A DNA stretch of 64,000 nt from Longimicrobium sp. (GTDB lineage: Bacteria > Gemmatimonadota > Gemmatimonadetes > Longimicrobiales > Longimicrobiaceae), in the NCBI GenBank assembly GCA_036377595.1, contig DASUYB010000130.1, positions 1-64,000 on the forward strand, given 5' to 3'. This document shows positions 1 through 64,000 of this stretch, piece after piece (position 1 is the first letter of the stretch; each line of letters starts with the position of its first letter). The translations under genes were made by a program, and so were the position numbers. The notes under the pieces are model-generated. The model did not search any database and had not been told where the DNA came from. It worked only from the letters and a program-made list of their open reading frames with translations.

Positions 1-89
1 TCCTCCTCGGGAGAAGAGGGATCAAACAACTTCCAAACCCAACAAACCCGCGCCCGATCATCCCTGGCGCAAGCAAGGAACCTTTCGCC

Positions 90-133
90 GGACATTTCTA
101 AATCAACCAAACCCCGGACTTTTCTAAATCAAC
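90..133. repeat. Two-copy direct repeat, AT-rich
   Basis: GGACATTTCTAAATCAAC at 90-107 recurs as GGACTTTTCTAAATCAAC at 116-133, 17 of 18 bases identical with a 26-bp period. It lies downstream of the minus-strand S74 gene in otherwise featureless sequence (1-187). Function is unknown. Confidence 0.6.
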
Positions 134-139
134 GAGACA

Positions 140-161
140 CCGGCGCTCGGGCGAGCGCCGG
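140..161 (-). terminator. Hairpin after the S74-domain gene
   Basis: A 9-bp perfect stem CCGGCGCTC/GAGCGCCGG with loop GGGC starts 27 nt past the stop of the minus-strand gene ending at 188. The following minus-strand sequence is only weakly T-rich, so termination is likely but not certain. Confidence 0.6.
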
Positions 162-187
162 GGTTTCTCACGCGCGGCGGCGCGAGC

Positions 188-1456
188 TCACTGCCGCGGC
201 GCGATCCGCTTCACCAACGCCTCGAGCTCGGCCAGGCGCGCGTCGGTGGCGGCCTGGCGCTCGCGCAGGGCGGCGACCTCGGCGTTCAGCCGCTCCACCT
301 CGGCCGTCTTCGCCTGCAGCTGCGCGGTGCGCGCCTCGAGCGCCTGCACCGCCGCGAAGTTCACCCCGGCGATGTCGAGCAGCCCGATGGAGCGGTCGTC
401 CACGCCCAGCCCGAAGGCCGCGCGGAAGTCCTCGGCGAAGGGCCCCAGGTGCCGCACCTCGCGCCCCTCGGCGATGTAGTTCCACGTGGTCACCGGCACG
501 CCGCGCAGGCGCGCCAGCAGCTCCTCGCCGTCCACCCGGCCGAAGTTCTCCTTCAGCGCGCGGCTCGACGAGCAGGCGAACACACCCGACCCCGCCGGCA
601 GGTTGCACCCGGTGGTCAGCGTGGGGTTGGTGCGGAAGCGGAACCCGCCCGACGCGCGCACCGCGAACTCGTTGTTGGCCACGGCCAGGATCGAGTCGGT
701 GGTCGACCCGTCGCCGCGCACGAACGCGCCCGAGTGGCCGTCGGCCGACGCGCGGTAGCCCAGCACCGTGGTGTAGTCGGCGTCGGCCGTCACGCGGTAG
801 CCGATGGCCACCGCCGCCTGCCCATCGGCGTTCACGGTGAAGCCCATGGCGATGCACGAGAAGCCGGGGCACCGGTTGTTGGCGCCCGTCGAGAAGCCGA
901 TGGTGCCGCTCACGTTGTTGTTGGACCCGAACCCGACGCCGAGGGTGCTGCTGACGGTGACCTGGTCGCCGTGCGCGAAGCTGCCGTAGCCGCTGGCGAT
1001 GGTGTTGTTGCCGCCCGCCCAGGAGAAGAAGCCGCTGTTGGCGTCGTCCCACTGGGTGCCGGTGACGCCGCCGGCGCGGAACGAGGCCTTGAACGGATAC
1101 CACATCATCCGGTACCCGGCGCCCGTGACGGGAATGAAGCCGATGCCGAGCTGGCCCAGCGCCGCCATGCCGCCCGCGCTGTCCACGAGGAAGCGGTCGG
1201 TCGGCGGGCTGCCGGAGCGCAGGCGCAGGAGGTAGCCGCCGCCGATGCCCAGGTCGGGCTGCGTGGCCGGCCAGGCGAAGCGGACGTGCGACGGGGCCAC
1301 GCAGGTGGCGTGCGTGTCGGGGGTGCCGACGCGGTAGACGTTGCCCGTGGTGGGCACGTAGCAGGCGCGGATCGAGTCGACCTGCGCCGCGGCCGGGGCC
1401 GCGGAGAGCGCCAGCGCGCCGGCGGAGAGCGCGAGGGCCAGGAAACGGTGACGCAT
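188..1456 (-). CDS. Secreted tail-fiber-domain protein with S74 chaperone domain
   Basis: This is a 422-residue protein with a clear signal peptide (1-25, ending AAAQ). Residues 150-260 carry YadA-head-like short repeats such as GYGSFAHGD, AVAIGYRVTAD and TVLGYRASADG. Residues 295-375 match the peptidase S74 intramolecular chaperone (SSSRALKENFG, then PVTTWNYIAE and HLGPFAEDF), and 370-418 is a predicted coiled coil. In characterised S74 proteins this domain drives trimerisation of a beta-helical fibre and then cleaves itself off at a Ser near its start; Ser296-298 are candidates. The signal peptide points to a cell-surface trimeric adhesin or fibre rather than a phage tail. A hairpin follows the gene. 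Confidence 0.85.
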   Translation of the reverse strand: MRHRFLALALSAGALALSAAPAAAQVDSIRACYVPTTGNVYRVGTPDTHATCVAPSHVRFAWPATQPDLGIGGGYLLRLRSGSPPTDRFLVDSAGGMAALGQLGIGFIPVTGAGYRMMWYPFKASFRAGGVTGTQWDDANSGFFSWAGGNNTIASGYGSFAHGDQVTVSSTLGVGFGSNNNVSGTIGFSTGANNRCPGFSCIAMGFTVNADGQAAVAIGYRVTADADYTTVLGYRASADGHSGAFVRGDGSTTDSILAVANNEFAVRASGGFRFRTNPTLTTGCNLPAGSGVFACSSSRALKENFGRVDGEELLARLRGVPVTTWNYIAEGREVRHLGPFAEDFRAAFGLGVDDRSIGLLDIAGVNFAAVQALEARTAQLQAKTAEVERLNAEVAALRERQAATDARLAELEALVKRIAPRQ

Positions 1457-1514
1457 GGGAGAGCCTCCGGTGTGGGGGTGGGTCTCGTGGAGTCGATGGT
1501 TTCCTTCCCGGCGC

Positions 1515-1919
1515 TCACGCGGCGGGGAACAGCACGTCCGCGTTCAGCACCACCAGCCGCAGCGCGGCCACCTCGACTTCGTCGGTCTCGGGCGCCGAGC
1601 GGGTCAGCGCCGTCAGCGAGCCGTTCGCCGCGTCGATCGCGTCGCGCACCGCCTTCGCGTCGCCCGAGCGCACCGCGGCGCCCAGCACGGCAAAGGTGCG
1701 GTCGACCGCGCGCACCGCGCCCGCGTCGCCCAGCGTGGGGATCACCCGGTCGCGTGCGTCGTCGACCGCCAGCGCCAGCCCCGGCCTGAGGTCGACCGCC
1801 GCCGCGGCGACGTCGGCCTGCGGGCTGGCCGGCGCGGCGGCCGGGGTGGTGGGGGTGTCGGCGCAGGCGGCCACACCGGCCGCGATCAGCGGCAGCGCCA
1901 GCCTGGGACTTCGCTTCAT
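1515..1919 (-). CDS. Small secreted protein, probable lipoprotein
   Basis: This protein of 134 residues begins MKRSPRLALPL. The ATG at 1919 follows a good GGAGG ribosome site, so the longer in-frame extension is not needed. A hydrophobic segment ends at the lipobox-like GVAAC (Cys near residue 19), followed by a Thr/Pro/Ala linker, which suggests a lipid-anchored periplasmic protein. The remainder is Ala/Val/Asp-rich and probably helical (DLRPGLALAVDDARDRVIPTL). I recognise no family. It lies 58 nt downstream of the S74 gene start on the same strand but has its own Shine-Dalgarno. Confidence 0.7.
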   Translation of the reverse strand: MKRSPRLALPLIAAGVAACADTPTTPAAAPASPQADVAAAAVDLRPGLALAVDDARDRVIPTLGDAGAVRAVDRTFAVLGAAVRSGDAKAVRDAIDAANGSLTALTRSAPETDEVEVAALRLVVLNADVLFPAA

Positions 1920-2393
1920 GGCAACCTCCGGCTCCGGGATGGTGAGACTCGCACCGGGTGGCGCACGAAGGTGTGTCTCCGGCGGCCGATTCGGTGCGGA
2001 GGGGGTGGGACGCCGCGCATCCTCCCCCGGCGTGCGGCCGCGGGTGGGACGTGCGGTGGGGCGAACGGTGGATGGCTCCTTGGTAGCCGTCAGACCGCGG
2101 TGGAGAGCGGCGCGCGCGGACGCCCGCGCCGTGAGGCGGAAGGGCAAGCTAGTAGCAGAACAAACGTATTTCAACAACTGTTTGTCCAATCCCCCCGGGC
2201 CGCTCCGTTTCCCGTCTCCACGCACCGGAAGCGTCGGGAAAGAGATGGACGGAGAGCGCCGCATCCAAGCCTCTGCTGCGCTGTCTCGTGGCTCGCGAAA
2301 GCAGACGGAATGGGGATGATGGACGCAGAAATCCCCGCGACACGATTGCGCCGCGGGGTTCGCGATGATGGAGCGGAGGACGGACCTGCTTTT
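1920..2393. other. Intergenic region, no gene recognised
   Basis: This stretch is GC-rich without convincing coding character. It contains one AT-rich patch (about 2150-2190). Read on the minus strand, that patch holds TTGTTG, a 17-nt gap, then TACTAG, a weak sigma70-like promoter candidate for the small lipoprotein gene ending at 1515. Confidence 0.4.
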
Positions 2394-2469
2394 CTCACGC
2401 GGAGGCGCGGAGGCGCGGAGAACTCAGCGCCGGTTCGGAGATCTCCGCGTCTCCGCGGCTCCGCGTGAG
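2394..2469. repeat. Family A palindrome, copy 1
   Basis: Arms of about 28 nt start CTCACGCGGAG and end CTCCGCGTGAG, with two mismatches. Each arm is built of a near-tandem GGAGGCGC-type unit. The element begins 12 nt beyond the stop of the minus-strand DinB gene, so it would fold in the 3' end of that mRNA. Confidence 0.9.
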
Positions 2470-2480
2470 GGGATGGACGT

Positions 2481-2972
2481 CTACCGCTCGTAGAACGGAG
2501 GCGGCTCGACGCCGAGCGCGCGCAGGTAGACGTAGCCCTGGCCGCGGTGGTGGATCTCGTTGTCGATCACGTACAGCACCAGGTCGTGCGCGATGCCGGG
2601 GTACTGCCCGAACGCCGTCATCTGCTCGCCGAAGCGCGCGGCCGGGATCTGCGGCCAGAGGCGGTTCAGCTCCTCGGTCGACTCGTCCCACATCCGCAGG
2701 ATCTCCACCTTGGGATGCGCCTCGCGGTCCCACGAGGTGTTCCAGTCACCGCTGTGGACGCCGCGCACCATGGGCGCGGCCATGCTCAGCATCTCCATCG
2801 CCAGCTCGCCGAAGGTGCGCATGCCGCCGACGGAGAAGGTGAAGAGCTGGTCGTCGGGGAACGCCTCGATCACCCGCCGCGTCAGGCGGCGGTGGCCCTG
2901 CCAGTGCTCCAGCAGCGCCTCGGGGGTGATGAAGACGGCGGTGGCGGCGGATGCATCGGATGCGGTCGACAC
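2481..2972 (-). CDS. DinB family protein
   Basis: The product has 163 residues from the GTG at 2972, chosen because the upstream in-frame extension is Pro/Arg-rich and unlike the family; a GAGG lies just upstream. The sequence matches the DinB/DUF664 four-helix bundle, whose members usually carry a three-His metal site. Visible candidate ligands are in LLEHWQGHRRLTRRV and YVIDNEIHHRGQGYVYLRALG, the latter a hallmark C-terminal helix of the fold. Family members include bacillithiol/mycothiol-dependent transferases and damage-inducible proteins of unknown substrate. It is a cytoplasmic protein standing alone, followed by a family A palindrome. Confidence 0.85.
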   Translation of the reverse strand: MSTASDASAATAVFITPEALLEHWQGHRRLTRRVIEAFPDDQLFTFSVGGMRTFGELAMEMLSMAAPMVRGVHSGDWNTSWDREAHPKVEILRMWDESTEELNRLWPQIPAARFGEQMTAFGQYPGIAHDLVLYVIDNEIHHRGQGYVYLRALGVEPPPFYER

Positions 2973-3191
2973 GGCGGCCTCGCTCGGGTTGGGGGGACGT
3001 CTCCCGGATCCCGGATTCGGGATTCTTTCGGTGCGCGGCGTCAACCTAATCGCCCTGTTGCCGGGCCGCAAGCACGTCGTCCACCTTCGTGTCCGCGCTT
3101 GCCGTCCGCTCCGGCCGTATCTAATCTCCCCGTCCCTTGCGACTTCATCCAGCTCTACCCGACCCGATCTCCACCGTCACCCGGAGGAACC

Positions 3192-3512
3192 GTGAAGTAC
3201 TACGCCGTCGCGGAGATGGACGTCACCGACCGCGCGTGGGTGCAGCCGTACGTGGAGACGGTGACGAAGCTGATCGAGCGCTTCGGCGGACGGTACCTGG
3301 CGCGGACGCCGCGGATCGAGAAGCTGGAGGGCGAGCGCGCCGCGCCGCAGGTGATGGTGCTCGTGGAATGGCCGTCGCGCGAGGCGGCGATGGCGTTCTA
3401 CGAGAGCGAGGAGTACCGCCCCTTCCGCGAGAGCCGCAAGGCCGGCGCGCGCAACGAGTTCGCCCTCGTCGCGGGCGAGGACGTCACCGGCGTGGCAAGG
3501 ATCGCGGAGTAG
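3192..3512 (+). CDS. DUF1330 family protein
   Basis: This small protein (106 residues) starts at a GTG preceded by GGAGG at 3183-3187. The sequence KYYAVAEMDVTDRAWVQPYV, then GGRYLARTPRIEKLEG and a late YRPFRESRKAGARNEFALV, is the ferredoxin-like dimeric alpha/beta-barrel pattern of DUF1330. The family is related to antibiotic-biosynthesis monooxygenase folds, but no reaction is established for most members. It is divergent from the DinB gene across about 220 nt. Confidence 0.85.
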   Translation: MKYYAVAEMDVTDRAWVQPYVETVTKLIERFGGRYLARTPRIEKLEGERAAPQVMVLVEWPSREAAMAFYESEEYRPFRESRKAGARNEFALVAGEDVTGVARIAE

Positions 3513-3664
3513 CGGCGCGGCCGCCAAGGGACGCGGACGGATCCATCCAACTGTTTATGCCGCAACACGATACGAGGCCGCAGGCACGTTTGGTGCTGTT
3601 CGCCGCCCTTTCGCGACCCCAGCCCCGGGACGCGGTCACACACCGCCACACGACGAGCCCCACG

Positions 3665-4027
3665 ATGGCACTGCGCAGCTTCACCGCTCCGGACGGCACG
3701 GCATGGAGGGTCTGGCAGGTGACGCCTTCCGCGCCGCCCGGCGGTGTCGCCGAGCGGCGGGTGCGCGACCGCCGCAGCCCGGACCCGGTGCTGCGCTGGA
3801 AGGGAGCGGAGCGGAGGGAGGCCGAGCGGCGGAAGGGCCTTCCGCGCCTGCCGCGGCTCGGCGGCGGCCTCGAGCACGGATGGCTCGTGTTCGAGTGCGA
3901 CGGAGAGAAGCGGCGCCTGGCGCCGCCGCCGGAGGGGTGGGCGAGCCTGGAGGAGCCGGAGCTGGTGGCGCTCTGGAGCCGCGCCGACTGCGTGGCGAAG
4001 CCCCCGCGGCGCCAGGACAAGCCGTAG
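3665..4027 (+). CDS. Hypothetical protein, paralog of the convergent gene at 4042-4326
   Basis: The predicted 120-residue product starts MALRSFTAPDGTAWRVW. It shares with the convergent neighbour an N-terminal R-S-F-x-x-P-D-G-T-x-W pattern, a central GWL-F-E block and then EKRRL-P-P. In this copy a charged Arg/Pro-rich insertion (about residues 27-65) separates the two blocks. No catalytic motif or signal peptide is visible. It is probably a small cytoplasmic protein of a lineage-restricted family. No strong Shine-Dalgarno is visible; the start was chosen by alignment to the paralog. Confidence 0.7.
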   Translation: MALRSFTAPDGTAWRVWQVTPSAPPGGVAERRVRDRRSPDPVLRWKGAERREAERRKGLPRLPRLGGGLEHGWLVFECDGEKRRLAPPPEGWASLEEPELVALWSRADCVAKPPRRQDKP

Positions 4028-4041
4028 GGAGATCTTCCCCG

Positions 4042-4326
4042 TCAGCCGCCGCAGGCCACGGCGGGCGGCACCATCTCGCGGCGCGGGACCGGCTGCGCCA
4101 GGGTGCAGATGGTCCACAGCTCGGTATCGCTGCTCTGCTCCCACGCCTGCGGGATGGGATGCAGCCGGCGCTTTTCCACAGCCGATTCGAAGCAGAGCCA
4201 GCCGTTGCCCATCGCCTCGGGAAGGTGCTTTCGCGCGTGGGCAGGCCAGTCGCCGTGCTGGCCGGGGATCACGTCCCAAGCCTGCCAAGAGGTACCATCG
4301 GGACCCATGAAGCTGCGCGCGGCCAT
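4042..4326 (-). CDS. Hypothetical protein, paralog of 3665-4027
   Basis: A 94-residue protein starting MAARSFMGPDGTSWQAWDV, with central GNGWLCFESAVEKRRLHPIP and C-terminal ELWTICTLAQPV. It aligns over nearly its whole length with the convergent gene 14 nt away but lacks that gene's charged insertion. No function is recognised. The strand is supported because homology to the neighbour exists only in this frame. Confidence 0.75.
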   Translation of the reverse strand: MAARSFMGPDGTSWQAWDVIPGQHGDWPAHARKHLPEAMGNGWLCFESAVEKRRLHPIPQAWEQSSDTELWTICTLAQPVPRREMVPPAVACGG

Positions 4327-4523
4327 GATCGCCCCCTAAGCGTTTGGGGTGCCCGAACTTGCGCGGCGTCCGGCTTGCACATTCCATGCCGCGCTGCTCC
4401 CATGGGGCGTATCAGAGTCACTCCGTTTTCTTTGGATGGGACCTCTTGACCGCGTCCCTCTCGGCGCTTATTGCTATGGCCCCCATAAGATCCAATCCCC
4501 ATCCAGATACCATCCAGACCCAG

Positions 4524-4826
4524 ATGCCCTCTCCCCAAGCGGCCGGGCAGTGGTTCGCGCCGGTGCGAATCGAGCACGGCGGCGAGGCGTTCGTCGTGAA
4601 GCCCCACGCGGAGGAGGCGGAGCCCGCCGCCGGAGGTGACGGCCGTCCCGGCTTCGTCCTCTGCTGGGCGCTGTTCCCGCACCCGTGGGAGCCGGGCCTT
4701 CCGCCCATCGCCACGCACGGGCCGGCAACGGAAATGCCGCGCGAGCGCGCGGCCGAGACGGCGCGGGCGTGGCTGCGTGCGCATCATCCCGCCGGCACGC
4801 GCGCGCGGAGACCGGCGCGGACGTAA
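4524..4826 (+). CDS. Hypothetical protein
   Basis: About 100 residues from the ATG at 4524 (MPSPQAAGQWFAPVRIEHGG). An upstream in-frame ATG near 4479 is possible. The middle reads PGFVLCWALFPHPWEPGLPP and the C-terminus is Arg/Ala-rich. There is no signal peptide or recognised domain. It is likely an orphan, and the start is uncertain. Confidence 0.5.
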   Translation: MPSPQAAGQWFAPVRIEHGGEAFVVKPHAEEAEPAAGGDGRPGFVLCWALFPHPWEPGLPPIATHGPATEMPRERAAETARAWLRAHHPAGTRARRPART

Positions 4827-4921
4827 CCAATCCTTTCCTTCCCCGCTCCAACCCGGCAGACTGAATCGGCGGCGCGCCCCGCCCATCTTCATCCCCCGCC
4901 CCATCCTGCCGGAGCATCTCC

Positions 4922-6400
4922 ATGAACCCGTTTCGTCTCGCCCGCCGCGCGGCGCTCCATGCGCTTGCCGCTGCGGCGATGCCCTGCCTGCTGGCCGCGC
5001 AGATCGCGCCGCGGGAATACGCCGCCCGCCGCGAGGCGCTGCTGGCCACGATCGACTCGGGCGCCGTGGTGGCGTTCGGCGGGGTGGAGCCGGTGGAGGC
5101 CTGGCCGCCGTTCGCGCAGCTGCCCTCGTTCGAGTACCTGACCGGCTTCGGCGAGCCGAACGCGGCGCTGCTGCTCACGAAACGCGGCGGCGCGGGGACG
5201 GCACAGCTCTTCCTGATGCCACGCAACCCGCGCAACGAGCTGTTCGTCGGCGCGCGCACGGGTCCGGACGAGGCGATGGCGCGCACGGGGATCCCCGGGC
5301 GCCCGATGGCCGGGCTTCGCGCCGCGGTCGATTCGCTCGTGGCGGCGGGCCTTCCGGTCTACCTGGTCAGCGACGTGCACACCACCGACTTCGCACCGGC
5401 GGACTCGCTGACGCGCGGCTCGCACTTCGCGGAGATGCTGCGGCGGGCGCATCCGGGGCTCGTGGTGAAGGCGATCGACGCCACCGTGCTGGAGCTGCGC
5501 GCGCGGAAGAGCCCCGCCGAGATCGCGCTCCTCCGCCGCGCGACGGAGATCAGCGGCGCCGGGCACCGCGACGCGATGCGCGCGGTGGGCCCCGGGTGCA
5601 ACGAGGGCGAGATCCAGGCGGTGCTCGAAGGCACCTTCCGCCGGCTGGGCGGCGAGCGCCCGGGATATGGCAGCATCGTGGGCTCGGGGCCGAACGCGCT
5701 GGCGCTGCACTACCAGCGCAACGACCGCGTGATGCAGGCGGGCGACGTGCTGGTGATCGACGCCGCCACGGCGCTGGGCCACTACTCGGCCGACATCACC
5801 CGCACGCTGCCGGTGAGCGGGCGGTTCACCCCCGACCAGGCGGTGGTGTACGGGATCGTGCTCGACGCGCAGGCGGCGTTCGTGCGCCAGATCCGCCCGG
5901 GCGGCACGCGCACCGTGGCGAACGACTCCGGGCGCGCGGTGGTCGCGGCAGGGCTGACGAAGCTGGGGCTGATCGAATCTCCCGGGGCGATGTACGACGC
6001 CGACGAGTGCCCGCGCGAGGGTTGCCGGCAGGTGCGCCTCTACGCGTGGCACGGCTACGGCGGCCACGGGATCGGGCTGGAGGTGCACGATCCCGCGCAG
6101 TACTACACGGGTGACGGCACCTTCAAGCCCGGCGACGTCTTCACCGTGGAGCCGGGGATCTACGTGAACCCGGCGATGCTGGACCGGCTTCCCGACACGC
6201 CGCGCAACCGCGCGATGATCGCCCGCCTGCGCCCGGCGATGCAGCGCTACGCCAGCATCGGCGTGCGCATCGAGGACGACTACCTGGTGACGGAGACGGG
6301 CGTGGAGTGGCTGTCGCACGACGTGCCGCGCGCCCTCACCGAGGTGGAGGCGGCGATGCGCGCGCCCGCCGGCGTCCCGCGCTGCGGCCGCCCTCGATAA
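4922..6400 (+). CDS. Secreted M24B aminopeptidase (Xaa-Pro aminopeptidase type)
   Basis: This gene encodes 492 residues with an N-terminal signal peptide (about 1-26, ending LLAAQ). The N-terminal creatinase-like domain occupies roughly 30-190 and the pita-bread metallopeptidase domain 195-480. All five metal ligands expected for M24 are present: Asp280 and Asp291 (VIDAATALGHYSADITR), His382 (GGHGIGLEVHD), Glu410 (FTVEPGIY) and Glu451 (RIEDD). It should release N-terminal residues preceding proline from peptides, here in the periplasm or outside the cell. The GGAG at 4911-4914 lies upstream of the ATG. The gene ends 13 nt before a perfect family A palindrome. Confidence 0.92.
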   Translation: MNPFRLARRAALHALAAAAMPCLLAAQIAPREYAARREALLATIDSGAVVAFGGVEPVEAWPPFAQLPSFEYLTGFGEPNAALLLTKRGGAGTAQLFLMPRNPRNELFVGARTGPDEAMARTGIPGRPMAGLRAAVDSLVAAGLPVYLVSDVHTTDFAPADSLTRGSHFAEMLRRAHPGLVVKAIDATVLELRARKSPAEIALLRRATEISGAGHRDAMRAVGPGCNEGEIQAVLEGTFRRLGGERPGYGSIVGSGPNALALHYQRNDRVMQAGDVLVIDAATALGHYSADITRTLPVSGRFTPDQAVVYGIVLDAQAAFVRQIRPGGTRTVANDSGRAVVAAGLTKLGLIESPGAMYDADECPREGCRQVRLYAWHGYGGHGIGLEVHDPAQYYTGDGTFKPGDVFTVEPGIYVNPAMLDRLPDTPRNRAMIARLRPAMQRYASIGVRIEDDYLVTETGVEWLSHDVPRALTEVEAAMRAPAGVPRCGRPR

Positions 6401-6413
6401 AGAAAAAGAAAAT

Positions 6414-6495
6414 CTCACGCAGAGTCAGCAGGGTCAGCAGAGAGAACAGCTGAGGCAGCTGCAGTTCTCTGCTGACCCTGCTGACTCTGCGTGAG
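6414..6495. repeat. Family A palindrome, copy 2
   Basis: Perfect 29-30 bp arms start CTCACGCAGAGTCAGCAGGG; the sequence is flanked by an A-rich stretch on the left. The loop itself contains CAGCTG repeats. It lies between the convergent M24 and DUF5715 genes, 13 nt after the former's stop and 15 nt beyond the latter's, so it could serve both transcripts. Confidence 0.95.
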
Positions 6496-6510
6496 ACCTA
6501 TCTGTTTGTT

Positions 6511-7341
6511 TCAGGGAAAGTGGCGAGCGACAGTCATGTGGTAGACGGGCTGCTGGTTCTCCATCATCACGTGCAGCGCGTGCTCGTCGCGCATCTCTGC
6601 GATGGCGCGGCCGAGCTCCGCCTGCAGGACCTTCGCGTTCGCCTTCCCGATCTCCTCCAGCGTGTCCGCCTCCATCTCGCCCACCCCGGCGGGCACCGCG
6701 AAGCGCTCGTGCGACACGTCCACCGTGGTGCCGAACTCATGAGCGCTGACCGTGCGCGACGCGTACGAGTTCGTCCGCCGTAGGTCCGCCTGCGTCTCGG
6801 CCGTGCGCAGCGCGGACGTCACCTTCATCCGGTAGCGCGGCAGGCCCAGCCGGTCGAGCCGCGCGTGGAAGCGGCGCCCGAGCTCGGCCAGCATCGCGCG
6901 CGCGTCGGGGGTGGCGAAGGGGACGGAGTGGTCCATGTCGCGCAGTACCCACCACGCGGTGCTGTCGCCCAGGAACACGAGGCGGCCCTCGCGCTGGAGC
7001 GCCGTGATCCGCGTGGAGTCGGAGGAGCGGATGCCGAGCCGCTGCGCGGTGGCGATCTGCCCGGCGTTCACGTCCTGGCGAAGCTCGCCGACTTCGCGCG
7101 CGCCCAGCGGCCGGGCGCGCGCGAACGCCGTCCGCACCGAGTCGGCCCGCGCGGCGATCCGCGCCAGATCGCGCGCCGAGTCCGCCCCAGTCATCGGCGG
7201 CGGGGGACGCCGCGGGGGAGCCTCCTCGATCTCCCGCCGCGGCGCCTGCGCCCGTGCGCCCCCGTCCGCCTCGCCGCGCGCGCAGCCGCAGACGGCCAGC
7301 GCCGCGATCGCCATCCCCATCGCCCAGCCTCGCATCTCCAT
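6511..7341 (-). CDS. DUF5715 family lipoprotein-like protein, M15-peptidase-like
   Basis: The 276-residue product from ATG 7341 (or 7335, two codons later) begins with a hydrophobic segment ending at CGC, probably a lipoprotein anchor, then a Pro/Arg-rich linker (35-50). The C-terminal domain carries TSALRTAETQ (about 174-183), SRTVSAHEFGTTVDVSH with His201 and Asp208, and VYHMTV with His268. This is the His/Asp/His zinc pattern of LAS (M15-type) D-Ala-D-Ala carboxypeptidases, although a complete active site cannot be proved by eye. A cell-wall role is inferred. It is convergent with the M24 peptidase. Confidence 0.75.
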   Translation of the reverse strand: MEMRGWAMGMAIAALAVCGCARGEADGGARAQAPRREIEEAPPRRPPPPMTGADSARDLARIAARADSVRTAFARARPLGAREVGELRQDVNAGQIATAQRLGIRSSDSTRITALQREGRLVFLGDSTAWWVLRDMDHSVPFATPDARAMLAELGRRFHARLDRLGLPRYRMKVTSALRTAETQADLRRTNSYASRTVSAHEFGTTVDVSHERFAVPAGVGEMEADTLEEIGKANAKVLQAELGRAIAEMRDEHALHVMMENQQPVYHMTVARHFP

Positions 7342-7502
7342 CCCGCGCAACAGGTTCCCGACTCCGACGAAACGGGCGTGGGGAAGGGGCCAGATGCATG
7401 CCAGCCGCCCAGCATCCCTCGAAGGAGGTGATCGCACGCGGAGCAGGTTTTTTCCAAATATCAATACGGGCTACCGCAATTGATTGTGCATTCGGATCGA
7501 GT

Positions 7503-7683
7503 GTCATTCCGAGCGGCGCCGCTGCTCCGAATCGCCAAACGCGCTGATGCGTGGCGGCGCCCGAGGAATCTGTGGCATGCGTCCGAGCGTCAGGCAGCCT
7601 GTGACTCGGGAGCCGGCCACAGATTCCTCGGGCGCCACGGCTTTGGCACGGAGGAGAGGGCGGCGCAGCGCCTTCGGAATGAC
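7503..7683. repeat. Family B MITE-like element, copy 1 (181 bp)
   Basis: The ends are GTCATTCCGA and TCGGAATGAC. Inside them are nested GAGGAATCTGTGGC and GGCCACAGATTCCTC. The reverse complement of this copy aligns along its full length, with the same length, to the element at 14062-14242. No ORF is present, so it would need a transposase in trans. Confidence 0.9.
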
Positions 7684-7851
7684 ATTCATTCTTCCGATGC
7701 ACCGTTGTCCGGAGATTGGGTATCAGGAGTGTCCGCAGATTTCGAGGTGAGAAAGGAATCGCACGTTTCCAGCCGTGGCGGGATCGCGATGCGCCGCATG
7801 AAGTTGAGGGTTATGTCGTTGCAACGCGTATCATTTCGTGACATGAAATCA

Positions 7852-7881
7852 TTGACGACAAGATTAGCCGAACATTAGTAT
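7852..7881 (+). promoter_or_regulatory. Sigma70-like promoter candidate for the di-haem lipoprotein gene
   Basis: TTGACG at 7852-7857 and TAGTAT at 7876-7881 are separated by 18 nt, in an AT-rich island within GC-rich DNA. The predicted 5' leader to the ATG at 8186 would be about 300 nt. No other plus-strand gene lies between. Confidence 0.5.
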
Positions 7882-8185
7882 ACCGTACCCACGAGCGACG
7901 GACCCGGGAGCACGGGACCGCGCACTTCTCGCCCGCGCCTGCCGGCGCCGGGCCGCTGGCGGCAGCCGTCGAGCCGCCGCGCGACCTCACGCCATACGAC
8001 AGGCGCTCACCCGAGTGCCGATCCCCCTCCGGCGGCCGTTGCCCACCCGGCTGGCCGCGGTGCGACGCGCGCTCCGGCGGCGGAGGTGGAGGGGCCCGGC
8101 AGCCTCTCCGGCCACCCTTTCCGCCGTACCGAACGCGTCTTCGCGCTGCCTCGCCGGCCACCCACCATCGTGCCCCGGAGGTCGC

Positions 8186-9412
8186 ATGCGTCGCGCGGCC
8201 CAAGTCCCACTCACGCTCCTCTTCGGCCTGTTGGCTGCCGCGTGCACCGACGCACGGCAGGGGCCGAGCCCCACGGCCACGGGGGTGCAGCCGGTCGGTC
8301 CCCTGGGCGCCGTGTCCACCGCGGGAACCACGCTGGGGCAGCCCGTCCCCGGCCTGTCGCTGTCGCAGCTGGCGGCGTTCAACCGCGGGGCGGAGATCTT
8401 CGACACCAACTTCAACCAGTTCAACGGGCTGGGGCCCATCTTCAACGCCAGCTCGTGCGCCGAGTGCCACGGCGAGGAGGAAGGCCCGCTGGGCGGCACG
8501 GGCGACGAGGTGGAGACCCACTTCACCAACGTGCGCTCCGACGGCAGCTGCGACCCGCTGACGGCCAAGGGCGGCTTCGTGCACCAGGACTCGGTGACGC
8601 CCAAGCTGTTCCAGGTCACCGGGCTCACCAGCGAGCCGTTCCCCACGGTCACCCACCAGCGGGGGACGCGCAGCACGCCCGACATCTTCGGCTTCGGGCT
8701 GATCGCGGCCATCCCCAACGCGGCCATCCTGAACCAGGAAGACCCGTACGACTTCAACTACGACGGCGTCTCGGGGCGCGCGCACTACACGCCCGACAAC
8801 GACATCGGCAAGTTCGGCCGCAAGGCGCAGGAGGGGAGCATCACGCTGTTCAACGCCGGCGCGCTGCTGCAGGAGATGGGGATCACCAACAAGTTCAATC
8901 CCACCGAGAACAACATCGGCGGGATGGCCATCCCGCCAGGGGTGGACCTGGCGGCCGACCCCGAGATCAGCAGCGCCACCTTCGACGACCTGAACTCGTT
9001 CGTGATCTTCCTGGCGCCGCCCCCGCAGGCCGCGCTGACGACCAACGCGCTGTACGGGCGCGACATCTTCAACTCCATCGGCTGCAAGACCTGCCACACG
9101 CCGCAGTACACCACCACCGACGTGGGCATCGCGCCGCTGAGCTACAAGACGGTGAAGCCGTTCAGCGACTTCCTGCTGCACGACATGGGCACCGCCGACA
9201 TCTGCCTGGGGCAGGCCACGCGGCGCGAGTTCCGCACCGAGCCGCTGATGGGCGTGCGCTTCATGGAGTTCTTCATGCACGACGGCGCCTCGCCCACCAT
9301 CTCCGACGCCATCGCGCGGCACGGCGGCGAGGGCGCCAACGCCCGCGCCCGCTTCAACAGCCTGACGTCGACGCAGAGGGCGCAGCTGCTCGAGTACCTG
9401 AACTCGCTGTAG
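8186..9412 (+). CDS. Di-haem oxidoreductase family lipoprotein (DUF1111/DHOR type)
   Basis: The 408-residue protein starts at the ATG after GGAGG (8177-8181). The first 20 residues form a lipoprotein signal (LLAAAC). Two CXXCH haem-attachment sites are visible: Cys91-His95 (SSCAECHG) and Cys300-His304 (GCKTCHTP), so two c-type haems are attached covalently in the periplasm. The overall pattern, with conserved NNIGGM and FFMHDG stretches and the spacing of the haems, fits the DHOR/DUF1111 family, distantly related to MauG and cytochrome c peroxidase. The substrate is unknown. A strong hairpin follows. Confidence 0.9.
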   Translation: MRRAAQVPLTLLFGLLAAACTDARQGPSPTATGVQPVGPLGAVSTAGTTLGQPVPGLSLSQLAAFNRGAEIFDTNFNQFNGLGPIFNASSCAECHGEEEGPLGGTGDEVETHFTNVRSDGSCDPLTAKGGFVHQDSVTPKLFQVTGLTSEPFPTVTHQRGTRSTPDIFGFGLIAAIPNAAILNQEDPYDFNYDGVSGRAHYTPDNDIGKFGRKAQEGSITLFNAGALLQEMGITNKFNPTENNIGGMAIPPGVDLAADPEISSATFDDLNSFVIFLAPPPQAALTTNALYGRDIFNSIGCKTCHTPQYTTTDVGIAPLSYKTVKPFSDFLLHDMGTADICLGQATRREFRTEPLMGVRFMEFFMHDGASPTISDAIARHGGEGANARARFNSLTSTQRAQLLEYLNSL

Positions 9413-9463
9413 CGCGTCCGCCGGGGCCGCTGCCGGACGGCCCCGCCTGCGCGAACGATCCGC

Positions 9464-9498
9464 CGAGGGGCGGCCGGAGCATCTCCGGCCGCCCCTCG
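9464..9498 (+). terminator. Strong GC hairpin after the di-haem gene
   Basis: A 16-bp perfect stem (CGAGGGGCGGCCGGAG and its complement) with a 3-nt loop begins 52 nt past the stop. There is no T-run. The rest of 9413-9815 holds no gene. A GATAAT at 9780-9785, in a lower-GC stretch, may be the -10 of the next gene. Confidence 0.65.
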
Positions 9499-9815
9499 CG
9501 CGCCCGGCCGCATCCACACCAGCCGCAGAAGAAGCCGTGGCAACACCACCGCCGGCCCGGCCGCGTTCCACCATCTCCGGTCCAACGAAGGCAGGCCCGC
9601 TGTAGCGCCGGCTCCCCACGTGGGACGGCGGAGACCCGCCACTTACCCTGAAGTGCAGCGCACCCGTACGGCGCACGATACCGAACTGCTTGGCCGATCG
9701 GACGTTACGTAATGATGCGTCAGGATCCCTTGTCTGGGAACGACGATTGCTCGATCACCTTCTGCGGAAATGTGCGCAGGATAATTTTTCTTCCCTCAAA
9801 GGGAGACACACTACC

Positions 9816-10151
9816 ATGGGTACCATATTCATGGATGTTTCGACGTACCAGGTGTACGCGTACGGGGGGCCTAACCCGATCAGCCATATCGACGCGGCGA
9901 TCGTCCTGCCGGCCGGGCACTCGACCGTCAGCCTCGTGTTCTATCACGACGGCGCGGTGATCCCGGCCAACACCATGGTCCCCCTTGGCCTCGGAAACTT
10001 CTTGTACACCATGCGCTACCGTTACGCGCAGTTTGCCAACGTGCTGGACCTGCTGCGCAACGAAAAGCCGATCAGGTTCTACTTCGACGACCAAAGCATG
10101 CTTGGGTACATCACCACGAGCGACGAACCAATCGGTGAAGCCGAGGTCTGA
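9816..10151 (+). CDS. Hypothetical protein of lower GC content
   Basis: This 111-residue protein begins MGTIFMDVSTYQVYAYGG; the ATG follows GGGAG at 9801-9805. It is rich in aromatic and beta-forming residues (STVSLVFYHDGAVIPANTM, PIRFYFDDQSMLGYITTSD), with no signal peptide and no recognised domain. Its codon use and the flanking AT-rich sequence differ from neighbours, suggesting recent acquisition. A small all-beta cytoplasmic protein is the most that can be said. Confidence 0.7.
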   Translation: MGTIFMDVSTYQVYAYGGPNPISHIDAAIVLPAGHSTVSLVFYHDGAVIPANTMVPLGLGNFLYTMRYRYAQFANVLDLLRNEKPIRFYFDDQSMLGYITTSDEPIGEAEV

Positions 10152-10458
10152 CGCGATTCGTAAAGACGTGGCTGCATAGGTGTCCGCCGCCGCGCACCTG
10201 CCGAACGCGCGTCCCGAACGTAGAAAACGTTCCGGGTGTTCGGACGTGGAGGGGCGCGGCTGGGACACCGGCGGGGCACGCGCATGTCCGACCCGCGCGG
10301 GTCCGCGCCGTCGCGGCGCGTTGCGCGCAGCCTGCCATCCTCCGGCGCCGCAACGGGTTGGAGGTTCGCCGCACCACGCCGGGCGGGCGGGTACACGGGT
10401 TGCTCCGCGTGGGCGGCGCCGCTGTGCCCTCACTCACCGTTCGGCCCACCCTCGATCG
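10152..10458. other. Intergenic region, nothing recognised
   Basis: About 307 nt of GC-rich sequence between two plus-strand genes. I see no palindrome, T-run or clear promoter. Open frames here look like GC-driven shadows. Confidence 0.4.
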
Positions 10459-11097
10459 ATGATCTGCGCGGAATGCGGACTGCCCGTGGCGCGCTGCGAG
10501 TGCCGCGCAGACGCGCGTGAAACGGGTCCCCCGTTCGGCTCCCCACCGGCGGAGGCTCCGGCAGCGGGGCCGTGGCCGGCGCCCGAGCTGCCGGCCGGCT
10601 GGTACGCCCCCGGCGGCGCGGCGGCCCCGGCGGGCGCGCCGCCGTCGCTGGTGCAGCAGTACGCTGCGGGCTACGACGAGAAGATGGTGCTGCGCCGGCT
10701 GCTGGCCACCGTCGTGGACTACGCCGCGCTCATAGCCCTCCTCCCCGCAGCCGAGGCGGTGCTGGGGAACGCGCGCTACCAGGAGCTGCTGCCGCTGTGG
10801 ATCGGGCTGCAGCTCCTCTACTTTCCGCTGCTGGAAGGGCTGCGCGGGGTGACGCTGGGAAAGTGGCTGGCCGGAACGCGCGTGGTGGGCCCGCGGGGAA
10901 CGCCGCCCGGCGTGCTGCGCGCCTGCGTCCGCACGCTGCTGCGGCCGGTGGAGGTGAACCCGTGCCTGTTCGGCGGCGCGCCGGCCGGGCTGTTCGCGTT
11001 CCTGTCGCGCCACCACCAGCGCATCGGCGACTCGCTGGCGGGGACGTACGTCTTGCTGACGAAGGACGCGGGGGACGCGGCGGCCCGGCAGCCGTGA
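10459..11097 (+). CDS. RDD family membrane protein with N-terminal zinc-ribbon-like motif
   Basis: The predicted 212-residue protein starts MICAECGLPVARCEC, a four-Cys knuckle-like motif, followed by a Pro/Ala-rich linker to about residue 70. The RDD domain (about 75-205) contains LRRLLATVVDYAALIALL, then a second hydrophobic helix LWIGLQLLYFPLLEGL with the typical TLGKWLAGTRVV, and ends QRIGDSLAGTYVLL. RDD proteins are small integral membrane proteins, some implicated in ion or osmolyte handling. The role here is unknown. Confidence 0.85.
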   Translation: MICAECGLPVARCECRADARETGPPFGSPPAEAPAAGPWPAPELPAGWYAPGGAAAPAGAPPSLVQQYAAGYDEKMVLRRLLATVVDYAALIALLPAAEAVLGNARYQELLPLWIGLQLLYFPLLEGLRGVTLGKWLAGTRVVGPRGTPPGVLRACVRTLLRPVEVNPCLFGGAPAGLFAFLSRHHQRIGDSLAGTYVLLTKDAGDAAARQP

Positions 11098-11302
11098 AGG
11101 TTTGCACCCACGGCGCGCTTGCTCCGCCGCCGCGGCGCGCCGTACCCTGTGCGTGCAGTGACTCACCGCGGGTCCCACGGGCCGGTCTCCCCGGCCGCGC
11201 GCCGGACCGCGGCGCCGGTGAATCCCCTCCGCCCGCCGCGGTTCCTCCCGAGCTCTCCGGCGCGGGCCGGCCGGCCACCCACCATCACGTGGAGGCCGTA
11301 TC

Positions 11303-12397
11303 ATGAGCCGCATCCCCATCCTCTCCTCCCTCGCCCTCGTCCTTGCCGCCGCCGCGTGCGGGGATGAATCGCCGTCCGCGCCCGCGACTTCCACCGGCGC
11401 GCGGCGGGACGCCGTCCCCCACACGGAGGTGCGCGACCTGGCCGACCTGGGCACCTTCGGCTGGAACCACGGTTTCGGGTTCGAGATCAACAACCGGGGC
11501 GAGATCGCCGGGCGCACCGACCTCGGCCCGCCCAACGCGCCGACGCAGGCGCACGCGGTGTTCTGGTCGCCCCGCGACGGCGTGACCGACCTGGGGACGC
11601 TGGGCGGCACGAATTCCGAGACGCGCGCGCTGAACGACCACGGCCTGGTCGTCGGCCTGGCGCAGAAGGCGGGCGACGCGCTCTTCCAGCGCCACCCCAC
11701 CGTCTGGCGCGTGTCGCAGAGCGGGTTCGAGACGATCGAGCTGGGGCCGTTCGTGAACGGGCAGGCTGAGGACGTGAACAACGCCGGCGTGGTGGTGGGC
11801 TGGTCCACGCCCTTCGTCTTCGGCCCACCGACCGGCTTCCGCTGGACGGAGGACGGGGGGATCGAGACGATTCCCCCGATTGCCGGGCTGCGCAGCCAGC
11901 CGGGGGGAATCAACGAGGCGGGCGACGTCGTCGGAAGCAGCACCGTCTCCCCGCCCTTCGTGGACCACGCGGTGATCTGGTGGCGCGACGGCACGGTCAC
12001 CGACATCGGCACGATGGGCGGCAACGCCATGGCGCGCTCCATCAACGCGCGCGGCGAGGTGGCCGGCTTCGGGCAGGTGTGCCCCGGCTGCGCCTTCCAC
12101 GCCTTCTACTGGAGCGCGGAGGACGGGCTGATCGACCTGGGCACCTTCGGCGGCACGCGCAGCTTCGCCTTCGAGATCGACAACCACGGGCGCGTGGCCG
12201 GGTTCTACGAGACGGCCGACCTGGTGCGCCACGCCTTCATCTGGACGAAGGAGGGCGGCAAGGTGGACCTCCCCACGCTGGGCGGCGCCGAGTCGTCCAC
12301 CGGCAGCATCAACGCGCGCGGGCAGGTCACCGGGCGCGCCGCGGACGCCTCGGGCACCGTGCACGCGGTGATCTGGCAGCTCGGGAACGAGCCCTGA
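11303..12397 (+). CDS. HAF-repeat extracellular lipoprotein
   Basis: A 364-residue protein with a lipoprotein signal (LVLAAAACGDE). The body consists of repeated HAF-family units, each about 45-50 residues, of the form DLG-T-GG----A--IN--G-VVG, for example VTDLGTLGGTNSETRALNDH, IDLGTFGGTRSFAFEIDNHG and VDLPTLGGAESSTGSINARG. HAF repeats are predicted extracellular beta structures of unknown function. The sequence ends at a TGA that overlaps a possible CTG start for the next gene. A 17-nt block upstream is shared with the di-haem gene. Confidence 0.9.
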   Translation: MSRIPILSSLALVLAAAACGDESPSAPATSTGARRDAVPHTEVRDLADLGTFGWNHGFGFEINNRGEIAGRTDLGPPNAPTQAHAVFWSPRDGVTDLGTLGGTNSETRALNDHGLVVGLAQKAGDALFQRHPTVWRVSQSGFETIELGPFVNGQAEDVNNAGVVVGWSTPFVFGPPTGFRWTEDGGIETIPPIAGLRSQPGGINEAGDVVGSSTVSPPFVDHAVIWWRDGTVTDIGTMGGNAMARSINARGEVAGFGQVCPGCAFHAFYWSAEDGLIDLGTFGGTRSFAFEIDNHGRVAGFYETADLVRHAFIWTKEGGKVDLPTLGGAESSTGSINARGQVTGRAADASGTVHAVIWQLGNEP

Positions 12398-12462
12398 GCG
12401 CGGCCGCGGACGACGCCGCGTCTCCCGCCGACCGCCTGGCGGAGCACGCCCGCGAGTGGCGC

Positions 12463-13251
12463 GTGGCCGTCGATTCCGTGCTGGAGACGGAGACGTCGCT
12501 GGTCGCCTTCGGCCGGCGCGGCGCGGACGCGGTGGTGCTGAAGGTGGTGCTGCGCCCGTGCGACGAATGGCACGCAGGCGAGGTCGTCGCCGCGTTCGGG
12601 GGACGGGGGATGGTGCGCGCGATGGAGCACGCCCCCGGCGCCGTGCTGCTGGAACGGGCGGCGCCGGGGACGCCGCTCGTCGAGATGGCGCTCGCCGGGC
12701 GCGACGACGAGGCGGTGGACGTCATCGCCGGGGTGATGCGGCGGATGGCGCATCCCGATCCCCCGCCGCCGTCCTCCCCCACGGTCGCGCGGTGGGGGCG
12801 GGGATTCGATCGTTATCTCGAGGGTGGAGATCTCCAGGTCCCCCGCGATCTCGCCGAGCACGGCCGGCGCGTCTTCCACGACCTCTGCGCCACGCAGCGG
12901 GAGAGGCGGCTGCTGCACGGCGATCTCCAGCACTACAACGTGCTGTTCGACGAGCGCCGCGCCTGGCTCGCCATCGATCCCAAGGGCGTGGTGGGCGAGG
13001 CGGAGTACGAGCTGGGCGCCGCGCTCCGCAATCCCGTCGAGCGCCCCGACCTCTTCGCGTCCCCCGTGATCGTCGAGCGGAGGTTGCGTAGATTCGAGGC
13101 GGCGCTGGGGATCGACGCCCGGCGCGCGCTGGGGTGGGCCTTCGCGCAGGCCGTGCTCTCGGCGATCTGGGGCGTGGAGGACGGCTTCCCTGTCCCCGCC
13201 GACGCGCCCGTGCTGCGGCTGGCCGAGGCGATCCGGCCGATGCTCACCTGA
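12463..13251 (+). CDS. Aminoglycoside/hydroxyurea phosphotransferase family kinase
   Basis: The product is 262 residues from the GTG at 12463. Homology-like sequence continues upstream in frame, and a CTG at 12394, overlapping the preceding stop, may be the real start. Kinase-like fold motifs are ADAVVLKVV (nucleotide-binding Lys), LLHGDLQHYNVLFD (catalytic Asp) and AIDPKGVVGEAEYELGA (metal Asp), which together resemble the APH(6)/hydroxyurea-kinase family. It phosphorylates a small hydroxylated substrate using ATP; whether it confers streptomycin resistance cannot be read from sequence. It is likely co-transcribed with the methyltransferase 11 nt downstream. Confidence 0.85.
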   Translation: MAVDSVLETETSLVAFGRRGADAVVLKVVLRPCDEWHAGEVVAAFGGRGMVRAMEHAPGAVLLERAAPGTPLVEMALAGRDDEAVDVIAGVMRRMAHPDPPPPSSPTVARWGRGFDRYLEGGDLQVPRDLAEHGRRVFHDLCATQRERRLLHGDLQHYNVLFDERRAWLAIDPKGVVGEAEYELGAALRNPVERPDLFASPVIVERRLRRFEAALGIDARRALGWAFAQAVLSAIWGVEDGFPVPADAPVLRLAEAIRPMLT

Positions 13252-13262
13252 ACGAAGATCCC

Positions 13263-14006
13263 GTGGCGGCAGCACTCTACGACACGATCGGCCGCGGCTA
13301 CGCGCAGTTGCGGCGCGAGGACCCGCGGATGGCGGTGCGCATCCACTCCGCGCTGGGGGATGCCCGCACGGTGGTGAACGTGGGCGCCGGCACCGGATCG
13401 TACGAGCCCGCGGACCGCCGCGTGGTCGCGGTGGAGCCGTCGGAAGTGATGGTGCGGCAGCGGCGGCCGGGGAGCGCGCCCGTGGTCCGCGCGTCCGGCG
13501 TCGACCTTCCCTTCGCGGACGCGCGCTTCGACGCGGCGATGGCGATTCTCACGATCCACCACTGGCCGGACTGGCGCCGCGGGCTGCGCGAGATGCGGCG
13601 TGTGGCGCGGCGGGTGGTGCTGCTCACCTGGGACCCGGCCAGCCCGGGATTCTGGCTGGTGCAGGAGTACTTCCCGGAGATCGTGGAGGAAGACCGCGCC
13701 ATCTTCACGGGGATGGACGAGATCGCGGAGGTGCTGGGCGACGTCTCCGTCGAGCCCGTCCCCGTCCCGGCGGACTGCGTGGACGGCTTCCTGGGCGCGT
13801 ACTGGCGCCGCCCCGAGGTCTACCTCGATCCGAACGCGCGGGCCGCCATCTCCGCCTTCGCGAAGATGCGCGACCCCGAGCCTGCGGTCGCGCGCCTGGC
13901 CGCCGACCTGGCCGACGGCACCTGGCACGCGCGCTGGGGCCACCTTCTGGACCGCGACGAGTTGGAGATCGGCTACCGCCTCGTCGGCGCGGGCGAAAGG
14001 GATTGA
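13263..14006 (+). CDS. Class I SAM-dependent methyltransferase
   Basis: The gene gives 247 residues from GTG 13263, 11 nt after the kinase stop. Motif I is TVVNVGAGTGSYEP (about residues 37-50), motif II is VVAVEPSEVM, and the post-motif region reads DARFDAAMAILTIHHWPDW, typical of the Methyltransf_11 group. The substrate is not predictable. The tight spacing suggests an operon with the phosphotransferase, possibly both acting on the same small molecule. Confidence 0.85.
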   Translation: MAAALYDTIGRGYAQLRREDPRMAVRIHSALGDARTVVNVGAGTGSYEPADRRVVAVEPSEVMVRQRRPGSAPVVRASGVDLPFADARFDAAMAILTIHHWPDWRRGLREMRRVARRVVLLTWDPASPGFWLVQEYFPEIVEEDRAIFTGMDEIAEVLGDVSVEPVPVPADCVDGFLGAYWRRPEVYLDPNARAAISAFAKMRDPEPAVARLAADLADGTWHARWGHLLDRDELEIGYRLVGAGERD

Positions 14007-14061
14007 TCCGCGTCGATGTGGCTCCGCACCAGAATCTCACCTCTGCATTGGAGGAAGGGAT

Positions 14062-14242
14062 GTCATTCCGAAGGCGCTGCGCCGCCCTGTCCTCCATGCC
14101 GTAGCCGTGGCGCCTGAGGAATCTGTGGCCGGCTCCCGAGCCACGGGCCGCCTGTCGCTCGGACGCAGGCCAAAGATTCCTCGGGAGCCGCCAACCATCG
14201 GTGCGGCCGCGGGCTCGGTGCGGCGGCTCCGCTCGGAATGAC
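14062..14242. repeat. Family B MITE-like element, copy 2 (181 bp)
   Basis: This copy is bounded by GTCATTCCGA and TCGGAATGAC with nested GAGGAATCT/AGATTCCTC. It is the inverted, diverged counterpart of 7503-7683 and is exactly the same length. It occupies most of the gap between the methyltransferase and the hydrolase. Confidence 0.9.
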
Positions 14243-14431
14243 ATCAGCGTGTCACCCGTCTAAGACGCCCTTTCGCAGCACATCTGTTTGTATCGAATCT
14301 CCGCTGTTATTCATTGATCGGTCAGGTCCTCGATTTCCCCGCTGGTCGCCGCCGATGTGCATCCCCATCCTCCACTCCGTCTCTGCTCCCCCGGGTGAAG
14401 CCGTGAGCGCCGCCGAAACCCGCGTGGCAGG

Positions 14432-15253
14432 GTGAGATCCGGGTTCGTGGAGGCGGGCGGGAGACGGCTGGAGTACCGCTGGTTCGGTCCGGGGCCGGGC
14501 GACGCGCCGACGGTCGTCTTCCTGCACGAGGGGCTGGGGAGCGCGGGGCTCTGGCGCACCTTTCCCGCGCGGCTGGCGGAGATGACGGGATGCGGGGCCA
14601 TGGCGTACTCGCGCGCGGGCTACGGCGGCTCGGACCCCGTCCCCCTCCCCCGCCCGATCCGCTTCATGCACGACGAGGCGGCGGTGCTCGGCGAGCTGCT
14701 CGATGCGCTGGAGATCGGCGAGCACGTGCTGTTCGGGCACAGCGATGGCGCCTCCATCGCGCTGATCCACGCGGGGCGCGAGCCGCGGCCGGGGCTGCGC
14801 GGCGCGGTGCTCGAGGCGCCGCACGTCTTCGCCGAGGAGCACGGGCTGGCCAGCATCGCGCGCATCCGCGAGGTGTACGCGGAGACGGACCTGCGCGCGC
14901 GGCTGGCGCGGCACCACGGCGCCAACGTGGACGTGGCGTTCCGCGGCTGGAACGACGTGTGGCTGGACCCCGGCTTCCGCGCGTGGAACCTGGAGGAGTT
15001 CCTCCCCGCCGTGCGCGTGCCGCTGCTGGTGGTGCAGGGCGAGGACGACGAGTACGGCACCTGGGCGCAGGTCGAGGCCATTCAGCGCCAGTCCGGCGGT
15101 CCCGTCGAGGTGCTCCCCGTCCCCCGCTGCGGCCACGCGCCGCACGCCGAGCACCCGGACGTGGTGCTGGCCGCCGCCGCGGAGTTCGTCCGCCGCGTGC
15201 TGGGGCGGGATTCCGTCGATTCGCGGGACACCGCGCCTCCGGTGTCATCCTGA
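14432..15253 (+). CDS. Alpha/beta hydrolase
   Basis: This 273-residue protein starts at GTG 14432; no strong ribosome site is visible. The fold is clear: oxyanion region VVFLHEGLGS, nucleophile elbow FGHSDGAS with Ser104, acid in QGEDDEYG, and histidine in RCGHAPHAE. It has no signal peptide and is probably a cytoplasmic esterase or lactonase-type enzyme; the substrate is unknown. The last codons (PVSS and stop) are supplied by the adjoining family B repeat at 15244, so the C-terminus has been altered by insertion. Confidence 0.88.
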   Translation: MRSGFVEAGGRRLEYRWFGPGPGDAPTVVFLHEGLGSAGLWRTFPARLAEMTGCGAMAYSRAGYGGSDPVPLPRPIRFMHDEAAVLGELLDALEIGEHVLFGHSDGASIALIHAGREPRPGLRGAVLEAPHVFAEEHGLASIARIREVYAETDLRARLARHHGANVDVAFRGWNDVWLDPGFRAWNLEEFLPAVRVPLLVVQGEDDEYGTWAQVEAIQRQSGGPVEVLPVPRCGHAPHAEHPDVVLAAAAEFVRRVLGRDSVDSRDTAPPVSS

Positions 15254-15435
15254 GGAGGCGCCGCGCGGCGCCGGCGTCGGCGCGAATCTCCGGCGCCGAC
15301 GAAGGATCTTGCATCGTCAGGAGCGAGGCCGGCTCCGTGCGCGAATGCCTGGCCTCGCTCGGCGGAGAGTAGATCCTTCGGGCGCGTCAAGTTTCCGGCA
15401 CAACGAGCGTTCCGTCTACGCGCCCTCAGGATGAC
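15244..15435. repeat. Family B-like element, copy 3 (192 bp)
   Basis: The ends are GTCATCCTGA and TCAGGATGAC. The internal halves contain GAAGGATCT and AGATCCTTC in place of the GAGGAATCT pair. It is a variant subfamily whose left end overlaps the last codons and stop of the hydrolase gene. Confidence 0.85.
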
Positions 15436-15481
15436 ATCGAACCGACAGCCGCATCATTATCACCTCATGCCTGACAGGATG

Positions 15482-15925
15482 ATGAACCGAGTTGGACGCA
15501 TCCTGGCCGTGACCGCCGGGCTGGCAGCGGGCGGGTTCGTGTTCGGCGGGATGGCGGCGATCCTGGCGTTCTGGGTGGCCACCGCGCTGACCGCCACGGG
15601 GCAGCCGGCCGACCCCGACCTGTTCCACCCGGCCATGCTCGCCCGGTTCGCGACCGGGGGAGCGATGGGCGCCGTGCTCTTTCCCGCCGCCGGCTTCCTG
15701 CTGATGCGCACCGTGCCGCTGGGGCTGGCGTTGCTCGGCACGCTGCTGGGCACGATGGCCGGGGGAATCGCCGGCTGGATGCTGCCGGCGGAGTTCCAGG
15801 TCGACGGCCAGATCATCCACGCCGTGAACGGCGCGCTGCTCGGCTTCCTGGTGGCCACGGTGCTGCTGCGCGTCCTCGCCGGCCGTGCCGCGCGCCGCGA
15901 GGCCACGCGCGTCTCCGCCGGCTGA
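15482..15925 (+). CDS. Small integral membrane protein, paralog of 15957-16385
   Basis: The 147-residue product starts MNRVGRILAVTAGLAAGG, the start chosen by match to the next gene. Four hydrophobic segments are visible at about 7-38, 55-80, 83-104 and 118-140. Glycine-rich helices (LLGTLLGTMAGGIAGW) suggest tight packing. No transporter signature was recognised. It is followed after 31 nt by a paralog with the same topology, and both end in a conserved VLLRVLA basic tail. Confidence 0.8.
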   Translation: MNRVGRILAVTAGLAAGGFVFGGMAAILAFWVATALTATGQPADPDLFHPAMLARFATGGAMGAVLFPAAGFLLMRTVPLGLALLGTLLGTMAGGIAGWMLPAEFQVDGQIIHAVNGALLGFLVATVLLRVLAGRAARREATRVSAG

Positions 15926-15956
15926 GGCGCGCGACGACATTCAATCGGACGCAACC

Positions 15957-16385
15957 ATGAACCGGACTGGACGTATCCTCGCCGTGACCGCGGGGCTGAT
16001 CGTGGGCGGGGCGGTGTTCGGCGGGCTGGCGGCGCTCGCGGCGCTGCTGATCGCCTTCGCGCTCACCGAGGGGATGCCCATCGACGTGCCCACCGACGTG
16101 TACGAGATGGTGTTCGGCGTGGGCGCGCTGTTCGGCGGCGTCCTCTTTCCCGTCACCTGCTGGGTGCTGCTGCGGCGCGTGGCGCTGGGGCTGGCGCTGC
16201 TCGGCACGGTCGTGGGCACCATCGCCGGGGGGACGGTGGGGTGGCTCCTGCCCGCGCACGACATCGACCAGGTCTACAACTCGGTCATCGGCGCGGTGAT
16301 CGGCTTCCTGATCGCCACGGTGCTGCTGCGCGTGCTCGCCAGCCGCGCCGCCCCTCGCGACGAGACGCGCGTCTCCGTCGGCTGA
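15957..16385 (+). CDS. Small integral membrane protein, tandem paralog
   Basis: This 142-residue protein is about half identical to the preceding one: MNRTGRILAVTAGLIVGG at the start, LALLGTVVGTIAGGTVGW in the middle, FLIATVLLRVLASRAA at the end. Four membrane segments are predicted. The pair arose by tandem duplication and may form a heteromer. Confidence 0.82.
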   Translation: MNRTGRILAVTAGLIVGGAVFGGLAALAALLIAFALTEGMPIDVPTDVYEMVFGVGALFGGVLFPVTCWVLLRRVALGLALLGTVVGTIAGGTVGWLLPAHDIDQVYNSVIGAVIGFLIATVLLRVLASRAAPRDETRVSVG

Positions 16386-16410
16386 CCTCCATCTCCATCC
16401 CACGCCCTTC

Positions 16411-17238
16411 ATGCTCCGCAGACTGGCCGCCGCGCTGGCGATGGCGCTCGCGCTCCCCGCCGCGGCGGCCGCGCAGGACCCCGACTTCCGCGACGTGGGG
16501 ACGGATTCCGCGTCGGTGTTCGCCTTCGTCCGCCGCCTGAACGCCGCCGTCCGCGCGCGCGACAGCGCGGCCGTCGCGCGGATGGTGCACTATCCCGCCG
16601 ACGTGTGGACGGGGCGATGCTACGCGACGGTCCTGGGCCCGCAGCAGCTGCTGGCGCGGTACGGCGGGACGTTCTCGCCGGGGATGGCGCGCGAGCTCGC
16701 GGCGATCCGGCGCGACAGCATCTTCGTGGCGGACGACGCGGTGGGGCTCAACGGCGGGCTGGTGTGGATCGCCGCGGTGGGGCCGCGCGGCGCGCTGCGC
16801 ATCATCACCCTCAACCGCCCGACGGACCAGCAGGGCGACGTGCCGGAGTGCCCGTTCCGGGCCCCGCCGCTGGCGCCGGGGGCGAGCGTCACCGGGACCT
16901 GGGAGATGCGGATGGGGCCTTCGGCGGGATGCTCGCTCGAGGTGGAGCAGCTGCCGCGGAGCCGCATCCACTTCCTGCTCGACTGCAGCCGCGGCGGACC
17001 GTCGTACAACGTGGGGAGCGCGGAGGACACCATCCCCATCTCCCGCGGCGTGGCCGTCTACCGCAGCGACGAGTTCGGGAGGTGCGAGATCCGCTTCACC
17101 TTCTTCGACGGATGGATGCGGGCGCGGCACGAGGAGGAGGGCGGCGGATGCGGCTTCGGCCACAACGTCTACGCCAGCGGCACCTACCGCCACACCCGCA
17201 CCGCGCGCCCGCGCTTCGAGCCCGCCAACGGGCGGTGA
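16411..17238 (+). CDS. Secreted hypothetical protein
   Basis: The gene encodes 275 residues with a signal peptide (about 1-21, ending AAAAAQ). Residues 30-125 (FVRRLNAAVRARDSAAVARM, then AGTFSPGMARELAAI-like text) vaguely resemble a SnoaL/NTF2-type fold. The C-terminal half has four Cys that could form disulfides (PECPFRAPP, AGCSLEVEQ, LDCSRGG, RCEIRFTFF). No enzymatic motif was found. It lies 25 nt after the membrane paralogs and may be co-transcribed. Confidence 0.75.
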   Translation: MLRRLAAALAMALALPAAAAAQDPDFRDVGTDSASVFAFVRRLNAAVRARDSAAVARMVHYPADVWTGRCYATVLGPQQLLARYGGTFSPGMARELAAIRRDSIFVADDAVGLNGGLVWIAAVGPRGALRIITLNRPTDQQGDVPECPFRAPPLAPGASVTGTWEMRMGPSAGCSLEVEQLPRSRIHFLLDCSRGGPSYNVGSAEDTIPISRGVAVYRSDEFGRCEIRFTFFDGWMRARHEEEGGGCGFGHNVYASGTYRHTRTARPRFEPANGR

Positions 17239-17326
17239 CGCGCGGCGCTCATCATCGCCACACGGCGACGGCGCGGACGAGGTGACGGCGGGCGGCGCTC
17301 CGCGCCGGGGACCCTCATCCCCCCGA

Positions 17327-17357
17327 CCCCCTTCTCCCGAACTGCAGGAGAAGGGGG
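17327..17357. terminator. Hairpin between 17238 and 17438
   Basis: An 11-bp stem CCCCCTTCTCC/GGAGAAGGGGG with a 9-nt loop. It resembles the C/G-tract palindromes found elsewhere in the window, so it may be a degraded family C element as well as a terminator. Confidence 0.55.
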
Positions 17358-17437
17358 AGAATTCTGGCGCGGGCGAGGGCCTCGCGGCATAGTTGGGACG
17401 TCACGCCCGCCGGATCTCCCTCCGCCTGGAGGATGCC

Positions 17438-19075
17438 ATGAAGCCGCACCTCCTCACCCTCGCGCTCCTTGCCCTGCCGGCGGCGGTGCGCGCGCAGGAG
17501 CCGGCGCACGCGCACGCGCACGGGACGCCGCAGCTGGGGACGGTGTCGTTCCGCAACTCCGGCGCGGCCGCGGCGCAGGCGCCGTTCCTGCGCGGGCTGG
17601 CCTTCCTGCACAACTTCGAGTACCGGGACGCGGCCGACGCCTTCCGCGAGGCGCAGCGCGCCGATCCGCGCTTCGCCATGGCGTACTGGGGCGAGGCGCT
17701 CACCTACTCGCACGTCCTGTGGTTCGAGGAAGACCTCCCGGCGTCGCGCGCCGCCCTCGCGCGGCTGGCGGCCACGCCGGCCGCGCGGCTGGCGCTGGCG
17801 GGGACCGCGCGCGAGCGGGCGTACGGCGCGGCGGTGGAGGCGTTCTTCGCCGACGCGCCGCCGGCCGCGCGGTACACGGCGTTCGCCGACTCCATGCGCG
17901 CCCTCTCGGCGCGCGACACGGCGGACCTGGAGGCGGCCTCGCTGGCGTCGCTGGCGCTGCAGATGGCGCTGTACTCCGGGGCCGTGCCTGCCGAGCGCCG
18001 CGCCGCCGTCCGCGGCGACGCCATCACCCTGGCCCAGCGCGTCTTCCGCGTGGCGCCGCGGCACCCGGGCGCGGCGCACTACCTGATCCACGCCACCGAC
18101 GCCCCCGGCTTCGCCGCGGGCGGACTGGACGCGGCGCGCGCCTACGCCCGCATCGCGCCCGACGCGGAGCACGCGCTGCACATGCCGTCGCACATCTTCC
18201 TGCAGGTGGGGATGTGGGACGACGTGGTGGCCAGCAACGAGCGCGCGTGGGCCGCCAGCCGCGAGTGGGTGCGGGCGCGCGGGGCGTCGCCACGCGCGCT
18301 GAGCTTCCACACGCTCGGCTGGCTGCAGTACGCCTACCTGCAGCAGGGCCGCTTCCGCGCCGCCCGCGCGCTGGTCGACACGGCGCACGCGGTGCTGGCC
18401 GGCGTCGATCTCTCCCCCGCCGGCGGCGGCGGCGCCGACGCGCGGCTGGCCGAGCCGTCGCTGCGCTTCGCCCTGGCCGCGGAGACGGGGGACTGGACGC
18501 TGGTGCCCGCCGCCGGCGCGCCCCGTCCCGGACCGTCGTCGGCCGCACCGTCGCAGCGCGCGTGGATCTTCGCCAACATCGCGGCGTTCCAGCAGGCCGC
18601 CGCCGCGGGGATGCGGGGCGATTCCGCCGCCCCGGCCGCCGCCGCGCGCGACTTCCAGCGGCTGATCGACGCGGGCGAGGGCGGCGTGGGGCTGCAGTTC
18701 GCCGCGACGAGGTTGCGGGCCATCGCCGCGCACGCGCGGGGCGACGGCCCCGGCGCCATCGCGCTGATGCGCGAGGCGGCGGCGGTGGAGGACCGCACTC
18801 AGCCCGTGGGGCCGGTCTCCCTTTCCGCGCACGAACTGCTGGGCGCGTGGCTGCTGCGGGCGGGCGACGCGCGCGGCGCGGCCGAGGCGTACGCGGGCGC
18901 GCTGGCCCTGATGCCGAACCGCTCCTCCGCGCTTCTGGGCCTGGCGCGCGCGCGCGCCGCCCTGGGCGAGCGGGATGCCGCGGCCGACGCCGCCCGCAGC
19001 CTCCTGGCCAACTGGAAGCAGGGCGACGAGACGGCGGAGCTGGCCGAGGCCCGGCGCCTGGCGGCGAGCCGTTGA
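17438..19075 (+). CDS. Secreted tetratricopeptide-repeat protein
   Basis: The 545-residue protein starts at the ATG after TGGAGG (17428-17433), with a signal peptide ending VRAQ and then a His-rich HAHAHG stretch. TPR-like helices begin at once (FLRGLAFLHNFEYRDAADAF, ADPRFAMAYWGEALTY) and recur at the C-terminus (GDARGAAEAYAGALALMPN). The central LHMPSHIFLQVGMWDDVVASN block is typical of a family of periplasmic TPR proteins. A scaffold role is probable and partners are unknown. The downstream hydrolase begins about 20 nt later. Confidence 0.85.
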   Translation: MKPHLLTLALLALPAAVRAQEPAHAHAHGTPQLGTVSFRNSGAAAAQAPFLRGLAFLHNFEYRDAADAFREAQRADPRFAMAYWGEALTYSHVLWFEEDLPASRAALARLAATPAARLALAGTARERAYGAAVEAFFADAPPAARYTAFADSMRALSARDTADLEAASLASLALQMALYSGAVPAERRAAVRGDAITLAQRVFRVAPRHPGAAHYLIHATDAPGFAAGGLDAARAYARIAPDAEHALHMPSHIFLQVGMWDDVVASNERAWAASREWVRARGASPRALSFHTLGWLQYAYLQQGRFRAARALVDTAHAVLAGVDLSPAGGGGADARLAEPSLRFALAAETGDWTLVPAAGAPRPGPSSAAPSQRAWIFANIAAFQQAAAAGMRGDSAAPAAAARDFQRLIDAGEGGVGLQFAATRLRAIAAHARGDGPGAIALMREAAAVEDRTQPVGPVSLSAHELLGAWLLRAGDARGAAEAYAGALALMPNRSSALLGLARARAALGERDAAADAARSLLANWKQGDETAELAEARRLAASR

Positions 19076-19097
19076 TCCGCTCGTGCTGACGGCGCGG

Positions 19098-20594
19098 ATG
19101 CGGAGATCCGCGCTCGGGGCCCTCCTGGCGGCGTCCATCCTGGCCGCCGCGCCGGCGCGCGCGCAGGAGGCGGTGCGCGTGGCGGTGACGGCGCGCACGG
19201 CGGCGGACTCGCTGGCATCGTTCGACGGGCGGCGGCAGGAGGCGGAGCGGACCACGCTCACCGTGCGCCAGGTGTGGCCCGGCGCGACCGACACGTCCAC
19301 CGTCACCGTCGCGTACCTGCGGCTCCCCGCGCGCACGCCGCGCCCGGGGAGCCCGATCGTGTTCCTGATGGGCGGCCCCGGCGTCCCCGCCAGCGTGATC
19401 GGGCGCGTGCCGCCGTACTGGGCGCTGTTCGACCGGCTGCGCTCCGTGGCCGACGTGGTGCTGCTGGACCAGCGCGGCACCGGCCTCTCCCACCCGTCGC
19501 TCGACTGCGCGCCGGGCGATCCGCCGCGCCCGGACTTCCTGGAGAGCCTGCGCACGCTGCGGCGCGCGCTGGTGGCCACGTACGCGCCGTGCGTGGCCGC
19601 GTGGCGCGCGCGCGGCGTGCGGCCCGAGTGGGTCTCCGCGGCCGAGATCGCGCGCGACGTGGAGGAGGTGCGGCGGCGGCTGGGTGCGGAGAAGGTGTCG
19701 CTGCTGGCGTTCAGCTACGGGACGCGGCTGGCGCTGGAGTACGCGCGGCTGTATCCCGGGCGCGTGGACCGCGCGGTGCTGCAGGGCACGCTCGGCTTCG
19801 ACGAGGTGATCCGCACGCCCACGGCGCTGGACTCGGTGCTCGCGCGCGTGAGCGCCGCGGCGGCGCGGGACTCCGTCGCCCGGTCGCTGACGCCGGAGCT
19901 GAGCACGGCGCTGGAGGATGTGCTGGCTGACGCCGGCCGCCGCCCGTTCGAGGTGACGGTCCCCGGCGCGGACGGCGCCCCGGTGCGGCTGCGGGTGGGC
20001 CGCGGCGGGCTCGAGGCCCTCGTCTCCGGCCGCATCGCGGACCCGCGCCTTCCCGCGCTGGCGGCCACGCTGCGCGCGGGCGACACGCGGGTGCTGGCGG
20101 CGCTGGCGGGCGGCATCTGGCGCGACCTGGCGGGCGGCGGGGGATCGCTCTTCGGGCGCGCCGTCTACTGCTCGGCCCCCGCGCCGCGCGAGCGCGAGCG
20201 GCTGGCGCGGTCGCTGGCCGGCCGCGCGATGCTGGGCCAGGTGTTCGACAACATCCCCGAATCGTCCGACTTCTGCCGCGAGATCGGGATCGCGCCGGGC
20301 GCGTACGCCCCGCCGCCCGCGCGGCCGTGGCCCGGCGCCGCGCTCTTCGTCACCGGCACGCTCGACGACCGCACGCCGCCCGCGAACGCCGAGCGCGCGC
20401 GCCGCTGGTTCGCCGGCGCGCGCGTGGTGACGGTGGAGAACGGCGGCCACGAGCTGCTTCCGGTCGACGAGGTCCAGTCGCTCGTCGCCGAGTTCCTGTC
20501 CACCGGCACCGTCTCGCGCACGACGCTCACACTGCCGCCGCCGCGCTTCCTCACCATCGAAGAAGCGCTCCAGCCGCCCCGCCGCGGCCGGTGA
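19098..20594 (+). CDS. Secreted alpha/beta hydrolase with TAP-like C-terminus
   Basis: A 498-residue protein with signal peptide (1-23). The catalytic Ser206 lies in LLAFSYGTRL. The oxyanion region is VFLMGGPGVPAS and the LLDQRGTGLSHP motif is characteristic of the tripeptidyl-aminopeptidase/proline-iminopeptidase group. The C-terminal TAP-like part supplies Asp (TGTLDDRTPP) and His (ENGGHELLP). It should hydrolyse peptides or amides outside the cytoplasm. It is probably in one transcript with the TPR gene. Confidence 0.88.
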   Translation: MRRSALGALLAASILAAAPARAQEAVRVAVTARTAADSLASFDGRRQEAERTTLTVRQVWPGATDTSTVTVAYLRLPARTPRPGSPIVFLMGGPGVPASVIGRVPPYWALFDRLRSVADVVLLDQRGTGLSHPSLDCAPGDPPRPDFLESLRTLRRALVATYAPCVAAWRARGVRPEWVSAAEIARDVEEVRRRLGAEKVSLLAFSYGTRLALEYARLYPGRVDRAVLQGTLGFDEVIRTPTALDSVLARVSAAAARDSVARSLTPELSTALEDVLADAGRRPFEVTVPGADGAPVRLRVGRGGLEALVSGRIADPRLPALAATLRAGDTRVLAALAGGIWRDLAGGGGSLFGRAVYCSAPAPRERERLARSLAGRAMLGQVFDNIPESSDFCREIGIAPGAYAPPPARPWPGAALFVTGTLDDRTPPANAERARRWFAGARVVTVENGGHELLPVDEVQSLVAEFLSTGTVSRTTLTLPPPRFLTIEEALQPPRRGR

Positions 20595-21018
20595 GTTTCG
20601 CCCGAAGGAGGGTGTCGCGCGGGGCGACGGTCATTCCGGGGCCCGCCGCCGCCGCGCCCTCTCCCTGGCGCTTCGCGCCTGTCCCTCCCCCAAAACGGAC
20701 TGGGGGAGGGACGGGCTCGCTTCGCTCGTGACGCGCGGGGACGGAGAGTCCTGGTGACACGGCCGGTGACGTGCTCGACTTCCGCGCGATCGCGCCGTTC
20801 TCCCCGCGCCGCGGCGGCGGTATGACATATTCCTTCCTCCAATGCACGGTTGATCCGGAGATTCGCCCGCGTGGACACCCCCGCGCGCCGGAGTGTACCC
20901 TCGCGGAGACAGATGTAGTTGGGCGCCCATCCGAACTCGTTGCGGGGAAACGTCTTCGCACCCGGCATGTGCGTTGCTCGGCCGGGGATGCAGATCCGGC
21001 ACCGTTCCCCGCATCCTC
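20595..21018. repeat. Intergenic region with C/G-tract palindrome
   Basis: A family C palindrome at about 20682-20717 pairs GTCCCTCCCCC with GGGGGAGGGAC around an AAAACGGACT loop. The remaining roughly 300 nt show no credible gene or clear promoter; an AT-richer patch sits near 20820-20840. Confidence 0.6.
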
Positions 21019-21405
21019 ATGGACGCCATGATGAAGCTCCGCACCACCTCGCTCGCCGCCGCCGCACTCGTGCTCGCCGCCGCCTGCGCCCCCGCGCCGC
21101 CCCCGTCCGACACGCCGCTCGCCACGCGCGGGCAGCCGTGCAACAACGAATGCCGCGTGCTGGTGAGCAACCCGGGCGCGCAGGAGATCGAGGTCTACTA
21201 CAACGCGCTGCGCGAGCCGCCGCAGCTGCTGGGCACCGTCAACCCCAACGGCACCGCCCGCTTCGTGGTGCCGATGGAGACGGCCGAGTGGGTCTTCGTC
21301 TCCGTGCGGACCGCCGCGAACGGCCGGACCATCGACGCCCGCCGGCTGATGCTGAGCCCCGCGCGCATGGCCGAGTTCCGCGTGAACCTCGACCGCATGC
21401 ACTGA
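21019..21405 (+). CDS. Small lipoprotein
   Basis: The product is 128 residues from ATG 21019; ATGs at 21028 and 21031 are equally possible. A lipoprotein signal ends VLAAACAP. The mature part has two Cys (PCNNEC) and a beta-sandwich-like pattern (CRVLVSNPGAQEIEVYYNA, LGTVNPNGTARFVVP). The function is unknown; it is probably a periplasmic or outer-membrane-anchored small domain. Confidence 0.75.
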   Translation: MDAMMKLRTTSLAAAALVLAAACAPAPPPSDTPLATRGQPCNNECRVLVSNPGAQEIEVYYNALREPPQLLGTVNPNGTARFVVPMETAEWVFVSVRTAANGRTIDARRLMLSPARMAEFRVNLDRMH

Positions 21406-21597
21406 GATCCAATCGCACGTCGACCGGGACGGCGAGCGTGGGAGATCTTTCCCGCGCCGCCGCCCCGGCCGCATCTTCCCACCCGCGTCGGGGAGATCGT
21501 GACCGGCGGGGGAACAACCGATCGCATCACGAATCTTCCCGTCGTTCAATCCCGACCACGCAGGAGATCTCCCTCTCACCCCGGAGGACGAACAGGG

Positions 21598-22098
21598 ATG
21601 ATGCCGACGAGACGAACGCAGCTGGCCGCCGCCGCGCTCCTGGCGCTGGCCTCCGTCGCCCGCTCCGAGGCGGACGCGCGCCCGGCCGCCGTGCCGCCGC
21701 CGTACCGCCTGTCGCTGCGCGCGATGCTGTTCTACACGGACAAGGGAACGTTCTCGCCGGACCTGATCGCCCGGCCCGTGACGCTGTGGAACACGCCCGC
21801 CTTCGAGGGGCGCGCGGGCGGCTCGTCGAACGCCACGCTGGTGGTGGCCGTCGTCACCGGCGAGCCGGGGAGCTACCTCCCCGAGCGCAAGGTGGAGCTG
21901 ACGGTGACCGAGCGCGGCCGCACCACCTTCCAGCGCGCGCAGGAGACGGGGATCCTCACCACGCAGGGGCGCACGTACGTGGCGTTCTGGCTGTACGGCA
22001 CCGGCTGCACGCGCCTGCGCCTCTCCGCGCGCATTCTCGGCCAGACGCCCGCCGGCGCCCCCGTCACCGCTTCGATCCCGTTCGACTGCGGGGAGTAG
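21598..22098 (+). CDS. Secreted hypothetical protein
   Basis: This 166-residue protein starts after GGAGG at 21583-21587, with a signal peptide ending near SEADA. The mature protein is beta-rich (LTVTERGRTTFQRAQETGIL, TYVAFWLYGTGCTRLRLSA) and has two Cys, in GTGCTRL and in the C-terminal FDCGE, that could form a disulfide. I recognise no family. Confidence 0.75.
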   Translation: MMPTRRTQLAAAALLALASVARSEADARPAAVPPPYRLSLRAMLFYTDKGTFSPDLIARPVTLWNTPAFEGRAGGSSNATLVVAVVTGEPGSYLPERKVELTVTERGRTTFQRAQETGILTTQGRTYVAFWLYGTGCTRLRLSARILGQTPAGAPVTASIPFDCGE

Positions 22099-22154
22099 GG
22101 TTCATGCGAAACCCGGGAATCTGGTTGATGCACCCGAACCGATTCCACGCTGAC

Positions 22155-22220
22155 GTCATCCTGAGGCCGGCCCAGACTGTAATCAGCGTCTGCGCAAGTG
22201 CTTGCAGGCCGAAGGATCTA
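22155..22220. repeat. Half copy of a family B-like element
   Basis: GTCATCCTGAGG at the left and GAAGGATCT at the right match the left half of the variant element at 15244-15435, without the mirrored half. The remainder of 22099-22454 contains no gene. Confidence 0.6.
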
Positions 22221-22454
22221 TAATCGCGTCAGCACGAGAATCAGTCGGGACGCACCAATACTTCGGACCTGGTGTTAGGGGATCGGGGACAGGGGAAAAG
22301 TGAAGGCCGCGGCGGAGATCGGATTCTCCTTCGCGGCCGTCGTCTGTCGATACGATCTGCGCGTGAAACAAATCTCCCGCCAAGTGCGTCGTTTGTCGCG
22401 CGCGGACCGCAATTGCTCTCCCACCCACTCCCACCCTTCCCGCGGAGCCGGCCC

Positions 22455-22748
22455 ATGGATCCCTTCTTCGCGACGGTCATGGCGGCCGAGGTGATGGCGC
22501 TGGCGATCATCGTCGGCGGAGTGCTGATGTTCCCCACGGCGCGACGGATGGGCAGGTACGTGGAGATGCTGATCGAGGAGCGCCGCAACCGCCTGAACCC
22601 GCCGAAGGACGTGCAGGAGCTGACCGAGGAGCTGGAGCGCACCCGCGAGGAACTGGCGCGCCTGAACGAGCGCCAGGCGTTCGTCGAGGCGCTGCTGGCA
22701 TCCCGCCCCGCCCCCGCCCTCGCCGCCGGCGACGACGCTGCGCCGTAA
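22455..22748 (+). CDS. Small membrane-anchored coiled-coil protein
   Basis: The 97-residue product has one membrane helix (about 5-28, EVMALAIIVGGVLMF), then a basic stretch, then a coiled coil (about 53-80, LTEELERTREELARLNERQ). The C-terminus is Ala/Pro-rich. It is a paralog of the next gene in size, layout and the EL-RTR-EL heptads. Proteins like this often act as membrane scaffolds, but nothing specific can be claimed. Confidence 0.75.
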   Translation: MDPFFATVMAAEVMALAIIVGGVLMFPTARRMGRYVEMLIEERRNRLNPPKDVQELTEELERTREELARLNERQAFVEALLASRPAPALAAGDDAAP

Positions 22749-22844
22749 GCCGTCGCAAAACAGAAGTATGGCGCGATCCGCGCTGGCGGATCAACTTGGG
22801 GAGAGCCGGCCCTGCCGTCGCGGAAATCTCCAGGAGACCGAGAA

Positions 22845-23144
22845 ATGGATGCGGGAACCGCCTACGTCATCATCACCTCGCTGATCGTTTCGGCGATCGT
22901 GCTGAACCCGATCGCGAAGGGGTTGGGGAGATACCTGACCGGGCTCGGGGAAAGCCGCAGGAAGGACGCGCCCGCCGCGCCAGCCCCTGAGCTCCGTGCC
23001 GAGCTCGACCGCACGCGCGACGAGCTGGAGCGCACGCGCACCGAGCTCGAGCGCCTCGCCGAGCGGCAGGAGTTCCTCGAGGCGCTGGTGGCCGAGAAGG
23101 CGCTGCCCGCCGCCGGAGCAGGCGCGCAGAACGCGACCGTGTAA
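22845..23144 (+). CDS. Small membrane-anchored coiled-coil protein, paralog
   Basis: This 99-residue protein starts MDAGTAYVIITSLIVSAIVL (membrane helix), followed by a coiled coil ELDRTRDELERTRTELERL and an LAERQEFLEALVAEKA segment that matches LNERQAFVEALLAS of the upstream paralog. The 96-nt gap and shared architecture indicate tandem duplication. Confidence 0.78.
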   Translation: MDAGTAYVIITSLIVSAIVLNPIAKGLGRYLTGLGESRRKDAPAAPAPELRAELDRTRDELERTRTELERLAERQEFLEALVAEKALPAAGAGAQNATV

Positions 23145-23170
23145 GCGTCCATATCCCGACAACGAGAACA

Positions 23171-23204
23171 GCGCCCGCGCGACCGTCGAGATCGGCGCGG
23201 GCGC
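23171..23204 (+). terminator. Hairpin after the coiled-coil pair
   Basis: GCGCCCGCGC (23171-23180) pairs with GCGCGGGCGC (23195-23204), 26 nt past the stop. The sequence that follows is moderately AT-rich but has no T-run. Confidence 0.5.
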
Positions 23205-23211
23205 TGATTAC

Positions 23212-23274
23212 AGATTCCTCAGGCGCCTGGATTCAGCGCGTTCGAAGGATTCGGCGCAGCGCCTTCGGAATGAC
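23212..23274. repeat. Half copy of family B element
   Basis: AGATTCCTC at 23212-23220 and GGCGCAGCGCCTTCGGAATGAC-type end at 23253-23274 correspond to the right half of the 181-bp element. The left half is missing. Confidence 0.65.
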
Positions 23275-23308
23275 ATGCTTACGGCGCCGTCACCGACCCC
23301 GCCGTGGT

Positions 23309-23362
23309 GAAGTCCGCGAAGGCGGACTGCGTGTCGTTGTAGCCGCGACTTGAGTCGCATAC
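23309..23362. repeat. Solo REP-like element
   Basis: AGTCCGCGAAGGCGGACT (18 nt, a hairpin) followed by GCGACTTGAGTCGC (a second hairpin). The first hairpin is identical to one in the REP arms flanking the RAYT transposase gene at 32541-33080, about 9 kb away. Confidence 0.65.
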
Positions 23363-23395
23363 TCTCCGCACGAAATCCACCCACACGAATCGAGA

Positions 23396-24778
23396 TCAGG
23401 CCCCGCACGTCGGATTCAGGTGATACGCCTTGGGCTGCACGAACGCGCGGATGCCGACGATGCCCAGCGTGGAGCCGATCCCCGAGTGGCGGCGGCCGGT
23501 CCACGGGAGGCGCGGGCTCACGCGGTCGCAGCAGTTCCAGTAGACGGTGCCCGCGTCCACCTGCCGCAGGATGCGCTCGGCACGCGCGCGGTCGGGCGTG
23601 TAGACGGCGGCCGTCAGCCCGTACTCGGTGTCGTTCATCCGCCGCACCCCATCGTCGTCGCCCTCCACCTCCATGATCCCGATCACCGGGCCGAAGGTCT
23701 CGTCGCGCATCACCTTCATCTCGTGCGTCACCCCCGCCAGCACCGTCGGCTCCCAGAACCATCCCCGCCCCGCACGCCGCTCGCCGCCGGCCAGGAGCCT
23801 CGCGCCGCAGCGGACGGCCTCGTCCACCTGCTCCTGCAGCACGTCCAGCTGCGGCTTCCGCGCGAGGGGGCCGACGTACGTCTCCTCGTCCATCGGATCG
23901 CCGACCCGGTAGCCGCGCACCGCCTCGACGAAGGCGTCGGTGAACTCGCGGGCGACGGCGCGGTGGACGTACACGCGCTCGACGGCGCAGCAGCTCTGCC
24001 CGGCGTTGTAGAACGCGCCCTCCGCGACCGCGGCCGCCGCGGCGGAGACGTCGACGTCGTCGCACACGTACGCCGGGTCCTTGCCGCCGAGCTCCAGCTG
24101 CACCCGCACCAGCCGCCCCGCCACCGTCTCGGCGATGCGTCGCCCCGTGCCGTACGAGCCGGTGAAGAACACGCCGTCGACGTCCTGCTCCAGCAGCGCC
24201 GCGCCCACCGGCCCCGCACCCACGATCGGCGCGAACAGCTCGCGCGGCACCCCGGCGCGGTACAGCAGGTCGGCGATGGCCAGCCCCGTGAGCGTGGCGA
24301 GCTCCGACGGCTTGTACAGCACCGCGTTCCCCGTCGCCAGCGCAGGGATGAAGACGTTGGAGCCGACGAAGTACGGGTAGTTCCACGCGGAGATGTTGGC
24401 GACGATGCCCAGCGGCTCCCAGCGGATGCGCTCCTCGGTGCCGTCCGTCTGCACCACCTCGTCGGCGATGGCGCGCTCGGTATGGTCGACGAAGAAACCG
24501 ATGCGCGCGGCCATGGCCGCCAGCTCGTTGCGCGACTGGCGGATCGGCTTCCCCATCTCGCTGGTCAGCGTCGCGGCGAGGCGGTCCGTCTCCGCCGCCA
24601 GCAGCTCGCCGAAGCGGCGGGCGCACTCCACCCGCTCGGCCACGGGGCGCGCGGCCCACGCGGGCTGGGCCTCGCGCGCGGCCCACGCCTTCGCGCGGAT
24701 GGAGTCGGGCGTGTCCTCGTCCAGCTCCCGGATCACCTCTTCGGTGGCGGGATTCACGACCTGCAGCATGGAGATCAC
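23396..24778 (-). CDS. Aldehyde dehydrogenase, PuuC/SSADH-like
   Basis: A 460-residue NAD(P)-dependent aldehyde dehydrogenase. Catalytic residues are in place: Asn133 (SAWNYPYF), Lys156 (LYKPSE), Glu229 (QLELGGKDP) and Cys263 (NAGQSCC). The start may be Met4 instead of Met1. Given the neighbouring PuuD-like hydrolase and GS-like ligase, it may oxidise a gamma-glutamylated aminoaldehyde or a semialdehyde to the acid; this is inferred from context. The gene is the last of a five-gene minus-strand block. Confidence 0.9.
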   Translation of the reverse strand: MISMLQVVNPATEEVIRELDEDTPDSIRAKAWAAREAQPAWAARPVAERVECARRFGELLAAETDRLAATLTSEMGKPIRQSRNELAAMAARIGFFVDHTERAIADEVVQTDGTEERIRWEPLGIVANISAWNYPYFVGSNVFIPALATGNAVLYKPSELATLTGLAIADLLYRAGVPRELFAPIVGAGPVGAALLEQDVDGVFFTGSYGTGRRIAETVAGRLVRVQLELGGKDPAYVCDDVDVSAAAAAVAEGAFYNAGQSCCAVERVYVHRAVAREFTDAFVEAVRGYRVGDPMDEETYVGPLARKPQLDVLQEQVDEAVRCGARLLAGGERRAGRGWFWEPTVLAGVTHEMKVMRDETFGPVIGIMEVEGDDDGVRRMNDTEYGLTAAVYTPDRARAERILRQVDAGTVYWNCCDRVSPRLPWTGRRHSGIGSTLGIVGIRAFVQPKAYHLNPTCGA

Positions 24779-24843
24779 ACCTTCTTCAGTGGGTCGGTTT
24801 TCAACGCGCCGTGAGAGACATCTGTCCGGTCGCCACGCGGAGG

Positions 24844-24909
24844 CCCTCTCCCCCCGGCCCCCTCCCCCAAAACCGACTGGGGGAGGGGGAGACCTCAGCG
24901 CGGGGAGAG
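24844..24909. repeat. Family C palindrome, copy 2
   Basis: CCCTCTCCCC...CCCCCTCCCCC on the left mirrors GGGGGAGGGGG...GGGGAGAGGG on the right, with loop AAAACCGACT. It lies between the PuuD-like gene and the aldehyde dehydrogenase gene, in the transcript. Confidence 0.8.
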
Positions 24910-24949
24910 GGTTCGGCGCGGAACGGACGTATCCCCCTCCCCCGGCTCT

Positions 24950-25753
24950 CTACTTCGCGCTCACCCTCGTACCTCTCCGCGACTCCACGGCGCGGAGGAA
25001 GGCGGCGAGGATCGGGGTGCCGTGCAGGAGCGACGCGTCGCCGGGGTCCTGGAACTCCGGATGCCACTGCACGCCGTAGGCGAAGGGCGACGCCGACTCC
25101 GGCTCTCCGTCGCCGCGCGGGTCGTAGCGCAGCGCCTCGACGATGCCGTCGTCGGGGGAGACGGCCTCGACGCGCAGGCCGTCTCCCAGGCGGCGGACGC
25201 CCTGGTGGTGCACGGTGTTCACGCGGCCGCCCTCGCGATCGCCGTACAGCCGCGCGATCCACGAATCCGGCTCGAAGCGCACCTCGTGGAAGAGCTGGTC
25301 GTAGACGTTCCAGTCGCGGTGCGTGCGGCACTGCGGGTTCTGCGTGGCGATGTCCTGCCAGAGCGAGCCGCCCAGCGCCACGTTCATCACCTGCATCCCG
25401 CGGCACACGCCCAGCACGGGGATGTCGCGCTCCAGGCACGCGCGCACCAGCGCGATCTCGTAGCGGTCGCGCACCTCGTCTCCCGCCCACTCGGGCTTGA
25501 GCGGCTCCTCGCCGTAGCTGCCGGGGCAGAGGTCCGAGCCGCCCTGCAGCACCAGCCCGTCCACCTCGCCGAGCAGGTCGCCGATCGTGACGTCGCCCGC
25601 GGGCGTGGGGAGCACGAGCGGAAGCGCGCCGCCGCGCTGCAGCCAGTGCGTGAGCGACTCCTCCGCGTACAGCAGCGTCTTCCCCTTGAAGATCGGACGC
25701 TGCGGGTCCGCGTGAAGAAAGCACGGCGCCACGCCGATGCGCGGGCGGGTCAT
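24950..25753 (-). CDS. puuD: Gamma-glutamyl-gamma-aminobutyrate hydrolase family (PuuD-like, class I glutamine amidotransferase)
   Basis: This gene gives 267 residues from the ATG at 25753. The open frame continues upstream through a GC-rich repeat, which is not part of the gene. The catalytic triad of the peptidase C26 family is visible: Cys117 (VLGVCRGMQ), His231 and Glu233 (VQWHPEF), with the conserved VNTVHHQGVRRLG block near 178. It hydrolyses the gamma-glutamyl bond of gamma-Glu-GABA, releasing glutamate. Other C26 amidases cannot be excluded, but the aldehyde dehydrogenase and GS-like neighbours support a polyamine-type pathway. Confidence 0.88.
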   Translation of the reverse strand: MTRPRIGVAPCFLHADPQRPIFKGKTLLYAEESLTHWLQRGGALPLVLPTPAGDVTIGDLLGEVDGLVLQGGSDLCPGSYGEEPLKPEWAGDEVRDRYEIALVRACLERDIPVLGVCRGMQVMNVALGGSLWQDIATQNPQCRTHRDWNVYDQLFHEVRFEPDSWIARLYGDREGGRVNTVHHQGVRRLGDGLRVEAVSPDDGIVEALRYDPRGDGEPESASPFAYGVQWHPEFQDPGDASLLHGTPILAAFLRAVESRRGTRVSAK

Positions 25754-25816
25754 GGGATGAATACTCCGCGCAGGGCAGGCATCCCAGCGGCTTCGACGAG
25801 CATCCTGCCCGCCCGG

Positions 25817-25945
25817 CCGGCCCCCTCCCCCAGCCCCTCCCCCGCTGCGCAGGGGAGGGGAGCACTCAGCGCGGAAGCTGGATTCGGCGCTTTGTTCTCC
25901 CCCGCCCCTGCGCAGCGGGGGAGGGGCTGGGGGAGGGGGCCGCCC
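25817..25945. repeat. Family C palindrome, copy 3 (about 130 bp)
   Basis: CCCCCTCCCCCAGCCCCTCC at the left is mirrored by GGAGGGGCTGGGGGAGGGGG at the right. Nested inside are a CGCTGCGCAGGGGAGGGG/CCCCGCCCCTGCGCAGCG pair and an AGCACTCAGCGCGGAAG core. It separates the SDR and PuuD-like genes. Confidence 0.85.
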
Positions 25946-25989
25946 GCGGCCGCGCAGAAGCCTGCTTCCCGCTCCCATCCCATCCACCG

Positions 25990-26757
25990 TCAGAAGTAGT
26001 TGCTGGTGATGCCGCCGTCGAGCACGATCACCGCGCCGTTCGTCCACGTGCTCTCGTCGCTGGCCAGGTAGATGCCGGCGTTGACGATGTCCTCCGGGCG
26101 TCCGAAGCGGCCCGTGGGGTTGCGCGCCAGGCGGATTCGCTTGGCCTCGGGGTCGCTCAGCAGCCACTCGGTCATCAGCGGCGTCTCGATGGGGCCGGGG
26201 CAGACGGCGTTGCTGCGCACCCCCCGCGGTCCGAACTGCACCGCCAGCGACTTGGTGAGCGCGATCACCGCGCCCTTGCTGGCGGTGTAGGCGTCCTGCG
26301 GCACGCTGCATCCCAGCAGCGCCACGAAGCTGGCGATGTTGATGACCGACCCTCCCCCGCCCTTCACCATCTCGGGAATCCCGTATTTGCAGCAGAAGTA
26401 GATCCCCTTGACGTTCACGCCGAGGGTTTTATCCCACACCCACTCGTCGGTGTCGACGACGGAGTGGTCCTGCTCCATCATGATCCCCGCGTTGTTGTAG
26501 AGCACGTCCAGCCGCCCGAAGCGCTCCACCGTGGCGGCGATGGCGGCCTGGACGTCGCCCTCCTTCGACACGTCGCAGCGCACGAAGAAGGCATCGCCGC
26601 CGGCGGCCTTCGCGGCGTCGGCGGCCTCGCGGCCGGCGTCCTCCGTCAGGTCGGCCACGGCGACGCGCGCGCCCTCGCGGCAGAACGACTCGGCGGCCAC
26701 GCGTCCCATCCCGCTGCCGCCGCCGGTTACGAAGATGACCTTGTTCTCGAGACGCAT
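25990..26757 (-). CDS. Short-chain dehydrogenase/reductase
   Basis: The 255-residue product starts at ATG 26757. Classical SDR features are: cofactor loop TGGGSGMG (about 11-18), NNAG (about 89-92), and the tetrad Asn115, Ser143, Tyr157, Lys161 (SVPQDAYTASKGA), followed by PGPIETPL and the C-terminal VLDGGITSNYF. Asp36 after the second strand (VAVADLT) favours NAD(H). The substrate is unknown; it could oxidise or reduce an intermediate of the surrounding pathway. Confidence 0.9.
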   Translation of the reverse strand: MRLENKVIFVTGGGSGMGRVAAESFCREGARVAVADLTEDAGREAADAAKAAGGDAFFVRCDVSKEGDVQAAIAATVERFGRLDVLYNNAGIMMEQDHSVVDTDEWVWDKTLGVNVKGIYFCCKYGIPEMVKGGGGSVINIASFVALLGCSVPQDAYTASKGAVIALTKSLAVQFGPRGVRSNAVCPGPIETPLMTEWLLSDPEAKRIRLARNPTGRFGRPEDIVNAGIYLASDESTWTNGAVIVLDGGITSNYF

Positions 26758-26778
26758 CCGGATCTCAGGTGAAAGTGC

Positions 26779-27941
<1,163 letters not shown>

Positions 27942-27969
27942 TCAAGGACCAGCGCTCGCGCGGCCGCCG

Positions 27970-28112
27970 GCTCCCCCCCACCCCCGGCCCCTCCCCCACG
28001 AGGGGGGAGGGATGGGGGAGGGGAGACCTCAGCACGGAGGCAGGCTACAGCGCTGAGTTCTCCCCCGCCCCTGCGAAGCGGGGGAGGGGGCCGGGGGGAG
28101 GGGGCCGCCCGC
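27970..28112. repeat. Family C palindrome, copy 4
   Basis: CCCCCCACCCCCGGCCCCTC on the left mirrors GAGGGGGCCGGGGGGAGGGG on the right. Nested CTCCCCCACGAGGGGGGAG and an AGACCTCAGCACGGAGGC core match copies 2 and 3. It lies between the GS-like gene and ddl. Confidence 0.8.
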
Positions 28113-28156
28113 GGCCGCGGAAACGTACGCTGCCGGCATCGGACTCCACCCCACCA

Positions 28157-28206
28157 CTCAGCACTCAGCACTCAGCACTCAGCACTCAGCATCAGCACTC
28201 AGCACT
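28157..28206. repeat. ACTCAGC heptamer tandem repeat
   Basis: About seven copies of ACTCAGC in a row, with one unit shortened to ATCAGC. It is immediately downstream of the GS-like stop codon on the minus strand. The heptamer also appears at 34459-34475. Confidence 0.85.
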
Positions 28207-28211
28207 CCCCA

Positions 28212-29609
28212 TCACCCCCGCTCGAGGTACCGCTCCCGCTCCCACGTCGTCACCACCGCGTCGTACGTCTCCTGCTCGACGCGGGCGGCGTTGGCGTAGT
28301 GCTCCACCACCTCGTCGCCGAAAATCTCGCGGGCGAGGGTGCTCTCCTCCAGCAGCCGCGCTGCCTCCCACAGCGCGCGGGGGATGCGCGGCACGCCTGT
28401 GGCCGCGTAGCCGTTCCCCAGGAACTGCTCCGGCGGCTCGATCCCGTGCTCGATCCCGTGCAGCCCCGCGCCCAGGATCGCCGCGTACGTCAGGTACGGG
28501 TTCGCGTCGCCGCCGGGGAGGCGGTTCTCGATGCGCAGCGACGCACCGTTGCCCACCACGCGGAAGCCGCAGGTGCGGTTGTCGCGGCCCCACACCACGT
28601 TCACCGGTGCCCAGCTGGCCACCGCGTAGCGCTTGTAGCTGTTCACGAACGGGGCGATGAAGAACGCCAGGTCGCGCGCGACGTACATCATCCCGCCCAG
28701 GAAGTGGCGCATCGTGTCGCTCATCCCGAACGGCTCGGCGCCCTCGGCGAAGAACCGGTTGCGGCCGCCCTCCCCCGCGTCCCACACGCTCACGTGCACG
28801 TGCGCGCTGTTCCCCGTCCAGCGGTGGTCCGGCTTGGCCATGAAGGTCACCGCATGGCCGCCCTGCCACGCCATCTCCTTCACCCCGTGCTTGAACAGCG
28901 CGTGCCGGTCGGCCGCCTCCAGCGCGTCGGCGTAGTGGATGTTGACCTCGTGCTGCCCCGGCGCCGCCTCGCCCTTGCTGAACTCGATCGGCACTCCCGC
29001 CGCCGTCATCTCGTTGCGGAAGCGGCGGTAGAGCGGCTCGGCCTTGGTGGCCTGCAGCAGGTGGTAGTCCTCGTTGTACCAGCCGAAGGGGGTGAGATTG
29101 GAGAAGCCCTTCTCCGCCGCCTGCTCGTAGGTCTCCTTGAGGACGTAGAACTCCAGCTCGCTGGCCATCTTCGGCGCCAGCCCCATCCCGCGCGCGCGCT
29201 CGATCTGCCGCTTCAGGATCCCGCGCGGCGCGATGGGGATGTCGTCGCCCGTCGCCTCGTCCTTCGCGTCCGCGAGAACCAGCGCGGTCTTCTCCAGCCA
29301 GGGGATGACGCGCAGCGTGCCCCAGTCGGGCTCGGCCAGCCAGTCGCCGTAGCCGGTCTCCCAATTCGTGAGGCGGTACCCGGCGGGCGTGGTCATCTCC
29401 ATGTCGGTGCCCAGCAGGTACGTGCAGAAGTGCGTGCCGTGCCGCGCGTGCTCCAGGAAGAAGCCGCCGGTCACGCGCTTGCCCATCAGCCGCCCCTGCA
29501 TGTCGGTGATGGCCACGATCACGGTGTCGATGGCGCCGGAGCGGATGGCGCGCTCCATCTCGTCGGGGGTGATGCGGCCCGGACCCACGCCTGTGCCCGT
29601 CTCGCTCAT
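28212..29609 (-). CDS. Glutamine synthetase family protein, gamma-glutamylpolyamine synthetase-like
   Basis: The predicted 465-residue protein starts at ATG 29609 after GAGG (29614-29617 on the minus strand). Recognisable GS elements are SELEFYVLK (metal Glu), EAAPGQHEVNI, the ATP-site GNSAHVHVSVWD in place of the GNG-H of GlnA, and RIENRLPGGDANPYL with the substrate Arg. The adenylylation-type C-terminal Tyr of GlnA is not seen. This pattern fits PuuA/GlnA4-like ligases that glutamylate amines rather than ammonia. It is the first gene of the minus-strand block with puuD-like and aldehyde dehydrogenase genes. Confidence 0.88.
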   Translation of the reverse strand: MSETGTGVGPGRITPDEMERAIRSGAIDTVIVAITDMQGRLMGKRVTGGFFLEHARHGTHFCTYLLGTDMEMTTPAGYRLTNWETGYGDWLAEPDWGTLRVIPWLEKTALVLADAKDEATGDDIPIAPRGILKRQIERARGMGLAPKMASELEFYVLKETYEQAAEKGFSNLTPFGWYNEDYHLLQATKAEPLYRRFRNEMTAAGVPIEFSKGEAAPGQHEVNIHYADALEAADRHALFKHGVKEMAWQGGHAVTFMAKPDHRWTGNSAHVHVSVWDAGEGGRNRFFAEGAEPFGMSDTMRHFLGGMMYVARDLAFFIAPFVNSYKRYAVASWAPVNVVWGRDNRTCGFRVVGNGASLRIENRLPGGDANPYLTYAAILGAGLHGIEHGIEPPEQFLGNGYAATGVPRIPRALWEAARLLEESTLAREIFGDEVVEHYANAARVEQETYDAVVTTWERERYLERG

Positions 29610-29789
29610 CGCGCCTCGGGAAGATGGGGATGATGATGGTGATGCGGTTGGGACGACCGTGACGATGAGGCCGCGCGCCACCGGTTGCAAGAAGCGGCCC
29701 CGCGAGGCCACGCGATGCTTGTGCGATGCATTGCCGTCGATGACGTTTGATCGCCACGCCATCGCGCCCACGCCTCACCCATCCCGCCG

Positions 29790-30359
29790 ATGCGCATCCC
29801 GCTCCCGAGCCTCGCGCTCGCCCTGCTCGCCGCGTCGCCACTCGCGGCGCAGCGCCCGCCCGAGCCGTACATCGACCGCGGCATCTGCCCGTTCGAGTGC
29901 TGCACCTACCGCGACTGGACGGCGGTGGGAACGATCCCCGTCTACGCCGAGCCGAAGATCGGCGCGCGGGAGATGTTCACCATCGCGCCCCGCGCCACCT
30001 TCCGCGCCGTCACCGGCGACGTGCACCTGCGGCAGGTGGGCATCGTCGTGGCCCGCCGCGCCGTGCCGCTCGAAGTAGCCGTCGGCGAGCAGCCGCGCAG
30101 CCTGGCCGCGGGCGACACGGCGTACGTCCTCAGCTATGTCGGGGAGGGCTACTACCGCCTCTGGATTCGCGGCGAGATCCAGTCGTACGAGGCGTTCTGG
30201 GACGACCGCCACGAATACCCGCGGCCGACGGACCGCCCGGGGGTGATGGTGCGCGACCCCGACGAGTTGTGGTGGGTGAAGGTCCGCACCCGCGCGGGCC
30301 GCGGCGGATGGATCCGGATGGACCGCGCCGACGTGGAGGGCGCCGACGCATGCGGCTGA
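29790..30359 (+). CDS. Secreted protein with SH3-like repeats
   Basis: This 189-residue product has a signal peptide (1-20, ending PLAAQ). A CPFECC cluster follows near residue 33. Two beta-barrel-like segments are present: TIPVYAEPKIGAREMFTIA, and a later MVRDPDELWWVKVRTRAGRGG with the W-x-x-V-x-x-x-x-G-x-x-G-W pattern of bacterial SH3 domains. Cell-wall or periplasmic binding is likely. A tiny ORF overlaps its stop. Confidence 0.78.
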   Translation: MRIPLPSLALALLAASPLAAQRPPEPYIDRGICPFECCTYRDWTAVGTIPVYAEPKIGAREMFTIAPRATFRAVTGDVHLRQVGIVVARRAVPLEVAVGEQPRSLAAGDTAYVLSYVGEGYYRLWIRGEIQSYEAFWDDRHEYPRPTDRPGVMVRDPDELWWVKVRTRAGRGGWIRMDRADVEGADACG

Positions 30360-30523
30360 CACTCCTCGCCGCGATTTCCCTTCTGCTCGCGCCGCAGGCC
30401 GCGGACGGGCAGCAGCTCATCGACCCGTTCGCCGGCGTGCGGCCTTTCACTCCGCGAAGAACGAGAAATCGAACGCGGCAACTTCACCCCTTCCGGCGAC
30501 TTCTTCGATGCCCTACGTGCTGA
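30350..30523 (+). CDS. Short secreted-type ORF, possible gene remnant
   Basis: The 57-residue ORF overlaps the stop of the previous gene, so it could be translationally coupled. It begins with a plausible signal peptide (MRLTLLAAISLLLAPQAADG) but after QQLIDPFAGVRPF it becomes Arg/Thr-rich and low-complexity. It may be the truncated 5' end of a secreted protein. Confidence 0.45.
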   Translation: MRLTLLAAISLLLAPQAADGQQLIDPFAGVRPFTPRRTRNRTRQLHPFRRLLRCPTC

Positions 30524-30555
30524 GATGATCCCACGCCGGGACTCATCATCCACGA

Positions 30556-30589
30556 ATCGAGCCGCCGGAGAACGCTCCGGCGGCTCGAT
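30556..30589. terminator. Bidirectional terminator
   Basis: A 15-bp perfect stem (ATCGAGCCGCCGGAG and its complement) with loop AACG, followed by CGTTTG. It sits between convergent genes ending at 30523 (+) and 30614 (-). Confidence 0.8.
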
Positions 30590-30613
30590 CGTTTGTGAGG
30601 CGAATCGCGACGC

Positions 30614-31177
30614 TCAGGCCACGGCGGCCACGGGCCGGGGCTGCGCGGCTTCCACGGGCACCGCGACGGGGAGCAGCTTCCGGCGCAGCGCGCCCAGCGC
30701 GAGGCCGGCCAGCATCCACCCGAACACCTGCTCGCCGGTGGCCAGCAGCGCGTACGACCAGGGGAAGCCGAACCAGATCGCATCGGAGAACGAGATCCCC
30801 ACGCCCGCCGCCAGCCCGGCGAGCCCGAGCAGCATCCCGTCGCGCGCCACGGTGGCCGACGCGAACGCGAGCACCAGCATCGCCAGCAGCGCGCCGAGCG
30901 CGAGGTCCGCGAGCCCTTCCTTCACCAGGAACGGACCCACCGGCGCATTGCTCTGGTCGGCCATGTCGGGCGTCATCCGCACGGCCGCGACCACGCCGCG
31001 CGAGGAGAAGTACAGCCCGTTCGAGGCCGCGCCCTGGCGCACAGTCGCGGCCACGGCCTGGTCGTTGGAGAACTGCTTCAGCACCAGCGGGTCCAGGCTC
31101 ATGTTCCAGGCGGCGCCCCAGGCGAACAGGATCACGCCCGCGACCACGGCGCCGACCAGCACGAACTTCGTCTTCAT
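30614..31177 (-). CDS. Membrane protein of unknown function
   Basis: The gene encodes 187 residues with four or five hydrophobic helices: an N-terminal anchor (FVLVGAVVAGVILFAWGAAW), a pair around 95-140 (DLALGALLAMLVLAFASA, GMLLGLAGLAAGVGI), and YALLATGEQVFGWMLAGLAL near the end. The 30-90 loop is probably periplasmic. The C-terminal tail is Pro/Val-rich. Family not recognised. Its start follows GGAGGTGGGCC. Confidence 0.8.
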   Translation of the reverse strand: MKTKFVLVGAVVAGVILFAWGAAWNMSLDPLVLKQFSNDQAVAATVRQGAASNGLYFSSRGVVAAVRMTPDMADQSNAPVGPFLVKEGLADLALGALLAMLVLAFASATVARDGMLLGLAGLAAGVGISFSDAIWFGFPWSYALLATGEQVFGWMLAGLALGALRRKLLPVAVPVEAAQPRPVAAVA

Positions 31178-31276
31178 GGCCCACCTCCGGGGGGATTGAC
31201 GGCGGGAGAAAGGGGATTCGATGCGGCGTCCGCAGTGTGCCGTCCACCATGCACACTGTCAATACTTTCGAACGAC

Positions 31277-31306
31277 GAGAGGCCGCCCGGGGCAGGACGG
31301 CCTCTC
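31277..31306 (-). terminator. Hairpin after threonine synthase
   Basis: GAGAGGCCG (31277-31285) pairs with CGGCCTCTC (31298-31306), 27 nt beyond the minus-strand stop at 31333. T-rich sequence follows weakly on the minus strand. Confidence 0.65.
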
Positions 31307-31332
31307 TTCGCGATGGTGATGGAGACCGGCGG

Positions 31333-32508
31333 CTACATCCCCACGTACTTCAGGCCGCTGCCGGTGTTGAAGAGGACGACGGAGTCGCTCTCGCGGATGG
31401 CTCCGGTGGAGCGGAGGCGCTCGACGGCGGCGGCGGTGGCGGCGCCCTCGGGCGCGCAGAAGATGCCGGTGTCGCCGCCGACGATGGGCGTCCATCGCCG
31501 CATCTCGTCGTCGGGGACGGCGACGGCGGCGCCGCCGGACTCGCGGATGGCGCGCAGCATCAGGAAGTCGCCCACGGCGCGGGGGACGCGCAGCCCCGAG
31601 GCGTACGTCTCCGCGTCCTCCCACGGCGCGGCGTCCTCCGTCCCCTGCTCCCAGGCGCGGACGATGGGGGCGCAGCCGGCGGCCTGCACGGAGATCATCC
31701 GCGGGCGCGCGGAGCCGATCCACCCCATCGCCTCCATCTCCTCGAACGCCTTCCACATCCCCACCAGCCCCGTCCCCCCGCCGGTGGGATAGACGATCAC
31801 GTCGGGCAGCGTCCAGCCGAGCTGCTCGGCCACCTCGTACCCCATGGTCTTCTTCCCCTCCACGCGATACGGCTCCTTGAGCGTCGACAGGTCGAACCAG
31901 CCGTGCTCGCGCGCGCCGGCGGCCACGCGCACCGCGCAGTCGGTGATCAGCCCGTCGAGCAGCTCCACGTCGGCGCCGAGCGCGCGCATCTCCTCCACGA
32001 TGGGCGCGGGCGTGTCGCTGGGGACGACGACGTGCGCGCGCATCCCGGCGGCGGCGGCGTAGGCGGCGGTGGCGCTCCCCGCGTTCCCCGCGCTGGGGAG
32101 GGCGACCTCGCCGATCCCCAGCTCCTTCGCGCGCGAGACGGCCATGCACAGCCCGCGCGCCTTGAACGACGCGGTGGGGTTCTGCCCCTCGTCCTTGATC
32201 CACATCCGCGCGACCCCGAGGCGATCCGCGAGCCGCGGCGCGTCGACCAGCGGCGTCCACCCCTCGCCGAGGCGGACGGCGTGGGCGGGGTCGCGCACGG
32301 GAAGGAGCTCGTGGTAGCGCCACAGGTCGGCGTCGCGGCACGCCAGCTCGTCGCGCGAGAGGCGGCGGGCGACGGACGCCAGGTCGTAGCGCGGATACAG
32401 CGGCTTCTCGCAGCATGGCGAGAGCCGGTGCGGGGTCTCGCTCTCGTAGCGCGCGCCGCAGCGGGTGCACTCCAGGTGCGTGGCCCCGCCGAAAGATTCA
32501 TTCGACAA
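31333..32508 (-). CDS. thrC: Threonine synthase
   Basis: A 391-residue PLP-dependent fold-type II enzyme. The N-terminal zinc ribbon Cys14-x2-Cys17 ... Cys32-Cys33 (LECTRCG, SPCCEKP) is typical of the class of threonine synthases found in many bacteria and archaea. The PLP Lys is Lys116 in NPTASFKARG; PSAGNAGSATAAY is the substrate loop and PTGGGTGLVGMW the phosphate loop. It converts O-phosphohomoserine to threonine. A cysteate-synthase-like paralog is the main alternative. It stands alone on the minus strand. Confidence 0.92.
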   Translation of the reverse strand: MSNESFGGATHLECTRCGARYESETPHRLSPCCEKPLYPRYDLASVARRLSRDELACRDADLWRYHELLPVRDPAHAVRLGEGWTPLVDAPRLADRLGVARMWIKDEGQNPTASFKARGLCMAVSRAKELGIGEVALPSAGNAGSATAAYAAAAGMRAHVVVPSDTPAPIVEEMRALGADVELLDGLITDCAVRVAAGAREHGWFDLSTLKEPYRVEGKKTMGYEVAEQLGWTLPDVIVYPTGGGTGLVGMWKAFEEMEAMGWIGSARPRMISVQAAGCAPIVRAWEQGTEDAAPWEDAETYASGLRVPRAVGDFLMLRAIRESGGAAVAVPDDEMRRWTPIVGGDTGIFCAPEGAATAAAVERLRSTGAIRESDSVVLFNTGSGLKYVGM

Positions 32509-32540
32509 GCTATTTCTCTCCCGGTCTGCGAAACTGTGCT

Positions 32541-33080
32541 CTAACCAAGCGCGGCGTCCGCTCTTGGCGGCAGGTTGAAACCTGCCGCTGGAACTTCAAG
32601 AAGTCCGCCTTCGCGGACTCCGGTGGCCATGTCCTGCCGGGATGCCGGCATGTTGGCGGCATCAGGATCGCCGGGGACCGTCGGCTCGAGAAAGTTTGCC
32701 ACCCGGCCCGTGCGGTGGTGCTGCTCCTGGTTCAGCACATAGCCACGGATTCGCGCCACGTGCTGGCGAGAGACGCTGAACGCGCCGTACCCGCCCTGCC
32801 ACCGGAATATCTGAACCGGGCGTGCAGCACTGTTCACGAGGAACGACGAGGCGCCTTTCAACTGCTTCACCAGATCGGCGGGAGCGATGGATGCCGGCGC
32901 GCGGACCAGCAGGTGCACATGGTCCTCCATGCCGCCGATGGCGATCACCGCGACCCGGAGCTTGCGGCACTCCGCCTGGAGTGACCGGTACACCGCGTCG
33001 CGAACCTCGCCGGCCAGGAGCGGAAGCCGGTCCCAGGTGGCCCAGACCAGATGCAGGTACAACTCGGCATGGCTGCTCAT
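32541..33080 (-). CDS. REP-associated tyrosine transposase (RAYT, IS200/IS605 TnpA-like)
   Basis: The 179-residue protein starts MSSHAELYLHLVWATWDRLP at ATG 33080. The HUH nuclease motif is His54-x-His56 (MEDHVHLLV) and the nucleophile is probably Tyr114 (IRGYVLNQEQHH), the standard Y1 layout. The coding region extends into the left REP arm, so the last roughly 25 residues (after QDMATGVREGGLLEV) are encoded by repeat sequence. No TnpB partner is present, and matching inverted arms flank the gene. Confidence 0.9.
   Translation of the reverse strand: MSSHAELYLHLVWATWDRLPLLAGEVRDAVYRSLQAECRKLRVAVIAIGGMEDHVHLLVRAPASIAPADLVKQLKGASSFLVNSAARPVQIFRWQGGYGAFSVSRQHVARIRGYVLNQEQHHRTGRVANFLEPTVPGDPDAANMPASRQDMATGVREGGLLEVPAAGFNLPPRADAALG
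32560..32625. repeat. Left REP arm of the RAYT gene
   Basis: Contains a hairpin GGCAGGTTGAAACCTGCC, then GCTGGAACTTCAAG, then a second hairpin AGTCCGCCTTCGCGGACT. The right arm (33130-33195) is its inverted counterpart, with compensatory changes in the first hairpin. Confidence 0.85.
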
Positions 33081-33129
33081 GGCGATCCCCCGGGGCGAGA
33101 GTGACGCCTGCGGCCGCGAATGGAAGCCG

Positions 33130-33195
33130 CGGCCACAGTCCGCGAAGGCGGACTTCTTGAAGTTCCAGCGGTGGGTTTCAACCCACCGACACCGG
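33130..33195. repeat. Right REP arm of the RAYT gene
   Basis: In inverted orientation it contains AGTCCGCGAAGGCGGACT, CTTGAAGTTCCAGC and the hairpin GGTGGGTTTCAACCCACC. About 33 central bases mirror the left arm exactly, while the outer hairpin has changed on both sides of its stem so it still pairs. Confidence 0.85.
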
Positions 33196-33338
33196 CGGGC
33201 AGCCACCCTGAATGGCGCTGGAAGCTCACAATCTTCACCCCGTCGCCGACAGATCCGCAACCACCCGCGCGTAACCCGCCACCGCCGCGCCGCATCACAC
33301 CCTTCGAGCCAGCACAGCCCACCCACCTGACGCCGAGA

Positions 33339-34067
33339 GTGTTGCGCGTGCCGCGTGCGCTGCCGTATCTGTTCCCCTCGCCATCGTCCGTGCGCCCACC
33401 CGCGCGGCGCCGTCCGCCCGCGCAGCGATTCCGCCGCACGCACCTGCCGCCCGTGCAACCCGCGCCGCCCGCCGAGCCCGCCGCCACCGGCCCGGACGCC
33501 GCCCTCCTCGCCCGCCTCCGCGCGGGCGACGACGACGCGTTCCGCGAGCTGGTGCGCGAGCAGATGCCCATCCTCCTGCGCGTGACCCGGCGGCTGCTGC
33601 GCTCCGAGGACGAGGCGCGCGACGCGGTGCAGGACGCGTTCGTGGCCGCCTTCCGGGGGCTCCCCTCCTTCCGCGGCGACTCGCGGCTGGGCACCTGGCT
33701 CTACCGCATCGCCGTGAACGCGGCGCTGGCCAAGCTACGGGCGCGCGCGGGCGCCGACGAGGTGAGCCTGGACGAGTGGCTCCCGCGCTTCGCGGAAGAC
33801 GGGCACCAGGTGGAGCCGAGCGCGCCGTGGCCGACCGACGCCGGCGCCGAGCAGGCCGAGGTGCGCGCCCACGTGCGCCGCGCGATCGACCGCCTCCCCG
33901 ACACCTACCGCACCGTCATCCTCCTGCGCGACATCGAGGAGCTCAGCACCGACGAGGCGGCCGAGGTGCTCGGTATCTCACCCGGCGCGGTGAAGGTGCG
34001 GCTGCACCGCGCGCGGCAGGCGCTACGCACGCTGCTCGACCCGTGGATGCGGGGGGAGCGGGAATGA
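33339..34067 (+). CDS. ECF-type RNA polymerase sigma factor
   Basis: The product is about 242 residues from GTG 33339. Nearby GTG and TTG codons (33348, 33342) are also possible because no clear Shine-Dalgarno is visible and residues 1-45 are Pro/Arg-rich. The sigma region 2 is DAFRELVREQMPILLRVTRR followed by DAVQDAFVAAF and SRLGTWLYRIAVNAALAKLR. Region 4 is DRLPDTYRTVILLRDIEELS with the HTH EAAEVLGISPGAVKVRLHRA. The stop overlaps the start of the anti-sigma gene (ATGA), the standard co-regulated arrangement. Confidence 0.92.
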   Translation: MLRVPRALPYLFPSPSSVRPPARRRPPAQRFRRTHLPPVQPAPPAEPAATGPDAALLARLRAGDDDAFRELVREQMPILLRVTRRLLRSEDEARDAVQDAFVAAFRGLPSFRGDSRLGTWLYRIAVNAALAKLRARAGADEVSLDEWLPRFAEDGHQVEPSAPWPTDAGAEQAEVRAHVRRAIDRLPDTYRTVILLRDIEELSTDEAAEVLGISPGAVKVRLHRARQALRTLLDPWMRGERE

Positions 34068-34309
34068 GCGCGCTTCCCAACTGCCGCGAGGTGCTTGACT
34101 TCCTCGACGACTACTACGCCGGCGAGCTCGACCCCATGCGCACCGGGGCCTTCGAGCGGCACCTGGCGCTCTGCCCCTCGTGCCGCGGCTACCTCGACAG
34201 CTACCGCCGCACGATCGAGATGGAGCGCGAGGCGTTCGCCGAGCCCGAGCTCCAGGACCCGCCCGAGGAGCTGGTCGACGCGATCCTGGCGATCCGGCGG
34301 CCAGCGTGA
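34064..34309 (+). CDS. Zinc-finger anti-sigma factor (ZAS domain)
   Basis: This 81-residue protein overlaps the sigma gene by 4 nt (ATGA). It carries His33-x3-Cys37-x2-Cys40 (ERHLALCPSC), the zinc-binding core of ZAS anti-sigma proteins, with an additional Cys7. It has no membrane segment, so it is a soluble anti-sigma that probably binds the adjacent ECF factor and may respond to oxidative or thiol stress. Confidence 0.9.
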   Translation: MSALPNCREVLDFLDDYYAGELDPMRTGAFERHLALCPSCRGYLDSYRRTIEMEREAFAEPELQDPPEELVDAILAIRRPA

Positions 34310-34322
34310 GTGCATGATACAA

Positions 34323-34359
34323 GTGCGAAAGTGCGAAAGTGCGAAAGTGCGAAAGTGCG
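34323..34359. repeat. GTGCGAAA octamer tandem repeat
   Basis: Four exact copies of GTGCGAAA followed by GTGCG, starting 14 nt after the anti-sigma stop. Slippage-prone. It has no spacers, so it is not a CRISPR. Confidence 0.85.
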
Positions 34360-34477
34360 TTTGGTCGATGCGCGATGGCAGATGCCGTCGCGCATCGCTG
34401 CTTCTGCCCGCGATCCCGTTCGCAGTGCGCGCGACGATTTGGCGTGGACGGAACCGCACTCAGCACTCAGCACTTCT

Positions 34478-35197
34478 TCACCCCGTCCTCCTGGGCGGCC
34501 GCACCGCCATCACCACCTCGGTGGGGCCGCCGCACTCCGCGCATTCCGCGGCCGCGCCTTCCTGCCATCTCCCGCACTTCACGCACAGGGTGATCAATCG
34601 CCCCTCCTCGTCCGATTGGGCGGGGAGGAGGAACGCGGTGCCGTCGTCCGCGACCGCGCGGAGCGACGGGCCGGTGTAGAAGTGCGCCAGCAGGTCGCGC
34701 ACGTCCGTCTCCTCCGTCTTCGCCGTCACCACGTCCTCGCGGAGGACGGCGGTGCGGTTGCGGAAGCGGCTGCGCTCGGCCGTCCAGGTGCGCTCCACCC
34801 CGGGCTCGGGCTCCAGCTTCAGCGTCAGCCCGCGCGACTCGAGCGTGAACGGCACCGCCAGGCGCCGCCGCAGCCGGTCCGCCGCGCGGTCCACCTCCAG
34901 CGCGGGCGCCAGCTGGCGGCGGTTGGCCACGTGGATCGACGGGTCGCAGAAGATCACCGCGCGCGCGTGCGACCAGAGCGGCGTGCGCAGGTAGCCGACG
35001 TCCGTCTCCACCACCGCCGTGTAGTCGTACGGCCGCTCCACGGGCCCCACCTCGATCCGCGCGCCCCGCACCCCCGGCGCGCCGCCGAGCGCCGCGAGCG
35101 CCGCGAGCACCGCGCGCGCCAGCGCCTCGCGCCGCTCGCGGTCGGTCAGCGGGCACCACAGGTCGGGGTCGAGCAGCTCGGGCGCGTCGGTCGGCAT
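34478..35197 (-). CDS. Hypothetical protein with C-terminal zinc ribbon
   Basis: The predicted 239-residue product starts at ATG 35197 (MPTDAPELLDPDLWCPLTD). It has a C-terminal Cys-x2-Cys...Cys-x2-Cys zinc ribbon (CVKCGRWQEGAAAECAECGG). The body is mixed alpha/beta with charged strands (GARIEVGPVERPYDYTAVVE) and no catalytic motif was found. It is predicted cytoplasmic. It is convergent with the sigma/anti-sigma pair. Confidence 0.7.
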   Translation of the reverse strand: MPTDAPELLDPDLWCPLTDRERREALARAVLAALAALGGAPGVRGARIEVGPVERPYDYTAVVETDVGYLRTPLWSHARAVIFCDPSIHVANRRQLAPALEVDRAADRLRRRLAVPFTLESRGLTLKLEPEPGVERTWTAERSRFRNRTAVLREDVVTAKTEETDVRDLLAHFYTGPSLRAVADDGTAFLLPAQSDEEGRLITLCVKCGRWQEGAAAECAECGGPTEVVMAVRPPRRTG

Positions 35198-35276
35198 CGT
35201 CGCGGATCGTCGTTCGTCTTCGGGAGATGGGAAGCGCGGGAATCTACCCGCCGCGCCTGCGCGAGGCCATCGAACG

Positions 35277-35402
35277 GCGAGTGCGTGAGTGCGGAAGTGC
35301 ACGAGTGCGTCTTCACCTCCGGCACGTCATCATCCCCCAAAGCAGAGATGCGCGACGGCGGATCGCCATCGCGCATCGCTGCAGCGCACTCTCGCACTCA
35401 TC
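35277..35402. repeat. Palindromic GTGCGTGAGTGCG-type repeat
   Basis: GAGTGCGTGAGTGCGGAAGTGC at the left mirrors GCACTCTCGCACTCATCTCAC-like text at the right, with a GCGATGGCGATCCGCCGTCGCGCATC-type inner dyad. It lies between the zinc-ribbon gene and the first TonB-C gene and resembles the element at 26779-26881. Confidence 0.6.
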
Positions 35403-35867
35403 TCACCCGCGCGGGCGCGGCGGAGAGGCCCGAGGGTCGTAGATGAACGAGATGGGGAGCATCACCCACACCGGCACGGCGTGTCCGTTCAGCCTGGCGG
35501 GCGAGAACCGCATCGCCAGCGCCGAGGCCACGCCGGCGGCGCCGAAACCCTCGTGCGTGGCCGACATCACCTGCACCGACGCCGAGTCGGGCAGGCCCGC
35601 AGCCGTGACGCGGAACCTGAGCGTCACCGTCCCCGAAACCTTTGCCTGCCACAGCGCCCACGGGTAGTTGCGCCGGATCTCCCGCACCACCTCACGGCGG
35701 TTCAGCAGCGCCGGCTGCTCCTCGACCGCGACGAGCTCGCGCGCGCTGTCGGCCGGCGCGGCGGAGCCCTGCGCGGCCGCGGGCGCCGTCCACGCGAGCA
35801 GCGCCGCCAACGCAACGGCGATGCGACGGACTCCGGATCTACCCTGCACCGGGAGCAGCTTCTTCAT
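35403..35867 (-). CDS. Secreted TonB C-terminal-domain protein 1
   Basis: A 154-residue protein with an N-terminal signal (about 12-33, ending APAAAQ). The TonB-C fold is recognised by NYPWALWQAKVSGTVTLRF, then a GLPDSASVQV strand and FSPARLNGHAVPVWVMLPI. It lacks the usual proline-rich spacer, and the single hydrophobic segment ends with a cleavable-looking site. It is one of four such genes in tandem. Function is unknown; TonB-C domains bind outer-membrane receptors or periplasmic partners. Confidence 0.85.
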   Translation of the reverse strand: MKKLLPVQGRSGVRRIAVALAALLAWTAPAAAQGSAAPADSARELVAVEEQPALLNRREVVREIRRNYPWALWQAKVSGTVTLRFRVTAAGLPDSASVQVMSATHEGFGAAGVASALAMRFSPARLNGHAVPVWVMLPISFIYDPRASPPRPRG

Positions 35868-35956
35868 CTTTGATGGTGATTTGACTTCGTCGATTCACCC
35901 ACTACAGCGGCGGGTCCCGCGAGGAATCTACGAGTAGTCCCACAATAAACAAGCGT

Positions 35957-36430
35957 TTACTGGGACGACTCCGCGGCCCCGGACGAGAACGGCTGCAGCT
36001 GGAAGGTGAGCGGGAGCGTCATCCACACCGCCACGGGATGCCCTTCGCGCGTGGCGGGGTGGAAGTGCATCTGCCGCACGACGGCGATCGCGCCGCGCCC
36101 GAACGCGGGGATGGTGGCGTACAACACCTCGATCTTTCCCGCCCTGCCGTTGGGACGCACCTCGACGCGGACGACGGCGCACCCCGACGTCCCTGCGTCG
36201 CGCTGCTCGCGCGGATAGTTGCGCGCCATCGCCATCGCCACGTTGCCGACGTTGATGAGCTGCGGCCTGGCGTCGACCTGCTCCAGCGCGAACACCGAGT
36301 CGCCGGGAGATGCGGGCTCGGCCGCCGGCTGCGTTGCGACGAGCGAGTCGCACGCCTGGGCGGATGCGGCCCGCGGCATCGTCATCGCCGCGAGAAGGCC
36401 GGCGGTGCAGAGGAGGAGGCGGATTCTCAT
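35957..36430 (-). CDS. Secreted TonB C-terminal-domain protein 2
   Basis: This 157-residue protein has a signal peptide ending near AASAQ, a Cys-containing ACDSL start to the mature part, and a TonB-C domain (NYPREQRDAGTSGCAVVRV, FHPATREGHPVAVWMTLPLT). It differs from its neighbours by a second Cys in the core strand (TSGCAV), allowing a disulfide with ACDSL. It lies 89 nt upstream of TonB-C protein 1. Confidence 0.85.
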   Translation of the reverse strand: MRIRLLLCTAGLLAAMTMPRAASAQACDSLVATQPAAEPASPGDSVFALEQVDARPQLINVGNVAMAMARNYPREQRDAGTSGCAVVRVEVRPNGRAGKIEVLYATIPAFGRGAIAVVRQMHFHPATREGHPVAVWMTLPLTFQLQPFSSGAAESSQ

Positions 36431-36445
36431 CCCGAAGGAGATCGG

Positions 36446-36886
36446 TCAGGCGTCGTGGAGGGCGAAGACGATGGGAAGGGTGATCGGCGCCGCGATCGCC
36501 TTCCCCTGGAACGTGGCGGGGCGGAAGCGCAGCCGGTGCACCACGCGCATCGCCGGCTCCAGGAACTCCTGGTGGGAGACGGAGACGACGTGAACGGTGC
36601 CGCGCTGCACGTGCCCGTCCGCGGCGACGGTGAACTCCAGCACCACGCTCCCCTCGGTGCCGGTGCGCCGCAGCACCTCGGGATAGTGCTGCCGCGCCAG
36701 CCGCGGCAGCTGCGCGGGCGTCAGCAGCTCCGGCGGCACGTCCACCTCCACCTCGCCCGGCGCGAGGCCGTCCGCCGTGTCGGCGGGCGGCGGAGCGACC
36801 TGCGCGGCGGCGGTGCGCGGCTGCGCGAGCATCGCGGCCGCCGCCATCGCGGCGACGAGGAGCAGGCGATCGAGGGTGCGGCTCAT
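36446..36886 (-). CDS. Secreted TonB C-terminal-domain protein 3
   Basis: The gene encodes 146 residues from ATG 36886, with GGAGG 6-10 nt upstream. It has a signal peptide ending TAAAQ, then VEVDVPPELLTP and TonB-C (HYPEVLRRTGTEGSVVLEFT, FRPATFQGKAIAAPITLPIV). Only 15 nt separate it from copy 2, supporting co-transcription. Confidence 0.87.
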   Translation of the reverse strand: MSRTLDRLLLVAAMAAAAMLAQPRTAAAQVAPPPADTADGLAPGEVEVDVPPELLTPAQLPRLARQHYPEVLRRTGTEGSVVLEFTVAADGHVQRGTVHVVSVSHQEFLEPAMRVVHRLRFRPATFQGKAIAAPITLPIVFALHDA

Positions 36887-36977
36887 GGGAGCCTCCGGGA
36901 GGAGAGGGTGATGGGAGCGAGGTGCGGAACAACCATCTACGCTGAAACGATCCTGATCCCCCGGCCCTGACGGAGGA

Positions 36978-37391
36978 TCACCGGTCGGGATGGAAGGTGA
37001 TGCGCAGGATGACGTCAACCGCCGCGCCGCCCTCCGCCGCGGGGCGGAAGCGCAGCTGGTGCGCGATGCTCCGCGCGGCGTCGCCGAACTTCTCGTGAGA
37101 CTGGGAGACCACGGTCACCCTCGCGGCGCGCCCGGCCTCGTCCACCCGCACGCGCACCATGACGTCGCCCATGACGCCTGCGTCGCGCAGCAGCGACGGA
37201 TAATAGCGCCGCACCAGGCCGGCCAGCCGCCCGGGGTTCAGCAGCTCCGGCGCGGCGGGCCCGGCGCTGTCCACCGTGACCGCGTTGTCGGTGACGGGCG
37301 ACATGAACTGCGCCGCCGCGGACGTGGGACGCACCAGCAGCGCCGCGGCGAGCACCGCGGCCGCAACCAGGCATTTCGAAGCGTGGATCAC
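36978..37391 (-). CDS. Secreted TonB C-terminal-domain protein 4
   Basis: A 137-residue protein with a signal peptide ending SAAAQ and TonB-C domain (YYPSLLRDAGVMGDVMVRVR, HQLRFRPAAEGGAAVDVIL). It is the first gene of the four-gene series and the shortest. Regulation may involve the upstream intergenic DNA (37392-37566). Confidence 0.87.
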   Translation of the reverse strand: MIHASKCLVAAAVLAAALLVRPTSAAAQFMSPVTDNAVTVDSAGPAAPELLNPGRLAGLVRRYYPSLLRDAGVMGDVMVRVRVDEAGRAARVTVVSQSHEKFGDAARSIAHQLRFRPAAEGGAAVDVILRITFHPDR

Positions 37392-37566
37392 TGCTCGTCT
37401 GGAGATGGAAGATCGCAGGAAAGACGGAGATCACATCGCGGCGGGACGATGGAGCCGGACTATCGGGACAATCATAACTTCCGCGGCGGGAGATGGGAAC
37501 ATGCGGCGGCGGACGTGGGACAGATCGCGCGTTCATGATCTCGTTCCCATCGACACGATCATTATC

Positions 37567-37641
37567 CTCACGCGGAGACGCGGAGACGCGGAGAACTCAG
37601 CGCCGCGGTTGGTTCTCCGCGCCTCCGCGTCTCCGCGTGAG
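37567..37641. repeat. Family A palindrome, copy 3
   Basis: Arms CTCACGCGGAGACGCGGAGA and its complement, 28-29 bp with one mismatch. The internal unit is ACGCGGAG in tandem. It lies 46 nt past the stop of the FAD oxidoreductase gene on the minus strand. Confidence 0.92.
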
Positions 37642-37686
37642 TAAAAACAGTCTCTGGGCCACTCGAGCAATCCGGCTGGGATGGGG

Positions 37687-39030
37687 TCACCCTCCGCGCG
37701 AGGCAAGGAGCCGCTCCGCCGCGCGCAGGCCGGACGACACCGCGCCCTCCACGTTCGGCGCGACGAGATAATCTCCCGCGAACGCGACGCGCGGGTGCTC
37801 CGCGTCGGGCCGCTCCGCGCGGAGGCGGGCCAGGTGCTGCAGCGAGCCGGGGCGGAAGACGGTCCACCCGTGCTCCCAGCGGTACAGGCGCACGGTGCGG
37901 ATCAGCGACGCGATGCGGGGGAACGGCTTCGCCAGGTCGGGGAGGATGAGTTTCATCGCCTCCTCCGCGGTCGCGTCCATCAGCCCCGGCCCCACCTCGG
38001 GGAGGGGGAGCGCGAGGAGAGCGCCCAGCCCCGGCGCCACCTGCCCGGGGAGCTTGGCCTCCTGCGAGCAGACGGCCGCCAGCGCGCGCGACTCGCCGCG
38101 CGCCCACGACAGGCCGAACCAGCGCGTCCCTACCGGGCGGTCGAGCACGATCCCCACCGTCACCGTGGGCCGCACGTCGACCGCTCCTAACCATTCGCCC
38201 ATGCGCGGCATCTGAGCTTGTACGGCGGCGCGCGCCGCGGGCGCGGGAAGGGCCACGACGGCGGCGTCGAAGCGCTCCGCCCACCCATCCCCCGCCAGCT
38301 CCACCCCGTGCTCGTCCGCGGAGAGGCGGCGGACGGCCGTGCGGACGCGCACCTCGCCGCCGGCCTGGCGGACGGCGCCGGCCAGCGCGTCGCAGAAGCC
38401 GCGGGCGCCGCCGCGCAGCGCCAGCACGTCGAGCGACATCCCCTGGCGCGCGAGCGCGTGGTAGAAACCGGCGCTGGCCTCCTCCGCGCGCGTGCCGTAG
38501 AGGGTGCAGAGGAGCGGGTCGGCCAGCAGGTCCACGAAGTCGCGCCCCATCTCCCTGAGGCCCCACGCGGCGGCCGACTCGCGGTCCAGCCCGGCGGCGC
38601 GCTCCAGCGCCTCCATCCGCAGCGCGTCGGCGTGGCGGTGGAGATAGGGGAGGTAGTGCGCGCCGAGCTTCAGCTTGAGCCCGAAGGGAATGGCCCCCGA
38701 CGCCAGCATCGACGTCGGAGACCCATACACCACCTCGTGCGCCGCGCCCCGGCGCCAGAGCGCGTCGCGCCCCGAGGTGCGCTCGCACAGCGCGGCGGCG
38801 CCGGCTTCGCGCAACACGCGCAGGAACGACGTGTACACCGAGCCGAACAGCTGCGTGGCCGCGTCGATGCGGCACCCGTCGACCTCGTCGGTGCGCGTGC
38901 GGCCGCCCCACGCCGGCGCCGCCTCGAGCACGGTGACCGACGCGCCGGCGCGCGCCAGGCGGAAGGCCGCCGCCAGCCCCGCCGGCCCGCCGCCGGCCAC
39001 CGCCACGCGCATCCCCGCCGCGTCAGCCAT
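37687..39030 (-). CDS. FAD-dependent oxidoreductase (amine oxidase/protoporphyrinogen-oxidase-like)
   Basis: The product is 447 residues from ATG 39030 (or Met7, MRVAVAGGGPAGLAAAF). The N-terminal Rossmann motif GGGPAGLAAAFRLARAGASV and EAAPAWGGRTRT are classical for the flavin-containing amine oxidase superfamily, and the C-terminal VAFAGDYLVAPNVEGAVSSG is the typical FAD-closing block. The substrate is unknown; phytoene-desaturase- or PPO-like chemistry are both possible. It is divergent from the TldD gene across about 80 nt. Confidence 0.88.
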   Translation of the reverse strand: MADAAGMRVAVAGGGPAGLAAAFRLARAGASVTVLEAAPAWGGRTRTDEVDGCRIDAATQLFGSVYTSFLRVLREAGAAALCERTSGRDALWRRGAAHEVVYGSPTSMLASGAIPFGLKLKLGAHYLPYLHRHADALRMEALERAAGLDRESAAAWGLREMGRDFVDLLADPLLCTLYGTRAEEASAGFYHALARQGMSLDVLALRGGARGFCDALAGAVRQAGGEVRVRTAVRRLSADEHGVELAGDGWAERFDAAVVALPAPAARAAVQAQMPRMGEWLGAVDVRPTVTVGIVLDRPVGTRWFGLSWARGESRALAAVCSQEAKLPGQVAPGLGALLALPLPEVGPGLMDATAEEAMKLILPDLAKPFPRIASLIRTVRLYRWEHGWTVFRPGSLQHLARLRAERPDAEHPRVAFAGDYLVAPNVEGAVSSGLRAAERLLASRGG

Positions 39031-39111
39031 CGCGGCGCCGAACGAACTGGTTGCAGCGGACGAACGCCCGATCTAGCTTCACCCCCATCACCCCCTCCCT
39101 TCCCGGAGCCT

Positions 39112-40728
39112 ATGAGACGCAGAGAGTTCATCCTGCACGGCACCGCCGCCGCCGCGGGGCTGGCGGCGGGGTCGGCGCTCCTGCCGCGCGCGCTCGACGC
39201 CCGCCCCGCGCGCGAGGACTGGCTGGCCGACCCGGCCACCCGCGAGCTGGCCATGCGCGCCGTCGACGCCGCGCGCCAGGCGGGCGCCACCTACGCCGAC
39301 GTGCGCATCTCGCGCAACCGCTCGCAGTCGCTGGGCACCCGCGAGCAGCAGATCACCTCCTTCAACGACAGCGACACCTACGGCTTCGGCGTGCGCGTGC
39401 TGGCCGGCGGCGCGTGGGGCTTCGCCGCCAGCCGCGACGTGACGCCCGACGAGGTGGTCCGCGTGGCCCGCCAGGCAGTCGCGCAGGCCCGCGCCAACGC
39501 GGCCACGGTCAAGCGCCCCATCGAGCTGGCGCCGGCCGAGCGCGTGGCCGACGGGAAGTGGACCTCGGCCATGCAGGTCGACCCCTTCACCATCGCCATC
39601 GAGCAGAAGGTGGACCTGCTGCTGCGCGCCAACGCCGAGGCGCTCAAGGTGCAGGGCGCGCGCTTCGTCACCTCGTCGATGTTCTTCCTCAAGCAGGAGA
39701 AGAGCTTCGCCAGCACCGACGGAAGCTGGATCGAGCAGACGTACTACCGCGCCTATCCGTCGATGACCATCACCGCGGTGTCGGCCGACCGCTCCGACTT
39801 CCAGAGCCGGCAGAGCACCGACATCGCCCCGCGGGGGATGGGATACGAGCACGTCACCGCCGCCAGGCTGGTGGAGACCGCCGGCCGCTGGGCCGAGGAG
39901 GCGGTGGCCAAGCTCTCCGCCAAGCCGGTGCAGCCGGGGCGCTACGACCTGGTGCTCCTGCCCACCCACCTCTGGCTCACCATCCACGAGTCCATCGCGC
40001 ACCCCACCGAGCTCGACCGCATCATGGGGTTCGAGGCCAACTACGCGGGCACCTCGTTCGTCACCCCGCCGGCCGACTACCTGGGCAAGTTCCGCTACGG
40101 CCCCGACTTCATGAACATCCAGGGCGAGCGCAGCACGCCGGGAACGCTCTCGGCCACCGGGTGGGACGACGAAGGCGTGAAGCCCGACGAGTTCCTGATC
40201 GTGCGCAACGGCGTGGTCAACGACCTGCAGACCACGCGCGAGCAGGCGCCGTGGCTGGCCGACTGGTACCGCCAGCAGGGGCGCCCCGTGAGCAGCCACG
40301 GCAACTCGTACGCCCAGAACTGGTCCGACGTGCAGTTCCAGCGCATGCCCAACGTCAACCTCCTTCCCGCGACGAGCGAGGTGACGCTGGAGGAGCTGAT
40401 CGGCGACGTGCAGGACGGGATCCTGATCGACGGCGACGGCTCCTTCTCGATCGACCAGCAGCGGTACAACGCGCAGTTCGGCGGGCAGGTGTTCAAGGAG
40501 ATCAAGAACGGGCGGATCACCGGCCCGCTGAAGGACGTCGCCTACCAGATGCGCACGCCGGAGTTCTGGAACTCGATGGACGCCATCGGCGGGCGCGGCA
40601 CCTACTTCATCGGCGGCTCGTTCTTCGACGGCAAGGGCCAGCCCAGCCAGGTAAACGCCGTGAACCACGGCTCGCCCGCGGCCCGCTTCCGCCGGGTCAA
40701 CGTCATCAACACCGGACGCAGAGCGTAA
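39112..40728 (+). CDS. tldD: TldD-family metalloprotease with Tat-type signal
   Basis: A 538-residue protein whose N-terminus [20 protein letters not shown] fits a twin-arginine signal. The zinc motif of TldD is present, His292-Glu293-x3-His297 ([10 protein letters not shown]). TldD/TldE form a heterodimeric peptidase that trims peptides such as microcin B17 precursor and CcdA in cytoplasmic systems. Export through Tat would move this pair to the periplasm. The TldE partner starts 7 nt downstream. Confidence 0.9.
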
Positions 40729-40735
40729 CCCCGCC

Positions 40736-42082
40736 ATGCCTGCCAGATTCATCTCGCGCGACGAGGCCGAGTCCATCGCCCGGCGCACGCTCGCGTTTTC
40801 CACGGCCGACGACGCGCGCGTGCAGATCCAGAGCTCCACGCACGGCAACACCCGCTTCGCCCGCAACCAGGTGTCCACCGCCGGCGACGCGTACGACGCC
40901 ACCCTGGCCGTGACCGCGGCCTTCGGGAAGAAGGTGGCCTCGGCCAGCACCAACCGCTTCGACGAGGAGTCGCTGCGCAGCGTGGTGCAGACGGCCGAGC
41001 GGCTGGCGCGGCTGGTGCCCGAGGATCCCGAGTACCTGGGCGAGCTGGGCCCGCAGCAGTATTCCCGCACCACGGCCTTCTCCGAGGCCACGGCCAACCT
41101 GACGCCCGAGCAGCGGGCCGCGGCGGTCAACGCCATCACCCGCCCCGCCGAGGCGCAGGGGCTCATCTCCACGGGCTTCCTCGACATCATCACCGGCTCG
41201 CAGGCGGTGGCGACGAAGAAGGGGCTGTTCGCGTACGACACCGCGTCGATCGTGAACCTGACCACCACCGTCCGGACGCCCGACGGCACCGGCTCGGGGT
41301 GGGCGGGCGACGCGGCCAACGACTGGGCGCGGCTGAACCCGGGGGCCATGGCCGAGCGCGCCATCCGCAAGGCGCAGCTCTCGCGCAACCCGCGCGCCGT
41401 GGAGCCGGGGAAGTGGACGGTGATCCTGGAGCCCACCGCCGTGGCCAACATGGTGGGGCTGATGATGGGGTCGCTCGACGCGCGCCAGGCCGACGAGGGG
41501 CGCTCGTTCTTCTCGAAGGCCGGGGGGAACAAGATCGGCGAGAAGTTCCTGGACCAGCGGGTGACCATCGTTTCGGACCCCGGCAGCGCGGTGGCGCCGA
41601 TGGCGGCGTTCAACGGGCAGGGGCTTCCCAACCGGCGGATGCTGTGGATCGAGAACGGGTCGCTGCGGAACCTGGTCTACAACCGCTTCTGGGCGCAGCG
41701 GCAGGGGCGCGAGCCCACCGGCTTCCCGGCCGGGTTCGAGATGGCGGGCGGCACCAGCACGGTGGAGGAGATGATCCGCGCCACCGAGCGCGGGCTGCTG
41801 GTCACCCGCTTCTGGTACATCCGCCCGGTGGACCCGCGCACGATCCTGTACACCGGCCTCACCCGCGACGGCACCTTCCTGATCGAGAACGGCCAGATCA
41901 CCACGGCGGTGAAGAACCTGCGCTGGAACGAGTCGCCCGTGTTCATGCTGAACAACGTGGAGATGATGAGCGCGCCGGTGCGCATCTCGGCCAGCGAGAG
42001 CGGCGACGTGAGCCCGGCCGTGGTCGTCCCGGCGATCAAGGCGCACGACTTCACCTTCACCTCGCTCTCCGACGCGGTGTGA
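40736..42082 (+). CDS. pmbA: TldE/PmbA-family partner
   Basis: The 448-residue protein begins [20 protein letters not shown] with no signal peptide. It shows the family pattern ([53 protein letters not shown]) but lacks the HExxxH motif, as expected for the non-catalytic subunit. It is almost certainly in one operon with the TldD gene. A perfect family A palindrome follows 16 nt after the stop. Confidence 0.9.
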
Positions 42083-42098
42083 GATAGAAACAGAAAGT

Positions 42099-42170
42099 CT
42101 CACGCAGAGGGCGCAGAGGACGCAGAGGACCACGGTGAGTTCTCTGCGTCCTCTGCGCCCTCTGCGTGAG
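42099..42170. repeat. Family A palindrome, copy 4
   Basis: Arms of about 29 bp pair perfectly, beginning CTCACGCAGAGGGCGCAGAG. The loop ends GGTGAGTTCTC. It is followed by TTTCTTTTC on the plus strand, so it would act as an intrinsic terminator for the tldD-pmbA transcript. Confidence 0.95.
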
Positions 42171-42221
42171 ATTTCTTTTCGTAAATCATCTTCCTGCAAG
42201 ATGTTGGGGACCCATTAGGGG

Positions 42222-42250
42222 TTGAAAACCGAAGAGGAATTCGATAGATT
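42222..42250 (+). promoter_or_regulatory. Promoter candidate for the tRNA pair
   Basis: TTGAAA (42222-42227), 17 nt, TAGATT (42245-42250). Expected transcription start lies about 3-5 nt before the tRNA-Lys at 42260. The surroundings are AT-rich. Confidence 0.65.
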
Positions 42251-42259
42251 GAGGGGCTC

Positions 42260-42332
<73 letters not shown>

Positions 42333-42333
42333 C

Positions 42334-42406
42334 TGCCCCTTGGTGTAATTGGCAACACGCCTGACTCTGGATCAGGAAAGTCCAGGTTCGAGCCCTGGAG
42401 GGGCAA
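42334..42406 (+). tRNA. tRNA-Gln (CTG)
   Basis: A 73-nt gene separated from tRNA-Lys by a single nucleotide. Acceptor TGCCCCT pairs with AGGGGCA. Anticodon stem CCTGA/TCAGG encloses CTCTGGA, anticodon CTG. T-loop GGTTCGAGCC. No CCA is encoded. The two tRNAs should be processed from one precursor. Confidence 0.93.
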
Positions 42407-42419
42407 TCTCCCCAACGCA

Positions 42420-42456
42420 GATCGGGGTGACCGGCACATGGCCGGTCACCCCGATC
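42420..42456. terminator. Terminator downstream of the tRNA pair
   Basis: A perfect 16-bp stem (GATCGGGGTGACCGGC and complement) with a 5-nt loop and TTCGTTTC after it. It lies between the tRNAs and the minus-strand gene ending at 42478, so it can work in both directions. Confidence 0.85.
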
Positions 42457-42477
42457 TTCGTTTCGCGCGGCCGCGCG

Positions 42478-42687
42478 TCAGAGCATCCGGATGGCGATGT
42501 AGTAGCTGATGGCGCCCACGATCAGCACCCACGTGAGCCCCGCGGCCAGGCCCAGGAAGCTGGCGGCGCGGTCCTTCCGGGAATCCTCCCGCGTGTACTC
42601 CACGTGCGACATCTCCAGCTCCTCCGGTCGGTCTATCGGGATCGGTTCGTCTCGGTCGGAAGTCTTGATCGGCGCGTAACCTGGCAT
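42478..42687 (-). CDS. Small single-pass membrane protein
   Basis: A 69-residue protein (MPGYAPIKTSDRDEPIPIDR at its N-terminus) with an acidic cytoplasmic part and one membrane helix near the C-terminus (FLGLAAGLTWVLIVGAISYY). A shorter start at Met26 (MSHVEYTRED) is possible. Family unknown. Confidence 0.65.
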   Translation of the reverse strand: MPGYAPIKTSDRDEPIPIDRPEELEMSHVEYTREDSRKDRAASFLGLAAGLTWVLIVGAISYYIAIRML

Positions 42688-42721
42688 TCCCCGCCCCCGC
42701 GCGCAATGGGCGGCGGGAGAC

Positions 42722-43078
42722 CTACGACGCGTCGCCCAGGCGCTCCAGCATCACCGCCGTGCCGTAGCAGAGCACCTCGGTGGCGGACTGGCCGATCTCC
42801 GACGCGTCGTAGCCGATGCCGATCACCGCGTCGGCGCCCAGCTCGCGCGCGTGGCGGGCCAGCTCGGCGGTGGCCTGCTGGCGCGTCTGCTCGCACATCT
42901 CCGTGAACTCGCGGATCTGCCCGCCCACGATGGTCTTCAGCCCCCCGATGAACCCCTGTGAGAAGGTCGGCGCGCGCACCACCACGCCGCGCACCAGCCC
43001 CAGGTACTCGCGGATGCGGTAGCCCTCGATGGCCATCGTCGTGGTCATGATCAGCCGGTCGGGCGCTGGGTTCGACAT
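42722..43078 (-). CDS. YbjQ family protein (UPF0145)
   Basis: This 118-residue protein is preceded by TGATG coupling to the upstream gene. The sequence TTTMAIEGYRIREYLGLVRG, SQGFIGGLKTIVGGQI, then LGADAVIGIGYDASEIG matches the YbjQ heavy-metal-binding-like fold, which forms pentamers in known structures. No catalytic role is established. It is the second gene of a pair with the SnoaL-like gene. Confidence 0.87.
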   Translation of the reverse strand: MSNPAPDRLIMTTTMAIEGYRIREYLGLVRGVVVRAPTFSQGFIGGLKTIVGGQIREFTEMCEQTRQQATAELARHARELGADAVIGIGYDASEIGQSATEVLCYGTAVMLERLGDAS

Positions 43079-43491
43079 CAGCGGCGCTCCTGCACGAGGG
43101 TGTTGTGGAACGAGGCGATCTTCCAGGCGCCACCGTCGCGGGTGAGCACGGCGCTCCAGAGCGCGGCCATGTCGCCCGCCGCCGGGCCCGCGGGCACGTG
43201 CAGCTTCGCGTCCACGTGCGCCAGCGCCACGTCCGCCCGCAGCAGGCGCGCGGACTTCAGGCGGTATTCGACGCGGCTGCCGGCGTAGATCGTCCGGAAG
43301 ATGTGCTCGTGCCCCGCGGCGATGGCGTCGCGCCCGCGGGCGTGCATCCCCACGATGTTCACGAAGTCCGCGTCGCCGGCGAAGGGCGCGGCGAACCCGG
43401 CGCTGTCGCCCGCGTTCCAGGCGTCCTGCAGCGCCTGCACGATCGGCGCGACCTCGGCGGCGATGTCCGTGGATGCGAAGGTGTCGCTCAT
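43078..43491 (-). CDS. SnoaL/NTF2-like (DUF4440) protein
   Basis: The 137-residue protein has the family's cone-shaped alpha+beta pattern: LQDAWNAGDSAGFAAPFAGD, then GRDAIAAGHEHIFRTIY, and a terminal AWKIASFHNTLVQERR. DUF4440/SgcJ-type members are ketosteroid-isomerase-like binding proteins with diverse substrates. The stop shares a base with the start of the YbjQ gene (TGATG), so translation is probably coupled. Confidence 0.85.
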   Translation of the reverse strand: MSDTFASTDIAAEVAPIVQALQDAWNAGDSAGFAAPFAGDADFVNIVGMHARGRDAIAAGHEHIFRTIYAGSRVEYRLKSARLLRADVALAHVDAKLHVPAGPAAGDMAALWSAVLTRDGGAWKIASFHNTLVQERR

Positions 43492-43548
43492 GGATCTCTC
43501 GAAAATCGGTGGGATGGGGATGATGCGCGGATCGCGCGGAGATGGAGA

Positions 43549-43577
43549 AGCGCCCCCACAAGCTCTGCGGGGGCGCT
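43549..43577 (-). terminator. Hairpin after the M28 peptidase gene
   Basis: AGCGCCCCC (43549-43557) and GGGGGCGCT (43569-43577) form a 9-bp stem about 37 nt beyond the minus-strand stop at 43614, before the SnoaL-like gene. Confidence 0.6.
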
Positions 43578-43613
43578 CCGCCGTGCAAGGAGATTCTCCG
43601 CCGCTCCGCGGAT

Positions 43614-45146
43614 CTACCGCTCGAGCCGGAAGCCGGGGTCCACCGCCGGCCGCTGCGGCGCGTTGGTCACGGCCCAGCCGGTGGCGTACATCCACCTCGT
43701 CATCCGCGCCAGCTTGGCGTAGTCGATCCGCTCGGCCTCGTCGCGCGGCGTGTGGTAGTCGGGGTGCAGCAGCGTGGTGAAGAAGATCGCCGGGATCCCC
43801 GCGCGCGCGTACGGCAGGTGGTCGCTGCGGAAGTACCAGAACTCCGGGTGCGCGGGGTCGTCCCAGGTGGTGTCCAGCGCGAAGCGGGTGAAACGGCGGT
43901 TCGCGTCCATCGCCATCTCCACCAGCCGCACGGAGTTGCGGTGCGGCGGCACGGCGCCCAGCAGCGCGGCGCTGTCCGGCCGGTTGCGCCCGATCATGTC
44001 GCCGTTCAGCACCGCCACCAGCGCGCCCTTCGGCACCGTCGGATGCTCGACGAACCAGCGCGAGCCCAGCAGCCCGCGCTCCTCCGCGCCGTGCCAGACG
44101 AAGAGCGCGGTGCGCTTCCCCGGCTGCCGCGCGAACGCCCGGCCGATGGCCAGCATCGCCACGCTCACCGTGCCGTTGTCGTCGGCGCCGTTCCAGATCG
44201 AGTCGCCGTTGGCGGGGAAGCGGACGCCGTCGTGGTCCTGGTGCCCGCTGAACACCACGTACTCGCGCCGCAGCGACGGGTCCGCGCCGGAGACCATCGC
44301 CACCACGTTCACCGACGGGTAGACGAACGACTCGCTGGAGATGCGCGCCACGAGCCGCTGCCCCGGCCGCTGCAGCGCCTCCGCCATCCCCCGCCGCAGC
44401 CAGACCACCGGCGCGCGCGACGGGCGCCGCGGCTCCACGCCGGCCGAGTCGAGCCCGTACGTCCCCCGCTCCATGTACGACGACTGCACGTCGAACTGCG
44501 TGTCGGCGATGGAGTCGGAGACCAGCAGCACGGCCGCCGCGCCGCGCGCCAGGAAGGTCTCCGCGCGGTCGCGCAGCGCGGCGCGCACGTAGCGCCACGC
44601 CCACAGGCTCACCGAGCGCGGGGGTACGGCGCGCGGCGGCGTCACCACCGCCGCGACGGCCTTGCCGCGGAGATCCATCCCCGCCAGCGCGGCGCTGTCT
44701 CCCTCCCCCACCCACACGACCGGGGCGTCGATGACCGCGTCCGCCGGAGAGACGACGGTCGCCTCGCGCCAGAGGGCGAGCGCGCGGCCGCCCACCTCGA
44801 TGCGGCTGTGGCCGGCGACGCGCACGCGGCGCATGGGCCAGAACTGGAAGAAGGTGCCGTCGTCGCCGGCGGGCTGGAGACCGGCCGCGCGGGCGCGCTC
44901 GGCCAGCCACATCGACGCGCGCAGCTCGTCCAGCGTCCCCGCCTCGCGCCCGCGGAAGGTGTCCGCCGCCATCGCCGTCAGGTCGCGCCGCAGGTCGGCC
45001 TCGCGGATGGCGCTGAACGCGGGCGGATCGCCGCCGGGGCCGTTCATGGAGGTCACGCGGATCTCGCCCTGCGCCGCCAGCGCGCGCGGGAGGGCGGCGG
45101 AGAGCGCGAGGAGGACGAGCGCGCGCGGCATCTTCATCTGCGTCAC
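43614..45146 (-). CDS. Secreted M28 family metallopeptidase
   Basis: This 510-residue protein has a signal peptide ending RALAAQ. Metal and catalytic residues of M28 are in place: His302 and Asp304 (SGHQDHDG), Asp322 (NGADDNG), Glu355-Glu356 (WHGAEERG), Asp383 (NGDMIG) and His465 (HPDYHTPRDE). The region 130-270 is a protease-associated (PA)-type insert. It should release N-terminal residues in the periplasm. Most of the window's other proteases are also exported. Confidence 0.92.
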   Translation of the reverse strand: MTQMKMPRALVLLALSAALPRALAAQGEIRVTSMNGPGGDPPAFSAIREADLRRDLTAMAADTFRGREAGTLDELRASMWLAERARAAGLQPAGDDGTFFQFWPMRRVRVAGHSRIEVGGRALALWREATVVSPADAVIDAPVVWVGEGDSAALAGMDLRGKAVAAVVTPPRAVPPRSVSLWAWRYVRAALRDRAETFLARGAAAVLLVSDSIADTQFDVQSSYMERGTYGLDSAGVEPRRPSRAPVVWLRRGMAEALQRPGQRLVARISSESFVYPSVNVVAMVSGADPSLRREYVVFSGHQDHDGVRFPANGDSIWNGADDNGTVSVAMLAIGRAFARQPGKRTALFVWHGAEERGLLGSRWFVEHPTVPKGALVAVLNGDMIGRNRPDSAALLGAVPPHRNSVRLVEMAMDANRRFTRFALDTTWDDPAHPEFWYFRSDHLPYARAGIPAIFFTTLLHPDYHTPRDEAERIDYAKLARMTRWMYATGWAVTNAPQRPAVDPGFRLER

Positions 45147-45210
45147 CGAATCGGAGAGGATGGGGATCGCGGAGATGGGAGATTATATCGCGTCGCACCG
45201 GATCTCAATA

Positions 45211-45287
45211 AAGAAGGGCTCACACAGGGTCAGCAGAGGAAGCAGCCAACAAACCGCTTCCCCTGCCGACTTTGCGTGAGCCCTTCT
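45211..45287. repeat. Family A palindrome, copy 5 (degenerate)
   Basis: AAGAAGGGCTCACACAGGGT at the left mirrors TTTGCGTGAGCCCTTCTT at the right; the core has drifted. It is 11 nt past the minus-strand stop at 45298 and ends in TTTT on the plus strand. Confidence 0.75.
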
Positions 45288-45297
45288 TTTCAGCTCC

Positions 45298-45840
45298 TCA
45301 GATGCCGGTCTGGCGGAAGAGGCGGAGGCGGAGCCGGGCGCGGTCGTGCACGCGCTCGGCGGGCCAGGCGGGCGCCAGCTCCTCGCAGCACGCGGCGATC
45401 TCCTCGTGCACGTGGCCCCACGAGCACGTCCGCCGCATCACCCGCGAGATCCACCACCCCGGCACCGCGTCGGCCAGCGCGAACAGGTCCGCCAGCCGCT
45501 CGGGATGGCGCACGTACCCCTCGTCGGCCAGGCACACCGCGCCCGACGAGTCTTCGGCCAGCACGTGCGCGGCCTGGTGGCGCAGCGCCAGCCCCAGGTC
45601 CATCCCCCGCGCGCCGCCGTTCACCAGCACCGGGTGCACGCCCTCGCACAGCGGCAGCGTCATCCCCATCGCGCCCGAGCGGAAGGGGAAGATCTCCACG
45701 TGGCAGCCGCTGGCCGCCAGCAGCGCCCCCACCTGGTCGGGGGTGATGGGCGCGCCCGCCGCCGCGTAGTCGTCCACCGCACCGCGCGCGGCCGCCACGA
45801 GACGAGCGGCCGACGCGATCACCATTGCGTCGCTCGACAT
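45298..45840 (-). CDS. ImmA/IrrE-like protein with altered HExxH motif
   Basis: A 180-residue protein. The region LRHQAAHVLAEDSS (His88, Gln89, His92) lies where ImmA/IrrE proteases have HExxH, with the catalytic Glu replaced by Gln. The following ADEGYVRHPERLADLFALAD resembles the ExxxxxFAxxLLMP region. If homology holds, it may bind zinc and its partner but not cleave. The gene is followed by a degenerate family A palindrome; upstream is a 700-nt AT-rich spacer and an XRE regulator. Confidence 0.6.
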   Translation of the reverse strand: MSSDAMVIASAARLVAAARGAVDDYAAAGAPITPDQVGALLAASGCHVEIFPFRSGAMGMTLPLCEGVHPVLVNGGARGMDLGLALRHQAAHVLAEDSSGAVCLADEGYVRHPERLADLFALADAVPGWWISRVMRRTCSWGHVHEEIAACCEELAPAWPAERVHDRARLRLRLFRQTGI

Positions 45841-46551
45841 GCTGTGCCTCCGCTCGCTCGTTGCGGCTTCGACGGGACCGGCGCCGCGGCGCCGCGCCCG
45901 GTCAGTTTCGTGTCATGTTGAACACCGGAGGATCATGCCATGTTCCGACAATTTTATTGTAAAGTTTTTTTCCACCAAAATTCTGAAAACGGTTCCATCT
46001 CCAAGCCCGCATTCATCTTTTGTGACATAAGCGCCATAACGTTCGAAAACAAATAGCTCATTTCAGGTAAGTAAAGGTCCTAAGCAGGAGTCGGGCCGAC
46101 GTGGAAGCACTTTGCACCTGCGGCGGTCGAAGTGCTACCGCCGTCGGGGGCCTCATCGCGACGATGTGCCGCCATCTATGTCTGCGGCTCGAGCCTGCAG
46201 TACACCATCTTCTGCATGGTGAGAAAGCGCGAAAGGCCCGGCCGGACCCAAGTGGTTCCGGCAAGGCCTTTCCCGGCAATCTCCCAGTTGTTCCCGTCTA
46301 TCTGTTCCTGTCCCGTTCCGTCCCGTCGATCCGGGTGCGGGCGGCGAAGACCGCCCTCCACCGCGGTAGCCTCTCGCGAGGCGTCCCGCCGGCCTCCGCC
46401 GCCCGGTTCCTGGACGCAAAAAGGCCCCGCCCCGGGCTTCCCGGGAGCAGGACCTGAGCGCGTCCGTTGTCGTGGTTTTCCTGCTGTAAAAATATGTATT
46501 CCACAGTCGCCCGTCAAGGCGTGCCCACAACACCTTTGACGCGTGGAGCTT
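45841..46551. other. AT-rich intergenic region with hairpins
   Basis: The part at about 45930-46080 is unusually AT-rich for the window. A TACAAT-type -10 on the minus strand near 45960 may drive the ImmA-like gene. AAAGGCC.../...GGCCTTT pairs around 46229-46274, and CCCGGGC.../...GCCCGGG-like stems occur near 46430. No convincing gene was found on either strand. Confidence 0.55.
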
Positions 46552-46998
46552 CTACAGCGCCCCTTCCTCCACGCGCGCGTGCAGCTGGTACCACCAGCCG
46601 GGGAGCGCGCCGCGCGCGGTGAGCATCCGCCGCAGCCCCTCGAGCACGTCGAGCTTGCGCAGCCGCTCGCCGCCTGGCGGGGCGATGGCCGCCACGAACG
46701 GGGCCATCGCCTCGAGGGTGAAGGGATCCGCCTTCACCCCCGCCGTTTCTCCCGCGACTCCGTCCCCGGCGGACGGCACCGCATCCCCACCAGAAGTCAG
46801 CCATTCGGGCGTGGTTCCCGCCAGCTCGGCGATGCGCTGCACCGTCCAGGCGTGCGGTACCGCGCCGCCCGACTCCCATCGCGCCACGGACCCGGCGTGC
46901 ACCCCCAGGCGCCGCGCAAGCTCGCCCCGGTCCCACCCCTGGCGCTCGCGCGCCGCGCGGATGCGGAACCCCACGCATCTCCGCTCGTCGGTCGTCAT
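46552..46998 (-). CDS. XRE-family transcriptional regulator
   Basis: The product is 148 residues. The N-terminal helix-turn-helix reads FRIRAARERQGWDRGELARR, then LGVHAGSVARWESGGAVP with the recognition helix SVARWE. The C-terminal half (90-148) is unrelated to known effector domains. It is divergent from a zinc-ribbon gene; the shared 175-nt region contains AACGA-TCAGAT-TCGTT, a possible operator. Confidence 0.88.
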   Translation of the reverse strand: MTTDERRCVGFRIRAARERQGWDRGELARRLGVHAGSVARWESGGAVPHAWTVQRIAELAGTTPEWLTSGGDAVPSAGDGVAGETAGVKADPFTLEAMAPFVAAIAPPGGERLRKLDVLEGLRRMLTARGALPGWWYQLHARVEEGAL

Positions 46999-47042
46999 CG
47001 TTCCACTCCCCGGTCCAATCCTGCGGCTGCTACGCCCAGCGG

Positions 47043-47080
47043 TTGACAGCGACGAAACAAACGATCAGATTCGTTATAAG
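47043..47080. promoter_or_regulatory. Candidate promoter/operator of the divergent XRE module
   Basis: TTGACA at 47043-47048 and TATAAG at 47075-47080 bracket the dyad AACGATCAGATTCGTT (47060-47075). The spacing between the two hexamers (26 nt) is too long for one sigma70 promoter, so this is a probable operator region, with the start sites not settled. Confidence 0.4.
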
Positions 47081-47172
47081 TGTTAAACATGTGGAGGCGT
47101 GGTGTCAACGGTCCCGTTGGTCGGGCGGGAGGTTCCCCGCAAGTGTTTACCCAATTCCAGGAGGTCGGAACA

Positions 47173-47475
47173 ATGCAGTCCAGCGTTCCAGCCGGACCCC
47201 CGGACGCGCCGCGCACGGTGCGGCGCGTGCTCCGCCCCAGGCCGCCCTCGGAGGAGCCGCAGCAGCCGGAGCGGGGTGACGACGGCCGGCTGCTTCGCCC
47301 CGCGGCCAGCTGTCCGCGCTGCGGCGCGCGCCCGGCGATGCGGGTGACGCCGGCGGTGGTGCGCGCGCTCGACGGGCAGCCGCCGACGATGAGGATCGGC
47401 ACCTACCAGTGCCAGCGCCGCGGGTGCGGCGCCATCTACGACATCAGCGCCGCCGCCTTCCAGCGCGCGAGCTGA
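47173..47475 (+). CDS. Zinc-ribbon protein divergent from the XRE regulator
   Basis: A 100-residue protein after the very strong Shine-Dalgarno AGGAGGT (47158-47164). A four-Cys zinc ribbon follows a disordered Pro-rich N-terminus: CPRCGARPAM about 46-49 and CQRRGCGAIYDIS near the C-terminus. Such proteins resemble small phage- or plasmid-type regulators and translational activators but no family can be assigned. Confidence 0.75.
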   Translation: MQSSVPAGPPDAPRTVRRVLRPRPPSEEPQQPERGDDGRLLRPAASCPRCGARPAMRVTPAVVRALDGQPPTMRIGTYQCQRRGCGAIYDISAAAFQRAS

Positions 47476-47653
47476 GCCCCCTTCTGCCGCGGCGGCCCCC
47501 TCCCCCGCTGCGCTACAATCCGCCACAGACAGAGGCCGGGGATCGCCGGCCCAAGCGACCGAAGCGAGACCGGCGCCGCCACGAGGGCGCCCGGTGAGCA
47601 TGCGTGCGCCGTCCGCGCGCGCTGGCGGACCCACGCGCGCAGGGAGGTACGCG

Positions 47654-48163
47654 ATGGACCCCGTACTTCACGCACGCGTCGCGCCCGGGATGGCCCTGGG
47701 CGCGGCGCTGCTGCAGACCAACGACACCACGGCCGCCGGGCAGCTGCCGGTGGATCCCACGCTCATCCCCGGCGCCGGGCGGGGCGGGATCGACCCGCTG
47801 AACACGGTGGGGCTGGCGCTGCTGGCCTACGGGCTGGTTCAGCTGCTGTCGAAGGTGGTGGACAAGCTCCCCGTGTGGCGCGGCGGCGGCGACGCAGCGC
47901 CCGCGGCCGGCGGCGCCGCGGCCGCGGGCTTCACGGCGGAGGACCGCAAGCGGCTGGAGCGCGTGTACGAGCAGGCGGTGGCCGACCGGCAGCGCCTGGA
48001 GCGGCTGGAAGACGCGGTGCGCGAGCAGCTGACCGTGCACCAGCGCCTCATCGGCCAGGCGCTCAACGAGCTGCGCGAGGCGCATGTCAAGCTCGACAAC
48101 GTGCTGCGCAAGCTCCGCGCGCTGTGGACCCGCGTCGGCCGGCGGCGGAAGGACCGGGGATGA
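47654..48163 (+). CDS. Membrane coiled-coil protein
   Basis: This protein of 169 residues has a GGAGG upstream (47643-47647). It has one hydrophobic segment at about 52-70 (TVGLALLAYGLVQLLSKVV) and a coiled coil in the C-terminal half (EDRKRLERVYEQAVADRQRL, LDNVLRKLRALWTRVGRR). The N-terminal portion is polar. No known family. A family A palindrome follows 22 nt after the stop. Confidence 0.72.
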   Translation: MDPVLHARVAPGMALGAALLQTNDTTAAGQLPVDPTLIPGAGRGGIDPLNTVGLALLAYGLVQLLSKVVDKLPVWRGGGDAAPAAGGAAAAGFTAEDRKRLERVYEQAVADRQRLERLEDAVREQLTVHQRLIGQALNELREAHVKLDNVLRKLRALWTRVGRRRKDRG

Positions 48164-48185
48164 GGGCGACGAACCCAGAGCAGGC

Positions 48186-48239
48186 CTCACGCGGAGGCGC
48201 GGAGGGCGCGGTGCTGAGTTCTCCGCGTCTCCGCGTGAT
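48186..48239. repeat. Family A palindrome, copy 6
   Basis: CTCACGCGGAGGCGCGGAG mirrors CTCCGCGTCTCCGCGTGAT with one or two mismatches. It has the shortest arms of the family and a GCTGAGTTCTC loop. The rest of 48240-48571 holds no gene or clear promoter. Confidence 0.85.
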
Positions 48240-48571
48240 ACGTTGGTGTTCGGGACGCGCGTAGCGGGAACAGGAGCCAGGCGTCAGCGGCCGAAGGGGA
48301 CACATCCCGGCATAGTGGACGCAACGCTGGAGCAGCGGTGGCGGCTTTCTGGCACATCCAAAGCGGCCACCGGAATCCGAGATGGGTGGTAAACGCTGTC
48401 GGGGCGATGACCTGCGCCTGTACAGTTTCACGCAAAGTGCTGTCCTGAGGCCATTTACACGGTTTCGGACCCGTTGACGTGAACGCCGTGATGCATCATC
48501 CTTGGGGCACGGCGGACGCGGCTCCTCGCGCCACCGCCTGCACGTCCACACCCACTCAGGAGAGCGAGCGT

Positions 48572-48772
48572 ATGTCCCATCAGGTCGAGCTCGACTGGGT
48601 CGCGCGTCTCCGCGCCGCGGGTTATCACGTGACCGCCGCCACGCGCGACGATCTGCCGCCCCCCGTCCACACCCTGCCGCCCCGCGGCGCCGCCGCCTTC
48701 GCGGGGATCCGACACCTGCTCGGCAGGCTGTTCCACCGCAGGTCCGCGGGGGTGCCGTATGCTGTTCCTTGA
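48572..48772 (+). CDS. Putative antitoxin-position small protein
   Basis: A 66-residue protein (MSHQVELDWVARLRAAGYHV start) overlapping the VapC-like gene by 14 nt, the usual antitoxin-toxin geometry. It has no visible DNA-binding motif of the known VapB families (no AbrB or RHH pattern), so its role is inferred from position only. Confidence 0.55.
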   Translation: MSHQVELDWVARLRAAGYHVTAATRDDLPPPVHTLPPRGAAAFAGIRHLLGRLFHRRSAGVPYAVP

Positions 48773-49274
48773 CGCCTGCGCCCTCGTCAAGCGCTACCTG
48801 CACGAGGGGATCAGCAGCCAGAGGATGAAGGAGATCACGGGCCGTCCCGTCCGCTGGGGCGGCCTGGTCGTTTCGGAGTTCGTGGAGATCGAGGTGGTGT
48901 CCGGCATCGCGAAGTCCGCGCGCGAGTACCGCAACCCGCTAGGACGCGGCGAGGCGCTGCGGCGGGTCCCGAAGACGGTGGACGAGTTCCAGCGCGCGTT
49001 CCGCGGCGGCGCTTTCACCATCGTGCACGTGGACGAGGCGCTGGTGCAGGCGGGGATCGCGGAGCTGAGGCGGAACCCCCAGCACGAGATCGGCGCGGGC
49101 GACGCCATCCACCTGGCCACAGCGCTAGGGATCGTGCGCGACACCGGCGCGCCGCTGGTGTTCGCCACGGCCGACCAGGGGCTGTACTCCGCGGCCCGCC
49201 GCCACGGCCTGCAGGTCTTCAACCCGAACTACGAAGGCGCGCGGGAGCTGGAGGCGCTGCTACACCGGTGCTGA
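48759..49274 (+). CDS. PIN-domain ribonuclease, VapC-like toxin
   Basis: The gene encodes 171 residues. Conserved acidic residues of the PIN fold are seen: Asp5 (FLDACALVKRYL), Glu43 (SEFVEIEV), Asp in GAGDAIHLATAL and Asp in FATADQGL. Such proteins cleave tRNA or rRNA when released by the antitoxin. A translation-coupled small gene precedes it and a strong terminator follows. Confidence 0.85.
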   Translation: MLFLDACALVKRYLHEGISSQRMKEITGRPVRWGGLVVSEFVEIEVVSGIAKSAREYRNPLGRGEALRRVPKTVDEFQRAFRGGAFTIVHVDEALVQAGIAELRRNPQHEIGAGDAIHLATALGIVRDTGAPLVFATADQGLYSAARRHGLQVFNPNYEGARELEALLHRC

Positions 49275-49343
49275 TCCCGCGCCGGCGGCGGCGATCGCCG
49301 TAAGGCGAAGACGGCTGGAGCGCGATCTCCACCACCCCACGAC

Positions 49344-49378
49344 GAAGCCCCCGCCGTCACGGTGACGGCGGGGGCTTC
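49344..49378. terminator. Bidirectional terminator
   Basis: GAAGCCCCCGCCGTCAC (49344-49360) is fully complementary to 49362-49378. It lies between the convergent VapC-like gene and the M30 peptidase gene. T-rich flanks are short on both sides. Confidence 0.8.
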
Positions 49379-49404
49379 ATTCGCGTTCGGTTGCAGCGCG
49401 GAGA

Positions 49405-51336
49405 CTACTTCGTGCGCACCACGTTCACGGTCACGCCGTTGGGCCCGTCGACGGCGTTGGCGTCGCGGCGGGCGCCGCTGGTGGTGGACGGCCGCAGGCG
49501 CTCGGCGATGCGGCGCTCGCGCAGGCGCAGGCGCAGCTCCAGCCCGCCGTCGTACGGCCGCGACAGCCCGTAGTGGTCCAGCGGGAAGGGCGAGACCAGG
49601 CTCGACTCGGCCGTGCGGCTGGGGTTGGGCGGACCGACCGGCGCGATCACGTTCGCCGCCGTCACCCCGATGCCGATGGTCGCGTCGGAGGTGGCCGAGC
49701 CGTAGAAGGGGATCACCACGAACTCGGCCCCGGCCGCGCCGCCCGCCGGGCAGAGCGCCACGCCGGTGCCCATCACCACCTGGTGCACGTCGCCCACGTT
49801 CAGGTTCAGCACCGTGCAGGCGCCCGCCACCGTGCCTCCCGACGGCGCCACGCGGATGTCGCCCTGCTGCCCCGCGGCCACGCCGAACTTCAGGTACGCG
49901 GCCGAGCCCGCCTTCACCGACACGCCGGTGGTGCCGGCGCCCAGCGTGCTCACCTGCAGCGGATACGTGCCGCCCAGCCCCGAGTTCTTGAAGATGTCGC
50001 GATAGTTCCAGCTGGGCTGCGTGAACTGCGCGCCCGTGGTGAAGCCCGCGTCGTCGGTGTAGTTCGACACCGCCCAGTCGCGCGCCCACGCCGTGGCGTC
50101 GGTGCCGGTGGCCGCGTTCAGGTTGCCGATGCCGGTGGTGCTGGAGTTGACCAGCGCCGCCCAGAACGCCGGCTCGCTCCCGCCCTTGCGGTCGGCCAGG
50201 TAGCGCAGGTAGCTCCACGTGGCGCCGCGGGTCTCCAGCTCGTCGTTGTTGGCCCAGGGCGAGTTGGGCGCCGGCGCGCGCAGGTACTCGCGGTAGCGCA
50301 CCGTGTTCTGGATCATGAACTCGTTGAAGTCGTCGAGCTGCGCCTGGCTGGCCAGGATCTGCGCCTGCCCCAGGTTCTGCCGCGGCGAGCGCCCGCTCTC
50401 GGCGTAGTAGACCAGCTCCTCGGCCACGTGCGACAGCCCCTCGTCCAGCCACAGCGTCTCGGCGGGCGCGTGCGTCACGTACAGCCGGCGCGAGTGGTTG
50501 ATCAGGTGCTGCAGCTCGTGCGCGGTGGTGCTGAGCGTGCTCTCGCGCACGTACGCCTTGTCGCGCACGTGCCCGTTGATGCTCCCGGTGGGGTCCACCG
50601 ACAGCAGGTAGAACATCTCGGCCAGGTTGCTGGTCGGGCAGGCCTGGAACTGCGAGGTCTCCGTGCGCGGGAAGAGGTCGCGCTCGTAGAAGAAGCCGCC
50701 GTAGATGAACCCGGCGCCCGGCGGGGTCAGCTCGTTCACCGCGCGGGTGTAGAGGATGATGACCTTGCCGTTGGCGTCGAGGTCGGTCGGCGTGCCGAAG
50801 TTGGCGATGTCGGTGGGATAGATCTTGGCCTCGAACTCGTCGGCGATCGACTGGTACTCGGCCGCCGTGAAGCCCCCCGACGGGTTGTTCAGGTCCTCGT
50901 AGATCGCCACGTGCGCCGCGCTGGCCACCTGCCGGGCGGGATGGTAGACGGGCTCCTCGCACCCCGTCTCGCTCAGCGCGTCGACGTTGAAGGTCTTGAT
51001 GGAGCCCTGCGCCAGCACGTTGATGGTGGAGGTGTCGGTCTGCCCCCCCGCCTTCACGATGATGTCGGTGGTGCCGACGGACACGCCGGTGACCTTGCCG
51101 TCGCCGGTGACCGAGGCCACGCCGGGGTTCTCGCTCTTGAAGCTGGCGCCGTTCACCGACACGGTGGTGCCCGCGTCGTTCTTCCCCGTCACGGTCAGGC
51201 GGAAGGTGTCGCCCACGCTCAGGAAGTAGGTGCTGGGCTCCACGTCGAGCTGGGCCAGCGGTTCGCCTCCCGTGCCGTCGCTGCAGGCGGCCAGGCCGCC
51301 CAGGGCAAGTAGGAGGAGCGGGAGGGTACGCTTCAT
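49405..51336 (-). CDS. M30 (hyicolysin)-type metallopeptidase lipoprotein with Big2 domain
   Basis: The predicted 643-residue product has a lipoprotein signal (LALGGLAACSD). Residues 28-108 form an Ig-like Big2 domain (TVTGKNDAGTTVSVNG, GVASVTGDGKVTGVSVGTTD). The catalytic motif is His273-Glu274-x2-His277 (TAHELQHLIN), with a downstream LWLDEGLSHVAEEL containing Glu299 as the third-ligand candidate. This is the M30 layout. The C-terminal part is probably a beta-rich domain. It acts outside the cytoplasm on proteins of unknown identity. Confidence 0.87.
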   Translation of the reverse strand: MKRTLPLLLLALGGLAACSDGTGGEPLAQLDVEPSTYFLSVGDTFRLTVTGKNDAGTTVSVNGASFKSENPGVASVTGDGKVTGVSVGTTDIIVKAGGQTDTSTINVLAQGSIKTFNVDALSETGCEEPVYHPARQVASAAHVAIYEDLNNPSGGFTAAEYQSIADEFEAKIYPTDIANFGTPTDLDANGKVIILYTRAVNELTPPGAGFIYGGFFYERDLFPRTETSQFQACPTSNLAEMFYLLSVDPTGSINGHVRDKAYVRESTLSTTAHELQHLINHSRRLYVTHAPAETLWLDEGLSHVAEELVYYAESGRSPRQNLGQAQILASQAQLDDFNEFMIQNTVRYREYLRAPAPNSPWANNDELETRGATWSYLRYLADRKGGSEPAFWAALVNSSTTGIGNLNAATGTDATAWARDWAVSNYTDDAGFTTGAQFTQPSWNYRDIFKNSGLGGTYPLQVSTLGAGTTGVSVKAGSAAYLKFGVAAGQQGDIRVAPSGGTVAGACTVLNLNVGDVHQVVMGTGVALCPAGGAAGAEFVVIPFYGSATSDATIGIGVTAANVIAPVGPPNPSRTAESSLVSPFPLDHYGLSRPYDGGLELRLRLRERRIAERLRPSTTSGARRDANAVDGPNGVTVNVVRTK

Positions 51337-51666
51337 GTTGGGCTCAGCGGTGAGGGATCGGTGCCCGCGCGCTCTCGCGCGGACGCGTTAGAACGCCCCG
51401 CGCGGCACGTCTGCGACACGCGCGGGAAGCTGGTGGTTCGTCTGCTGCCGGATAGTGTAGGAACGTCCGTCCGAAAACGGAAGGCACCCCCGACCGCCGC
51501 GCGCGCCCGCACGGCGGTGTTCCTGCGCCCACAACTCGATGCAGTGAAAGGAGTTGTACGCATTCGCGGTGCGATGGTTCCGCGGGTGTGGTCCGGCCGC
51601 GCGGCGGGTGCTATCTTCCCGCGCCGCTCCCGGCCCAACCCGCACTCCGTCTACGTTCTTCGAGCC
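51337..51666. other. Intergenic region, nothing recognised
   Basis: 330 nt between the divergent M30 and argF genes. Both promoters should lie here, but no -35/-10 pair, ARG-box-like dyad or attenuator hairpin was evident. Confidence 0.4.
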
Positions 51667-52584
51667 ATGCCCGACGTCCGCCACTTCCTGTCCATCCCCG
51701 ACTTCACGCGCGAGGAGCTGATCGCCACGCTCGACCTGGCGGCGCGCATGAAGCGGGGCGAATACGCCGCGAAGCCGCTGGCGGGCAAGACGCTGGCCAT
51801 GATCTTCACCAAGAGCTCCACGCGCACCCGCGTGTCGTTCGAGGTGGGAACGTACCAGCTGGGCGGCCACGCGCTCTTCCTCTCCAGCCGCGACATCCAG
51901 CTGGGTCGCGGCGAGCCCATCGCCGACACCGCCCGCGTGCTCAGCCGCTACGTGGACGGGATCATGATCCGCACCTTCGCGCAGCAGGACGTGGAAGACC
52001 TGGCGCGCTTCGGGTCGATCCCGGTGATCAACGGGCTGACCGACCTGCTTCATCCGTGCCAGATCATGGCCGACCTGCAGACCATCCGCGAGAGCTTCGG
52101 GCCCGACCTCGAGCCGGTGAAGGTGGCGTGGGTGGGCGACGGCAACAACATGGCCAACTCCTGGCTGAACGCCGCGTACCGCCTGGGCTTCGAGCTGCGC
52201 CTGGCCGTGCCCGCCGGCTACGAGCCCGACGCGGAGATCCTGGCGCGCGCCCGCTCGGCCGCCAACGTCGTGCTCACCCACGATCCCCGCGAGGCCGTCG
52301 AAGGCGCGGACGTGGTCAACACCGACGTGTGGACGTCGATGGGCCAGGAGGAGGAGGCGCAGAAGCGGCTGCGCGACTTCCAGGGCTACTACGTGGACGA
52401 CGCGCTGATGGCGCGCGCGTCCCGGCGCTCCATCTTCCTCCACTGCCTCCCCGCGCACCGCGGCGAGGAGGTGGCCGACGAGGTGATCGAGGGCCCGCGC
52501 AGCCGCGTGTGGGACGAGGCCGAGAACCGCCTGCACGCGCAGAAGGCGATCATGGTGAAGCTGATGGCCCCCGACGCCGCCTGA
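51667..52584 (+). CDS. argF: Ornithine carbamoyltransferase
   Basis: This 305-residue enzyme carries the carbamoyl-phosphate loop Ser50-Ser51-Thr52-Arg53-Thr54-Arg55, the HPCQ motif (LLHPCQIMADL), the ornithine site DVWTSMGQEEE and the C-terminal HCLPAHRGEEV. It makes citrulline from ornithine and carbamoyl phosphate in arginine synthesis. The DVWTSMG form is that of OTCase rather than aspartate carbamoyltransferase. No other arg gene is within the window. A terminator follows. Confidence 0.95.
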   Translation: MPDVRHFLSIPDFTREELIATLDLAARMKRGEYAAKPLAGKTLAMIFTKSSTRTRVSFEVGTYQLGGHALFLSSRDIQLGRGEPIADTARVLSRYVDGIMIRTFAQQDVEDLARFGSIPVINGLTDLLHPCQIMADLQTIRESFGPDLEPVKVAWVGDGNNMANSWLNAAYRLGFELRLAVPAGYEPDAEILARARSAANVVLTHDPREAVEGADVVNTDVWTSMGQEEEAQKRLRDFQGYYVDDALMARASRRSIFLHCLPAHRGEEVADEVIEGPRSRVWDEAENRLHAQKAIMVKLMAPDAA

Positions 52585-52697
52585 CCTCCGCCGCGGACGC
52601 CCTCGCGTCCCCCACGGAGGGACCGCCGCGCTCCCCGCCCGCCGACGCATTGGCTCGCATGATTGGGGACACGCGAGCGGATGGAGCACCCTACCGT

Positions 52698-52732
52698 GAA
52701 GCCCCTCGCCGGAGTGTCCGGCGAGGGGCTTC
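52698..52732 (+). terminator. Terminator after argF
   Basis: GAAGCCCCTCGCCGGA (52698-52713) and TCCGGCGAGGGGCTTC (52717-52732) form a perfect 16-bp stem with a 3-nt loop. It lies 113 nt beyond the argF stop; no T-run. Confidence 0.75.
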
Positions 52733-52821
52733 GATGTATCAGCGCACGACACGGTGTCTGCGGGAACGACATAGATCGCGGTCACGGATCGCAATCTCCG
52801 ACGCCGCGAACCTTGGCCCGC

Positions 52822-53514
52822 TCACTTGACGGGCGGAGCGAGCTTGAACGGGTCGGCCGCGTCGAGGCTTACGGCGTAGCCGAGGTCGCCGAGACTACTC
52901 ACCGTGATGCGGCTGAGGGGCCGCGAGGCCTTGTGGACGGTCGGCGTCATCGACTCCGGAGCGAAGGTCTTTTCCTGCCAGTGGTCGTCCGACTTCCCGA
53001 TCCCCTCGTCGATGGGGACGGGAACGGGAGAGACCGCGCCCCGCAACCGGGCGTACTCCTGCATCGCCATAGTGCCACGGAAGACCAGCTGTCCCGCAGC
53101 ATCCTTTTCCACGAGCTTCCGGTCACGCCAGACGACACCGAAGCCCAGCGCGTGTGCAAGCTCGTGGACGGCGACGTCTCCTAAGCGACCATCCTCCTGC
53201 AACTCGTCGAGCTCGGCGGTGTCGAACTCAATCTTCACCACGCGGGGAAGCCCGGCGAGCGGGCCCACGGGCCACTTACGTACAGACTGGGTTGATGCGA
53301 CCACGCCCCCGTGCTTGCCGAAACTCGCGGTGACATGTACGAGGAGCCCACGGACCTTTGTTCCCCCGACCTCCTGAACCATTCCCGCGGGGCCGCGAAC
53401 GAGCTTGACCCACCGTTCGGCCGCACCAACCACCACCTCCTGCTGCACGGGAGTGAGCCGGTCGGTGATCCGGAGCTCGATCTGGAACCCATCGTCGGCG
53501 CCGACGCGGCGCAC
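52822..53514 (-). CDS. M8 (leishmanolysin)-like zinc protease domain without a signal peptide
   Basis: The 230-residue product starts with GTG 53514 (MRRVGADDGFQIELRI). The domain has the metzincin motif His117-Glu118-x2-His121-x2-Gly124 (VHELAHALGFG) and the family's C-terminal SRITVSSLGDLGYAVSLDAA. Close relatives are usually exported, yet there is no signal peptide here; the gene starts 37 nt after a secreted barrel-like protein ends. It may be an exported protein fused in the ancestor and later separated, or a start misassigned. Confidence 0.72.
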   Translation of the reverse strand: MRRVGADDGFQIELRITDRLTPVQQEVVVGAAERWVKLVRGPAGMVQEVGGTKVRGLLVHVTASFGKHGGVVASTQSVRKWPVGPLAGLPRVVKIEFDTAELDELQEDGRLGDVAVHELAHALGFGVVWRDRKLVEKDAAGQLVFRGTMAMQEYARLRGAVSPVPVPIDEGIGKSDDHWQEKTFAPESMTPTVHKASRPLSRITVSSLGDLGYAVSLDAADPFKLAPPVK

Positions 53515-53551
53515 AACTGTCGAGGCGGCGCCGCGCGGCAGTTCCCTGCGA

Positions 53552-54301
53552 TCAGGGGAAGAACAGTATCCCCACAGACACCACGCCGTGCTTGGCGATG
53601 CCGCCGCGGAGCTGAAACGGGATGACGCCTCGCGGCGCGACGCGTTGCGCGACGCGGAGCTCCACCGAGTCCTCTCCGTCGAGGTCGTTGTCGAAGGTGT
53701 ACTCCACGCGCACCTGCGTTCCCTTCGCGGGAACGACGGCCAGCGAGGCTCCCGGGCGAAAACCGGTCGTGGTGAGACCGGCCTCCGGGTCCGTCCTCCC
53801 GTAGGCCATGCTCCCGACCACCTCGACGTGCGAACCGAGCTCTTGGGTCAGCGAGGCGGCAGCGGTATACGACTGCGCCACGTCCACAACCCAAACTCCC
53901 TCGCCGCTCACCGCCAGCGTGGTTCCGAGCGAGGCGAGCGCCTTGCTGGGCACCCCCACCTCCACTGTGGCGGAGAACGCGTTCGTTCCGTCCACCCCGT
54001 CTGGCTCGCTCCGGGCGTAGCCCAGCGCTGCCTCGACCGGAACAGCACCTTCCCACGAGAATCCGGCCGCTCCCGAGAAACCGCTCGCGTTGTCGCTCAC
54101 GCGGCCAGCGGGGCCGAAGAACCAGTTCACCTTCGGGGCCGCGGTGGCGGCGGCGACCAGTTGCACCGGTTGTCCGGCGTCCACCACCTGCCGCCCGGAC
54201 TCGCGGATCCCGCCGGGAAAGCCAATCTGTGCGTGCGCGGCCACGGGTGCGGCGCCGAGCAGGGCGAGCAGCGCGAGCGAACGAATCATTCCTGTGTTCA
54301 T
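53552..54301 (-). CDS. Secreted outer-membrane-type beta-barrel protein
   Basis: The gene encodes 249 residues with a signal peptide ending PVAAHAQ. The mature part alternates polar and apolar residues in short strands (VPVEAALGYARSEP, ASLAVVPAKGTQVRVEYTFD, ISVELRVAQRV-like text) and ends with a C-terminal Phe-Phe-Pro. A small barrel or surface protein is likely; function unknown. It is followed after 37 nt by the M8-like gene on the same strand. Confidence 0.7.
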   Translation of the reverse strand: MNTGMIRSLALLALLGAAPVAAHAQIGFPGGIRESGRQVVDAGQPVQLVAAATAAPKVNWFFGPAGRVSDNASGFSGAAGFSWEGAVPVEAALGYARSEPDGVDGTNAFSATVEVGVPSKALASLGTTLAVSGEGVWVVDVAQSYTAAASLTQELGSHVEVVGSMAYGRTDPEAGLTTTGFRPGASLAVVPAKGTQVRVEYTFDNDLDGEDSVELRVAQRVAPRGVIPFQLRGGIAKHGVVSVGILFFP

Positions 54302-54726
54302 GTGAGATCCACGGTGAGAGGGAGGTGCGTGCGGGTGCGATGGAGGACGAACGTCCTCCGCCTGAATCGGATGGTCGTATGCCGGCGTTTTTCCCACCGA
54401 CGTCGTGCAGCAATCCGGAATACGCGCCCCGACACAGCTTCCCGCTTCGGCGTCAGAGATGCGCGCCCGGAGGGCCGGGACACCGCCACGCGCGCGCCGT
54501 CGCCGCGTGACCGCGCGGATGCCGGGCGCGGCGGAGGCCCGGCGCCGTTGGCCACAGCGGTATCGTGGCCTACGGCGCGCGCAGCCCGGTTTGGCGTCTC
54601 GGCGCCAAACACGCCCAGAACCCGCCGTTCAGCCTTTGCGGCTCTCCTCGACGCGCCGTATCTTCCGCGCCGTTCCTGAACTCATCGCGAGCGAAACACG
54701 ATCCGAACCGCGTCGGAGAGCACCCG
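54302..54726. other. Intergenic region, no gene recognised
   Basis: About 425 nt between divergent genes. A GC-rich stretch at 54480-54600 has no stem of note. A promoter for the ETF oxidoreductase gene must be in here, but no convincing -35/-10 was seen. Confidence 0.4.
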
Positions 54727-56385
54727 ATGGCTGACCGCATCCTTCCCATCGCCCACCAGCCCGCACTCCCGCGCGAGCGGCTGATCCTGGCCGAGGCGCC
54801 CGACGCCGAGGCGCTGGAGATGGACGTGGTGATCGTCGGCGCCGGGCCGGCGGGGCTGGCCTGCGCCATCGAGCTCGCGCGGCTGGCGAAGAAGGACGGA
54901 GAGGCGGGCGGCGCGCTGGGCGAGCTGCAGATCGCCATCCTCGACAAGGCGGCGGCGCTCGGCGAGCACAACCTGTCGGGCGCCGTGGTCAACCCACGCG
55001 CCTTCCGGGAGCTGTTCCCGGAGATGAAGGACAGCGACTTCCCCTTCCGCGGCGAGGTGAAGCGCGAGCAGGTGCTGCTCCTGCGCGAGAACGGCCAGAT
55101 CCGCCTTCCCACGCCGCCGCCGATGAAGAACCACGGCAACTACATCGCCTCGATCTGCGAGATCGTGCGATGGCTGGGAACGAAGGCCGAGGAGCTGGAG
55201 ATCAACGTCCTCCCCGGCTTCCCCGTCGATTCCCTGCTGGTGGACGGGCAGAAGGTGATCGGCTGCCGGACGACGCCGTCGGGACTCAAGCGCGACGGCA
55301 CGCCCGGACCCGGCTCGGAGCCGCCGACGGACCTCACCGCGCGCGTCACCGTCCTGGCCGAGGGAACGCGCGGGGCGCTGGGGCAGGCCTGGCGCGACTG
55401 GCAGGGGATCGGCTCGGAGAACCCGCAGATCTTCGCGCTGGGCGTAAAGGAGCTGTGGGAGACGAAGGTGCCGTTCGAGGGGATCGTGCACACGCTCGGG
55501 TGGCCGCTTCCGCGCGACGCATTCGGCGGCTCGTTCATGTACGCGCTGGAGCCGAACCTCGTCGCGCTCGGCCTCGTCGTGGGCCTGGACTACAAGTCGT
55601 CGACGCTCGACGTGCACCAGCTCTTCCAGCGGATGAAGCAGCACCCGTTCTTCCGCAGGTACCTGGAGGGCGGGGAGATGGTGGAGTGGGGTGCGAAGAC
55701 CATCCCCGAGGGCGGCTTCTACGCCCTCCCCCAGCGCCGCACCGGTGACGGGATGGTGATGGTGGGCGACACCGCGGGCTTCGTTGACGTGCCGTCGCTC
55801 AAGGGGATCCACTACGCGATGCAGAGCGGGATCTACGCCGCGCGCGCCATCTTCGACGCGCTGAAGGCGGGCGACACCTCGCAGGCGGGGCTCGCCGCGT
55901 ACGACAAGGCGGTCGACCAGAGCTACATCCGCGAGGACCTGTTCCGCACGCGCAACATGCGGCTGGCGTTCAAGAGCGGCTTCTTCGTGGGCGGCTTCAA
56001 GGCGGGGCTGATGACGCTCACCGGCGGCAAGGTGCCGGGCGGGAAGATCTCCATGCACGCCGACGCCGAGGCGCCGCGGCAGGTGGCGCCCGAGCAGCCG
56101 TTCGTCCCCGATGGCAAGCTGACCTTCAGCAAGGTGGACGCGGTGTTCAAGAGCGGGAACCAGACCCGCGACGACATCCCCAGTCACCTGATCGTCGGCC
56201 AGGACGTGGACGGCGAGGTGGCCGACTTCTACGCGCACGTCTGCCCCGCCGGCGTCTACGAGCGCCAGGGCGACAAGCTGGTGGTCAACGCGCCGAACTG
56301 CATCGACTGCAAGGCGACGGACGTGGTGGGTCCACGCTGGACGCCGCGCGAGGGCGGGAGCGGGCCGGCGTACAAGCGGATGTGA
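54727..56385 (+). CDS. Electron transfer flavoprotein-ubiquinone oxidoreductase, altered Fe-S site
   Basis: A 552-residue protein. The FAD site is VVIVGAGPAGLACAIELARL (about residues 34-53), and the ubiquinone region reads GSFMYALEPNLVALGLVVGL. C-terminal cluster ligands are Cys506 (HVCPAGVYE), Cys525 and Cys528 (APNCIDCKA), but the expected fourth Cys at 531 is Thr in CKATDV. Human and other ETF-QO have CKTCD there. It passes electrons from acyl-CoA dehydrogenases via ETF to the quinone pool. A palindrome follows. Confidence 0.92.
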   Translation: MADRILPIAHQPALPRERLILAEAPDAEALEMDVVIVGAGPAGLACAIELARLAKKDGEAGGALGELQIAILDKAAALGEHNLSGAVVNPRAFRELFPEMKDSDFPFRGEVKREQVLLLRENGQIRLPTPPPMKNHGNYIASICEIVRWLGTKAEELEINVLPGFPVDSLLVDGQKVIGCRTTPSGLKRDGTPGPGSEPPTDLTARVTVLAEGTRGALGQAWRDWQGIGSENPQIFALGVKELWETKVPFEGIVHTLGWPLPRDAFGGSFMYALEPNLVALGLVVGLDYKSSTLDVHQLFQRMKQHPFFRRYLEGGEMVEWGAKTIPEGGFYALPQRRTGDGMVMVGDTAGFVDVPSLKGIHYAMQSGIYAARAIFDALKAGDTSQAGLAAYDKAVDQSYIREDLFRTRNMRLAFKSGFFVGGFKAGLMTLTGGKVPGGKISMHADAEAPRQVAPEQPFVPDGKLTFSKVDAVFKSGNQTRDDIPSHLIVGQDVDGEVADFYAHVCPAGVYERQGDKLVVNAPNCIDCKATDVVGPRWTPREGGSGPAYKRM

Positions 56386-56404
56386 GGAATCGAAAAAGAT
56401 TTGT

Positions 56405-56467
56405 CTCACGCAGAGGAGCAGAGGCAGCAGAGGTGAGTTCTCTGCTGCCTCTGCTCCTCTGCGTGAG
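56405..56467. repeat. Family A palindrome, copy 7
   Basis: Perfect 28-bp arms beginning CTCACGCAGAGGAGCAGAGG, loop GTGAGTT. It starts 19 nt after the ETF oxidoreductase stop and is followed by a T-rich stretch (TTGTCTCTGTTTTG). Confidence 0.95.
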
Positions 56468-56503
56468 ACCATAGGTTGTCTCTGTTTTGATGAGTTGAGT
56501 GCG

Positions 56504-57130
56504 ATGGAATCCCCGGTCCGACGTGACTACGCGCGGCTGGCGGCGCGGTACGACCGACGCTGGCGCGCGTACAACGAGCAGAGCTTGGCGCTGCTGCGGC
56601 CGTTCGTCGCCGGCGCGAACGTGCGCCACCTGCTCGACGCGGGGTGCGGCACGGGAAACCTGCTGCCGCGGCTCGCCGCGTGGGGCGTCGGCGTGCACCA
56701 CTACGTCGGCGTGGACCTGTCGCCGGAGATGCTGGCGGTCGCGGAGGCGAAGGCCGCGGCCGCGCCGTTCCCCGCGGTGCTCGTGGATGCGGACGTCGCC
56801 GCGCTGCCGATGCCGCCGGCGATGTTCCAGACGGCGGTCTCCGCCTCCGCGCTGCACGACTGGCCGCACCCGGAGCGCGCACTGGCGGAGATCCGCCGCG
56901 TGCTCGGCAACGGCGGCCGCTTCCTCCTCCTCGACTGGTGCCGCGACACCCTTCCGATGCAGGCGCTGAACACCTTTCTCCGCGTCACCCGCAATCCCTT
57001 CCACCGCATGTACTCGCGCGACGAGGCGGCGGCGCTGCTGCGGGGCGCCGGCTTCCGCGTCGCCGCCGAGCATCGCCGGTCCATCCGCTTCCCCTGGCAC
57101 CTGATGGCGTTCGACTGCGTGGCCGAGTGA
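56504..57130 (+). CDS. Class I SAM-dependent methyltransferase
   Basis: This 208-residue protein (ATG 56504, TTG 56495 also possible) contains motif I HLLDAGCGTGNLLPRL (about 42-57), motif II YVGVDLSPEM, and a post-motif HDWPHPERALAEIRRVLG typical of ubiE/Methyltransf_11 enzymes. A downstream block WCRDTLPMQAL supplies the substrate side. It may methylate a quinone or other small substrate. A palindrome follows 11 nt after the stop. Confidence 0.87.
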   Translation: MESPVRRDYARLAARYDRRWRAYNEQSLALLRPFVAGANVRHLLDAGCGTGNLLPRLAAWGVGVHHYVGVDLSPEMLAVAEAKAAAAPFPAVLVDADVAALPMPPAMFQTAVSASALHDWPHPERALAEIRRVLGNGGRFLLLDWCRDTLPMQALNTFLRVTRNPFHRMYSRDEAAALLRGAGFRVAAEHRRSIRFPWHLMAFDCVAE

Positions 57131-57141
57131 CGAAAAAGAGG

Positions 57142-57217
57142 GATCACACGGCACGGAGGGAACGGAGGAAACGGAGGACTTCTTCATCTCCGTTCCCTCC
57201 GTTTCCTCCGTGTGATC
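57142..57217. repeat. Family A palindrome, copy 8 (variant)
   Basis: Left arm ATCACACGGCACGGAGGG, right arm ending TCCTCCGTGTGATC. Both arms are made of GGAGG(A)AAC-type units in different order, so the pairing has small offsets. Ends are CACACGG rather than CTCACGC. Confidence 0.75.
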
Positions 57218-57313
57218 TTCTCCTGTAGAACCGGGGGAAGGTTGTCCGCCGGGGCCACGCGCAGATACATTTCCGCCTCCCCCCGCCCCGTCTCCGCGCT
57301 CCCCGGCACCGCG

Positions 57314-58630
57314 ATGCAGCACGCGCAGACCGCCCCCGGGTTCGACCCGCGCAAGATCATCACCGCCGAGTCGTTCCACGTGGCGCCGCACCTGCTGGGG
57401 CTGCCGCTGGCGTCGCCCGGCCGCCGGCTCACGGCCATCCTCATCGACCTGCTCCTCGTCGCCATCCTGGCCAACAGCGGCAAGGTGTTCTTCGCGCTCG
57501 CCCTGTCCGTGGCCTTCTTCTACATGGCCGGGCGCAAGCTGGGGAAGGGCGGCGGCTTCTTCTCGTGGTCGAGCCGGATGGCGCTGCGCGGATTCGGCGC
57601 GCTCTTCCTCTTCATCGCCGCCATCGCCGGGTGGAACGGCGCGCGCCGCTCGATCGCCTCCGCCTCGGACGAGGATGACGGCGATCGCCCCCGCACGGCG
57701 GCGATGTCAGTCAGCGGCGGCGGGGAGCGCAAGGCGTCGGTGGTCGATGCGGCGCGGGTGGCCCTGGCCGTGGCCGCGCTGGGGCGCGCGGACGACTCCG
57801 CCAGCGCGCACGCCGCCTCGCTGACCGCGGCGCGCGAGCTCCGCCGGATGAACCTGACCAGCGCGCAGATCCACGAGGCGCTGAACGACGCCGGCAACGA
57901 GCGCTCCGCCCCGGTGCGCGCCGGCATCCGCTCCGCCCTGGCCGTGGTCGACGCCGCTGCCGCCGCGGCGGACTCATCGCGCGCGGACACGACCGCGGCG
58001 GACAGCGCCGCCTCCCCCGAGGCGATCGCCGCGCGGGCGGCCGCGGCGGGGCCGGACTCGCTGGCCGGCGCCTACGTGGCCGCCGTGCACGCCCGCGACA
58101 GCGCCCGCGCCGAGGCGCTGCGCCCGAGACTTGCTTCGGCGCTCGCACGCGACTCGCTGGACGAGCTGCGCGGGCAGATGACGGAGCTGCGCTCGGACCG
58201 GGACGAGCTGCGGCGGGAGAAGGAGAAGCTGCAGAACCGCGGCCTCCTTTCCACCCTGATCGAATGGCTGGACGACCTGGGACTGGGGTTCGGGTGGATC
58301 GGCCTGTACTTCACCGCCTTCACGGCGCTCTGGAAGGGGCAGACGCCGGGGAAGAAGCTGATGGGGATCCGCGTGCTGCGGCTGGACGGGCTGCCGATGA
58401 CGCTGTGGGCCAGCTTCGAGCGCTTCGGCGGCTACGCGGCCGGCTTCTTCACCGGGCTGATGGGCTACGCGCAGGTGTTCTGGGACCGCAACCGCCAGGC
58501 GATCCAGGACAAGATCAGCGAGACGGTGGTGATCCGCGAGCACCGCGGCCAGCCGCTTCCCGTGGCGCCGCAGCCGGGGCGCCCCGCTCCGCCGCCGCGC
58601 TGGCCGCCGGCGGGCGTGGGCGCGCCGTGA
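57314..58630 (+). CDS. RDD family membrane protein with a large insertion
   Basis: A 438-residue protein. The first RDD helix pair lies at about 30-75 (ASPGRRLTAILIDLLLVAIL, FFALALSVAFFYMAGRKLG). A roughly 200-residue insertion follows, with an Asp/Ser/Ala-rich part and a coiled coil LRGQMTELRSDRDELRREKE. The second half of the domain resumes at TALWKGQTPGKKLMGIRVLR and ends NRQAIQDKISETVVIRE. The insertion is rare in the family. It is followed 16 nt later by the cardiolipin synthase gene. Confidence 0.85.
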   Translation: MQHAQTAPGFDPRKIITAESFHVAPHLLGLPLASPGRRLTAILIDLLLVAILANSGKVFFALALSVAFFYMAGRKLGKGGGFFSWSSRMALRGFGALFLFIAAIAGWNGARRSIASASDEDDGDRPRTAAMSVSGGGERKASVVDAARVALAVAALGRADDSASAHAASLTAARELRRMNLTSAQIHEALNDAGNERSAPVRAGIRSALAVVDAAAAAADSSRADTTAADSAASPEAIAARAAAAGPDSLAGAYVAAVHARDSARAEALRPRLASALARDSLDELRGQMTELRSDRDELRREKEKLQNRGLLSTLIEWLDDLGLGFGWIGLYFTAFTALWKGQTPGKKLMGIRVLRLDGLPMTLWASFERFGGYAAGFFTGLMGYAQVFWDRNRQAIQDKISETVVIREHRGQPLPVAPQPGRPAPPPRWPPAGVGAP

Positions 58631-58646
58631 CGCGAGGGCCGGCGCG

Positions 58647-59972
58647 ATGATCCTGAAGTGGACCGAGTGGATCGACTGGCCCTGGTGGATCTCGCTCTTC
58701 TTCGTGGTGGGCGTGCTGGCCACGGCGTGGGCCTTCGCCACCATGTTCCTGGCGCTGGGCCGCCGCCCGCGCCGCCTCACCATCTACGACCGCCCGGCCG
58801 CGGGCTCGGCGCGCTTCCTGGAGAGCGTGTCGGGGCTGCTGAACGAGCCGCTGCAGCGCGGCGGCACCGTGCGCCTGCTCAACAACGGCGACCAGATCTT
58901 CCCGGCCATGCTCGACGCGCTCCGCAACGCGAAGCGCACCATCAACTTCATGACCTACATCTGGCACAAGGGGAAGCTGTCGGACGAGACGCTGGACGTG
59001 CTGGTCGAGCGGGCGAAGGCGGGGGTGGAGGTGCGGGTGATGCTGGACGGGATGGGCGCCTGGCGCGCGCCGCACCGCCGCTTCAAGGAGCTGGAGGCGG
59101 CCGGCGGGCGGGTGCGCTGGTTCAACCCCTTCCGCGTGGGGAAGCTGACCGCGTTCTACCGCCGCAACCACCGCCGCGCGGTCGTGGTGGACGGGAAGGT
59201 GGCCTTCACCGGCGGCGCGTCCATCGGCGACAAGTGGCTGGGGAACGCGCAGGACCGCGACCACTGGCGCGACGTGATGATCGAGGTGCGCGGGTGCCTG
59301 GCCGCGAACCTCCAGAGCGCCTTCACCCAGCTGTGGGCCAACAGCACGGGCGAGATCCTGATCGGGCCCGACCACTTCCCCAGCGCCGAGGAGGCGGCGG
59401 AGGACCCGGGCGCCGAGGGGGTGTCGCGCCACATCGCCGTCATCAGCTCGCCGGCCGACGGGTCGCACCCGCTGCGGCTCTTCTACTGGACCTCTATCGC
59501 CTGCGCCACCGAGACGATCTACCTCACCTCGGCCTACTTCGTCCCCGACCGCGACATCCGCCGCGCGCTGGCCGAGCGGGCGCGCGCGGGGCTCGACGTT
59601 CGTCTCCTCCTTCCCAACAAGCTGACCGACGTGAAGATCGTGCGGCTGGCGGGGCACTTCTACTACCGCGGGCTGCTGGAGGCGGGGGTGCGCATCTACG
59701 AGTACCAGACCACGATGATGCACACCAAGGCGCTGGTGGTCGACAACGCATGGGGGGTGGTGGGCTCGGCCAACATGGACATCCGCAGCAAGGAGCTGAA
59801 CCAGGAGGCGGTGCTGGGGATCGCCGACAAGGGTTTCGCACGCGAGCTGACCGACACCTTCTTCGCCGACCTGGCGCAGAGCCGCGAGATCCGCCTGCAC
59901 GAGTGGAAGCAGCGCCCGATCCTTGCCCGCGCGCTGGAGCGCATCGTGGTTCTGTTCGAGGAGCAGTATTGA
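58647..59972 (+). CDS. Cardiolipin synthase (phospholipase D family)
   Basis: The product is 441 residues with one N-terminal membrane helix (PWWISLFFVVGVLATAW). Two PLD half-sites are present: the first reads His175-Arg176-Arg177-x4-Asp182 (NHRRAVVVDG), with Arg where most family members have Lys, and the second is canonical His359-Thr-Lys361-x4-Asp366 (MHTKALVVDN). It joins two phosphatidylglycerol molecules into cardiolipin at the inner membrane. The preceding RDD gene is closely spaced, so both may share a promoter. Confidence 0.9.
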   Translation: MILKWTEWIDWPWWISLFFVVGVLATAWAFATMFLALGRRPRRLTIYDRPAAGSARFLESVSGLLNEPLQRGGTVRLLNNGDQIFPAMLDALRNAKRTINFMTYIWHKGKLSDETLDVLVERAKAGVEVRVMLDGMGAWRAPHRRFKELEAAGGRVRWFNPFRVGKLTAFYRRNHRRAVVVDGKVAFTGGASIGDKWLGNAQDRDHWRDVMIEVRGCLAANLQSAFTQLWANSTGEILIGPDHFPSAEEAAEDPGAEGVSRHIAVISSPADGSHPLRLFYWTSIACATETIYLTSAYFVPDRDIRRALAERARAGLDVRLLLPNKLTDVKIVRLAGHFYYRGLLEAGVRIYEYQTTMMHTKALVVDNAWGVVGSANMDIRSKELNQEAVLGIADKGFARELTDTFFADLAQSREIRLHEWKQRPILARALERIVVLFEEQY

Positions 59973-60079
59973 GCAGCCGTTCCACGAGATCGTCGCTGGG
60001 AGGCCTGACAGACGCGGTCGGAGATACTATCTTTCCAAGGAACATCCAACCCCCCCGGCTTACTTCGGTGACCGGGTGC

Positions 60080-60109
60080 GAGGCCGCCTTCGGGCGGCCT
60101 CTGCTTTTT
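60080..60109 (+). terminator. Intrinsic terminator
   Basis: GAGGCCGCC-TTCG-GGCGGCCTC (60080-60101) followed by GCTTTTT. It ends the RDD-cardiolipin synthase transcription unit, about 107 nt after the stop. Confidence 0.9.
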
Positions 60110-60120
60110 CTATGCGCCTC

Positions 60121-60151
60121 TTGACCCTAACATCAGTGTCACGGTTTAACT
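60121..60151 (+). promoter_or_regulatory. MerR-type promoter/operator
   Basis: TTGACC (60121-60126) and TTAACT (60146-60151) are 19 nt apart, a MerR-like long spacing (or TTTAAC one base earlier with 18 nt). Inside the spacer CCCTAACA (60125-60132) is an imperfect inverted match, 6 of 8, to TGTCACGG (60137-60144). It probably controls the MerR-thioredoxin pair. Confidence 0.6.
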
Positions 60152-60188
60152 TCACTGCGTCCGGGGCGGCGCGGCCGGCGGACAGGCG

Positions 60189-60557
60189 ATGAAAGGCGGA
60201 CAGATGCGCGTGGGTGAGCTTTCGGCGCGGACGGGGGTGAGCGTCCGCTCGATCCGGTACTACGAGCAGGCGGGGCTCCTGCCCGCGGCGCGGCGGCCGA
60301 ACGGCTACCGCGAGTTCGACGCGTCGGCGGTGGAGCGCGTCGGCGCCATCCGCTCGTTGCTGGAGACGGGGTTCACGCTCGAGGAGGTGCAGTCGCTCTC
60401 CTCCTGCCTGACCGCCGGGGGCGACGACGCCTGCTGCTGCACCCAGACGGTGGCGCTCTACCGCTCCAAGCTCGCGAAGATCGACCTGCAGCTGCAGACG
60501 CTCTCGCAGCTGCGCGGGCGCATTGAGGAGCGCATCGCCCTGCTGGAGCCGTGCTGA
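60189..60557 (+). CDS. MerR-family regulator with Cys-rich effector region
   Basis: This 122-residue protein has the MerR HTH MRVGELSARTGVSVRSIRYY (about 6-25; Met6 is an alternative start) and a dimer helix at the C-terminus (KLAKIDLQLQTLSQLRGRIE). Cys73 and Cys82-83-84 (SSCLTAGGDDACCCTQ) could bind metal or form redox-sensitive disulfides; Cys122 ends the protein. Spacing and dyad in the promoter support auto-regulation with thioredoxin, probably under thiol, metal or oxidative stress. Which signal it senses is not known. Confidence 0.88.
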   Translation: MKGGQMRVGELSARTGVSVRSIRYYEQAGLLPAARRPNGYREFDASAVERVGAIRSLLETGFTLEEVQSLSSCLTAGGDDACCCTQTVALYRSKLAKIDLQLQTLSQLRGRIEERIALLEPC

Positions 60558-60600
60558 AGCGCGCCGCCCGATCGACCACATCCGACGCTGGGGAAACGAG

Positions 60601-60942
60601 ATGAGCAGCACGATGGAGGTGACCGACGCGACCTTCGCCGCCGAGGTCGAGCAGCACGCCGGGGTGACGGTGGTGGACTTCACCGCCACCTGGTGCGGCC
60701 CGTGCCGCATGCTGGGGCCCATCCTGGACCAGGTGGCCGCCGAGCGCGCCGGCGAGGTGAAGGTGGTGAAGCTCGACACCGACGAGAACCCGCGGACCGC
60801 GGCGCGCTTCAACGTGCGCTCCGTTCCGACGATGATCTTCTTCAAGGACGGCGAGCCCCTGGGGCAGATCGTCGGCGCCGTGCCCAAGGCGCGCATCGAC
60901 GCCGCGCTGGCCGAGGTGGCGCAGGCCGGGGCCGCGGCGTAG
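60601..60942 (+). CDS. trx: Thioredoxin
   Basis: A 113-residue protein with the active site Trp31-Cys32-Gly-Pro-Cys35 (ATWCGPCRM), the cis-Pro loop SVPTMIFF and the buried Asp26 (VVVDFTATW). It reduces disulfides in the cytoplasm. The gene starts 43 nt after the MerR stop and is very likely in the same operon. Confidence 0.93.
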   Translation: MSSTMEVTDATFAAEVEQHAGVTVVDFTATWCGPCRMLGPILDQVAAERAGEVKVVKLDTDENPRTAARFNVRSVPTMIFFKDGEPLGQIVGAVPKARIDAALAEVAQAGAAA

Positions 60943-60970
60943 GCGACGCGATCGCCATCCATCCAGACCA

Positions 60971-61007
60971 CCGGAGGCATCGGGAGCGCCCGTCCCGATG
61001 CCTCCGG
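60971..61007 (+). terminator. Terminator after thioredoxin
   Basis: A 15-bp stem (CCGGAGGCATCGGGA and complement) with a 7-nt loop, ending TGCTTTCG. It closes the MerR-trx unit, 29 nt past the stop. Confidence 0.85.
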
Positions 61008-61204
61008 TGCTTTCGTCCACGCCTTCGCCGGGATGCCGGCGGGAGGCGCTCCGCTCCTCCGTCTCCCCCCGATCCGTCGTCCATCCGCCGCCGTGAGCCC
61101 CGCGATCGCCCGGCGCGATCCCATCGGTGGCGGCACACGCCTTGAAGCGGGGTTCCGGTCCCCGCATCTCATGCGATGACAGTCACATCGGCCAGGAGTG
61201 GAGC

Positions 61205-62167
61205 ATGGCGACGGAGCTGCTGCCGGAGGTCCTGAGGGGCCGCCCGGACACGGAGATCGCGCGCGACGTGGAATGCCTGCGCACGGGGATCGTCAACTGC
61301 TTCCTCGTCGGCGAGCCGGGCGCGGGCGACCGGGGATGGGTGCTGGTGGACGCGGGAATGATCGGCTTCGCGCACACCATCGCGCGCAAGGCGGAAGCAC
61401 GCTTCGGCATCGAGGCGCGGCCGGCGGCCATCGTGCTGACGCACGCGCATTTCGACCACGTGGGAGGGCTGCGCGAGCTGTCGGAGGCGTGGGACGCGCC
61501 GGTGTACGCGCACACGCTGGAGCTGCCGTACCTCACGGGCCGCTCCTCGTATCCCCCGCCGGACCCCACGGTGGGCGGGGGATTCATGGCGCTCAGCAGC
61601 CCGCTCTTCCCGCGCCGCCCGCTCCATCTCGGTGATCGGGTCCACGCGCTCCCCGAGGACGGCTCGGTGCCGGGGATGCCGGGGTGGCGCTGGCTCTTCA
61701 CCCCCGGCCACACGCCCGGCCACGTCTCCTTCTTCCGCGAGGCCGACGCGGTGCTGCTGGCGGGCGACGCGTTCGTCACCACGAAGCAGGAGTCGCTGCT
61801 GGCGGTGCTGGAGCAGCGCCCGGAGTTGCACGGGCCGCCGTCGTACTTCACGCAGGACTGGGACGCGGCGCGCGGGTCGGTGCAGCGGCTGGCGGAGCTG
61901 CACCCCGAGGTGGCCGCCACGGGGCACGGCCCGCCGATGCGCGGCCGGGTGATGCGCGAGGCGCTGGAGATGCTGGCGGCCAACTTCGAGATGCTGGCCG
62001 TGCCGCGCGACGGCCGCTACGTGCGCGCCCCGGCGCTGGCCGACGAGCGCGGCACCCTCTCCGTGCCGCCGCCCATCTTCCACGCCGCGCCGATCCTGCT
62101 GGGCGCCGGCGCGGCGCTGGCGATCGGCCTCGCGCTGGGCGCCGGCATCCGGCGCCGCCGCGGGTGA
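61205..62167 (+). CDS. MBL-fold metallohydrolase with C-terminal membrane anchor
   Basis: The predicted 320-residue product contains the zinc motif His80-x-His82-x-Asp84-His85 (THAHFDHVGG), a downstream FTPGHTPGHVSFF and LLAGDAFVTTK, and a possible final His in ATGHGPP. The last 30 residues form a membrane helix (AAPILLGAGAALAIGLALGA) with a basic RRRRG end. The family hydrolyses esters, thioesters or lactones; here probably at the membrane. A strong terminator follows. Confidence 0.88.
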   Translation: MATELLPEVLRGRPDTEIARDVECLRTGIVNCFLVGEPGAGDRGWVLVDAGMIGFAHTIARKAEARFGIEARPAAIVLTHAHFDHVGGLRELSEAWDAPVYAHTLELPYLTGRSSYPPPDPTVGGGFMALSSPLFPRRPLHLGDRVHALPEDGSVPGMPGWRWLFTPGHTPGHVSFFREADAVLLAGDAFVTTKQESLLAVLEQRPELHGPPSYFTQDWDAARGSVQRLAELHPEVAATGHGPPMRGRVMREALEMLAANFEMLAVPRDGRYVRAPALADERGTLSVPPPIFHAAPILLGAGAALAIGLALGAGIRRRRG

Positions 62168-62172
62168 AAATG

Positions 62173-62214
62173 CGAAGCGGGCGGGGCGCATCGGCGCCCC
62201 GCCCGCTTCGTTTT
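62173..62214. terminator. Bidirectional terminator
   Basis: A 17-bp perfect stem (CGAAGCGGGCGGGGCGC and complement) with ATCG loop, preceded by AAAA and followed by TTTT. It sits between the convergent MBL and membrane-protein genes. Confidence 0.92.
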
Positions 62215-62247
62215 CGTCGAAATCTGCGGTCAGTGGTGCAGGAGGGA

Positions 62248-62523
62248 TCAGATGCGGGGCGCGAACAGCAGGACGAGCACCATCCAGGTGAGCACGCCCC
62301 CCGCGCGGACCCAGCGCGCGATGTCGGCGGCGCGGCCGAACCGGAAGCGGCGATACGCGATCCAGGTGAGGATCGCTCCCTCGACGCAGGCGAGTGCCAC
62401 GGCCGCGATCAGCAGTGCCGGCTGACGAGACGTAACGACGCGTGCCAGAACGTACAGCATACCGAGAGCCGCCACGCACCCCGCAACCGCGGTACAAAGA
62501 TACGCCTTTCGCTCGTTGGTCAT
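62248..62523 (-). CDS. Small three-helix membrane protein
   Basis: A 91-residue protein starting MTNERKAYLCTAVAG (Met7 of the longer frame). Hydrophobic segments at about 7-28, 36-57 and 71-89 predict three membrane helices. A basic loop RRFRFGRAADIAR lies between the second and third. Family unknown. Confidence 0.7.
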   Translation of the reverse strand: MTNERKAYLCTAVAGCVAALGMLYVLARVVTSRQPALLIAAVALACVEGAILTWIAYRRFRFGRAADIARWVRAGGVLTWMVLVLLFAPRI

Positions 62524-62815
62524 GACTATCCCGTCGATCAAGGTTCAGGAATCGCGAGAGTCGGGGCGCACACGACGATTGATCTGCCGACTTCGTATGT
62601 GCGGGGATAGGTGGAACGGAATCGGACTGCGGGAGGAGTGGCAATCCGACCAAAGGCAGGAGCGAGACTTCCGGGACGAGAAACATACGAAAGAAGTAAA
62701 CAGCGCGCAAGTGTAGATACAACAACATCGTAGCAGGATACTTGGAGGCTGGACATGTTTCTGCCGAGTGCCACATCGACCCGACGGAGACATTCATCAA
62801 TATGAGGTCATCAGC

Positions 62816-63466
62816 TCACCTCCCGCGCGTTACCACTATCAAGTCCGCGCGCGACCGCGGCATCACCTCGTACGCCTGGTCGTATTGGCCGCTGAAGCCG
62901 ATCGCCGTCACGCGCGTGCCGCGGCGGATGGCGGAGAAGTCGAACACGCCGGCGCCCGCGGGGAAGAACACCTGCACGCGGCCGGACCCGTCGTCGATCC
63001 ACAGCTTGTGGCCGTACGGCAGGTCGTTCTGCACCGAATCGACCGCCGTCCCCCGCACCGTCACCAGCCGCCCCTCCGTGCGCTCGCCGACCGCGGAGGT
63101 GCGCACCCGGCGCGGCCGCGGCACCCGTCCGCGCCCGATCCTGCGCACCGCCGTCGGCGCGACGGTCAGCAGGCCGTGGTTGCTCGCCAGCCTCCCCGTC
63201 ACCCGCATCCGCGTGCCCGTGCGCCAGTGGCCGCTACTGTCCGCGACGTAGATGCCGCCGCTCGCATCCTGCATCGCGAACCCCGCGTCGATCACGCCGG
63301 AGGGAACGGTGACGATCCCCTCCACCGTCACGGTCCTGCCGACCGGCAGCGTGCGGGCGCGGGCGATCGTATAGGCGAGCTGCGGCGCCCGCGGCGGCGG
63401 GGACGAAGCGGCGAGCGAGCCGATGGCGACGGCGGCTGCGAAGATGGAGACGAGGCTGCGGCGCAT
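62816..63466 (-). CDS. Secreted OB-fold protein
   Basis: The product is 216 residues with a signal peptide (about 1-20). Two OB-fold-like blocks follow: [20 protein letters not shown] with [18 protein letters not shown], then [20 protein letters not shown] with [14 protein letters not shown]. Such YhcR-type OB domains bind nucleic acids or sugars in exported proteins. It is divergent from hrpB across about 100 nt. The C-terminus is short and basic. Confidence 0.8.
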
Positions 63467-63568
63467 GGGAATCGTCCGTTCCGGAAGATGGGATGCCGAC
63501 CAACATGCACGCCGCGCCCGCTCGACGCGAGTGGAACGCGCCGCGTCGAGGTGCGATATTGCGCCGCG

Positions 63569-64000
63569 ATGACTCGCCTCCCCCACACCGGACTGCCCAT
63601 CGAGGCCGTGCTCCCCGCCGTGCGCGACGCGCTGCGCGTGGGGACGTCGGCCGTGCTGCAGGCGCCGCCGGGCGCGGGGAAGACCACCGTGGTCCCCCTG
63701 GCGCTGCTGGACGAGCCGTGGCTCGAAGGGCGCCGCATCGTGATGCTGGAGCCGCGCCGCCTGGCCGCGCGCGCCGCCGCGCACCGCATGGCGCAGCTGC
63801 TGGGCGAGCGCGTCGGCGACACCGTCGGCTACCGCATCCGCATGGAGACGCGGGTGGGCCCAGCGACGCGCGTGGAAGTGGTCACCGAGGGCGTGCTGAC
63901 GCGGATGCTGCAGCACGATCCGGCGCTCGAGGGGGTGGGGATCGTCATCTTCGACGAGTTCCACGAGCGCAGCCTGCACGCGGACCTCGGCCTCGCCCTG
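63569..64000 (+). CDS. hrpB: ATP-dependent helicase HrpB, 5' part (runs off the window)
   Basis: The gene is open from ATG 63569 to the window's end (144 codons seen). The N-terminus shows Walker A Lys38 in [13 protein letters not shown] and the DEAH-type box Asp129-Glu-Phe-His132 ([13 protein letters not shown]), with [15 protein letters not shown] (motif Ia) and [10 protein letters not shown] between. This order fits HrpB-type DExH helicases. The rest of the protein lies outside the window. Confidence 0.9.

Follow-up and report, generated by a model that had tools for sequence, protein, structure and literature searches.

The window analysed here is a 64,000-nucleotide stretch of the Longimicrobium sp. 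genome (phylum Gemmatimonadota; contig DASUYB010000130.1, positions 1 to 64,000). It contains a Y1 HUH transposase gene, tnpA, which is surrounded by a 62-nt inverted repeat (32558-32619 versus 33137-33198; 87% complementary), and the inverted REP-like arms described in an initial annotation of this DNA are thus borne out. The gene and its arms consist of the following features.

32541..33080, reverse strand: tnpA, Y1 HUH transposase of the subclass 1.2 type, 179 aa, ATG at 33080 (profile, motif, and fold)
Reverse strand: tnpA core, about residues 1-135, with H54 at 32921-32919, H56 at 32915-32913, and Y114 at 32741-32739 (alignment)
32541..32675, reverse strand: tnpA C-terminal tail, residues about 136-179, overlapping the left arm and mostly predicted to be disordered (predicted structure)
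32567..32588, reverse strand: left arm outer hairpin, GCGGCAGG-TTTCAA-CCTGCCGC, within the last tnpA codons (sequence and folding)
32589..32601, reverse strand: left arm linker, ending in TTCCA, family A (sequence and two-hairpin test)
32602..32619, reverse strand: left arm inner hairpin, AGTCCGC-GAAG-GCGGACT, facing the gene (repeat search and folding)
33137..33154, forward strand: right arm inner hairpin (repeat search and folding)
33155..33168, forward strand: right arm linker, TCTTGAAGTTCCAG (sequence and two-hairpin test)
33169..33188, forward strand: right arm outer hairpin, CGGTGGG-TTTCAA-CCCACCG (sequence and folding)

Both arms are built alike, each containing two hairpins: a near-invariant inner hairpin lying towards the gene and an outer hairpin in which the two sides of the stem change together. 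The inner hairpin (AGTCCGCGAAGGCGGACT) is identical in the two arms and is also present at 23311-23328, giving three matches in the window at up to 3 mismatches versus 0.25 expected. The outer stems, GGCAGG/CCTGCC and GGTGGG/CCCACC, differ between the arms by two compensated pairs, in agreement with the paired changes noticed initially. Folding of the arms as single-stranded DNA yielded exactly two hairpins each (-17.2 and -19.7 kcal/mol; z = -5.6 and -6.7). The earlier term 'REP arms' therefore holds as regards REP-like inverted repeats, but the unit is a REP with two hairpins instead of one. As had been pointed out, the final codons of tnpA do lie within the left arm. In the predicted structure, residues 118-142 of TnpA are partly helical and residues 143-171 are disordered; because of this disorder, and because the tail is missing from the orthologue in a sister genome (G032), the C-terminal tail is probably a meaningless read-through through the left arm.

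TnpA matched the Pfam Y1_Tnp profile with 84 bits and passed the NCBIfam IS200/IS605 model NF033573 (68.5 bits; cut-off, 55), but failed the NCBIfam RAYT model NF047646 (21.5 bits; cut-off, 80). No variation among 59 relatives was found at H54, H56, W94, Y114, Q118, and H122, so that both the HUH motif (H54/H56) and the catalytic tyrosine (Y114), whose conservation had been proposed as a check, are retained. The motifs of subclass 1.2 are present, i.e. DHVH at 53-56, WQ at 94-95, and Y-VLN-Q-EQ-HH (Y---Q--HH), and by these signatures TnpA fits with TnpA-Y1 subclass 1.2. The RAYT motif Y---NP(L/V)(R/K)xG was sought after the catalytic tyrosine of TnpA and was absent. Membership of the RAYT family, to which the transposase had initially been assigned, is refuted by these motif and model tests. 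For the core, the fold is predicted with confidence, and the best matches are IS200-type TnpAs (Z 14-15), followed by the RAYT structure 4er8 (Z 12.6); the AlphaFold monomer aligns with 4er8 through the tyrosine helix (2-137) and with IS200 TnpAs only over residues 1-107, a comparison in which monomer models are biased. The genome carries two tnpA genes, which are 47-48% identical, and each is single-copy. In the second gene (contig C192; L032 1275-1889), the ORF extends past the transposase domain, and one aligned relative, probably this gene, matches the putative addiction-module component TIGR02574.

The possibility that the inner hairpin is absent elsewhere in the genome, raised at the outset, is contradicted by 249 exact copies in the 7.2-Mb genome (0 for the reversed-pattern control); a looser pattern detected 279 copies. 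The copy in the window had been recorded as a solo hairpin at 23309-23330, but a linker and an outer hairpin are also present, which makes it a full unit belonging to a different repeat family, family B.

23311..23358, forward strand: dispersed two-hairpin REP, family B, whole unit (sequence and folding)
23311-23328, forward strand: inner hairpin of this unit (sequence and folding)
23329-23344, forward strand: linker of this unit, with GTTGTAGCC (sequence)
23345-23358, forward strand: outer hairpin of this unit (sequence and folding)

In this unit, the inner hairpin is followed by GCGTGTCGTTGTAGCC and then by the outer hairpin GCGACTTGAGTCGC. The sampled copies share this order, i.e. an inner hairpin, then a linker and outer hairpin, and conservation ends about 2 nt beyond the inner and about 6 nt beyond the outer hairpin, defining a repeat of about 50-56 nt. 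The linker and outer hairpin tell the families apart: family A (TTCCAGC), family B (GTTGTAGCC), and family C/D (GTTGTTGCC). Family A, whose outer hairpin is described as a 7-bp stem with a 4-nt loop, has about 35 copies genome-wide; family B has 60 exact copies and about 100 at up to 1 mismatch. GTAG is located 2 nt before the outer hairpin in family B, whereas family A has TTCCAGC and no GTAG.

Other features of the window include dispersed GC-rich polypurine/polypyrimidine palindromes at 24843-24927, 25819-25956, and 27958-28134 (CCCCCTCCCCC...GGGGGAGGGGG with AGACCTCAGCGCGG between), dozens of similar copies of which were found in G032, and two adjacent tRNA genes at 42260-42406.

The placement of the units was analysed with a home-made gene finder in 0.84 Mb of this genome and 0.4 Mb of G032. 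In the two species, 60 of the 62 sampled units are intergenic, with about 81% of the DNA being coding; of the sampled units, only the left arm is located in a gene, namely tnpA, and few units lie in divergent intergenic gaps. An alignment of 31 distinct units comprised 403 pair cells, each of which was paired without any mismatch. This figure is inflated, mostly for the inner stem, because the selected units had to form no fewer than 6 of the 7 inner-stem pairs and because four units of odd geometry were excluded. Changes on both sides were found in 24 of the 403 cells, with no one-sided changes and no G-T (G-U) pairs, and one stem position runs through A-T, C-G, G-C, and T-A. The pairing pattern is nearly perfect across genomes too. 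That both sides of a pair have changed, with no G-T intermediates, suggests that constraint or copying acts on the hairpins as DNA rather than as RNA.

Each transposase gene is associated with its own repeat family. In this genome, the tnpA of the window has family A arms and the C192 tnpA has family B arms; the unit at 23311 is cognate to the latter, a different transposase gene. In G032, two tnpA genes carry arms of two further families, both of which are also dispersed in that genome. An intact matching tnpA is absent for family C/D in this genome and for one family in G032, and family C/D may be a relic of an older specificity. The tnpA of the window is found at the same locus in G032, beside a threonine-synthase-like gene (82% DNA identity). 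The divergence at four-fold sites between the two genomes is 0.52 for tnpA (46 sites) versus 0.40 and 0.38 for its neighbours, which is compatible with orthology, whereas first and second codon positions differ by 0.26 in tnpA and by 0.10-0.17 in the neighbours, indicating that the TnpA protein evolves faster than its neighbours. The arms at this shared locus contain GTTCCAGC and GGTGGG/GGCAGG stems here and GTTGTTGCC and GCGACT in G032, and the dispersed copies follow suit. Of two orthologous intergenic sites checked, one is without a unit in G032 and the other carries a unit of a different family; neither provided a clean empty site or excision, and their flanks are too diverged to map junctions. 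G032 also contains a third, stop-containing tnpA relic (C2:506728-507084) that has a different inverted repeat and no two-hairpin arms.

The presence of the repeats follows that of the transposase across genomes. Among 150 genomes of the phylum, TnpA (at least 118 bits; next score, 85) was found only in this genome and G032, which contain 279 and 260 copies, respectively; the other 148 genomes contain 0-2 copies, the level of the reversed control. Most of 38 genomes of other phyla, reached via protein relatives, carry tens to 236 copies, with controls near zero. In a cyanobacterial order (120 genomes), the median copy number is 27 with TnpA and 0 without it, and at least 5 copies are present in 27 of 35 genomes with TnpA versus 14 of 85 without it (Fisher p = 4e-10, which is only indicative since the genomes are non-independent through shared ancestry). 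Of the 85 cyanobacterial genomes in which no tnpA was detected, 12 still carry at least 10 copies, which may reflect relics, assembly gaps, or another enzyme.

Similar units flank the relatives of tnpA. A shuffled-partner null for inverted repeats proved too blunt, and an explicit two-hairpin test was used instead. By this test, two-hairpin units adjoin 65 of the 83 tested genes of this type; none was detected beside the 26 other Y1 genes from this phylum or in shuffles. At 35 of the 83 loci, inverted units with gene-facing inner hairpins lie on either side, and 18 of the 83 relatives have no recognisable unit within about 400 bp. The relatives with units belong to Gemmatimonadota, Chloroflexota, Cyanobacteria, and others, and the group also includes Armatimonadota and Myxococcota. 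The arms of different loci resemble each other, and unrelated inverted repeats were also found at 8 of the 26 other Y1 genes. In a basal group (L134, L137, L138, and L139; Planctomycetota, Rhodothermota, and others), Y---Q--HH is shared and this type of unit is absent; the inverted arms of L134, L137, and L138 carry other sequence (CCAGGGT...ACCCTGGGT). In a Chloroflexota locus (L082 1238-1858), six tandem two-hairpin units, mostly about 100-170 bp apart, are located upstream of a subclass-1.2-like tnpA.

These data make it highly probable that the locus is a REPtron-like pair, in which a vertically kept, single-copy, IS200-like (class 1) Y1 transposase of subclass 1.2 is coupled with its own inverted two-hairpin REPs and their dispersed family. 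The REPtron-like character proposed initially is thus upheld by the inverted arms and the many copies, and the accompanying suggestion that the locus still seeds REP elements is plausible given the species-specific copies. By analogy with characterized enzymes, we infer that TnpA mobilises the units. TnpA would bind both hairpins of a unit as folded single-stranded DNA, for instance on the template of the lagging strand. The bases GTTGTAG, GTTGTTG, or GTTCCAG, which lie 5' of the outer hairpin, would act as a guide that chooses the cut; Tyr114 would cut beside the unit, form a 5'-phosphotyrosine, and rejoin the unit elsewhere. Hairpin recognition in single-stranded DNA, guide bases, the 5'-phosphotyrosine, and rejoining are known from IS200/IS605 and TnpA-REP enzymes (PMC8266576). 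The near-invariant inner hairpin would serve as a common recognition element and the linker and outer hairpin would confer family specificity, so that TnpA and its family could change together over time and leave older families as orphans.

Several of the observed properties, namely inverted REP-like arms, many copies, compensated stems, a fast-evolving gene, and arms that change with the gene, have been reported for RAYTs (PMC2817692), and the GTAG before the outer hairpin in family B and the fold match to 4er8 would likewise suit a canonical RAYT REPtron, i.e. a class 2 TnpA-REP whose GTAG REPs have a single hairpin. Such an assignment is nevertheless very improbable in view of the model scores, the missing NP-type motif, the closer fold matches to IS200 TnpAs, the presence of two hairpins per unit, and the lack of GTAG in family A. 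The IS200 fold and the match to the NCBIfam IS200/IS605 equivalog would be expected of an ordinary IS200/IS605 insertion sequence whose ends were left behind as MITEs, but we consider this origin quite doubtful, as there is one copy per tnpA instead of many near-identical ones, the same locus is occupied in two species, and the long terminal inverted repeats found here are absent from IS200/IS605 elements (PMC2817692). If the hairpins were RNA elements (terminators or mRNA 3' stabilisers) with tnpA merely lying among them, their intergenic placement, their scarcity in divergent gaps, and their strength would be accounted for; this is scarcely credible, however, considering the lack of G-U or one-sided intermediates among the 403 paired cells, the failure of any Rfam family to reach its cut-off, the arms of the matching family that flank each tnpA on either side, and the presence or absence of units in line with tnpA. 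The units may have a secondary RNA role.

It is also conceivable, though unlikely, that the mobile unit is the inverted pair, a REPIN/MITE-like, internally deleted form of the tnpA unit, with single units representing decayed halves. The close pairs in this genome are indeed in the '-+' arrangement, with their inner hairpins inward as around tnpA and about 65-135 bp apart; however, they are a minority, as most units are single and the 30 sampled units included just 2 close pairs apart from the tnpA arms. Moreover, conservation stops within a few nucleotides of either hairpin, as given above, and the close pairs in G032 are often in the same direction and of mixed families. At four places in G032 (L209, L211, L220, and L222), a TTTCCAGC-type unit is followed in the same direction by a GTTGTTGCC-type unit at a distance of 101-273 bp, and this two-family pair is perhaps a composite element. 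As an extension of the REPtron-like reading, and by analogy with IS200 TnpAs, which are dimers acting on two hairpins (PMC2817692), one two-hairpin unit could carry both 'ends'. Each unit would then be a complete minimal single-strand transposon, a 50-nt REP moved in trans, in which the inner and outer hairpins represent the left and right ends needed by an IS200-type TnpA dimer, fused 13-16 nt apart. We put this forward tentatively, as a possibility that we think rather less likely to be right than wrong; if true, it would explain why REPs have two hairpins for class-1 and a single hairpin for class-2 RAYTs, and why the inner hairpin is fixed while the linker and outer hairpin track each enzyme.

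In the survey of Quentin et al. 2018 (PMC6006769), subclass 1.2 was recorded as having no REPs and no IS-type ends and as occurring mostly in Cyanobacteria and Bacteroidetes. The enzymes analysed here resemble that subclass in DH[IV]H, WQ, and Y---Q--HH, in their short core, in being present as one or a few diverged copies per genome, and in their occurrence in Cyanobacteria, but differ in having two-hairpin REPs beside most members tested and in their wider range of phyla (Gemmatimonadota, Chloroflexota, Armatimonadota, and Myxococcota). The REP search in that survey was restricted to repeats with a basal stem of 7 or more pairs together with GTAG or GTGG (PMC6006769), criteria that most of the two-hairpin units found here would fail. 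RAYT REPtrons (Nunvar 2010, PMC2817692; Corneloup 2021, PMC8266576) likewise combine a Y1 enzyme and inverted REPs with a dispersed intergenic family, compensated stems, a fast-evolving gene, and one REP family per enzyme. In contrast, the enzyme class found here is Q--HH and not NP, and each REP contains two hairpins and a GTTGTAG, GTTGTTG, or TTCCAG foot, whereas a RAYT REP consists of a GT[AG]G foot and one hairpin. IS200/IS605 elements (IS608 and ISDra2) share the enzyme fold and catalytic residues, and the two hairpins per strand recall their left-end and right-end hairpins; the present system, however, is not multicopy, is vertically kept, and has terminal inverted repeats. TIRYT/TIRtrons (Di Nocera 2013, PMC3733652) also combine a tyrosine transposase with terminal inverted repeats, some of them self-complementary and repeated in the genome, but are mainly of subclass 2.1 with GGGGWSAS repeats, none of which are found here. 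Some '-+' pairs are reminiscent of REPINs/BIMEs, although the units here mostly occur singly and two hairpins are already present in each. An overlap with the outer hairpin is possible for the cyanobacterial GTAG-12 repeats (PMC3733652). The hairpin sequences gave no match in literature text, in which figures and supplements are not searchable. The system thus resembles a REPtron in its workings but forms a separate variant, being neither a RAYT nor, as a single copy at a fixed locus, an ordinary IS.

These findings provide a REP system for a transposase subclass that has been classified as REP-less, across phyla with few described REPs, and the two-hairpin unit differs from the REP types found in the literature compared. 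The sister pair, in which the locus and gene are the same and the arms and copies are different, constitutes a natural test of how the specificities of enzyme and repeat change together, and also of whether such transposases spread REPs, a long-standing open point.
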